Of a DNA stretch of 64,000 nt, positions 1 to 64,000 are shown one piece after another. The DNA is from Candidatus Pyrohabitans jungbluthii (GTDB lineage Archaea; Hydrothermarchaeota; Hydrothermarchaeia; Hydrothermarchaeales; BMS3B): assembly GCA_002010065.2 (NCBI GenBank), contig MTMD02000002.1, positions 248,001-312,000 of the forward strand, written 5' to 3'. Below the pieces are notes generated by a model that saw only the letters and a list, made by a program, of their open reading frames with translations, ran no database searches and was not told the DNA's origin. Positions within the stretch are counted from its first letter, which is position 1, and every line of letters starts with the position of its first letter. The position numbers were made by a program, and so were the translations under genes.

Positions 1-463
1 GCGTTATGTAGCGCCCGCCGTCGAGGGGCCAGGTTTTCAGAATGGGAAGCTTCTCCAGGCTTGCCTCTTCTCCTTCAAGCACTACCTCCTGGCAGGGGGC
101 GCGCTTCACCAGCTTTGGCGGGAAGGAGAGGGCCTCCTTAATCTTTGCCAGGCTTGAGAGCTTCTCCTTTATGCTTGCCGGCACATTCGGCATGAGCAAC
201 TCAGCGAGAGATTCGCCTATGCTCTCAAAGCGATCAACACCCAGGGCGAGCTTCATCCTCTCATAGCTTCCGAAGAGGTTAGCTGCAACCGGAAACTCGC
301 TCCCCTTAACATTCTCAAAGAGCAGCGCAGGGCCGCGGCGCTTGGAAACGCGGTCCACTATCTCAGAAATTTCAAGCACCGGGTCGACTTCTGCCTTTAC
401 ACGTTTAAGCATGCCGCGTTCTTCCAGGGCAGCGATGAACTCACGGAGGTCGCGATATGTCAT
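1..463 (-). CDS. UbiD-family decarboxylase, N-terminal part (truncated by window edge)
   Basis: Minus-strand translation from ATG at 463: MTYRDLREFIAALEERGMLKRVKAEVDPVLEISEIVDRVSKRRGPALLFENVKG..., typical UbiD N-terminus; runs off the window start. Confidence 0.85.
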   Translation of the reverse strand, partial: MTYRDLREFIAALEERGMLKRVKAEVDPVLEISEIVDRVSKRRGPALLFENVKGSEFPVAANLFGSYERMKLALGVDRFESIGESLAELLMPNVPASIKEKLSSLAKIKEALSFPPKLVKRAPCQEVVLEGEEASLEKLPILKTWPLDGGRYIT

Positions 464-504
464 GAGTAAGGAGTTGCCTGTATGGTAATAAAACCTTTTG
501 CCTG

Positions 505-545
505 ATAGGGGCGCCTTCCCCGCCCCTATTACCCCTTCCTCACCA
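505..545. repeat. Dispersed hairpin repeat, family R1 (ATAGGGG...CCCCTAT-ACCCCTTCC..ACC)
   Basis: ATAGGGGCG / CGCCCCTAT 9-bp stem (505-513/521-529); same unit recurs at 8600-8700. Confidence 0.75.
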
Positions 546-567
546 TGATAGGACGCCTTCCCGCTTC

Positions 568-629
568 GTCACGCCGGAAGCTTCGCTTCCGGGTAACCAT
601 CAGCGTTACCCGAGCATAGCGAGGGTGAC
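568..629. repeat. Dispersed hairpin repeat, family R2 (GTCACCC...GGGTAAC), two copies
   Basis: GTCACGCCGGAAGCTTCGCTTCCGGGTAAC (568-597) and GTTACCCGAGCATAGCGAGGGTGAC (605-629, inverted); related copies at 48955-49014. Confidence 0.7.
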
Positions 630-650
630 AAAAGACGGAGCCCCCTCTTG

Positions 651-1079
651 CTACAGCCTTATGAGCACTATGGCAATAAACGCGAGGAGTATTCCCAGAC
701 CCCTGGTAATGGTGAGCTTTTCCCCGTAAACCAGCAGAGAAACCAGCACCACGAGCATGCCGTTGAGGCTCATCACCGGCGTGGCGAGCGAGCCTGGGCC
801 GCGCTGCAACGCAAGCTGGTAAAAAAGCGTCCCTGCTAAGCTGAAGACACCTATCGCCGCGCCTAAGGCGAGAGATTTCAGCGCCACACTCTTTTCTGGT
901 TCAACTGCACCAACTGAGAGATAGTACACCACAGCCAAAACGCCTGCGGTTAAGTAGAGGGCAAGGGCTATAATCACCTCGTTTAGCTCGCTCTCTGCAC
1001 CAACCTTGAATAGAACATTTACCATGCCATAGGAGAGAAAAGAGCCCACGGCGAGCAGAAACCAGCCGGGATTTTCCAT
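651..1079 (-). CDS. EamA/DMT-family small membrane transporter
   Basis: MENPGWFLLAVGSFLSYGMVNVLFKVGAE... hydrophobic, EamA-like half-size protein; the longer ORF start at 1220 overlaps the divergent gene. Confidence 0.75.
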   Translation of the reverse strand: MENPGWFLLAVGSFLSYGMVNVLFKVGAESELNEVIIALALYLTAGVLAVVYYLSVGAVEPEKSVALKSLALGAAIGVFSLAGTLFYQLALQRGPGSLATPVMSLNGMLVVLVSLLVYGEKLTITRGLGILLAFIAIVLIRL

Positions 1080-1167
1080 GGATACCACCTCAAACTTTCT
1101 TATGTACTCATAATTGTTGCTGCGACTGAACATTAAGTTTACATAGCTCGCCTGCGTAATCGCATGC

Positions 1168-1875
1168 ATGCAGCTTGGCGAGGAAAAGCCGAAGTATGTG
1201 CGTAGGATGTTCTCCGCCATAGCACAGCGCTACGACTTGGCGAATTCTCTGCTCAGCCTGCGCAGAGATGCATACTGGCGCAGGTTCGCAGCAGACGTGG
1301 CAGAGCTCAGCGATGGTGGCATTGCCCTCGATGTAGCCACGGGCACAGGTGAGCTCGCCTTTGAGCTTGCTAAGCGGGTGAGCAAGGGAGGCGTAGTTGG
1401 CGTGGACTTCAATGCAGAGATGCTATCAATAGCAAAGCAGAAAGCAGAGCAGAGGGGGATTAAAAATGTGCACTTCACCCTGGGCGACGCGCTGCGGCTG
1501 TGCTTCCGCGATGAGAGCTTCGACGCTGTTCTCGTGGCCTTTGGCTTAAGGAACTTTGCGGAGATTGAAAAGCCTCTACGCGAGCTTGTGCGCGTGGCAA
1601 AGCGGGGAGGCAGAGTGGTTGTGCTGGAGTTCACCCTTCCGCCCAACAGGTTTCTGAGAAGGCTCTATTCGCTCTACTTCTTCCATGTGTTGCCCTTCCT
1701 GGGTGGGCTTATTACCGGCAAGAGGGAGGCGTATGCTTACCTTCCAGCGTCGGTGGCAGAGTTCCCTTCACCTGAGGAGATTTGCAAGCTTATGGAAAAG
1801 GCGGGGCTTGAGAATGTTAGATATCACCTTCTAACCTTGGGCACAGTTGCAGTTTACGTAGGGCGAAGGAAATGA
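1168..1875 (+). CDS. ubiE: UbiE/MenG-type class I SAM methyltransferase (demethylmenaquinone methyltransferase family)
   Basis: FSAIAQRYDLANSLLSLRRDAYWRRF, ALDVATGTGELAFELAK, VLVAFGLRNF motifs. Confidence 0.85.
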   Translation: MQLGEEKPKYVRRMFSAIAQRYDLANSLLSLRRDAYWRRFAADVAELSDGGIALDVATGTGELAFELAKRVSKGGVVGVDFNAEMLSIAKQKAEQRGIKNVHFTLGDALRLCFRDESFDAVLVAFGLRNFAEIEKPLRELVRVAKRGGRVVVLEFTLPPNRFLRRLYSLYFFHVLPFLGGLITGKREAYAYLPASVAEFPSPEEICKLMEKAGLENVRYHLLTLGTVAVYVGRRK

Positions 1876-2945
1876 CGCGAAGGTTCTGCGTGAGGTGTGG
1901 GAAGCGGAGCGAGAGGCTGATTAACTCTCTCTGCGTGGAGTGCTACGTTGAGCGGGAGGTAGTTTTAGACCTGCCATCCAAAATTAAAGCCAAGGTTTGC
2001 CGGGAATGCAATGCAGTGCTGAAGCACGGGAAGTGGGAGCGTCGTGCGAGGAGCCTTGAGGAGGCTGTCGAAGAGGCTGGCTTCTCGGCGATAGAGGAGA
2101 ACCTGCGCGTTACTGGCATTTCTCAGCCAGAGGTAGGCATTGCCTTTCTCGGGGCTCAGCGAAGCTCACCCAAGGACTTCTTTGCGAGGTACCGCCTCGA
2201 GGTTAAAGGAAGCGCTGGCGAAGAGGAGGTGGAGTTTTCCAGAGAGGTGAAGGTAAATGTAAGGCTCACGCTTTGCGAAAGCTGCCAGCGCAAGGCTTCG
2301 CGCTACTACGAGGCGGTGCTTCAAATTCGCGCTCATGCTCCACTGACCGAGAAGGAACGGCGCGAGCTCTCTGGCTTTGTGCGTCGCGAAGTTGATGCAA
2401 GGTGGAGCGAGGACAAAGCGTTCATCTCCAGCTACGAGGAGAAGAAGGAGGGCATTGATTTCTATCTTGGCTCTGCGAAGCTTGCAAAGAAAATAGCGAA
2501 CCTTTTGTTAGAGAGCTACGGTGGCACAGTAACCACTTCGACTAAGCTCGTGGGCGTAGATGAGAGCGGTAAAAGTGTGCTGCGCTACACCTTTGCGTAC
2601 CGCCTGCCAAGGCTGAGGCGCGGAGACGTGGTGAGGATAGAGGAGAAGGTGTGCGAGGTGCTCAAGCTCAGCAGGGGGAGCGTCTCCCTCCTCGACCTTG
2701 CCACGAGGAAGAGCTTCTCGCTACCGGAGAAACGCCTCTCTGAGGCTGAGATTCTGGGCAGGGCAGAAGACGCGGTAAAGGCGATGGTCACAGAGGTGGT
2801 TAAGGGCAGAGTTCAGGTGCTGGAGTTCAAAGATTACAAAACTTTTTATTTTGATACCCCGCTTCCCTTAGAGGTGGGTCAGGAAGTCCGAATTTTAGAA
2901 GCTAAGGGCAAGGTTTACCTTCTTGCAACACCCCTGGAGGAATGA
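1872..2945 (+). CDS. NMD3-related protein
   Basis: N-terminal Cys pairs MTRRFCVRCGKRSERLINSLCVECY... and overall archaeal NMD3 layout. Confidence 0.85.
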   Translation: MTRRFCVRCGKRSERLINSLCVECYVEREVVLDLPSKIKAKVCRECNAVLKHGKWERRARSLEEAVEEAGFSAIEENLRVTGISQPEVGIAFLGAQRSSPKDFFARYRLEVKGSAGEEEVEFSREVKVNVRLTLCESCQRKASRYYEAVLQIRAHAPLTEKERRELSGFVRREVDARWSEDKAFISSYEEKKEGIDFYLGSAKLAKKIANLLLESYGGTVTTSTKLVGVDESGKSVLRYTFAYRLPRLRRGDVVRIEEKVCEVLKLSRGSVSLLDLATRKSFSLPEKRLSEAEILGRAEDAVKAMVTEVVKGRVQVLEFKDYKTFYFDTPLPLEVGQEVRILEAKGKVYLLATPLEE

Positions 2946-2946
2946 A

Positions 2947-4068
2947 ATGGACGTTGAGGAAAGATTCAGGCTTATTAAGGGCGTGGCAGAGGAAGTTGTC
3001 ACAGATGAAGAACTTCGCCAGCTTCTGGAGACGAAGGCTGAGCCCGTTGCCTATGACGGCTTTGAGCCCAGCGGCTTGGCGCATTTGCCAGTTGGAATAT
3101 ACCGCCCCCTTCTGCTTAAGGACCTGCTTAAGGCTCGAGTGAGATTTAAGCTTCTCTTAGCCGACTCCTTCGCCTGGATAAACAACAAACTGGGAGGGGA
3201 TATAGAGAAGATACGCGACGCTGGCAGGTATTTTATCGAAGTCTGGCGTGCCGCGGGCGTGGACATGCGCCGCGTAGAGGTGGTCTGGCACAAGGAGTTC
3301 TTCTCCGATGAGGACTACTGGAGGAAGGTCATCCTGATAGCAAAGAATCATACGCTGAGGCGAACGCTGCGCAGCTTAGCCATAGCCGGGAGAGAGGAGG
3401 ACGCCTCAAACCCGGCGGCGTTTGTATTCTATCCCAGCATGCAGTGCGCCGATATTTTCCACCTGCACGCGGATATCTGCCAGCTGGGCATGGACCAGCG
3501 CAAAGTGAACATGCTCGCTCGCGAAATAGCAGACAAGAAGGGCATGGTGAAGCTTCTTGGCTACGAGGGGTGCGGCGCTAATGGCAAACCCGTCGTGGTG
3601 AGCCATCACATGCTTCTCGGGTTGCAGGGCTTCGCCTCGAAGGTGGAGAGCAGCAGACAGAAGGTGAGCACAGCTTTAGAGGCGAAAATGTCCAAGTCTA
3701 TGCCGGAGAGCGCCATCTTTGTGCACGATTCTAAGCAGGAGATAAAGCGCAAGATTTCAAAGGCGTATTGCCCCATGAAGGAGGTGGAGGGCAACCCCAT
3801 CCTGGACTACACCAAGGAGATAATCTTCCGCGCCTTTACAGAGTTCACAATAGAGAGGCCCGCGAAGTACGGGGGCGATGTTACCTACTACTCCTACGCT
3901 GAGCTTGAGAAGGACTACCGCGAAGAGAAGCTTCATCCCCAGGACTTGAAGAACGCCGTGGCTGAGTACTTAGACAGGCTGATAGCACCTGTGAGGGAGC
4001 ACTTCGAGAAAAACCGCGAGGTGAGAGAGCTTTACGAGAGGGTTAAGAGCTATAAGGTTACGCGGTGA
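2947..4068 (+). CDS. tyrS: Tyrosyl-tRNA synthetase
   Basis: YDGFEPSGLAHLPVG and AKMSKSMPESAIFVHD (KMSKS) motifs. Confidence 0.95.
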   Translation: MDVEERFRLIKGVAEEVVTDEELRQLLETKAEPVAYDGFEPSGLAHLPVGIYRPLLLKDLLKARVRFKLLLADSFAWINNKLGGDIEKIRDAGRYFIEVWRAAGVDMRRVEVVWHKEFFSDEDYWRKVILIAKNHTLRRTLRSLAIAGREEDASNPAAFVFYPSMQCADIFHLHADICQLGMDQRKVNMLAREIADKKGMVKLLGYEGCGANGKPVVVSHHMLLGLQGFASKVESSRQKVSTALEAKMSKSMPESAIFVHDSKQEIKRKISKAYCPMKEVEGNPILDYTKEIIFRAFTEFTIERPAKYGGDVTYYSYAELEKDYREEKLHPQDLKNAVAEYLDRLIAPVREHFEKNREVRELYERVKSYKVTR

Positions 4069-4092
4069 GGGTACACGCAGGGGTAAGCGTAT

Positions 4093-4953
4093 TTATCTCC
4101 CAACCTCCCTCCTCAACTCCCCAAGTGTGGTCAGCCTCTCGGCAACAGCGTTGTGCTGGTGGATGCTCTCAAGGCTCTCACTCTTCGCGTACACCACGGT
4201 CTCGTCGGGCAGCGAGGGGAACCTCTCAAGAGTGTTGACCAGGATTTTGCGTACTGTATCTTCGACGAAGTTGGGGTTGAGATGGGCGCGGTAGACCACC
4301 TCCACCTCGTCTTCACGCTTCAGCACCTCGTAAAGGCGCGAACTCATGGAGCTCTCGAGTATGTCAATGATATCATCCACCTCTATTCGCTCCCCCTCGA
4401 CAACGCTCAGCATTAGCGTTGAGATGTTGCGCTGATTGTGGCTCGCCACGGGTACAGAGTTGAATATCGTTTGTATCTCCTCCTCTGAGAATTTCCCCTT
4501 GAGCTTTTCTCGCGTCTTCTCAACCAAGCCTTCGTGGGCGCACGGGCAAGCGGTTATCCCGGTGACCTCTGCACCAATCATCGGCGTAATCTCCCCGCCC
4601 TCAAGGGTTGCCCTTGCAAGAATCTGGTACATCTCCTGCGTCTCCTGCTTTGTTATGGGGGTACGCCTGAACACTATGTACTCAGCACGCATGTGCAGCT
4701 CGGCACGCTCAAGCTCGGGCAGAGACTCGCTAATTTGCCTCAGTGCAAGCGCAGGAAGCTCCTCCGGCGAGGAAATACCCTTCGCCACAACCTCGTCTAT
4801 GGCAGAGGTTACAACCTCCTGCACTTCATGCACCTGTACCCGCGCAGGTGGGTAGAGGAAAACCTCTATCTTGGGCAGGAGCACAACCACATTGCCCTGC
4901 GTGTGAAGCTCCACCAGGCGCTCTATTCCCTGAAATCCGAGGAGATACTCCAT
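4093..4953 (-). CDS. mptA: GTP cyclohydrolase MptA / FolE2 family
   Basis: TGITACPCAHE, VPVASHNQRN, MSSRLYEVLKREDEVEVVYRAHLNPNFVED. Confidence 0.88.
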   Translation of the reverse strand: MEYLLGFQGIERLVELHTQGNVVVLLPKIEVFLYPPARVQVHEVQEVVTSAIDEVVAKGISSPEELPALALRQISESLPELERAELHMRAEYIVFRRTPITKQETQEMYQILARATLEGGEITPMIGAEVTGITACPCAHEGLVEKTREKLKGKFSEEEIQTIFNSVPVASHNQRNISTLMLSVVEGERIEVDDIIDILESSMSSRLYEVLKREDEVEVVYRAHLNPNFVEDTVRKILVNTLERFPSLPDETVVYAKSESLESIHQHNAVAERLTTLGELRREVGR

Positions 4954-4992
4954 AAAAATCGACGTAGCCTTGGCGGTTAACCTCTACAAAAA

Positions 4993-6087
4993 TTAACCAA
5001 GGCGCGTCGCCGGAATAACGCCTGCGCGCAGGGCGTGGTCGGCTAAGGTTAAAGCGAGCATCGCCTCGCAAACCGGCACCACGCGTGGCACTATGCACGG
5101 ATCGTGTCTGCCCTTGACGCTTATGGTGGTTTCCTTAAGCTCCTTTAAATCCACGGTGCGCTGCTCCTTTGCTATGCTTGAGGTGGGCTTCACAGCAACT
5201 CGAGCTACGATAGGCATGCCCGTGGAGATTCCGCCTAGCACGCCACCCGCGTTGTTGCTCCTGCTCTTTATCTTCCCCGCCTCCACGTAAAACTCATCGT
5301 TGTTTTCAGAGCCTCTAAGTCTAGCTGCAGCAAAGCCGGAGCCTATCTCGACGCCCTTCACGGCACCTATGCTCATTAGCGCCTTTGCTATGTCCGCATC
5401 CAGCTTGTCAAACACAGGTTCGCCCAGTCCAGGAGGCACATTCAAAGCTATAACCTCCACCACACCGCCAACGGAGTCGCCCTCACGCTTTGCCTCCAGT
5501 ATCTTCTCCTCCATCTCTTTGGCTTTGGCTAAGTCTGCGCACCTCACGCTGTTTCTCTCTGGATTTTTCCGAATGTCTTCAATGCTTACCTCTCCTGCTC
5601 GCACTCCAGCGATTTCCACTGTATGCGCGAGTATCTCAACACCTATGGTGGCGAGGAGCTTCTTGGCTATTGCTCCGGCTGCAACCCTTGCTAGGGTCTC
5701 CCGTCCTGAAGCCCTGCCCCCTCCGCGGTGGTCACGGTGCCCGTATTTCAGGAAATACGTCAGGTCAGCATGCCCTGGGCGGGGCTTGAACCTAAGTTCT
5801 TCATAGGCTGAGGAGTCGTACTCGCGGTTGTACACCACCATCGCTATTGGCATGCCGGTGGTTTTCCCCTCGTATACGCCAGAGAGAATCTCCACCCGGT
5901 CCTCCTCCCTTCTCTGTGTGGTAACGGCGCTCTGTCCCGGCTTTCGCCTATCAAGTTCGCGCTGTATGTCTGCTTCGCTAAGCTCAAGCATCGCGGGGCA
6001 GCCGTCCACTATAACACCCACCGCCCTGCCGTGGCTCTCGCCAAAGGTGGTCACCCTGAAAGCCTTGCCGAAGGTATTTCCAGGCAT
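4993..6087 (-). CDS. aroC: Chorismate synthase
   Basis: [66 protein letters not shown]. Confidence 0.97.
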
Positions 6088-6124
6088 GTTAATCCTTCTC
6101 CTTCGCAGCCTTTTATATGTTTGC

Positions 6125-6239
6125 GCAACCACAGTTGGTTGCATCCACATAATGTGGTATCTTCGATACCACTTTGAAGCAAGGAAAATAGCGGTATCGA
6201 GAGATACCGCAATATGTCGACCCAACCGACTGCGGTTGG
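6125..6239. repeat. Inverted pair of ~48-bp elements, each containing two hairpins
   Basis: Left arm 6125-6172 aligns at about 80% by eye with the reverse complement of 6191-6239; four perfect dyads with 3-4 nt loops. Confidence 0.85.
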
Positions 6240-6280
6240 CGCTGCAAAAATTTATATCCCTGCAAGGCTATTTCTTTGCT

Positions 6281-6418
6281 ATGCCTACATGCGAAATATG
6301 CGGCGAGGAAGTGGAGGAGATTTACGTCTGCAAGATATGCGGCTACAATTTCTGCGCCAACTGCGGCGATCCTGCCAGCGAGGAATGTGAGTTCTGCGAG
6401 GAGGAGGATGAACTTTAG
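6281..6418 (+). CDS. Small Cys-rich zinc-finger protein (45 aa)
   Basis: MPTCEICGEEVEEIYVCKICGYNFCANCGDPASEECEFCEEEDEL; eight Cys in CxxC pairs; TATA-like AAATTTATATCC upstream. Confidence 0.75.
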   Translation: MPTCEICGEEVEEIYVCKICGYNFCANCGDPASEECEFCEEEDEL

Positions 6419-7560
6419 CTATTTTTAATCAGCCCTCTTACCACTTCCAAGAGCACCTCGTAGGGTGCGTCTGTTCTCACGCCAGTAGCTGAGATGTGTG
6501 TTCTTGTCGCACTGTAACCTCGTCGGTGAAGCTCTTCCAGGATTTTTTCCATCGTGGGCAATTCGTGCAGCGAAAGGCGCCTTGCTAAGCGGTGAAGGTC
6601 GTAGAAAAAGGGCACCTCAAGCTCATCTGCTATTGTTACAAGCACCTTCTGGGTTCGCCTGTCTTCCAGGTAGGCTGCCTCCTCCGCCGCCTTTCTTGCG
6701 AGGGAAGCATCCTTAAGTTCCCCCAGCCACATCGCACCAGCTATGGAATAGCTCTCGCCGCATACGCATTTTTTCTGCGAAGGCAAAGACGAAAGCTCAA
6801 CCTCGCGCCTGCCACAAGAGGTGCAGTAGTGGAGGTAGCCCAGCTTCGCCAGCGCCTCGTCGGCTCGCCTTCTACCGGAGCGAAGCGCTACGATGGCGCG
6901 AAAGTAGTGGTCTGTAGCGTGGGAGAGAAGCACTCGTGTGCCTCGGCGCAGCTTAGCTGCTTCGCGCGCTATGGCTGCGATGAGTATGCGCAGCCCCACC
7001 TCCTTGCATAGTTCACCTCTAATTGGAATGGAGAAGTACTTTCTGAAGCACGCCTTCGGGTAAACACCGCACAGTGGCGCTGTATCTGTGGCGGTAACCG
7101 CTAGGTAGCCCCGAGGAGGAAGCGCAAGGATGGCATTGTGTAGGAAGGGCACTGGCGTACCAAAGGGGTCGATGTCTATGAAGTTGAAGCTCCCGCGGTG
7201 AGAGACAAGAAAGAGGTTCGCCTCGCTTTGCGATACGCCAACGCTGAGCTGGTTTAGCTGTGCATTTTTCTTTATAAGCTCTACGGCGCTCTCGCTCCCG
7301 TCGTTGAGGTGCACCTCCGCCTTAGCTTCCTTAGCTATGCGCAGCCCCTTCGCACCGCTGGCAGCGAGAAGGTCCAGAAATTGAATGCTCTCCCCACCTG
7401 CGAGAAGCGCTCTAACTAAGGCGCAGGTTATATCGCGATTGAGCTTCATCCTGGGGTTGAAAAAAACTGGAGGGAGAGCCTTCTTTATCTCCTGGGGCGA
7501 GGCAAGGCTGCGCTCTGGTACGAGCAGCCTTGTGCTCCCCTCGACAATCTCGGCGAACAT
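6415..7560 (-). CDS. trm1: tRNA (guanine26-N2)-dimethyltransferase Trm1
   Basis: FFNPRMKLNRDITCALVRALL, FLDLLAASGAKGLRIAKE, FIDIDPFGTPVPFLHNAI motifs. Confidence 0.93.
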   Translation of the reverse strand: MFAEIVEGSTRLLVPERSLASPQEIKKALPPVFFNPRMKLNRDITCALVRALLAGGESIQFLDLLAASGAKGLRIAKEAKAEVHLNDGSESAVELIKKNAQLNQLSVGVSQSEANLFLVSHRGSFNFIDIDPFGTPVPFLHNAILALPPRGYLAVTATDTAPLCGVYPKACFRKYFSIPIRGELCKEVGLRILIAAIAREAAKLRRGTRVLLSHATDHYFRAIVALRSGRRRADEALAKLGYLHYCTSCGRREVELSSLPSQKKCVCGESYSIAGAMWLGELKDASLARKAAEEAAYLEDRRTQKVLVTIADELEVPFFYDLHRLARRLSLHELPTMEKILEELHRRGYSATRTHISATGVRTDAPYEVLLEVVRGLIKNS

Positions 7561-7562
7561 GC

Positions 7563-8546
7563 TCAGAGCTTCATCATCTCTCTAAGTTTGCGCCCAACCT
7601 CCTCGATTGGATGCTCCTTCTCCTTTGCGCGGAGGCTGTTGAGCACAGGTAAGCCGGCGCGGTTCTCCAGAATCCATTCCCTCGCGAACTCTCCGCTCTG
7701 AATCTCCCGAAGAATCTTTTTCATCTCCTGCTTTACTTCGGGCTTTATTATGCGCTTGCCGCGGGTACGCCCGCCGTACTCTGCAGTGTTGGAAACGCGG
7801 CGCCACATACCCTCGATGCCCTCGCGGTAGTACAGGTCGACGATGAGCTTGAGCTCGTGCAGACACTCAAAGTACGCCACCTCGGGCTGGTAGCCCGCTT
7901 CCACAAGCGTCTCGAATGCGGCTTTGACTAGCTCGGCACTCCCTCCGCACAGATCAACCTGCTCCCCGAACAGGTCCGTCTCTGTCTCCTCCGCAAAGGT
8001 AGTCTCAAGTACGCCAACGCGGGTTGCACCGTTTGCTTTGGCAAGGGCAAGGGCGCGCTCCTTAGCTTTGCCGGTGTAGTCCTGCTCCACCGCAATGAGC
8101 GCCGGCACGCCCGAGCCGCGTTCATACTCCCGCCTCACCATGGCTCCTGGCCCCTTGGGAGCCATCATTATCACATCCACATTGCTGGGCGGCACAATTT
8201 GCGAGAAGCGGATGTTGAAGCCGTGGGAGAAGCTCAGGGCATTGCCCTCCTCAAGGTTGGCATGAATGTACTTCCTGTAAACCTCGGGCTGAGCTTCGTC
8301 GGGGATGAGCATGTGCACAATTGTGCCCCGCTTGGCGGCTTCATCTATTGGCAAAACCTCAAAGCCGTCGCGGGACGCGCGCTCCCAGGATGCGCCACCT
8401 TCACGCAGGCCAAGAACAACCTCCAAACCCGAGTCGCGAAAGTTCTGCGCCTGCGCGGAGCCCTGAATCCCGTAACCTATAACAGCAATGGTCTCGCCTT
8501 TCAAAACATCAAGGTCTACATCCTTGTCATAGTATATCCTCGCCAA
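7563..8546 (-). CDS. ilvC: Ketol-acid reductoisomerase
   Basis: [77 protein letters not shown]. Confidence 0.97.
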
Positions 8547-8599
8547 TCATATCACCTCGAAGTGTAATCGCTCTAAAAATATTTAAATAATTCGTCGAA

Positions 8600-8700
8600 A
8601 TAGGGGAGCCTTCCCCTCCCCTATCACCCCTTCCGTACCGAAATAGGGGCGCTGCACCCCCTATTACCCCATCCGAACCAAATAGGGGCAACATACCCCT
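8600..8700. repeat. Three tandem copies of repeat family R1
   Basis: ATAGGGGAGCCTTCCCCTCCCCTATCACCCCTTCCGTACC-GAA-ATAGGGGCGCTGCACCCCCTATTACCCCATCCGAACC-AA-ATAGGGGCAACATACCCCT. Confidence 0.8.
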
Positions 8701-8785
8701 CAGCAATCTCGAAAAGACTGCAGAGAGCTGCGAGACCTCCTGCCACTACAGATTGAATAATTGCTTGTGGGTTTTAAATATAAGG

Positions 8786-8902
8786 TCACTTTAAACTTCG
8801 CTTACTCCCCACCCCCAAGAGGCGCTCTACCTCTTCCTGTATAACCTGTTTGCGCAGCTCAATCTCCAGCCACTTCTCAGCGAGACTCTCCTCTCTCCTC
8901 AT
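8786..8902 (-). CDS. Possible 38-aa small protein (below the ORF-track length cutoff)
   Basis: ATG...TGA: MRREESLAEKWLEIELRKQVIQEEVERLLGVGSKRSLK; TTTATATA box about 25-30 nt upstream, consistent with leaderless transcription. Confidence 0.35.
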   Translation of the reverse strand: MRREESLAEKWLEIELRKQVIQEEVERLLGVGSKRSLK

Positions 8903-9005
8903 CGCAACTAGTTTCCTCTCATGCTATATAAACCTTTCTATTGTGAAGTGTTACTTTCAGCGATAATAGCAATTGGTTATATACATGAAATTTATTTCAC
9001 ATAAA

Positions 9006-9284
9006 ATGGTGAGCGAAGACATCTTCAGACTCCTAGGAAAGAAGGGTGTAATTGAACTCTTGGACAGTCTCGAAGGTAAGAAGTTGAAGTACAAGGAGCT
9101 TGAGAAAATTATAGGAAACCCATCAACCACCGCGAGGAGGCTTAAGAGTCTCGAGGAATACGGGCTTATCAAGAGGGAGGTCTCCTCTGAGAAGTACCGT
9201 CCTGTTTACTACTCTCTGACAAAAAAGGGTAGAAGGCTTCTTTTTGTTGTGAGAGAGGTAAGAGAGCAGTACGGTGAAACCTAA
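9006..9284 (+). CDS. Winged-helix transcriptional regulator (HxlR/ArsR-like)
   Basis: MVSEDIFRLLGKKGVIELLDSLEGKKLKYKELEKIIGNPSTTARRLKSLEEYGLIKREVSSEKYRPVYYSLTKKGRRLL. Confidence 0.85.
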   Translation: MVSEDIFRLLGKKGVIELLDSLEGKKLKYKELEKIIGNPSTTARRLKSLEEYGLIKREVSSEKYRPVYYSLTKKGRRLLFVVREVREQYGET

Positions 9285-9321
9285 GCCAACCTATAAATAT
9301 GAGGGAAAATTTAATTAGATT

Positions 9322-10143
9322 TTGATAACAATGCCCGCCGTAAGTGTGGTAAGGGACTCAAAGCCGAATGTCAAGCGAGCTCTGGAGTACATTGGCTTTG
9401 AACCGAAAGAATGCGAGGTCTTGGTTATAAAGCCTCACCTGTGCAGCGATAAGCCTTGGTATACTGGCGCCACCACTGACCCGAGAATCCTCGAGCAGCT
9501 TTTCAAGCTTTATGAGGGCCTCGCAGAGGAAATTTACGTTGTTGAAAGCGACGGCTACTCAGGAAGCGCTGACGAGGCTGCAAAGGCTCTGGGAATTAAG
9601 GAGCTATGCGAGTTTTACGGCGCCAAATGGGTTAACTTGTCGCGGGACATCCTCATACCTGTGGAGAGGGACTACCTCGCCCTGGAGAATCCCTTCCCCA
9701 CACCGCGCACTGTGCTGAAGGCTGACGTTATCATCAACGTGCCCAAGATGAAAACCCACAGCTTAATGACGGTCAGCCTTGGACTGGCGAATATGTTCAG
9801 AATAGTGCCCCGCAGGAAGGAGATATACTACCCGAAAATCTCAGAGGCGATATGCGATGTGCTCATGATTCGCTCTCCTGATTTGACTATCCTTGACGCC
9901 GGCATAGCCATGGAGGGGGATGGACCCCTCAAAGGCACACCCAAGCGCATGGGGCTGACGCTGGCGAGTCGTGACCCCGTAGCTCTCGACACCATAGCCT
10001 GCAGAATAATGGGGATTAACCCCATACACGTGGAGCACATAGTCAAAGCTGGCTATTACGGCTTTGGTGAGTATGCAGAAAAGCGCATCTCAGTGCGCGG
10101 CGAGAGCATTGAAAACATCAGGGAGAGGTTCCAGGTACCCTAA
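9322..10143 (+). CDS. DUF362 domain-containing protein
   Basis: VLVIKPHLCSDKPWYTGATTDPRILEQLFKL, ADVIINVPKMKTHSLMTVSLGLANMF, ASRDPVALDTIACRIMGINP. Confidence 0.85.
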   Translation: MITMPAVSVVRDSKPNVKRALEYIGFEPKECEVLVIKPHLCSDKPWYTGATTDPRILEQLFKLYEGLAEEIYVVESDGYSGSADEAAKALGIKELCEFYGAKWVNLSRDILIPVERDYLALENPFPTPRTVLKADVIINVPKMKTHSLMTVSLGLANMFRIVPRRKEIYYPKISEAICDVLMIRSPDLTILDAGIAMEGDGPLKGTPKRMGLTLASRDPVALDTIACRIMGINPIHVEHIVKAGYYGFGEYAEKRISVRGESIENIRERFQVP

Positions 10144-12815
10144 ACCTCCACCAGCGCCACCACCTGCGGGAGCTCAGGTATAGCCACGCTCTCTACCTCT
10201 GCCCCGGCGAGGGATATTGCTTTTCTCACCTCTTTTATATGCTCTTCTCTGAGCTCGTAACTTTTCCCTTCTAAGCTGAAGCGGTGCACACCTTCGTTCG
10301 CGATATCACGTGCCACAGCTTCAGCGTTGGAGCGCATGTATGCTACGACCTTGCTGGCATCGCCCTTAAACTCGGGGCCCAGCGAAGCGAAGTTGGGCAC
10401 AACCTCCACAACGCGCTCCTCTGCTGCTAAAGGCTCAGAGGTTATCTCCACTCGCTCAACCTGCAGCGTACCCTCTATCGTATCGACGCCCCGCTTCAGG
10501 GCTTCTGCAATCTCCTTAGGAGCGCTCACGGTGAGCGCCTTGAGCGGAGCATTGAGTGCCATTCCGCGCTCGGCCTTAAAGCGGCGCACCGCAGCTACGA
10601 GAGCTACGACGTAGCTCGCCTCCTTCTCCAGGGCGGGGCGTATTAAATCGCGGCGTGGCTTGGGCCAGGTATCCACATGGATGCTGGACTGTGGCTCGCG
10701 CTTGACGTAGTAGCTCTGGTATATCTCCTCGGTTATGTGCGGAGCAAATGGGGCGAGGAGTTTGAGAGAGATGAGGAGCACCTTATACAGCGCGTACTGC
10801 GCACTTCGCTTCGCTTCCTCGCCGTACTTCTCTGGGTTGTAGAGCCTCGCCTTGACCATCTCAAGGTAATTATCGCAGAAGTCCGAGAGGAAGAAGTTGA
10901 CCACCGCCTTCTTTGCTTTGGAGTAGCGGTACTCCTCAAAGTAAGAGGTGCACTTCTCCACTAAGCGGTAAGCCTTCGAGAGTATCCAGGCATCTATGAG
11001 GTTTAACTCCTCCGGCTTCTCGCCGTGGTAGTCCTGGAGGTGGGTCAAAGCGAAGCGCGAGGCGTTCCACAGCTTGTTCAGGAAGCGCTGCGCTGTTACG
11101 AGGTCCTTCTCCTTGAAGGGCAGGTCCTCGCCCAGCTTGCTCTCCGCCGCCCACAAGCGCAAAGCGTCGGCACTGTACTTTTGAAGCACATACTGGGGCT
11201 CTATGACATTGCCCTTGCTCTTGCTCATCTTCCTGCCCTGCGGGTCCAGAGCCCAGCCGCTTATCATGGCGTTGTACCAGGGTATCTCTCCGCGATGGAG
11301 CAAGCCTTTAACCACAGTGTTGAAGAGCCAGAAGGTGATTATGTCATGCGCCTGCGGGCGGAGAGACATGGGGTAGAGCTTCTTCCGCACCTCTTCGTCG
11401 TCGATTAGCTCCGCTGCTATAATCGGGGTAAGTGAGCTTGTAGCCCACGTATCGAGTACATCTCGCTCGGGCACGTACTCTTCGCTGCCGCAGCGCGGGC
11501 ACGGCGTTGGGGGTGCATCCAAGAGGGGATCAACTGGCAAATCCTCCTCCCTCGCGAGGATAACCTCGCCACAGGCTTTGCAGTACCACACCGGGAAGGG
11601 GACGCCGAAGTAGCGCTGGCGGGAGATGCACCAGTCCCAGCGCAGCCCATCAATCCAGTTCTCGTAGCGGGAGCGCATATGCTCCGGATGCCACTTTATC
11701 CTCCTGCCAGCCTCGCGGAGCTGCTCCTTCATGTCAAGATAACGTATAAACCACTGCTTGGTGTTCAGAATCTCTATCTCAGTACCGCAGCGCTCATGCA
11801 CATTCACCACGTGGGTAATCTTCCTTGACCTGACCAGCAAACCTTTCTCCTTGAGGTCTTCAATAATCCTCGCGCGCGCCTCCTTAACGGTCATGCCCTT
11901 GTACTTCCCAGCCAGCGCCGTCATCCGCCCGTCTTTGGTTATCGCCACCTTAAGCGGAAGGTTGTGCTCCATGTACCACTCTATGTCCTGCATATCGCCG
12001 AAGGTGCAGCACATCACTATGCCCGTGCCCTTCTCGGGGTTTACGCGGGGGTCTGGCTTTATCTCCACCCAGTGTTCAAAGATGGGCACCTGGGCGCGTT
12101 TGCCAAATAGGTGCTTGTACCGCTCGTCTTCGGGATGGGCGAATATGGCGACGCACGCCGGGAGAAGCTCAGGGCGTGTGGTGGCGATTACCACCTCGCC
12201 TCCGTCTTCCAGCTTGAAGATTATGTCGTTAAAGCTGCTCTCCACCTCGCGGTCTTCGAGCTCAACCTGAGCAATGGCGGTCTCGCAGTTGGGGCACCAG
12301 ATAAAAGGCGTCTCCTTACGGTACTCCCTTCCCATCTTGTAAAGCTCAATGAAGGAGCGCTGGGAAATTCGCCTGCAGTGCTCGTCAATGGTGGAGTACG
12401 CAAGCGTCCAATCCACGCTTATCCCTATGCGCTTCCAGTCTGCCACAAACTCCGGTCTAATCTTCTCAAGGGTGCTCAAACACAGGTTTATAAAGTCATC
12501 CCGCTTCATTTCCTTGGCGCGGACATTGTTCAGCTTCTCCACCAGGCGCTCCGTGGGTAAGCCGTTGTCGTCAGTGCCAAAGGGATAAAAAAGGTTGTAC
12601 CCGCGCATCCTCCAGAAGCGGGCAATAAAATCCATCTGCGAGTAAGAGAAAGCGTGACCAAGGTGCATGCGACCGCTTACCGTGGGTGGAGGGGTGTCGA
12701 TCGAGTAGATGGGCTTCTCGCTTTTAGGGTCGAAGCGGTAAACGCCAAGCTCCTCCCACCTGCGCTGCCACTTGGGCTCAATCTCTTTGGGGTCATAATT
12801 TTTTGGAAGCATCAC
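10140..12815 (-). CDS. valS: Valyl-tRNA synthetase
   Basis: DTPPPTVSGRMHLGHAFSY (HIGH region) and GRKMSKSKGN (KMSKS); 891 aa. Confidence 0.96.
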   Translation of the reverse strand: MMLPKNYDPKEIEPKWQRRWEELGVYRFDPKSEKPIYSIDTPPPTVSGRMHLGHAFSYSQMDFIARFWRMRGYNLFYPFGTDDNGLPTERLVEKLNNVRAKEMKRDDFINLCLSTLEKIRPEFVADWKRIGISVDWTLAYSTIDEHCRRISQRSFIELYKMGREYRKETPFIWCPNCETAIAQVELEDREVESSFNDIIFKLEDGGEVVIATTRPELLPACVAIFAHPEDERYKHLFGKRAQVPIFEHWVEIKPDPRVNPEKGTGIVMCCTFGDMQDIEWYMEHNLPLKVAITKDGRMTALAGKYKGMTVKEARARIIEDLKEKGLLVRSRKITHVVNVHERCGTEIEILNTKQWFIRYLDMKEQLREAGRRIKWHPEHMRSRYENWIDGLRWDWCISRQRYFGVPFPVWYCKACGEVILAREEDLPVDPLLDAPPTPCPRCGSEEYVPERDVLDTWATSSLTPIIAAELIDDEEVRKKLYPMSLRPQAHDIITFWLFNTVVKGLLHRGEIPWYNAMISGWALDPQGRKMSKSKGNVIEPQYVLQKYSADALRLWAAESKLGEDLPFKEKDLVTAQRFLNKLWNASRFALTHLQDYHGEKPEELNLIDAWILSKAYRLVEKCTSYFEEYRYSKAKKAVVNFFLSDFCDNYLEMVKARLYNPEKYGEEAKRSAQYALYKVLLISLKLLAPFAPHITEEIYQSYYVKREPQSSIHVDTWPKPRRDLIRPALEKEASYVVALVAAVRRFKAERGMALNAPLKALTVSAPKEIAEALKRGVDTIEGTLQVERVEITSEPLAAEERVVEVVPNFASLGPEFKGDASKVVAYMRSNAEAVARDIANEGVHRFSLEGKSYELREEHIKEVRKAISLAGAEVESVAIPELPQVVALVEV

Positions 12816-13603
12816 CGCACCTCTTGCGTGCTTACCTCTATCTCTTTGTCAACCACAATGCGCATAAAATCCCTGGCAGCTATGGTTTTAACGCCAGTTT
12901 TTTTGGTAACGTGCTTAGCTTCTCTCTCTGCAATGCCAATCATCGTCATGCCGAAATGGTTCAGTATAGCAAGCTCAGGCTTTACCTCATGCAGAATTTT
13001 TATAACGTCCTCTGTGCATAGATGCCATGGGATTCTCTTATTAGCCGGGCGAATCACGTTTATTATCAAAACCCGAGCATCCGCATAGTTAGCTTCCAAG
13101 CCCGGGAAGTATTCGGTGTCGCTGGTGTACGCTACTATACCCTCCTCGAAGGCAAAGCTCAGCCCCACGTTGGTGGGGTCGCTGTGCTTTGTGGGCAGAG
13201 CCTTGACTCGAAGCCCGTCCACGCTCGCATGCATTCCCGGTTCAAGCGTCACAAGCTTAGCCACTTTAGATGCGTGGTACTGGGAGAGCACCGGCCCAAT
13301 ATCTTTAACGCCCACAACGGCACTCTTGCTTCCTGCGAATACCCCTCGCGTGGTTCGCATGCCGCGGGTCATGGCTTCGACCATAATCTCAGCGTCATTG
13401 TAATGGTCGGGATGCGAATGGGTGACGAAGACAGCATCGGTGCGAAGAGCGTTTATCCCCGCTAACGCAAGGTTAACTATCGCCCCAGGCCCAGGATCCA
13501 CGTGCACCCGCTTTTCTGCGTGGAGCCTTATTCCGCCTGTGCGCAACTTTTGGGTCAGGGTGGTCCAGCGCCCCCCGCCGGAGCCAAGGAATATTATCTC
13601 CAT
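12812..13603 (-). CDS. MBL-fold metallohydrolase
   Basis: MEIIFLGSGGGRW..., VFVTHSHPDHYND (HxHxDH), LAILNHFGMTM. Confidence 0.88.
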   Translation of the reverse strand: MEIIFLGSGGGRWTTLTQKLRTGGIRLHAEKRVHVDPGPGAIVNLALAGINALRTDAVFVTHSHPDHYNDAEIMVEAMTRGMRTTRGVFAGSKSAVVGVKDIGPVLSQYHASKVAKLVTLEPGMHASVDGLRVKALPTKHSDPTNVGLSFAFEEGIVAYTSDTEYFPGLEANYADARVLIINVIRPANKRIPWHLCTEDVIKILHEVKPELAILNHFGMTMIGIAEREAKHVTKKTGVKTIAARDFMRIVVDKEIEVSTQEVR

Positions 13604-13624
13604 GAGAAAAGAAAGAGCTTTGGC

Positions 13625-14512
13625 TCAGATAAACTTTTTTGCCCTCTCAATAAGCCAGGCTGCGTCTCCGCGCACATTCTCTTTTTCATGGGTGAGCAGC
13701 TTCTCAAACGCCTTGCCAAGCTTCTCAAGCATCTCAGGCTTGGCCTTAAAAAGCTCTTCCAGGGCGAGCATTGCACCAATCTTAACCCGCATGTTCTGAT
13801 CCGCTATCAGATCCACGAGCACCTCGGCTATGCCCTCTTCGCGGACAGCCCACTCCCCAGCCTTTTCCGCCAGCCCCTTCTCCAGCATGTGCCTCACAAC
13901 TTCCCTCTGCCTACCTTTATCCACCACAGCCTCTATCGCATCCACTATTTCCTCGAGAGATGTCTCCCCCTCAAGCTTCAGCTTGCCATCCACAACAAGC
14001 GTCGGCGTGGCTGTGACCTCATACTCCTCCCGCAGCCTTTCCTCTGCAAGCGCATCCACTACCACGCTTTTTATCCAGTCTTCGCAAAGCGCAAGCAGAT
14101 TGCAGCGTTTAACAACCTTTGCACAGTGGGGGCAAACGCTGGTGATAAAGATTAGGAGCTCCACCTCCCGCTCAGGGTTTAAGAGCTTCAACCCCACTTC
14201 GGGCAGGCTCTCTCCATTTGCCGCCGCCTTTAAGGTTTCAAGAAATGGCTTCAGCTCCTTTCCCGTGGGAAGCGTTCGATACACCACCGCCTTCCTGCCT
14301 GCCTTCTCAATTGCCAGCGCTGGAGCGTGCGCTGAACTTTTCTCAACCTTCAGCTTTATTCTATCGCTCAGATTAGCCAGCGTCCGGGCAAATTCCTCCA
14401 TCTCGCTCTCAAGCTTCTCATCCCCATCCTTAAGGAGCACTAGGCTTACGCTGCCCTCTAATGAACGAAGCTCCCTCTCCGCTCTCCTCAGCTCAAGACC
14501 ACTCAGCGCCAT
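13625..14512 (-). CDS. Double thioredoxin-fold protein (PDO-like) with C-terminal HEAT-like helical domain
   Basis: FITSVCPHCAKVVKRCNLLA (CxxC), VTATPTLVVDGKLKLEG (cis-Pro), then helical repeats VLVDLIADQNMRVKIGAMLALEELF. Confidence 0.75.
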   Translation of the reverse strand: MALSGLELRRAERELRSLEGSVSLVLLKDGDEKLESEMEEFARTLANLSDRIKLKVEKSSAHAPALAIEKAGRKAVVYRTLPTGKELKPFLETLKAAANGESLPEVGLKLLNPEREVELLIFITSVCPHCAKVVKRCNLLALCEDWIKSVVVDALAEERLREEYEVTATPTLVVDGKLKLEGETSLEEIVDAIEAVVDKGRQREVVRHMLEKGLAEKAGEWAVREEGIAEVLVDLIADQNMRVKIGAMLALEELFKAKPEMLEKLGKAFEKLLTHEKENVRGDAAWLIERAKKFI

Positions 14513-14590
14513 ACCAAGACCTCTTCACAAAAGTTTTAGACGGGAAGGTTTGTAACAAGAACAACATTAACCTTTAGAGAGGTGTTACGA

Positions 14591-14776
14591 ATGAGCAAGG
14601 GTACACCTTCCATGGGCAAGAGGAACAAGCTCCTGCACGTGCGCTGCCGCAGGTGCGGAAGGAATTCCTACCACGTCAAGAAGAAGCGCTGCGCTGCGTG
14701 TGGCTTCGGCAAAACGCGAAGGATAAGGAGTTACTCCTGGCAGAACAAGAAAGTTAACCGCGTTCGCCTGGTGTAA
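14591..14776 (+). CDS. rpl37e: 50S ribosomal protein L37e
   Basis: [54 protein letters not shown]. Confidence 0.97.
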
Positions 14777-14839
14777 TGACGTAACCTTTATTAGTATTTT
14801 TTGCCTATTTAGAAACGTCCAAGGAGAGAGGTTTCCAGC

Positions 14840-16246
14840 TTGCTACGCGACAAGTGCGGCGTGGTGGGAATATATTCCGCCAGCGATACAAAGGTCTCCT
14901 ATTCCATATTCTACGCTCTTCTTGCGCTCCAGCACCGCGGCCAGGAGTCATGCGGCATAACAATGCGCACCGACGGCGACTTCATATCAGAAAAGGGGAT
15001 GGGGCTGGTCAACGAGGTCTTCAACCTTGAGAAGCTGGACAAGCTACATGGCAGCGTTGGAATAGGGCATGTGCGCTACTCTACTACGGGTGAGTCTGAG
15101 CTGTTCAATGCCCAGCCCTTCGTTGTGAGGCACTCCAAAGGCACCATCGCCATAGCACACAACGGCAACATAGTCAATGCCGAGGAGCTCAGGGAGAAGC
15201 TCAAGGCGACCGGCCAGGCCTTTGTTTCCACCAGCGACACCGAGGTTATAGCCCACCTCATTGTAAGGGAGTACCTTAAGAGCGAGGACATGGTGGAGGC
15301 GATAGCCTCTACGATGAGGAAGCTCGTTGGGTCTTATTCGCTGGCGATACTCACCGACGACGCGCTTATAGCGGTGCGCGACCCCCTGGGCATACGCCCT
15401 CTCTCGCTTGGAAGAACCCGCGACGGGGGCTATATATTCGCCTCTGAGAGTGTAGCCTTTGATGTGATAAACGCAAAATTTGAGAGGGATATTAAGCCGG
15501 GAGAGATTTTTGTGGTCTCAGCGAGCGGAGCGAAAAGCCACCGCCCATACAAGCTCCCGCGCAGGGCATACTGCATGTTTGAGTACGTTTACTTCTCCCG
15601 CCCAGACTCAGTGCTCAACGGCATACCCGTGTACGAGGTGAGAGAGAAACTCGGCATGCTAATGGCGGAGCGTGACGAGGTTGAGGCAGACCTGGTTACA
15701 CCTATTCCTGACTCTGCGATTCCCTTCGCCCTGGGCTACTCCCGTGCCAAGGGCATACCTTATCGCGAAGGGTTAATACGCAACCGCTACGTGGGCAGAA
15801 CCTTCATTCTGCCCAGCCAGCAGGCTAGGGAGCTTGCGGTTAAGCTAAAGCTCAATCCCCTAGCCAGGCAGATTGCTGGCAAACGCGTTGTGCTCTTCGA
15901 CGACAGCATTGTGCGTGGCACGACATCGCGCAGGATAATTTCAATTCTTAAGGACGCCGGAGCTAAGGAGGTGCACATGCGCGTTGGTTGCCCGCCGATA
16001 AAGTCGCCGTGCAAGCTGGGTATAGATATGCCCACCCACGAAGAGCTTATCGCAAGCGCGCGAAGCGTGGAGGAGATACGCTCGGCCATAGGTGCTGACT
16101 CGTTGAAATACACCCGCATTGAAGATTTGATCGAAGCTATCGGCTTGAGTGAAGACCAGCTCTGCCTGGGCTGTCTCACAGGCAAGTATCCTGTTGAAAT
16201 TGCAAAGTACGAGCAGCTCCGCTTACCTGTTTATCTTAAAAAGTGA
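14840..16246 (+). CDS. purF: Amidophosphoribosyltransferase (TTG start)
   Basis: CGVVGIYSASDTKVSYSIFYALLALQHRGQESCGI; VVLFDDSIVRGTTSRRI. Confidence 0.96.
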   Translation: MLRDKCGVVGIYSASDTKVSYSIFYALLALQHRGQESCGITMRTDGDFISEKGMGLVNEVFNLEKLDKLHGSVGIGHVRYSTTGESELFNAQPFVVRHSKGTIAIAHNGNIVNAEELREKLKATGQAFVSTSDTEVIAHLIVREYLKSEDMVEAIASTMRKLVGSYSLAILTDDALIAVRDPLGIRPLSLGRTRDGGYIFASESVAFDVINAKFERDIKPGEIFVVSASGAKSHRPYKLPRRAYCMFEYVYFSRPDSVLNGIPVYEVREKLGMLMAERDEVEADLVTPIPDSAIPFALGYSRAKGIPYREGLIRNRYVGRTFILPSQQARELAVKLKLNPLARQIAGKRVVLFDDSIVRGTTSRRIISILKDAGAKEVHMRVGCPPIKSPCKLGIDMPTHEELIASARSVEEIRSAIGADSLKYTRIEDLIEAIGLSEDQLCLGCLTGKYPVEIAKYEQLRLPVYLKK

Positions 16247-16294
16247 GGTGTTTCATAAATCCTTAAACATGCTAAAGCTATGCGAGCGAGTAAC

Positions 16295-16367
16295 GGGCCC
16301 GTAGCTCAGCTGGTAGAGTGCTCGCTTGGCATGCGAGCGGCCCCGGGTTCGAATCCCGGCGGGTCCA
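16295..16367 (+). tRNA. tRNA-Ala (GGC)
   Basis: Full cloverleaf: GGGCCCG/CGGGTCC acceptor with G3-U70, GCTC/GAGT D-stem, CTCGC-TTGGCAT-GCGAG anticodon arm, CCGGG-TTCGAAT-CCCGG T-arm; CCA not encoded. Confidence 0.97.
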
Positions 16368-16383
16368 TCTTCCTTCTTGGCTG

Positions 16384-16390
16384 TTTTTTT
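16384..16390 (+). terminator. T-tract downstream of tRNA-Ala
   Basis: TTTTTTT 17 nt after the tRNA 3' end. Confidence 0.5.
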
Positions 16391-16622
16391 CCAAGACTAG
16401 TTATGTCAAGCTCGTACTCTCCCTACGGACTAACGACTCTCTCCAGAAAAATCAAGCAATTCTTGTTAACCCCTAACCTTATTGAAGTTGCTGTCAAAGG
16501 AGAGTCTTTTTTTGATTCCCCTTGAGCTCATCACGTAAACACTCACAGCGCTACAACAGAGAGGGTTTCTTCCTTAGCATCTACTTAGAAACCCTTATAT
16601 CACCACATGCTAAGCTATTAGT

Positions 16623-17564
16623 ATGCGCCTTTATATTCTCTTCATTTACCTAATCCTGGTGGGCAGCGCCTACGCTTTTGCCAATGAGGTGGATGTGATA
16701 CTCGTTAGAAGCGATCTGCCCCAGGAGTTTGCCGTGGCGCAGGCTTACTCCCACCTCTCAGGCATACCCATAGTTACAACGCCTTCGCAGGAACTGAGCG
16801 AGGAGGCGAGGGAACAGCTCAGGGGTTATATTAGCCTCGGGTATAGAAATCTGGTGATTATCGGCGGGGAGAAGGCAGTCTCGCTGGAGGTGCAGCGGGA
16901 GATAGACCAGCTTGGCTACGTTACCAGGCGGATAGCAGAAGCGGATCGCTATGGCACTGCCGCCACCTTTGCCAAGGAGTTCTACTCAAACTCAGAGGGT
17001 GCGATTCTGCTTTACGGCGAAAGCTCAGAGAACCTGCTCCTCGCCATGCGGCTCAGCTCTGCTACAGGCTACCCTATCCTCTTTGTAAGGCGCGATGGCG
17101 TACCGGCGGCAGTCAAGGATGCCCTCGCCTCACTGCACGTTAAGAGGGTGCTCCTCTTCCCCCAGGGGCTGGAGGCGAATGTGAAGGAGGAACTCTCAGG
17201 CTATGAGGTAATCCAGGTGGAAGAAGGCTTTCGCCTGCCCGAGCCCAGAAAGCTGGGATTGCCCCTCGCCTTTGTGGCAGGCTTTGCCCTGGGCATGCTG
17301 AGTGTGCTCGCCTACCTGCGGGCAAGGAAAATAAAGCAGAGGCTGCCCTACGAGATACTCAGCGAAGATGAGGAGCGCGTGATAAAAGCGATAGCCAGTG
17401 AGGGGGGCAGGCTAACCCAGGACGCTCTACCAGAGAAAACAGGATTTTCCAGGCCAAAGATAAGCAGGATTGTGAAGGAGCTGGTAGAGAGGGGGATAAT
17501 TGAAAAGGTGCCCAAGGGCAGAACCCATGAGCTTACAATAAAAAAGGAGTTTTACAGGGAGTAA
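16623..17564 (+). CDS. Membrane-anchored regulator: signal peptide, CWB2-like extracellular domain, TM helix, C-terminal winged HTH
   Basis: N-terminal signal-like segment; EADRYGTAATFAKEFY resembles cell-wall-binding repeat 2; LGLPLAFVAGFALGMLSVLAYL TM; wHTH EDEERVIKAIASEGGRLTQDALPEKTGFSRPKISRIVKELVERGIIEKVPKGRTHEL. Confidence 0.8.
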   Translation: MRLYILFIYLILVGSAYAFANEVDVILVRSDLPQEFAVAQAYSHLSGIPIVTTPSQELSEEAREQLRGYISLGYRNLVIIGGEKAVSLEVQREIDQLGYVTRRIAEADRYGTAATFAKEFYSNSEGAILLYGESSENLLLAMRLSSATGYPILFVRRDGVPAAVKDALASLHVKRVLLFPQGLEANVKEELSGYEVIQVEEGFRLPEPRKLGLPLAFVAGFALGMLSVLAYLRARKIKQRLPYEILSEDEERVIKAIASEGGRLTQDALPEKTGFSRPKISRIVKELVERGIIEKVPKGRTHELTIKKEFYRE

Positions 17565-17772
17565 ATTTTCGATATGAGCACACAATGTAGGCCATTTCAA
17601 AAAATATCTTAATGCTGCTGTTATGGAAATGTTAGAAAATGTTATGAATGCTAATATTGCACTAAAGTGCTTTTGCTCGATATAAGCATTTCTGTGAGAA
17701 ATGGTTGCATCGGAAAGGTTAATATAGATGATTCTTCTTATCTACATGCAGCGAATAGAGAGGGAGTGGATT

Positions 17773-19095
17773 ATGGACCTTATCCGGCTAATAGAGGAAA
17801 AGAGCGCGGGAATTGCAGTCGTAGGCATGGGTTACGTTGGCTTACCCACAGCGGCGGTGCTCGCCGCAAAGGGCTTCAGGGTTGTGGGTGCGGATATAAA
17901 CCCCAGCGTCGTGGCTTGCGTTAATCGCGGAACATCGCCGATAAACGAGCCGGGTTTGGAGGAGCTTGTGAGAGAAGCCGTGGCGAATGGTAAACTTAAG
18001 GCTGTGCTCTCCGCGCGGGAGGCAGCGCGAGAGAGCGATGTGGTAATCGTCGTTGTCCAGACGCCAATAGACGAGGAAAAGCGCCCTGATTTGAGCGCTC
18101 TCAAAAGCGCTCTGCGCGACGTCGCGGTTGCGCTGAGAAAAGAGCATCTCGTAATTATAGAGAGCACAATTCCTCCCGGTACAACCCGCAATGTAATAGC
18201 GCCTATACTTGAAGAGTCTGGGTTGAAGGCGGGAGAGGATTTCTTCCTGGCGTACTCCCCTGAGAGGGCGATACCCACGCGCACGCTGGCTGAGATTCAG
18301 AGCAATGCGCGCATTGTTGGCGGGGTAAACAGGGCAAGCTCGCAGGTAGCGGCTGCGCTGTACAGACAGATTACCAGTGGCGATGTTTACGAGGAGAGCG
18401 TTGAAGTGGTTGAGGTGGTGAAGCTCATTGAGAACACCTTCCGCGACGTAAACATCGCCTTAGCGAATGAGCTTGCGTTGCTGTGCGAAACCATAGGCGT
18501 GGATGTTATAAAGGCAATTAATCTTGCGAATAAGCATCCCCGCGTAAACCTGCACATGCCTGGTGCAGGCGTAGGCGGGCACTGCCTGCCCAAGGACCCC
18601 TACTTCCTGATAAACGAGGCGGAGAGACACGGGCTTAAGCTAAAGGTAATAGAAGCTGCGAGGGAGCGCAACGACAGCATGCCCCTGCATGTGCTCAGCA
18701 AGATAGAGGAAGCCCTGAAGAGCAAAGGTAAAAGCGTAAGCCAGGCGAAGGTTGCAGTGCTGGGGATAGCCTACAAGGGGAACACTGACGACGTTCGCCT
18801 CAGCCCTGCGGAGCCGGTTATAAAGAGCCTTATGAATCGCGGCGTTGATGTTATCTCCCACGACCCCTACGCAAAGCACGACTTCGGGGGGAGGTTCTCC
18901 AACGACCTAAAAGAGGTGGTGGCTGGAGCGGACGTGGTGGTGATACTGACCGACCACGATGAGTACAAGAAGCTTCGCTTGGAAGAAATAAAACCTCTGC
19001 TCAAGAGAGACGCTGTGGTCATTGACGGCAGACGCGTGCTGAGCAGGGAGAATGTGGAAAAAGTAGGGCTGCGCTACGCTGGCATAGGGTGCTGA
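17773..19095 (+). CDS. Nucleotide-sugar dehydrogenase (UDP-ManNAc/UDP-glucose dehydrogenase family, WecC-like)
   Basis: AVVGMGYVGLPTAAVLAAKGFRVVGADI, STIPPGTTRN, GAGVGGHCLPKDPYFL. Confidence 0.92.
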   Translation: MDLIRLIEEKSAGIAVVGMGYVGLPTAAVLAAKGFRVVGADINPSVVACVNRGTSPINEPGLEELVREAVANGKLKAVLSAREAARESDVVIVVVQTPIDEEKRPDLSALKSALRDVAVALRKEHLVIIESTIPPGTTRNVIAPILEESGLKAGEDFFLAYSPERAIPTRTLAEIQSNARIVGGVNRASSQVAAALYRQITSGDVYEESVEVVEVVKLIENTFRDVNIALANELALLCETIGVDVIKAINLANKHPRVNLHMPGAGVGGHCLPKDPYFLINEAERHGLKLKVIEAARERNDSMPLHVLSKIEEALKSKGKSVSQAKVAVLGIAYKGNTDDVRLSPAEPVIKSLMNRGVDVISHDPYAKHDFGGRFSNDLKEVVAGADVVVILTDHDEYKKLRLEEIKPLLKRDAVVIDGRRVLSRENVEKVGLRYAGIGC

Positions 19096-19110
19096 GAAAA
19101 ATTAAGGGGG

Positions 19111-20631
19111 TTACCCCTTCTTCGACTTCTCCCGCATTATGAAGATGCGGTTTATGGCTGAGATCATCGCCTCTACGCTGGCATTCACTATGTCTTCGCG
19201 TGCAGCTTTGCCGCTGGCGATGTTGCCCCTGCTGTCCTCCAGCTTCACCACAACCTCTGCAAGGGCGTCGCTCCCGCCGGTTATTGCCTCGAGGTGGTAC
19301 TCTGTCAGGCGAATATCCTCCACGCCAGAGAGCACCTTGCGCACAGCGTTCAGCGCCGCGTCCACAGGGCCAACGCCTGTCTCAGCGCCCATGAGCTCCT
19401 TGTCCTTGAAGCGCAGCTTCACGCTGGCAGTGGGTATAACGCGGTTGCCGGTCATCACCGCAAATTCTTCAAGGTCAACCACCTTCTCCTGCTTTGCCAC
19501 CTCTCCCACTACAGCTTCGGCTATTGCAAGGAGGTCGGCGTCAGTAACACGCTTGCCCTTATCGCCAAGCTCCTTTACCCTGCGGGTAATCTCGCGCACC
19601 TGCTCTCGCGTAGCATAGATGCCCATCTCCTGGAGCATGGCGCTTATGCCATGCGCACCCGCGTGCTTCCCGCTCACTATGCGTCTGCGATGACCCACCA
19701 TCTCCGGCGTCATAACGCCCGGCTCAAAGGTCTCCGCCTTAACGAGCACGCCATGGGTGTGTATGCCCGACTCGTGGGAGAAGGCATTCTCGCCCACGAT
19801 GGGATAGTTGGGAGGCATCCTTATGCCTGTGAGGCGCTCCACAAGCTTTGAGGTTTCGTAGAGGTACTCTGTGCGTATGTTTGTTTTAACGCGGTAAATA
19901 GAGGTGAGTGCCATCACCACCTGCTCCAAGCTTGCGTTGCCCGCGCGCTCGCCTATGCCGTTGATGGTAACCTGCACCTCCTGCGCCCCTGCTTCGACGG
20001 CAGCAAGCGAATTCGGCACGGCTAAGCCAAAATCGTTGTGGCAGTGCACATCTATGGGAATGCTCACGTTCTCATAGACCTCTTGGGTAATTTTCCGCAT
20101 AGCAGGGGGAATCATCACCCCTACCGTATCTGGGATGTTTATTATATCAGCGCCCGCCTCCTCGGCGGTCTTAAACACCTTAACAAGGTAGTCCATCTCA
20201 GTGCGCGTGGCGTCCATCGCGGAGAAGAGGCACTTGACGCCGTGAGCCTTAATGTGCTCCACCGCATTGGCTACGAGCTCCAGCACCTCCTCGCGGCTCT
20301 TTTTTATGGTGTGCTCCCGCTGTATGTCGCTCGTCGATACGAAGGTGTGCACCATGTCAACGTCGCAGTCCAGGGCGGCGTCTATATCTTCGAGGAGCAC
20401 CCTCGCCAAGCCGCAAACCTCGGCGCTCAACCCTTCTTTCGCTATCTTGGACACTGCCTCCTTCTCGCCCCGCGAGGAGATGGGAAAACCAGCCTCGATA
20501 ACGTCGACGCCCAGCTTGTCAAGCTGGCGGGCGATTGTTATCTTCTCCTCAACTGTTAAAGAAACTCCCGGCGTCTGCTCGCCGTCTCGAAGGGTGGTAT
20601 CAAAAATTCGAACCCTCTCGGGTAAGTTCAT
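19111..20631 (-). CDS. 2-isopropylmalate synthase/homocitrate synthase family (LeuA/AksA)
   Basis: [66 protein letters not shown]-terminal regulatory domain. Confidence 0.92.
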
Positions 20632-20744
20632 CTCACGCTTTACTTCCTCAATCACGTAGAACGTAATCCCGTCCTGCCATGGTATCTTCTCCCGAAAAGT
20701 TGTACTCGCTTCGGAGGAGATTAACAATGTAAAGTTTAAAATAC

Positions 20745-21896
20745 CTAGACCACGCGCTCCATGCGCTCCAGCGCCTCTTCTATTCTGGCAACAGGTTGCG
20801 TAAGCGCAAACCTGACGAAGCCCTCGCCGTGCTCGCCAAAGCCCACACCAGGGGTCACGACGACGCCAGCCTCGAGGAGCTTCTCGGCGAATGCCATGGA
20901 ATTGCCATCAGGAACCTCCATCCAGAGGTAGAAGGTTGCCTTGGGTTTATCCACATTAAAGCCCAGCTTTCTCAGCCCTCGCACCAGAACATCGCGGCGC
21001 TCCTGGTAAATGCGCACATTCTCGCGCACACACTCCTGGGAGCCACGAAGCGCCGCTATCGCAGCCTCCTGAATAATCTGCGACGCTCCCGAGTCGACGT
21101 TCGTCTTCACCTTACCCAGGCCCGCGATAACTTCGCTGTTTCCAGCGGCGTAGGCGATGCGCCAGCCGGTCATGTTGTACGCCTTGGATAGCGAATCTAT
21201 AGCAATGCCCACCTCGCGGGCGCCCTCAAACTCCAGGAAGCTGCGCACGCGGTAGCCGTCAAATGCGATAGCAGAATAGGCTTCGTCGGAGCACACTATT
21301 ATATCATTATCCTGGGCAAAGTCTATCACCTCGCGGTAGAATTCCGCCTCGGCTACCGCCGCTGTTGGATTGTTCGGGTAGTTTATCCACATCATCTTTG
21401 CCTTCTTAACCTTATCGCGGGGTATCGCCTCGAGATCGGGCAGGAAGTTGTTCTCCTTGCGAAGGGGCATCGCATACGCCTCGCCGCCAGCGAAGAGCGG
21501 CCCAGTGCGGTAGACCGGATAACCCGGGTCAGGGTAGAGCACCACATCGCCGGGATTAACAAACGCGAAGTGGATGTTGTGCACCCCTTCCTTGGAGCCT
21601 ATCAGCGCTATTACCTCCTTCTCAGGGTCAAGCTCCACGCCGAAGTCCCGGCGGTAACGCTCCGCCACAGCCTCACGGAAAGCGAGCATCCCCTCGTAGC
21701 TGGGGTAGCGGTGGTTCTCAGGCTTCTTCGTAGCGTCGCAGGCGGCCTTAACTATGTGCTCAGGCGTTGGCAGGTCGGGGTCTCCCACGCCAAAGCTTAT
21801 GACGTCGACGCCTTCCTTTCGCTTCTGCGCTATCTTGCGATCAAGCTCTGCGAACAGGTATGGGGGCAGCTTCTTTATCCGCTCCGCGTACTCCAT
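20745..21896 (-). CDS. dapL: LL-diaminopimelate aminotransferase (class I/II aminotransferase)
   Basis: [68 protein letters not shown]. Confidence 0.85.
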
Positions 21897-21976
21897 AGTA
21901 ACACCTATAATCTTGATACTTGTGAGGAATTGTAATCTAAGATTAAAAAATTTTCCCCAGCATAGAAGGCATAGCC

Positions 21977-24028
21977 ATGAAGACGCTTATAATCACCGAG
22001 AAGCCGAAGGTCAGTCAGAAGATTGCCTACGCCATTTCAGACAAATACAAGCGGCGCAGCGCTGGAGGGGTGAGCTACTTTGAAATCTCCAGCAACGGTG
22101 AGACCATCTACGTCGCCAGTGCCGCAGGGCATCTTTACTCGCTGAAGGAGAAGAAAAACAGCTACTCCTACCCCGTGTTCGACATCGAGTGGGCTCCCCT
22201 TTACGAGGTGGATAAAAGCAAGGGCTACACGCGGAATTACATCTCCCTGCTCAAAAAGCTCGCCTCACAAGCGGACCGCTTTATTATAGCCACAGACTAC
22301 GATATTGAGGGCGAGCTTCTTGGCTACAATGCGCTGCGCTTCGCGTGTTCTGCCACGCAGGCAAAAAGGATGCGCTTCTCCGCACTCACAAAGCTAGACT
22401 TAAGGCGAGCGTATGAGAACCTCGCCGAGGTGGATATGCCTCTGGTTAAAGCTGGCGAGGCGAGGCACATAATGGACTGGTACTGGGGGATAAACACCTC
22501 TCGTGCACTTTCCAGTGCGGTTAAGACTTACTCCAAGAAGTTCACCACCTTCTCCGCTGGCAGGGTGCAGACCCCCGCTCTCGCGATACTCGTTGAGAGG
22601 GAGAAGGAGATCGCCAGCTTCGTTCCCGAGAAGTACTGGACACTGAGCGCCACCCTCAGGGTAGGCAGGAGCAGGGTTAAGGCTACCCACACACGAGGGA
22701 AGCTCTTCGACGAGGGCGAGGCTAAGCAGCTTTACTCAAAGCTCCAGGATGCGCAGGAGGCGAGGGTGGAGAAGGTGGAGCTAAAAGAAAGCGCCGTCCC
22801 CCCACCTGTACCCTTCGACTTGGGCACACTTCAGAGCGAAGCATACCGCTACTTCAGGCTCAGTCCCAAGGCAACGCAGGATATCGCCCAGTCTCTGTAC
22901 GAGAGCGGGTACATCTCATATCCCAGAACCTCCTCGCAGAAGCTTCCACCAACCATAGGTTACAGGCAGATTATTAAGGCGCTGGGGGAGAATCCCGCCT
23001 TCGCTCAGCTTGCGGAGCTTCTTCTAGCCAAGGAGAAGCTCTATCCCAGGCAGGGAAAGAAGGACGACCCAGCTCATCCTGCAATTTACCCCACTGGCGT
23101 AAAACCCAAAAAGCTCTCCTCGCGAGAGGAGAAGATCTACCTGCTTATAGTGCACCGCTTCCTCGCCACCTTCGGCGATGCGATGAAGCGCGCGAAGATG
23201 AACGTAAGGACAAGCATCCGCGGCGAGGCATTTACTTTCTCCCGCGCGAGAACACTGGAGCAGGGGTGGCGGGTTTTCTATCCCTACGCCAAGCTGGAGG
23301 AGCACACGCTTCCAAAGCTTCGCGAGGGGGACGTGCTCAAGGTGCTCAAGGTGAGCTTGGATGAAGACGAAACAAAGCCACCGGAGCGCTACAACCCTGC
23401 CTCGCTGGTGGCGGAGCTTGAGCGCCGCGGGCTGGGCACTAAAGCTACGCGCGCTGAGGTTGTGGACACCCTCTACAGGCGGGAGTACATCACAGGCGTG
23501 CCGATAAGGGTCACGCCGATAGGCATGAGCGTAATCGAAGCTCTCGCTGAGTATGTGCCGGAGATAATAAGCGAAGAGTTGACAAGGCGCTTTGAGCAGA
23601 AGCTGGAGGAGATTCAGCAGGGGAAGGCTGAGGCAGAGCGCACCCTGGAGGAGGCTAGAAAGGAGCTCACTCGCATAATGAATGAGTTCAAGCTTCGCGA
23701 GAAGGAGATTGGCGAGAAGCTCGCCCTTGCCATAGAGGAAAAGAGGAAGAGCGAGGTTATAGGCGAGTGCCCCCGCTGCGGCGGTGAGCTGCGCATCATC
23801 CGCTCAAAAAAGACAGGTAAGCGCTTCATAGGCTGTAAGAACTACCCAAGCTGCGATGTCTCATATCCACTGCCCCAGAAGCGGGGTATTTACCCCACGG
23901 ACAAGCGCTGCAACGTGTGCGGCCTGCCCATGGTGAGCATGCCCCTCGGAAAGCGCCGCGTGCTCAGCTGCATTGACATGAACTGCCGCAGCAAGGATAA
24001 GTACAGGAAGAAGCAGAAAGAAGGTTGA
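21977..24028 (+). CDS. topA: DNA topoisomerase I (type IA)
   Basis: LIITEKPKVSQKIAYAI Toprim start, ATDYDIEGELLGYNAL, ESGYISYPRTSSQKLP, C-terminal Zn ribbons. Confidence 0.95.
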   Translation: MKTLIITEKPKVSQKIAYAISDKYKRRSAGGVSYFEISSNGETIYVASAAGHLYSLKEKKNSYSYPVFDIEWAPLYEVDKSKGYTRNYISLLKKLASQADRFIIATDYDIEGELLGYNALRFACSATQAKRMRFSALTKLDLRRAYENLAEVDMPLVKAGEARHIMDWYWGINTSRALSSAVKTYSKKFTTFSAGRVQTPALAILVEREKEIASFVPEKYWTLSATLRVGRSRVKATHTRGKLFDEGEAKQLYSKLQDAQEARVEKVELKESAVPPPVPFDLGTLQSEAYRYFRLSPKATQDIAQSLYESGYISYPRTSSQKLPPTIGYRQIIKALGENPAFAQLAELLLAKEKLYPRQGKKDDPAHPAIYPTGVKPKKLSSREEKIYLLIVHRFLATFGDAMKRAKMNVRTSIRGEAFTFSRARTLEQGWRVFYPYAKLEEHTLPKLREGDVLKVLKVSLDEDETKPPERYNPASLVAELERRGLGTKATRAEVVDTLYRREYITGVPIRVTPIGMSVIEALAEYVPEIISEELTRRFEQKLEEIQQGKAEAERTLEEARKELTRIMNEFKLREKEIGEKLALAIEEKRKSEVIGECPRCGGELRIIRSKKTGKRFIGCKNYPSCDVSYPLPQKRGIYPTDKRCNVCGLPMVSMPLGKRRVLSCIDMNCRSKDKYRKKQKEG

Positions 24029-24051
24029 ATATGAAGGTAGGAGGCGGGACC

Positions 24052-24402
24052 ATGGACAGAGACGAGATTGCAGAGCGTGGAGATACCGTGGTGGTGGCGT
24101 ACGTTGCCAAGACCAAAGAGGGGGAGATAGTTGATACCTCGGATGCAGAGCTTGCCGAGAAGGCTGGGATAAAGGAAAAAGCGTACTGCAGGCCCCTAAC
24201 CTTCGTGCTCGGCTCTGGAAGACTTATTAAAGGTTTTGAGGAGGCGGTTGAGGGCATGCGCAAAGGCGAGAAGCGCGTGGTTGAGGTGCCGCCGGAGAAG
24301 GGCTTTTCAGAGGGACATCCTCTGGCGGGAAAGACGCTGATTTTTGAGATTACACTGCTCGAGGTGTACAAGCGCTACTATGACGTGAGGGTGAGTGTTT
24401 AA
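24052..24402 (+). CDS. FKBP-type peptidyl-prolyl isomerase (SlyD-like)
   Basis: GDTVVVAYVAKTKEGEIVDTSD..., FVLGSGRLIKGFEEAVEGMRKGEKRVVEVPPEKGF. Confidence 0.9.
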   Translation: MDRDEIAERGDTVVVAYVAKTKEGEIVDTSDAELAEKAGIKEKAYCRPLTFVLGSGRLIKGFEEAVEGMRKGEKRVVEVPPEKGFSEGHPLAGKTLIFEITLLEVYKRYYDVRVSV

Positions 24403-24443
24403 TCCTTTGCCCTTAGACGCATAGGAAAAAGTATATATTCCAT

Positions 24444-24462
24444 GATATCGGAATTCGATATC
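24444..24462. promoter_or_regulatory. Operator-like dyad GATATCG-GAATT-CGATATC before the padR-family gene
   Basis: Perfect 7-bp arms between TATA-like GTATATATT and the ATG at 24465. Confidence 0.65.
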
Positions 24463-24464
24463 GT

Positions 24465-24767
24465 ATGGCGATAATTCGCGAAATCTTCCTGGGCTTCATA
24501 AAGGTGCACATACTCCACCACGCCTCCGAGGGCGAGATATGCGGCGTTGAGATGATGGAAGAGTTGAAGAGGCATGGCTACGCCATAAGCCCGGGAACGC
24601 TTTACCCCACGCTTCACCTGCTGGAGAGGGAAGGCTACCTGAAGGGGGAGGAGAGGCTCGTCGCCGGCAGGAGGAGGCGCTACTACCGTGCCACTGAGAA
24701 GGGGCGTAAAGCCCTGGAGGAGGCAAAGGTAAAGATTCGCGAGCTCGTTGAGGAGGTTCTGGAATGA
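24465..24767 (+). CDS. PadR-family transcriptional regulator
   Basis: HASEGEICGVEMMEELKRHGYAISPGTLYPTLHLLEREGYLKGEERLVAGRRRRYYRATEKGRKALEE. Confidence 0.92.
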   Translation: MAIIREIFLGFIKVHILHHASEGEICGVEMMEELKRHGYAISPGTLYPTLHLLEREGYLKGEERLVAGRRRRYYRATEKGRKALEEAKVKIRELVEEVLE

Positions 24768-25699
24768 TTGAGATAGCGACGTTCATCCTGGGAATAGTCC
24801 TGGTGGTGTGGGGAACAGAGCGGTTTGTGCGGGGCCTGGTAGGCTCAGCGCTCGTGCTGGGTGTTTCAACCTTTGCCCTGGGAGTAGTCTTCGGGGGCTT
24901 TGACGCCGAGAATCTGAGCGCAGGCATAGCCTCCGCTTTGAAGGGCCTGCCGGGAATATCCCTGGGCACTGTGATAGGCTCCAGCATCTTTCTGCTGGGC
25001 GCGGCGGTGGGTATAACCTCTGTGCTTGTCCCCCTCGAGGTTAGAGTGCCCGGGAAGTACATCCTCCTGACCTTCCTCTCTCCACTGCCCATGTTTGCCC
25101 TCATGCGAGACGGTATGCTCTCGCGCTACGACGGGCTCGCCCTTCTTGCAATCTCCCTGCCGGTGATAGGCTACATAGTCAGGGACTCGAGGCATGAAGC
25201 CTTTCTGGAGGAGGATGAGGAGTTCGAAGAGGTACTGGAGGAGAGGGAGGAGAAGCCAGGATGGTACTTCCCAATGCTAATGCTCCTGAGCATAGTGGTA
25301 ATCATAGCTGGGGCGGAGCTTCTGGTAAGGGGGGCAAAGGGGATAATCCAGAGCTTCGGGATAAGCGACACCCTGCTCGGCATGGTCTTCGTGGCGGCGG
25401 CGGTCAGCTTTGAGGAAGTTGCCAGGATGGTGGTGCCAGCGTGGAAGGGCCGACCCGAGATAAGCATGGGCAACATCCTGGGCACTGTGCTCTTCTTCGT
25501 GCTGTTCAACGCTGGCTTAATAGCTCTAATTGCGCCCCTGAGGGTGGAGCAGAGTGTTGTGTCCTTCCACTTCCCGGCAATGATGCTCATCTTAGCTGCC
25601 ACCTCTGCGTTTATGCTTAATGGGAAGATATCGAGGGGCAACGGTATCGTCCTGATTGTCCTCTACCTCGCCTATTTAATTTTAAACTATTACCTTTAG
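24764..25699 (+). CDS. Cation/Ca2+ antiporter (CaCA) family membrane protein
   Basis: Two repeated halves with alpha-repeat-like GSALVLGVSTFALGVVFGGF / GISDTLLGMVFVAAAVSFEE; start overlaps the padR stop. Confidence 0.82.
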   Translation: MIEIATFILGIVLVVWGTERFVRGLVGSALVLGVSTFALGVVFGGFDAENLSAGIASALKGLPGISLGTVIGSSIFLLGAAVGITSVLVPLEVRVPGKYILLTFLSPLPMFALMRDGMLSRYDGLALLAISLPVIGYIVRDSRHEAFLEEDEEFEEVLEEREEKPGWYFPMLMLLSIVVIIAGAELLVRGAKGIIQSFGISDTLLGMVFVAAAVSFEEVARMVVPAWKGRPEISMGNILGTVLFFVLFNAGLIALIAPLRVEQSVVSFHFPAMMLILAATSAFMLNGKISRGNGIVLIVLYLAYLILNYYL

Positions 25700-25710
25700 G
25701 AGGTTCTAAA

Positions 25711-26133
25711 ATGGGAGAAAAAATCGCTGGAAAGACGAAGTTTGGTGAGCTGACTATAGACGATATCGCGGGCATGCAGCCCTGCATGAGCAGAGTGATG
25801 CGCCAGTACACGGAGCGGTACAGCATAATGTACCACGCGTGCAAGGCGCGCAACTGGAAGCTGGGCTTGTACCAGCTCAAAGAGATACGCGAGATTGCCG
25901 CCGTTGGAGCAAAGACGCGCCCCCAGTGGGCCAAGGAACTGGAGGACTTTGACCGCGAGTATCTCGTGCCCATAGAGGAGGCGATGAAGAAGCAGGACTG
26001 GCAGGCTTTTGAGGAGGCTTACATGAGGAGCACAGAGGCGTGCAACGAGATACATCGCAGAATAGGCTACGGGTATATAAAGTATAAGCTACCGGAGTCG
26101 CCGCCCGACTGGCTGGACCTTACACCTGAATAA
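25711..26133 (+). CDS. Conserved-type helical hypothetical protein (140 aa)
   Basis: ORF with RBS-like AGGAGGTT upstream; MYHACKARNWKLGLYQLKEIREI... helical pattern. Confidence 0.7.
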   Translation: MGEKIAGKTKFGELTIDDIAGMQPCMSRVMRQYTERYSIMYHACKARNWKLGLYQLKEIREIAAVGAKTRPQWAKELEDFDREYLVPIEEAMKKQDWQAFEEAYMRSTEACNEIHRRIGYGYIKYKLPESPPDWLDLTPE

Positions 26134-26147
26134 ACGAACATGTTCGT
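26134..26147. promoter_or_regulatory. Perfect 14-bp palindrome ACGAACATGTTCGT upstream of the cupin gene
   Basis: Read directly; about 20-30 bp upstream of TATA-like CATATATTATA. Confidence 0.6.
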
Positions 26148-26194
26148 AGATAGGATTAACTCCGATGAGCGCATATATTATACTGTGATGAAAA

Positions 26195-26509
26195 ATGCAG
26201 GTGATAGACTTAAGCGAATATGCGCAGTTTAAGGAAGATGAGAAGGTGCTGAAGCTACTCCACGACTCGCCCAGCTGGCGGATAATAAACTTCAATTTCG
26301 AGGCAGGGCAGGAGTTGCCGGTGCACAGCCACGACGTGGATAGCGAGGTTATGATTCTGGTGCTTGAGGGCGAGGGTTACTTCATAGACGGGGAGCGCGA
26401 GGTAGAGGCGAAGCCTGGGAGCATGCTGATTAGCAAAGTTAGCGAGCCCCACGGCGTTAAGGCAAAGACGCGCATGCGTGTGCTGGTTGCGATTGCCCCG
26501 CCGATATAG
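26195..26509 (+). CDS. Cupin-domain protein
   Basis: NFEAGQELPVHSHDVDSEVMILVLEGEGYFIDGEREVEAKPGSMLISKVSEPHGVKA. Confidence 0.88.
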   Translation: MQVIDLSEYAQFKEDEKVLKLLHDSPSWRIINFNFEAGQELPVHSHDVDSEVMILVLEGEGYFIDGEREVEAKPGSMLISKVSEPHGVKAKTRMRVLVAIAPPI

Positions 26510-27313
26510 TTACTTCACCCTTTCCAGCAGAGCATTGACGTCGGCGCTGCGCGGCTCAACGCGCACAGGCTCCTCATAGGTGCTTCTCTCCTCCCTGTAG
26601 AATATCCCTATGGGTATTCCGTCTTGAGTATAAGCCAGCTGAAGAGCCTCGTCGAAGCTCGCCGGTTCCTCCAGCTTATACACCTTCTCCCTGTAAAGCT
26701 TCCATGTGTTGTTGAATGTGACGCAGGGCTGAAGCACATCCACAAACGCAAAGCCCCTGTGGAGTATCGCCTCCTTAATTATTTCTTTAAGGTGCTTCGC
26801 ATCGCCGGCATAACCGCGAGCAACGAAGCTCGCTCCCGAGGCAAGCATCAGCGCTACTGGATTAAGCGGCTCTTCGGGGTTGCCTTCCGGGGTGCTCCTC
26901 CCCCTGAAGCCCTTCGCACTGGTAGCTGTAGCCTGGCCTGTGGTTAGGCCATAGACAGCGTTGTTGTGGACTATGAGCGTGGCGTCGATGTTCTTCTTTG
27001 CGGCGTGGATTAGATGCACTAAACCCTCGTTATACGCATCGCCATCGCCCGCGAATCCTACGACGGTTAGCTTGGGATTCGCCAGCTTTATACCAGCGAG
27101 CATCGCTGGCACTCTGCCGTGGATGGTGTGAAAGCTGCTGAGCGTTAGGTAGTCGGCTATCTTGCCATGGCAGCCAACGCCGGAGACGAGTACCATCTTC
27201 TTTAAATCCATAACCTCTGCCAGCTCTGCAGCGGCGTCCTTGAAAGCCTTTAGAATGCCGAAGTTTCCGCACCCCGGGCACCAGACTATCTTCGCGCGCG
27301 TGGCAAGCTTCAT
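26510..27313 (-). CDS. 2-oxoacid:ferredoxin oxidoreductase, beta (TPP-binding) subunit
   Basis: WCPGCGNFGILKAFKDAA, GDGDAYNEGLVHLIHAAKKNIDATLIVHNNAVYGLTTGQATATS. Confidence 0.92.
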   Translation of the reverse strand: MKLATRAKIVWCPGCGNFGILKAFKDAAAELAEVMDLKKMVLVSGVGCHGKIADYLTLSSFHTIHGRVPAMLAGIKLANPKLTVVGFAGDGDAYNEGLVHLIHAAKKNIDATLIVHNNAVYGLTTGQATATSAKGFRGRSTPEGNPEEPLNPVALMLASGASFVARGYAGDAKHLKEIIKEAILHRGFAFVDVLQPCVTFNNTWKLYREKVYKLEEPASFDEALQLAYTQDGIPIGIFYREERSTYEEPVRVEPRSADVNALLERVK

Positions 27314-28947
27314 CCGAACACCTCCCTTAGCTTGGGCACAAGCTCACTAGCAACGAAGGGTCTGCCATCCCACCTTGCAATGAGCTCAGCCTCTATGCAA
27401 GCGTGCTCCCTCAGCAGAGAGCCGAGCTGCCCTGTGTAACTGCACTCAACGCAGGCGGCTCTCTCTATGTCCAGCTTCTCAATCTCCCAAGCCGGGAAGG
27501 GTGAGAGGTACCTCACCTGCACCACCTTTATGCCTCCCAGCTTCTGCGCTGCCTCTATGGTAGCGCCTGTGGAGGAGCCCCAGGTAAACACCACGTCTTT
27601 ACCTTCGCCGAAGATTCGAACCGCTTGCCTTTGCTTGACCTCCTCCACAATACCCTGCATTTTCCTCATCCTCTTCTTGTACATCGCCGCGCTTACCTCT
27701 GCGTCGTCGGTAGTGAATCCTCGCTCGTCGTGCTCATTGCCAGTTGCCTTGAGCACCACTTCGGGAGGGAAGGCGAGAGGGCTCACGCCCGAGTCGGTGA
27801 TGAGGTACCTTTTATAATCCTCAGCGCTTCCCTGGTATAGCAGAGGCGGCTCCTCCTTTACTTTCTCCACATCTATCTCCGCCGTGGCTGCGCTCTCTGA
27901 GAGATACCTGTCCATGAGCAGCACCGCAGGTGTTTGAAACTTCCACGTCAAATTGAGCAGCTCACCAGCTAAGCAAAAGGCATCCTCAACGTCGCCCGGA
28001 GACGCCACTATCCTGGGAAACTCTCCGTGGCCAGCGTGGAGCACAAACCTCAGGTCTTCCTGCCCATGCCAGGTGGGCAAGCCCGTGCTCGGCCCGCCAC
28101 GCTGCGATTCCAGAAAGAGCACCGGCACCTCCGCCATGCCAGCCAAGCTGAAGGCTTCCTGCATCAGCGCAAAGCCTCCGCCAGAGGTGCCTACCATTGT
28201 TCTCGCCCCAGCAAAGGCGGAGCCTATTGCCATTACCGCGGCGGCAATCTCATTCTCAGGCTGGACCACGGTCATGCCGAGCTCTTTCTTCACCGACGCC
28301 AGAAAGTGGAGCAGAGAAGAAGAAGGTGTCATGGGGTAGGCATAGTAGTTTCTGAGCCCTGCCTTGACCGCTCCCAAACCAGCAGCTTGGTTACCGTCCA
28401 GCACCGGCTTAGCCTCGCCCACCTTCTTCACTTCTCGAATGCGCTCCAGGTTTTCAGAGGCGTACCTGTAGCCCATCTCCGCGAGGATTACATCCTTCTC
28501 AGCTTTCTCGCCGTACGCATCGCGGTATATCTGGTTGAGAATCTCCACGTCTATGCCGTAGAGGTAGCACAGCGCGCCAAGCGCAGAGGCGTTCCTGAAC
28601 ACCGGCGGCGCCTTTGCCTGCTTTGCAAACTCGCTCATCGGCAAACCCTCGCCACCAGCGTAGCTGAACTTCGAGGAGTCGAAGATCACACGCCTCACGT
28701 GCTCCCTGTGCAGTGGGATGACGTAGTCCTGAAGCGCTATCAGCAGGTCGCCCTTCTGTTCGTGACAGCGTATCTTCTCGCTGCTTACCCTCACTATTGC
28801 CGCGTTGTGTCCGCCGCGTATGAGCGACTGGTATTCCACATGAACAAACACGTGGTAACCCAGCCTTGCAAACAGCTTAGCCGCAACCAGACCAGCGCCC
28901 TTTACACCATCGCCTGCCATTCCAGAGATGCGAAATGTGAAGTCCAT
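27310..28947 (-). CDS. 2-oxoacid:ferredoxin oxidoreductase, fused gamma-alpha subunit
   Basis: N-terminal gamma domain ISGMAGDGVKGAGLVAAKLFARLGYHVF, then alpha GNQAAGLGAVKAGLRNYYAYPMTPSSSLLHFL. Confidence 0.92.
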   Translation of the reverse strand: MDFTFRISGMAGDGVKGAGLVAAKLFARLGYHVFVHVEYQSLIRGGHNAAIVRVSSEKIRCHEQKGDLLIALQDYVIPLHREHVRRVIFDSSKFSYAGGEGLPMSEFAKQAKAPPVFRNASALGALCYLYGIDVEILNQIYRDAYGEKAEKDVILAEMGYRYASENLERIREVKKVGEAKPVLDGNQAAGLGAVKAGLRNYYAYPMTPSSSLLHFLASVKKELGMTVVQPENEIAAAVMAIGSAFAGARTMVGTSGGGFALMQEAFSLAGMAEVPVLFLESQRGGPSTGLPTWHGQEDLRFVLHAGHGEFPRIVASPGDVEDAFCLAGELLNLTWKFQTPAVLLMDRYLSESAATAEIDVEKVKEEPPLLYQGSAEDYKRYLITDSGVSPLAFPPEVVLKATGNEHDERGFTTDDAEVSAAMYKKRMRKMQGIVEEVKQRQAVRIFGEGKDVVFTWGSSTGATIEAAQKLGGIKVVQVRYLSPFPAWEIEKLDIERAACVECSYTGQLGSLLREHACIEAELIARWDGRPFVASELVPKLREVFG

Positions 28948-29104
28948 TCTACCCCCCACTAGAGTATGCTACTTAGGGATAGAAAAAGGTTTTCCAGGAC
29001 GCTGGTCTCCTTTTTTTAGAATCATCATAAAAAATCATTACAGAACAAAAACTTTTTATAGCCTTCGGGAGAGATAAAACCCAAGCGCTGAAAGGAGGTC
29101 TGGA

Positions 29105-29290
29105 ATGGCAGAGATAGAGGTGAATAAGGATACCTGCGTTGGTTGCGGAGAGTGCGTGGATATATGCCCTGCCGATGTTTATGAGCTTCAGGATGGAAAG
29201 TCAACGCCCGTACGTATGGAAGACTGTGTCAACTGCTGCTCCTGCGTGGAGGTGTGCCCCACCAACTCGATAAACCACGAATCCTGCTAA
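29105..29290 (+). CDS. 2[4Fe-4S] ferredoxin
   Basis: CVGCGECVDICP and CVNCCSCVEVCP motifs. Confidence 0.93.
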   Translation: MAEIEVNKDTCVGCGECVDICPADVYELQDGKSTPVRMEDCVNCCSCVEVCPTNSINHESC

Positions 29291-29341
29291 TGCAAAAATT
29301 AATTATAGCTGTTTTGTGAGTTTTTACTGCAGGTGGAGCCG

Positions 29342-49014: not shown

Positions 49015-49797
49015 CCAGCAGCCGTTCAGAAGCATCTCCAGCTTGGGGTGGGTGAATGAAGTGTAGTCCAGAATCAGGAGGTCCTTATTCTCGCCGAGAA
49101 TGGTGTCCACATAGCCGTACCAGTACACAACTATGCCAGGACCAAAGTTTTTTATGTAGTGGGAGAGCTGCTTCCTCATATAGAGCTTGTGCTCTTCCTC
49201 GTCTGCGAAAACTGCCTTGCTTTCCACCCACGCTACGCGCATTCCGAGGATTCTCAAGCCACTGACCAAGAAGTCGGGGGTCTTTGCTCCTGCCATCTTG
49301 ACCATACTGTCCTCGCTTATAAAGGCCGCGCCTCTGCTGCGAAGCCAAGCTTTAATTATCTCCTCTCCCAGCTCTCCGCGAATGCGCTGCCTTTCGTGGG
49401 CTTGCCTGGAGAATACAAAATCCCTAGCCTGAGCATCAGCTAACTCCATATCCAGCCTCTCATTGCCGGAGCCCTCGCCATTGAGGGCAAGCCTCTTCAC
49501 CTTCTTCCTGGAGAAACCCATGGCAGAGAGCAAAAAGCGAGCGATGAGTACGGGTGGGAAGTTCCTCTCTTCGGCGATTTCCACAATGCTCTTGCCAGCC
49601 TCCCACTCTGCAAGAAGCTCCTCTTTACGCTTCTCCAAGAGGTGGTAGCTCTCCTTTACGCTTCTAACAACCTTCAGGTTGAGCACAGCTTCCAGCACAC
49701 CCTCTGGCAGGCGAAGCTTCTTAGCGTAAATGCACGCATCCTCTGGAGAACTTACCAAGGAGTATATATGCCGGTACTCCTCTTTCCTGAGGGGCAT
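48961..49797 (-). CDS. TPD-motif protein (CDIN1/C15orf41-like, PD-(D/E)XK-type nuclease fold)
   Basis: LGEEIIKAWLRSRGAAFISEDSMVKMAGAKTPDFLVSGLRILGMRVAWVESKAVFADEEEH. Confidence 0.75.
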   Translation of the reverse strand: MPLRKEEYRHIYSLVSSPEDACIYAKKLRLPEGVLEAVLNLKVVRSVKESYHLLEKRKEELLAEWEAGKSIVEIAEERNFPPVLIARFLLSAMGFSRKKVKRLALNGEGSGNERLDMELADAQARDFVFSRQAHERQRIRGELGEEIIKAWLRSRGAAFISEDSMVKMAGAKTPDFLVSGLRILGMRVAWVESKAVFADEEEHKLYMRKQLSHYIKNFGPGIVVYWYGYVDTILGENKDLLILDYTSFTHPKLEMLLNGCWVTRNAVSGDGVTRLAKR

Positions 49798-49859
49798 TTT
49801 TATAACCCCCAAGGTTAACGCTGGAAAAATACAAAAGGCGGGCAGAGGGATAAGAAAAC

Positions 49860-50213
49860 ATGCGCTATTTAATTCACACCTCAAGCGGTGACTTTGTGTG
49901 CAGGGCGAAGCTTGCGGATACCTTCTTCGCCCGTGCTATAGGTTTGATGTTCAGGCGGGATTTAGCTAGAGATGAGGGGCTGCTGATAAAGTTCCCGGGC
50001 TACGCAAAAGGTGCAGCAATCCACTCCTTCTTCATGCGCTTTCCCATAGACCTCTACTTTATTGGCGAGGATATGCGCGTAGTTGAGCACGCGACGCTTA
50101 AGCCGTGGAGCTGGTACAAGCCAAGCAAGGCTTGCACCTATGTGCTTGAGGTAAAAGCGGGGAGCGTCGCTTTAAAGCCAGGGGAGAGGCTGAGGCTCAC
50201 CCCTCTGCCCTGA
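49860..50213 (+). CDS. DUF192 protein
   Basis: ADTFFARAIGLMFRRDLARDEGLLIKFPGYAKGAAIHSFFMRFPIDLYFIGEDMRVVE. Confidence 0.92.
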   Translation: MRYLIHTSSGDFVCRAKLADTFFARAIGLMFRRDLARDEGLLIKFPGYAKGAAIHSFFMRFPIDLYFIGEDMRVVEHATLKPWSWYKPSKACTYVLEVKAGSVALKPGERLRLTPLP

Positions 50214-52239
50214 ACCTGCGCAGCAGGAAGGTGTAGAACTCCTCCCCGCTCTTCCTGCTCAGCCTTTCAAGTATGAGCTCTGGCGTGGAGCGCGCGAGCT
50301 TTCCCAGCACTGGGTTGCGGTCGACGATGAGGTTCAGGTTCTCATCTAAGCCCTTAGCCTCAATGCCGTCGATGCGCACGCTGGGCAAGCCCAGGCTGAG
50401 GAGCTCTTCCCCCAGGTGGGTTACAATCGCCACAAGTGTGCCGCTATCGCGGGAGAACCACTCCAGCATGGCTGCGATAATCTTCGCCGCGGCTCCAGGT
50501 TCAGTCACCGCCTCTATCTCGTCGGCCAGAATAAGCCTACGCTCAGCCTTGGAGGCTGCTATCCCCGCGAAGCTCCTGAGAAGCGACTCAAAGGCACCTG
50601 CTCCGCTTTCTCCGCGCCGCTTTGCAAAGAAGTAGAGCTTTTGCAACAGTGGTACCTCGGCACTCTCCGCGAGCACAGGCAAGCCGGACTGAGCCATTAT
50701 CTGCACCTGGGCTATGGTCTCGAGAAGCGTAGTTTTGCCCCCCGAGTTCGCGCCGGTGATAACAGCGATTCTCTTGCTGTTAAAACCAAGCTCATAGCTC
50801 ACCGGCTGGGGTTGAGAGGAGGCGCTAAGCAAAAGGTGGCGCGCATTCACAAAGCGAAGCCTCATGGCTTCGCTCACCTTTGCCTGAGTTGCGGAGTAGC
50901 GCAGACTGAAGCTTCCCAGCGCTAGGAGGTAGTCAAGCTCAAGGGCAAGCTCAACGCTGCGTTTTACGCCTGCTACCTTGCTCGCCAGCTTAACAGCAAG
51001 CTCCCTCTTTGCCGCAAAGCTACGGCGTGAAGCCTCGGCGCTGAGCCACGCTTCCACGTCTGCGCTCCTTTCAGGGTTGAGTTCTATGGGATAGGAGACA
51101 GAAAATAAGCCTGCGAACCTCAGCGCCTCACTGCTTAAGCGGAGCCTCTCCGCAAGCTTCGCCTCGTATTCCTCCGCCACCTCTGCTATAACCTCGCGAA
51201 GCTCCTCCGGCAGGTAGCTTCCGGGCGAGGCGCTTATCCTAGCAAGCAGGTCAAGCATCTCTGCGCCGCGAATTGCCACGCCCCGCTTCTCCACACGGCG
51301 CTCAACCTCGCGGTTTGCCTCTTCCACGCAAGCTTCGCTGAGAAGTGCAAAATTAGCGCTGGCATAGGCGTAGGGGTTCTCATCCTCCTTCAGCCTTTTG
51401 ATCCTCTCTGCGATGCGTGCAAGCTCTTCGCCACTCAGGTGCTCCTTACCTATGAGGCGGAGTCTCTCCTCTCCGACTATAGCGAGCACCTCTGCACAGG
51501 TCTCAATCACACTGAGGTTCTCCTCAAAGAAGGATAGGGTAAGCTCGGGAAGAGCTTCAGGCTCTGAGAAATCTGGGAATACCTCCGCATTGGCAGCACC
51601 GCCCAGCATGGAGGCGTAGCCTTTGCTTCCCTGAATATAGCGCACCAGCTCGAAACTGCGCAGCGCTTCCAGGTCTTCTGGGCTCTCTACCAGGAGTACC
51701 TCTATGATGCCTCTGTACTTAGATGATAGCTCCTGGTAGAGTTCCTCGTCCTCCACTGCGAGCACCTGCGAAGCCACCCTCACGTTTCGAGGGGTTTTCG
51801 GATAGCCCATGCCCTTAAGCAGGCGACGAACCTCGCGAAGCTTCTCTGCGCCCAGCGCCTTCGCAAGCTTTACACCCAGCGCAACGTCGCGACGCAGCAC
51901 CTCCAAGCTATTTTCAGACGCCACAGGGTAGAAAAGCGAGAGCTTCGCCTTAGCGTAGCTCGTGCATGCCTCTTTGCGCAAAGCTTCGAGCACCTGCGCG
52001 TATATCTGCCTAGCCTCCGGGGTGGCTAGTATGTCGGCATACTCCACCCCCGTAACCCTTGAAAAAATCTCTCTTGCTATTTCCACCTGCTTCGCTGGCG
52101 CTACGCTGGAAGAGAAGAGCTCATAGAACCTGAGGGAAGCGAAGGAGCGCAGCGCCCTGGCTTCGCTGCCATAGGCTGAGATAAGCTCGGCCCTTACCTT
52201 CTCTCCCACACCTTTTATATCTCTCAGGCTTGTGAGCAT
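50197..52239 (-). CDS. MutS-related ATPase with N-terminal helix-hairpin-helix
   Basis: RDIKGVGEKVRAELISAYGSEA (HhH); RIAVITGANSGGKTTLLETIAQVQIMAQSGLPVLAE; RRLILADEIEAVTEPG. Confidence 0.88.
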   Translation of the reverse strand: MLTSLRDIKGVGEKVRAELISAYGSEARALRSFASLRFYELFSSSVAPAKQVEIAREIFSRVTGVEYADILATPEARQIYAQVLEALRKEACTSYAKAKLSLFYPVASENSLEVLRRDVALGVKLAKALGAEKLREVRRLLKGMGYPKTPRNVRVASQVLAVEDEELYQELSSKYRGIIEVLLVESPEDLEALRSFELVRYIQGSKGYASMLGGAANAEVFPDFSEPEALPELTLSFFEENLSVIETCAEVLAIVGEERLRLIGKEHLSGEELARIAERIKRLKEDENPYAYASANFALLSEACVEEANREVERRVEKRGVAIRGAEMLDLLARISASPGSYLPEELREVIAEVAEEYEAKLAERLRLSSEALRFAGLFSVSYPIELNPERSADVEAWLSAEASRRSFAAKRELAVKLASKVAGVKRSVELALELDYLLALGSFSLRYSATQAKVSEAMRLRFVNARHLLLSASSQPQPVSYELGFNSKRIAVITGANSGGKTTLLETIAQVQIMAQSGLPVLAESAEVPLLQKLYFFAKRRGESGAGAFESLLRSFAGIAASKAERRLILADEIEAVTEPGAAAKIIAAMLEWFSRDSGTLVAIVTHLGEELLSLGLPSVRIDGIEAKGLDENLNLIVDRNPVLGKLARSTPELILERLSRKSGEEFYTFLLRRFRAEG

Positions 52240-52241
52240 GC

Positions 52242-53609
52242 TCACCTCTCCCAGGGGAACCTGGGGTCGAGGTACTCAGCTAAGCTGGGCAGCGCCTCTT
52301 CAACCAAGCAATTATCGCCCACCAGCACCTCTGCTCCTGCCTCCAGTGCCCTTGCCACGTGACTGGGCACTCCCCTCTCTCTCAGCTTGCCCGCGTCTAT
52401 GAAATCTTTCAGTAACTCATCAGCGCGAACATGCTTTCGCTTCAGGTACACAACCCACCTGTCGCCGCGAATGAATGGTCTGGAAAGCGTGTTTTCCCCA
52501 CCGACGTACTTCTTCAGGAACCTCGGCTCATGCGGAGAGTTCACCTTTGGACCCAAGTGGAGCTTAACAGCGGGTATCTCTGTGCTCGTGAGCTCAAAGA
52601 ATAGCAGCGTCTTTTCACCCACATGAAAGGCGCTGCCCACGACACCGAAATCCTCATTGCGCAGTACAGCTTCGAAGAAGCGCTGGGCTTTTCTCAGCTG
52701 GGGGTACAGGATGTCGTCCACCACGTGGGGGGTGGGAAAGCTCAGCGCTATAAGCGCAGTCCCTCTCTGCCTGAGCAGCTCTCGCAGCGCCTGCTCGCTA
52801 ACCTCCCTCTCCCGGGGGAAGAAGAACTCCAGCCTCGGGTTTGCCAGGTACTCCTTAGCAGCATAGATAAACTCGCTGAACCTCTGCAGAGAGAGCGCCG
52901 CCGCAACGTTGCGGTTCTCGTCAACGGGATCGAGGAAGATGAGCGGTGAGGAGAACTTCCTTCGCACTGCCTTCTCGTCAACATCGCCGCGAAGCGAGAG
53001 CACTTCTCCTCGCTTAAAGTGCTTCGCGGCTTCAAGCACGCGAATAAAGCTTCCAAACTTTATCACCAGAAGCTCGCACAGATAGCCCGAGAATCCCTCC
53101 ACCTTCGCCTCGGCGCCGTAGCAGCCTATGCCCTTGAGAAACTGCTTTAACAGGCGAACTTCGTTTTCCAGGCCGGATATACGCTTCTTAACATAGTCGT
53201 TGTGGAAAGGCGTTCTATCTACAGCGCTCTTCAGGTAGCTCGTGTCTTTTATAGCATAGCACGGCACAAGCTCAACGTCATAGCCGCGAAACTCTCCCCT
53301 GACATACGGATGCTCCGCATACCTCTTCTCCACCCTCTTCAATACCCGCGAAGCTATGCTCGTGACTATGCGCTCCATCTCTTCCTTGGAGTACTCCTCC
53401 GGGAAGAAAATAAAAACGTCCAGATCCTTCTGATAGCGCAGCCAGGTGCCTCGAGAGGCGGAGCCCAAGAGGCGTGCATAAAGGCGGCGATCGTACTGCG
53501 AGGCTTCAGAGTCTATGCGTGCAACCAGCTCCTTCTCCACCTCTCTTAGCTTAGCCTCCTCCTCCGGGGTGGGCACTATCCTGCTGAGCACCTCCTCAAT
53601 AACCTGCAT
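52242..53609 (-). CDS. cca: CCA-adding enzyme (archaeal class I)
   Basis: LLGSASRGTWLRYQKDLDVFIFFPEEYSKEEME; VEGFSGYLCELLVIKFGSF. Confidence 0.95.
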   Translation of the reverse strand: MQVIEEVLSRIVPTPEEEAKLREVEKELVARIDSEASQYDRRLYARLLGSASRGTWLRYQKDLDVFIFFPEEYSKEEMERIVTSIASRVLKRVEKRYAEHPYVRGEFRGYDVELVPCYAIKDTSYLKSAVDRTPFHNDYVKKRISGLENEVRLLKQFLKGIGCYGAEAKVEGFSGYLCELLVIKFGSFIRVLEAAKHFKRGEVLSLRGDVDEKAVRRKFSSPLIFLDPVDENRNVAAALSLQRFSEFIYAAKEYLANPRLEFFFPREREVSEQALRELLRQRGTALIALSFPTPHVVDDILYPQLRKAQRFFEAVLRNEDFGVVGSAFHVGEKTLLFFELTSTEIPAVKLHLGPKVNSPHEPRFLKKYVGGENTLSRPFIRGDRWVVYLKRKHVRADELLKDFIDAGKLRERGVPSHVARALEAGAEVLVGDNCLVEEALPSLAEYLDPRFPWER

Positions 53610-53639
53610 GGGTTAAGATATGCAGAGAAAAATAAAAGG

Positions 53640-54689
53640 TTATTCCCTCTCCTGCCTGTAGAGGTATATGTCCATCTTGGGGTAGGGAATCTCTATTCCC
53701 TCCTCTGCAAAGCGGCGGTAAATTTCGCTGTTCAGATAGTGCACCGCTCTGCCCTTATAGCGGGGCTCAATAACCCAGCAGAGGAGCTCGAACTCTAAAC
53801 CTGAGTCGCCGAATCTGCGGAAGCGCACCCTCGGCGAGGGCTTCTCAACAACGTATTCATTCTTCAGGGCTATCTCCTTAAGGAGTTCCTCCACTCTGTC
53901 AATATCACTCCCGTAGGCGACGCTTATTGGAACGCGCACCCTGAACCGCGGCTGAGGGGCGCTCTCATTTATTATCTTTGAGCTGGCGATTATTGAATTG
54001 GGAATGCTTATCAGCACGTCGTCGCGGGTTTTAATCTTTGTGCTTCTCAGCCCTATCTCCACAACCTCCCCGCGCTCGCCTGAGTCTAGGATTATGTAGT
54101 CCCCGATTTTAAAGGGCTTATCCATAAAGATGCTCACCCCGCCGAAGAAGTTAGCTATGGTGTCCTTCGCTGCAAAGGCGACGGCGAAGCCCGCGATGCC
54201 AGCGGATGCGAGTATTGGGGTTATATCCTTTTCCCATACGGAGAGCAGCACCATCGCAGCGCCGGCGAGAAGCACCGCCTTGGCAATATTCTCCAGCAGG
54301 GGGACAAGTTCCTTCCCCAAGCCTGTGACGTCCACGATACGCACCGCTAAGCCGGTGAAGATAATAGAGATGGAGCGGTATAGTGCGACAACCCAGAGGA
54401 GAACCGCCGCAGATTTTAGCAGGTTTACAGTGTATAACTCAACCTGCGCAGGAGGCTGGAGATAGCGCACCGCCTGCACTGCGCCGAAAAGTACTATGGA
54501 CACGAAAAGGGGGCGGTGTAGTATCTCCACCAGGCGGTCGTCGAAGGTGAAGCGGGTGCGCGCTGTTATTCGCGAAAGTCCGCGGGTGACGAGCAGGTCA
54601 ACGAGCTTCGCCCCCACTATGGAGGCGAGGAGCAGAACCCCTGCGTTGAAGTATTTCGAGGCTGTAAGCTCAAAAAGCGCTGGGTCCAT
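53640..54689 (-). CDS. MscS-family mechanosensitive channel
   Basis: ILASAGIAGFAVAFAAKDTIANFFGGVSIFMDKPFKIGDYIILDSGERGEVVEIGLRSTKI. Confidence 0.95.
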   Translation of the reverse strand: MDPALFELTASKYFNAGVLLLASIVGAKLVDLLVTRGLSRITARTRFTFDDRLVEILHRPLFVSIVLFGAVQAVRYLQPPAQVELYTVNLLKSAAVLLWVVALYRSISIIFTGLAVRIVDVTGLGKELVPLLENIAKAVLLAGAAMVLLSVWEKDITPILASAGIAGFAVAFAAKDTIANFFGGVSIFMDKPFKIGDYIILDSGERGEVVEIGLRSTKIKTRDDVLISIPNSIIASSKIINESAPQPRFRVRVPISVAYGSDIDRVEELLKEIALKNEYVVEKPSPRVRFRRFGDSGLEFELLCWVIEPRYKGRAVHYLNSEIYRRFAEEGIEIPYPKMDIYLYRQERE

Positions 54690-54733
54690 GAGAAAAAGGT
54701 GGTGGAGGGGGGATATAAAGGTTTGGTGGCTGC

Positions 54734-55534
54734 TTAAACAACCGCCAAAACCCCGGCGAGCACCGCAAGGGCGCCGAAAAACGCGCAGAAGTACTCGAAT
54801 CGCAGCTTCCTCGCAGCGCCCAGCAGGAATCTTATTCCTACCAAGCTTGCGACGAAGGATGAGGCAAAGCCTGCGGTGAGCACTTCTAAGCTCAGTGTTT
54901 CAAACCCTCCGGCAAGCGCGGAAAGCAGGTTTACTCCGGCTATCGCCGGAATAGCCATTAAGAAGGAGAGTCTCAGCGCCTCCTCGCTGCGGAAGCGCAG
55001 CATTAGCAGGGCAGCGACTGTGATACCTGAGCGGGAGATTCCGGGCACCACAGCTATAGCCTGGGCTATGCCGGCGATGAGCATGTCTCTACGCATGGCA
55101 CTCTCCACGCCTTTTGTACCTGTGGCTGGCGAAAAGTGAAGCAGCAAAGCGGTGGCAAGAAGCGCAAAACCTATTATTAAATTAACGCCCTCACCAAGAG
55201 TGGCGAAGCTCTCCCTCGCCATGAAGTACAGGGGTACGCCGACAACGCCTGTGGCAAGGGTGGAGTAAATTAAGAAGATGAGGGTGCCCCTCTCCCTTGA
55301 GCCTGCGCTTCTGGATGTTGCAGAGAGAAGCATGTCTTTGATATCCCTACGAAAGTAAACCAGCACCGCCAGGAGGCTGCCCAGGTGGAGGAAGAAGGCG
55401 ACGTCCAGCGCGGAGAGCGCATCCACGCCGAGCAGGTTCACCATCGCAAGCATTGCCTGACCAGAACTGCTTATGGGCAGCCACTCTGCTATGCCCTGGA
55501 GTATGCCGAGCAGTGCAGCCTGAGCTAAATCCAT
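54734..55534 (-). CDS. uppP: Undecaprenyl-diphosphatase family protein (UppP/BacA)
   Basis: LGILQGIAEWLPISSSGQAML; QAIAVVPGISRSGITVAALLML. Confidence 0.94.
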   Translation of the reverse strand: MDLAQAALLGILQGIAEWLPISSSGQAMLAMVNLLGVDALSALDVAFFLHLGSLLAVLVYFRRDIKDMLLSATSRSAGSRERGTLIFLIYSTLATGVVGVPLYFMARESFATLGEGVNLIIGFALLATALLLHFSPATGTKGVESAMRRDMLIAGIAQAIAVVPGISRSGITVAALLMLRFRSEEALRLSFLMAIPAIAGVNLLSALAGGFETLSLEVLTAGFASSFVASLVGIRFLLGAARKLRFEYFCAFFGALAVLAGVLAVV

Positions 55535-55570
55535 GCACAGAGCTTGTGGCGATGCTATTAAAAGCTTCTG

Positions 55571-56815
55571 CTAAAACCTGGCGATTCCCCACTTATCGAT
55601 GGCAGCCTTCAGCTCCTCATGCTCCTGTGCGTACTCCTCCAAGGCTATGCCCTGGAGCGTCGCCTCTAACGCTTGACGCATGGCTCGAGCGCCTGCCTCA
55701 GCGCCGAGGGGATGGCCGTAGATTCCGCCACCAGCCAATATCAGCGCATCCTCACCCAGGTAATGAACATTCGCAGGTATCTTGCCGGGATGCTGTCCCC
55801 CAGAGGATACAGGCAGGGCACGCCTCAGCTTTCCCATTTTCTGCTTAAGCACAGCAGCGCTCTCAAGCACAGAGTCTATGTCCTCGTACAGCTTGCCGAG
55901 AATCGCGCCTACGTGCACCTGATCTCCGCCGGCAAGGCGAGCAAGCTTGCTAACCACGACGGTGCTTATTCCGTGCACCTCGCTGCGCGTAAAGGCGGCG
56001 AACATATCGCGGTGGCAGTGCACGGGCACATTTATGCTTGGGTCCTCGCACAGCACGCGCAGCGCCGAGAAGCCCGCGGTGATGAAGTTTAGCATCAGGC
56101 AATTGGCTCCGTTTTCAAGGGCGATGTCGGCGTTATCTAAAATCTTATCAACCTCGTCGGTTACGTTGACCGCATAAAGCGTCTTCTCACCCTTCTCCTC
56201 GTTGGCTTTATCTATAGCCTCCATTGTAACAGAGACGCGCTCCTCTATCGGGGAATATTCAGGGTTTGCGATGAGCTCGTCGTCCTTGATAAAATCGACG
56301 CCCCCTTTCGCAGCGAGATAGCACGCCTCAGCGAACTTCTTTGGCGGCAGGCCAACGCAGGGCTTTACAATTGTGCCTATCAGCGGTCTCCCCTTCACTC
56401 CGAGAAGCTCTTTGCAGCCTGAGATTCCAAACTTGGGCCCGCGAAACTCGCTGAGGTAGCTATCCGGAAACTCCAGGTCGAGTAATTTAATGTTCCTAAA
56501 CTCACCCATCTCGAAGAGGTTGCCCGCCACGGTGGTGAGGAGCATGGGCAGGCATACGCCGAAGTTGCCGTGGGGGAAGGCGATTCTCAGCCTGCCTTTA
56601 TTTAACTCTCCCTCCTTGCCAAGCTTCTCCACCTCCAGCACCTTGGCGCTGTACCTTGCTATTAGATCGTCGCTCTCAAAGCCCACCCTTACCCAGGTGC
56701 CGGTGCTCTGCTCCGCCGCCAGAGCTTCGGCAGCCTTTTCCAAATCCATGGGCGTTTCCAGATAGTAGGTGGCGATGACATAGCTCTCCTCATCTATAGC
56801 CTGAGCGAACCTCAT
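55571..56815 (-). CDS. RuBisCO large-subunit superfamily protein (archaeal form III or RuBisCO-like form IV)
   Basis: AEQSTGTWVRV, AGNLFEM, GTIVKPCVGL, GGVDFIKDDEL, VHVGAILGKL, SSGGQHPG, AGGGIYGHPLGAEAGARAMRQA. Confidence 0.92.
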   Translation of the reverse strand: MRFAQAIDEESYVIATYYLETPMDLEKAAEALAAEQSTGTWVRVGFESDDLIARYSAKVLEVEKLGKEGELNKGRLRIAFPHGNFGVCLPMLLTTVAGNLFEMGEFRNIKLLDLEFPDSYLSEFRGPKFGISGCKELLGVKGRPLIGTIVKPCVGLPPKKFAEACYLAAKGGVDFIKDDELIANPEYSPIEERVSVTMEAIDKANEEKGEKTLYAVNVTDEVDKILDNADIALENGANCLMLNFITAGFSALRVLCEDPSINVPVHCHRDMFAAFTRSEVHGISTVVVSKLARLAGGDQVHVGAILGKLYEDIDSVLESAAVLKQKMGKLRRALPVSSGGQHPGKIPANVHYLGEDALILAGGGIYGHPLGAEAGARAMRQALEATLQGIALEEYAQEHEELKAAIDKWGIARF

Positions 56816-57855
56816 AGCTTTGCCTCCTGCTCTGCAAGTAGCATAGTGGCATCCTTCACTCTTAAATCTTCCCCAGCGAGGGTTTTCAGGTGAAGGTAGC
56901 AGCTTGGGCAGAAGGTGGTGAGAATCTCCACTTTTGCTGCCTTAGCCTCTTCCAGGCGCTTCTTACCCAGGGAAGCACTTAATTCTGGAAAGGCGAGAGG
57001 AAAGCCGCCGCCCGCGCCGCAGCAAAGCGTTTGCTGCTTAGCATGCTTAAGCTCGCGCAGCTCAAGCTGCGGGATAGCTTCAAGAAGCGTGCGAGGCTCC
57101 TGGTAAATATTCGCCCCTCTCGCTAGGTGGCACGGGTCGTGGTATGCCACCCTCGCGGCTAATGGCGATAGGGAGAGCTTCTCCATATTCTTGAGGAGCA
57201 GCCTTGAGAGGTGCACCACCTCCACCTCGGGATAATGCCTGCGAAAGGTATTGTAGCACCCAGGGCAGGTTACTATGAGCTTCTCCACGCCCCGCTCCTC
57301 GAGCTTCGCCCTGTTCTTCGCTATGAAGTCTTCCCAGGCGGAGCCGAAGGTGAGCAGCGGTGCACCGCAGCAGAAATCGCGAAGCACCGCAAAGTCTTCA
57401 TAAATTAATCCGAGAAGCTTAATCGCCGCCTCCTCTATCTCCTTCGCCCTAAACTGGGTGGTGCAGCCAGGGAAGTAGGCTATGCTCGCCTCGCCTTCGC
57501 TAGCGGGCATAACCTCGCCGAAGGGATTGCCCATCTCACGGGTAATCTCCACCTTCCACTCGTGGAGGGGGAGCTCGAGCTTGGAAAAGTAGCGGCGCCT
57601 TGCTTCTTCTATCAGTAAAGAAACCTCCACACCAGCAGGGCATGCTACGCTGCATGCGTCGCAGGTGGTGCACTCGAACACGCGGAGCAACGCTTTCTCG
57701 CTCGCAGGAATCTCTTCCTCAAGCAAAGCGAGCAGAGTCTGAAGCTTGCCCCTCGCCACGCTTCCCTCGTTCTTTGTCTCTTTAAAGACCGGACAGGAAG
57801 CGCGGCAGAAACCGCAGCGCATGCACCGCTTCAGAGCTTGGGCAAAAGAATCCAT
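56812..57855 (-). CDS. HdrD/GlcF-like iron-sulfur protein (2[4Fe-4S] plus two CCG domains)
   Basis: CMRCGFCRASCP, CTTCDACSVACP, CCGAPLL, CCGAGGGFPLAFPEL. Confidence 0.9.
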   Translation of the reverse strand: MDSFAQALKRCMRCGFCRASCPVFKETKNEGSVARGKLQTLLALLEEEIPASEKALLRVFECTTCDACSVACPAGVEVSLLIEEARRRYFSKLELPLHEWKVEITREMGNPFGEVMPASEGEASIAYFPGCTTQFRAKEIEEAAIKLLGLIYEDFAVLRDFCCGAPLLTFGSAWEDFIAKNRAKLEERGVEKLIVTCPGCYNTFRRHYPEVEVVHLSRLLLKNMEKLSLSPLAARVAYHDPCHLARGANIYQEPRTLLEAIPQLELRELKHAKQQTLCCGAGGGFPLAFPELSASLGKKRLEEAKAAKVEILTTFCPSCYLHLKTLAGEDLRVKDATMLLAEQEAKL

Positions 57856-57893
57856 TACCAGCTAACAAAAAACAGCCGTCAAAAACAAAAATA

Positions 57894-58310
57894 TTAAACC
57901 CCAGCGCTCAGTGGACTGGGGCCAAGCTTCTTAATCCGTGCTATGAACTCCTTCATGGTGTTGGCGAAGCGCTCACCTTCGGCGGCGGAAATCCAGCGAA
58001 GCATCAAGCGCTCGGGCTCAATCCCCAGCTCAGGTAAGAGCTTCTTGAGCATCTCCACGCGCTTCTCCGCTTTCAGGTTCCCCGAGACGTAGTGGCAGTC
58101 CCCTATGTGGCATCCTGCCACTAGCACGCCGTCGGCGCCCTCTGCGAAAGCCTTGAGCACATACGCAGGGTCTAAGCGAGCAGTGCACATCAGGCGAATA
58201 ATGCGCGCGTTAGGCGGGTACTGCAAGCGCGAGGTACCCGCGAGGTCGCCGCCAGCGTAGGAGCACCAGTTGCACATGAAGGCTATGATTTTGGGTTCAA
58301 ACTCTGCCAT
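57894..58310 (-). CDS. mvhD: MvhD/FrhD-type iron-sulfur subunit
   Basis: [67 protein letters not shown]. Confidence 0.95.
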
Positions 58311-58319
58311 TTTTCCACC

Positions 58320-64000: not shown

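Follow-up and report, generated by a model that had tools for sequence, protein, structure and literature searches.

The double hairpins beside aroC in the analysed stretch of Pyrohabitans DNA (64,000 nucleotides, hereafter the window) represent a dispersed, non-coding repeat present in two inverted copies, not an aroC switch. The repeat is probably a non-autonomous DNA mobile element, moved in trans by a putative integrase or transposase and settling mainly beside tRNA genes. The family looks undescribed; no literature describing it was found among open-licence papers.

A unit consists of hairpin B, a fixed 11-nt linker and hairpin A, and the window carries one unit on each strand between aroC and a 45-aa zinc-finger gene (Table 1). 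The four perfect dyads read here in an earlier note are all exact and lie at the positions it gave, its A-B-B'-A' layout with equal linkers on both sides is borne out from the sequence, and the TATA-like boxes lie outside the element on each side, as it had placed them. The arm similarity, put by eye at about 80%, was recovered by alignment: set against the reverse-complemented right 49 nt, the left 48 nt agree in 39 of 49 columns (80%) with one gap, and the alignment score of 28 compares with a best score of 5 in 1000 dinucleotide shuffles. Model R1, a covariance model of the unit built on long-loop units only, matches the left unit, read from B to A on the minus strand, at 6125-6174 (51 bits, E 3.2e-12) and the right unit at 6189-6239 on the plus strand (62 bits, E 3.2e-15). 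These are the only two units that it finds in the 64-kb window.

Table 1. Features of the inverted pair and its surroundings (positions in the window)
Feature	Position	Strand	Remark
aroC start ATG	6087	-	
aroC TATA-like box	6111..6119	-	outside element; kept in element-free G003
Hairpin A, left unit (GCAACCA-CAGT-TGGTTGC)	6125..6142	-	perfect 7-bp dyad
Linker, left unit, 11 nt	6143..6153	-	same length in 55/58 aligned units
Hairpin B, left unit (GTGGTATC-TTC-GATACCAC)	6154..6172	-	perfect 8-bp dyad
Spacer between inverted units, 18 nt	6173..6190	.	sequence reading
Hairpin B, right unit (GCGGTATC-GAGA-GATACCGC)	6191..6210	+	perfect 8-bp dyad
Linker, right unit, 11 nt	6211..6221	+	
Hairpin A, right unit (CCAACCG-ACTG-CGGTTGG)	6222..6239	+	perfect 7-bp dyad
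Zinc-finger gene TATA-like box	6251..6259	+	outside element; kept in G003
45-aa zinc-finger ORF start	6281	+	

The window also holds other strong perfect dyads (505-529, 574-612 and 8600-8665; ATAGGGG...CCCCTAT, CCGGAAGC..GCTTCCGG and CGGGTAAC...GTTACCCG). They resemble short repeats of the GTCACCC/GGAAGC type that lie next to several copies of the element in the genome, and are probably further repeat families.

The earlier note had offered three readings of the pair, namely a shared operator, a BIME-like REP pair and a MITE-like remnant. An operator or regulatory array common to aroC and the zinc-finger gene would suit the position between divergent TATA boxes and the conservation of the dyads, but it is very improbable. 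The orthologous locus of the congener G003 has no unit and keeps both TATA boxes, which lie about 20 bp apart there as against about 130 bp in the window's own genome (G000), and the remaining copies of the unit stand at tRNA genes and unrelated genes. At the same locus, G004 carries three units, U1, U2 (inverted) and U3, and its U2 is flanked by a 24-bp repeat formed from U1 and U3. Together, the empty site in G003 and the three units in G004 argue against a required operator, and the operator reading at aroC was rejected because of the former. Regulatory co-option in G000 may nonetheless have occurred. What stands of the three readings is the mobile one, in view of the many genomic copies, the empty orthologous site and the target duplications at other copies; neither the operator nor strict REP membership is supported.

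The window pair matches U2 and U3 of G004. Probably one unit was inserted, nested, within an older one, after which U1 was lost from G000; the order of events may have been another. The same nested arrangement of U1, inverted U2 and U3 occurs at a second locus in G000, G001 and G004 (L142 571-889, L118 and L129), upstream of another gene and with an additional insertion within the loop of hairpin B.

The search of the genome and its relatives with blastn and a covariance model, which the earlier note had proposed for separating a repeat family from an operator, returned many copies, the outcome expected of a mobile or repeat family. Further copies were found by blastn in G000 (2.0 Mb, 99.95% complete), and R1 counts 13 units there, 11 in G001, 4 in G002, 15 in G004 and zero in the congener G003. 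Units also occur in six further genomes of the class, so that 10 of 23 class genomes are carriers by R1. Most of the relatives are fragmented metagenome assemblies, and copies at contig ends are therefore incomplete. Unit lengths range from ~60 to 190 nt, with a single form of ~60 nt, a long form of ~140 nt in Pyrohabitans and some nested copies. Many Pyrohabitans copies have this long form, with ~80 nt extra upstream, including a third, G+C-rich hairpin (CCAGGGGAGGGG...CCCCTCCCCTT) that begins a few nucleotides past the tRNA discriminator base.

Outside the class, six genomes gave matches (per-genome E 3e-8 to 1e-4; 249 genomes searched), which are weaker than those within it. In four of these genomes hairpin A directly abuts the 5' end of a tRNA gene (Pro, Ala, Pro and Val), and exact tRNA adjacency is no part of the model. 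A second match in G138 sits 112 nt upstream of tRNA-Gly, and the G151 unit sits at the beginning of a gene read as rpl10e, between copies of a 48-bp repeat with 96% identity. Besides records of Pyrohabitans and Hydrothermarchaeota, a pattern scan of genome contigs gave five from bacteria, probably by chance. Five pattern scans of IMG/VR and searches of phages and plasmids gave no hits, no longer copy was found, and a viral or plasmid source was dropped on these null searches.

The preference for tRNA genes is strong. Nine of the 47 tRNA matches in G000 have a copy immediately downstream of them (truncated in two cases, Pro-CGG and Arg-TCT), and over all genomes 36 of 60 units lie within 150 nt of a tRNA gene. 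These units are co-oriented with the tRNA, save one that was assigned to a spurious ARAGORN call overlapping tRNA-Val. Target duplications were sought in the 53 class units by comparing the 70 nt past hairpin A with the 260 nt ahead of hairpin B. Direct repeats of 14-57 bp were detected, with 28 of the 53 units scoring at least 14 against a maximum of 12 in the control, which was the reversed flank and not a full shuffle. The repeat begins 0-12 nt past hairpin A in 27 of the 28 scoring units (0-8 nt in 26), and a different repeat was picked up in the remaining one (L137); the left copy of the repeat ends 0-107 nt ahead of hairpin B.

The duplicated piece is the target's own end, that is, the 3' part of a tRNA, the 5' part of a tRNA or the end of a protein gene, and each target (Gln, Val, Leu, Lys, Glu, Ser, Ile and histidine kinase) has its own piece. 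In Pyrohabitans the duplication spans tRNA positions 57/58-73 (Gln, Val, Leu, Lys, Glu, Ser). In G010 it is a 29-bp piece of tRNA-Lys from the T-arm to the gene end, in G011 and G017 the 5' ends of tRNAs (14-21 bp), and in G015 ~50 bp at the ends of histidine-kinase genes. In nested copies, the direct repeats consist of halves of another unit. Congeners differ in occupancy at individual targets: tRNA-Ser(CGA) is filled in G001 and empty in G000, and tRNA-Val(CAC) is filled in G004 and empty in G000. At tRNA-Gln(TTG) of G004 (L128) two units stand in tandem, and after each of them the tRNA 3' end is repeated, an arrangement that, judged from its sequence, is repeated insertion at one site. Two further pairs share their distal tails. 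The units at Val-TAC and Val-CAC of G004 (L125 and L126) have a distal tail in common down to a shared substitution, GGCTCA, and two units of G015 at different targets (L192 and L133) have one distal tail in common. In both cases the tail seems to have travelled or been copied together with the unit.

These junctions also bear on the main rival explanation, in which tyrosine recombinases integrate very small elements whose attachment-site ends are the units. The target would then be made whole by a gene tail that the element brings in, with the partial copy past hairpin A left as the native remnant. It is the main rival because archaeal tyrosine recombinases use the same tRNA parts, the tails apparently travel (in the two cases above) and a provirus of G000 relies on this tRNA segment as well. 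The 3' parts of tRNA genes serve archaeal tyrosine recombinases, and the 5' half serves pTN3-like integrases (PMC8371274), and here too the duplicated piece spans a tRNA loop to the gene end. The block of gene-end identity between the junctions is present, with the geometry of a 38.7-kb provirus in G000 that has the same repeat, from the T-loop to the 3' end, at tRNA-His. We regard attachment-site ends as possible but rather doubtful. Tails specific to each of at least seven kinds of tRNA would call for as many versions of attP, no copy contains an integrase gene, and the tyrosine-integrase profile PF00589, present in G000, has no match in the carriers G011 (93% complete), G006 (99%) and G017. 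In addition, the tRNA-His provirus is without a unit.

The provirus itself (contig C6 of G000, ~36304-75069; L224-L226) is contractile-tailed, with terminase, tail sheath, baseplate and integrase genes recognised through PHROGs. It is integrated at tRNA-His, and its far end has an 18-20 bp repeat from the T-loop to the 3' end. It was considered as the parent element and rejected, as the stretches covering it hold no unit.

The stems bear on how the hairpins are maintained. Across the 58 units of the alignment, pairing holds in 97.2% of stem cells, and double changes occur in 12 of 15 stem pairs (136 cells), values reached by 0 of 500 shuffles and leaning toward pairing since the alignment was fitted to the structure; the paired stem changes that had been remarked on in the window are thus real. 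The stem cells comprise 794 Watson-Crick, 12 G-U and 9 A-C pairs. A one-strand RNA is expected to tolerate G-U above A-C. The balance of G-U and A-C and the lack of strand bias in the wobble pairs mean that DNA hairpins fit better than RNA, which suggests that the palindromes are maintained as DNA. The unit has no match in Rfam, and a known RNA family was rejected on this ground. A C/D-box or hammerhead motif (a UGAUGA-like linker) was dropped because the linker keeps only TG..GA across the units.

A non-mobile structured non-coding RNA, or an element for processing the leader or trailer of tRNAs, would account for the co-orientation of nearly all tRNA-linked units and for the exact abutment of hairpin A on the tRNA 5' end in other archaea. 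Such an RNA is improbable, however, as presence and absence differ between congeners, targets are duplicated, copies are nested or stand at protein-gene ends, and both the G-U strand bias and an Rfam match are missing. In a SINE-like retroposon, reverse transcription at a nick in the target would copy an RNA that terminates in hairpin A, which predicts that the 3' end is constant and that the 5' end and the duplications vary. The junctions agree with this: the one at hairpin A is constant, the left one varies and includes a few extra nucleotides, and the duplications measure 14-57 bp. Such a retroposon is nevertheless highly unlikely: no reverse transcriptase (PF00078) was found in any class carrier, including the 99.95% complete G000, and the stems have no excess of G-U over A-C. 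Retroposition, attractive by its junctions, was rejected on these two points.

Searches for other enzymes covered the five genomes of the genus. The Y1/RAYT transposase (PF01797) is absent in all five, and no Cas1 above the cut-off was found in G000 or G002-G004. The sole Cas1 of the genus (G001, L156) lies between genes read as cas4 and cas2, in an apparent cas4-cas1-cas2 adaptation cassette that has no Cas1 counterpart in the four other congeners. G007, a member of the same family, has thirteen Y1 transposase matches (13 places, L161-L168) and zero double-hairpin units.

A trans-acting DNA integrase that makes a long, variable duplication is the most likely agent. Supplied in trans, such an integrase or transposase would recognise the hairpin end as DNA and join the hairpin-A end at a preferred target point, namely position 57/58 in the tRNA T-loop, the tRNA 5' end or a T-arm-like dyad in a histidine-kinase gene, and the other end would be joined at a variable point. 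Joining would duplicate 14-57 bp, and the target gene would stay intact in one copy at the insertions that survive. For aroC and the zinc-finger gene, the window pair would have no required role in expression. Several observations count against a trans-acting integrase. Fixed-stagger transposases produce duplications of constant length, unlike the variable ones seen here, and no matching enzyme was found. The limit of the Pyrohabitans duplication nearly coincides with the 3' end of the tRNA, and this fits attachment-site ends too; a tail was apparently carried with the unit in the two cases noted (the valine tRNAs of G004, and L133/L192 of G015). Further, comparison of the hairpin flanks gave no flanking duplication at the window pair itself.

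The double hairpins may, we suggest tentatively, belong to a widespread archaeal class of gene-free, hairpin-ended DNA that inserts at tRNA genes and T-arm-like dyads, duplicates a variable 14-57 bp and leaves the target intact, through an integrase outside the casposon Cas1, Y1, reverse transcriptase and common tyrosine families. In Hydrothermarchaeota, the repeat, presumably moved in trans, would be a very small mobile element with tRNA genes as its preferred home, and its insertion geometry, from the T-loop to the 3' end or from the 5' end to the D-loop, is unlike that of casposons and the usual transposons. If this holds for the units of other archaeal lineages, they would represent an old, overlooked mobile element whose integrase is to be sought. 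There is also a caution here, in that a tidy inverted pair of hairpins between divergent promoters need not mean an operator.

Among known systems, casposons similarly insert at the 3' end of archaeal tRNA genes, leave the gene unbroken and make duplications of similar length. Casposon duplications have a median of 15 bp and overlap only the last 4-7 nucleotides of the tRNA (PMC4046053). They run beyond the tRNA, whereas the entire duplication here lies within it (57/58-73). The genus lacks casposon-type Cas1 and the units lack polB and terminal inverted repeats; with no Cas1-solo and the wrong geometry, a casposon derivative was rejected. Archaeal elements moved by tyrosine recombinases (SSV, pTN3, pT26-2 and pNOB8 types; PMC8371274) likewise repeat a 3' or 5' part of the tRNA on both sides and restore the gene. 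The present units differ in being only ~60-190 nt long without an integrase gene, and in using many types of target, each with its own tail, some in carriers without a detectable recombinase (PF00589).

With REP and BIME sequences the family shares hairpins as ends, an intergenic position, and occurrence as singles and inverted pairs. One end of a REP palindrome bears a GTAG or CGTC tag (PMC3733652). By eye, no such tag was seen in the units, which start with TAGCGG or TGGCGG after CA. The family differs further in that its genus is without Y1 transposase and in its long target duplications, which IS200/IS605-type transposition does not make; REP/RAYT membership was rejected for want of a visible tag and of Y1 in the genus. 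The units resemble MITEs in being short, non-coding, multicopy, presumably moved in trans and flanked in about half of cases by a target duplication: dispersed gene-free copies, empty orthologous sites and target duplication in 28 of 53 units were all seen. They depart from MITEs in having a two-hairpin unit at one end in place of classical terminal inverted repeats, in duplications that vary from 14 to 57 bp, in the strong preference for tRNA genes and in the lack of any parent element found. We class the double-hairpin family with MITE-like mobile repeats; its target and its duplication geometry are unusual.
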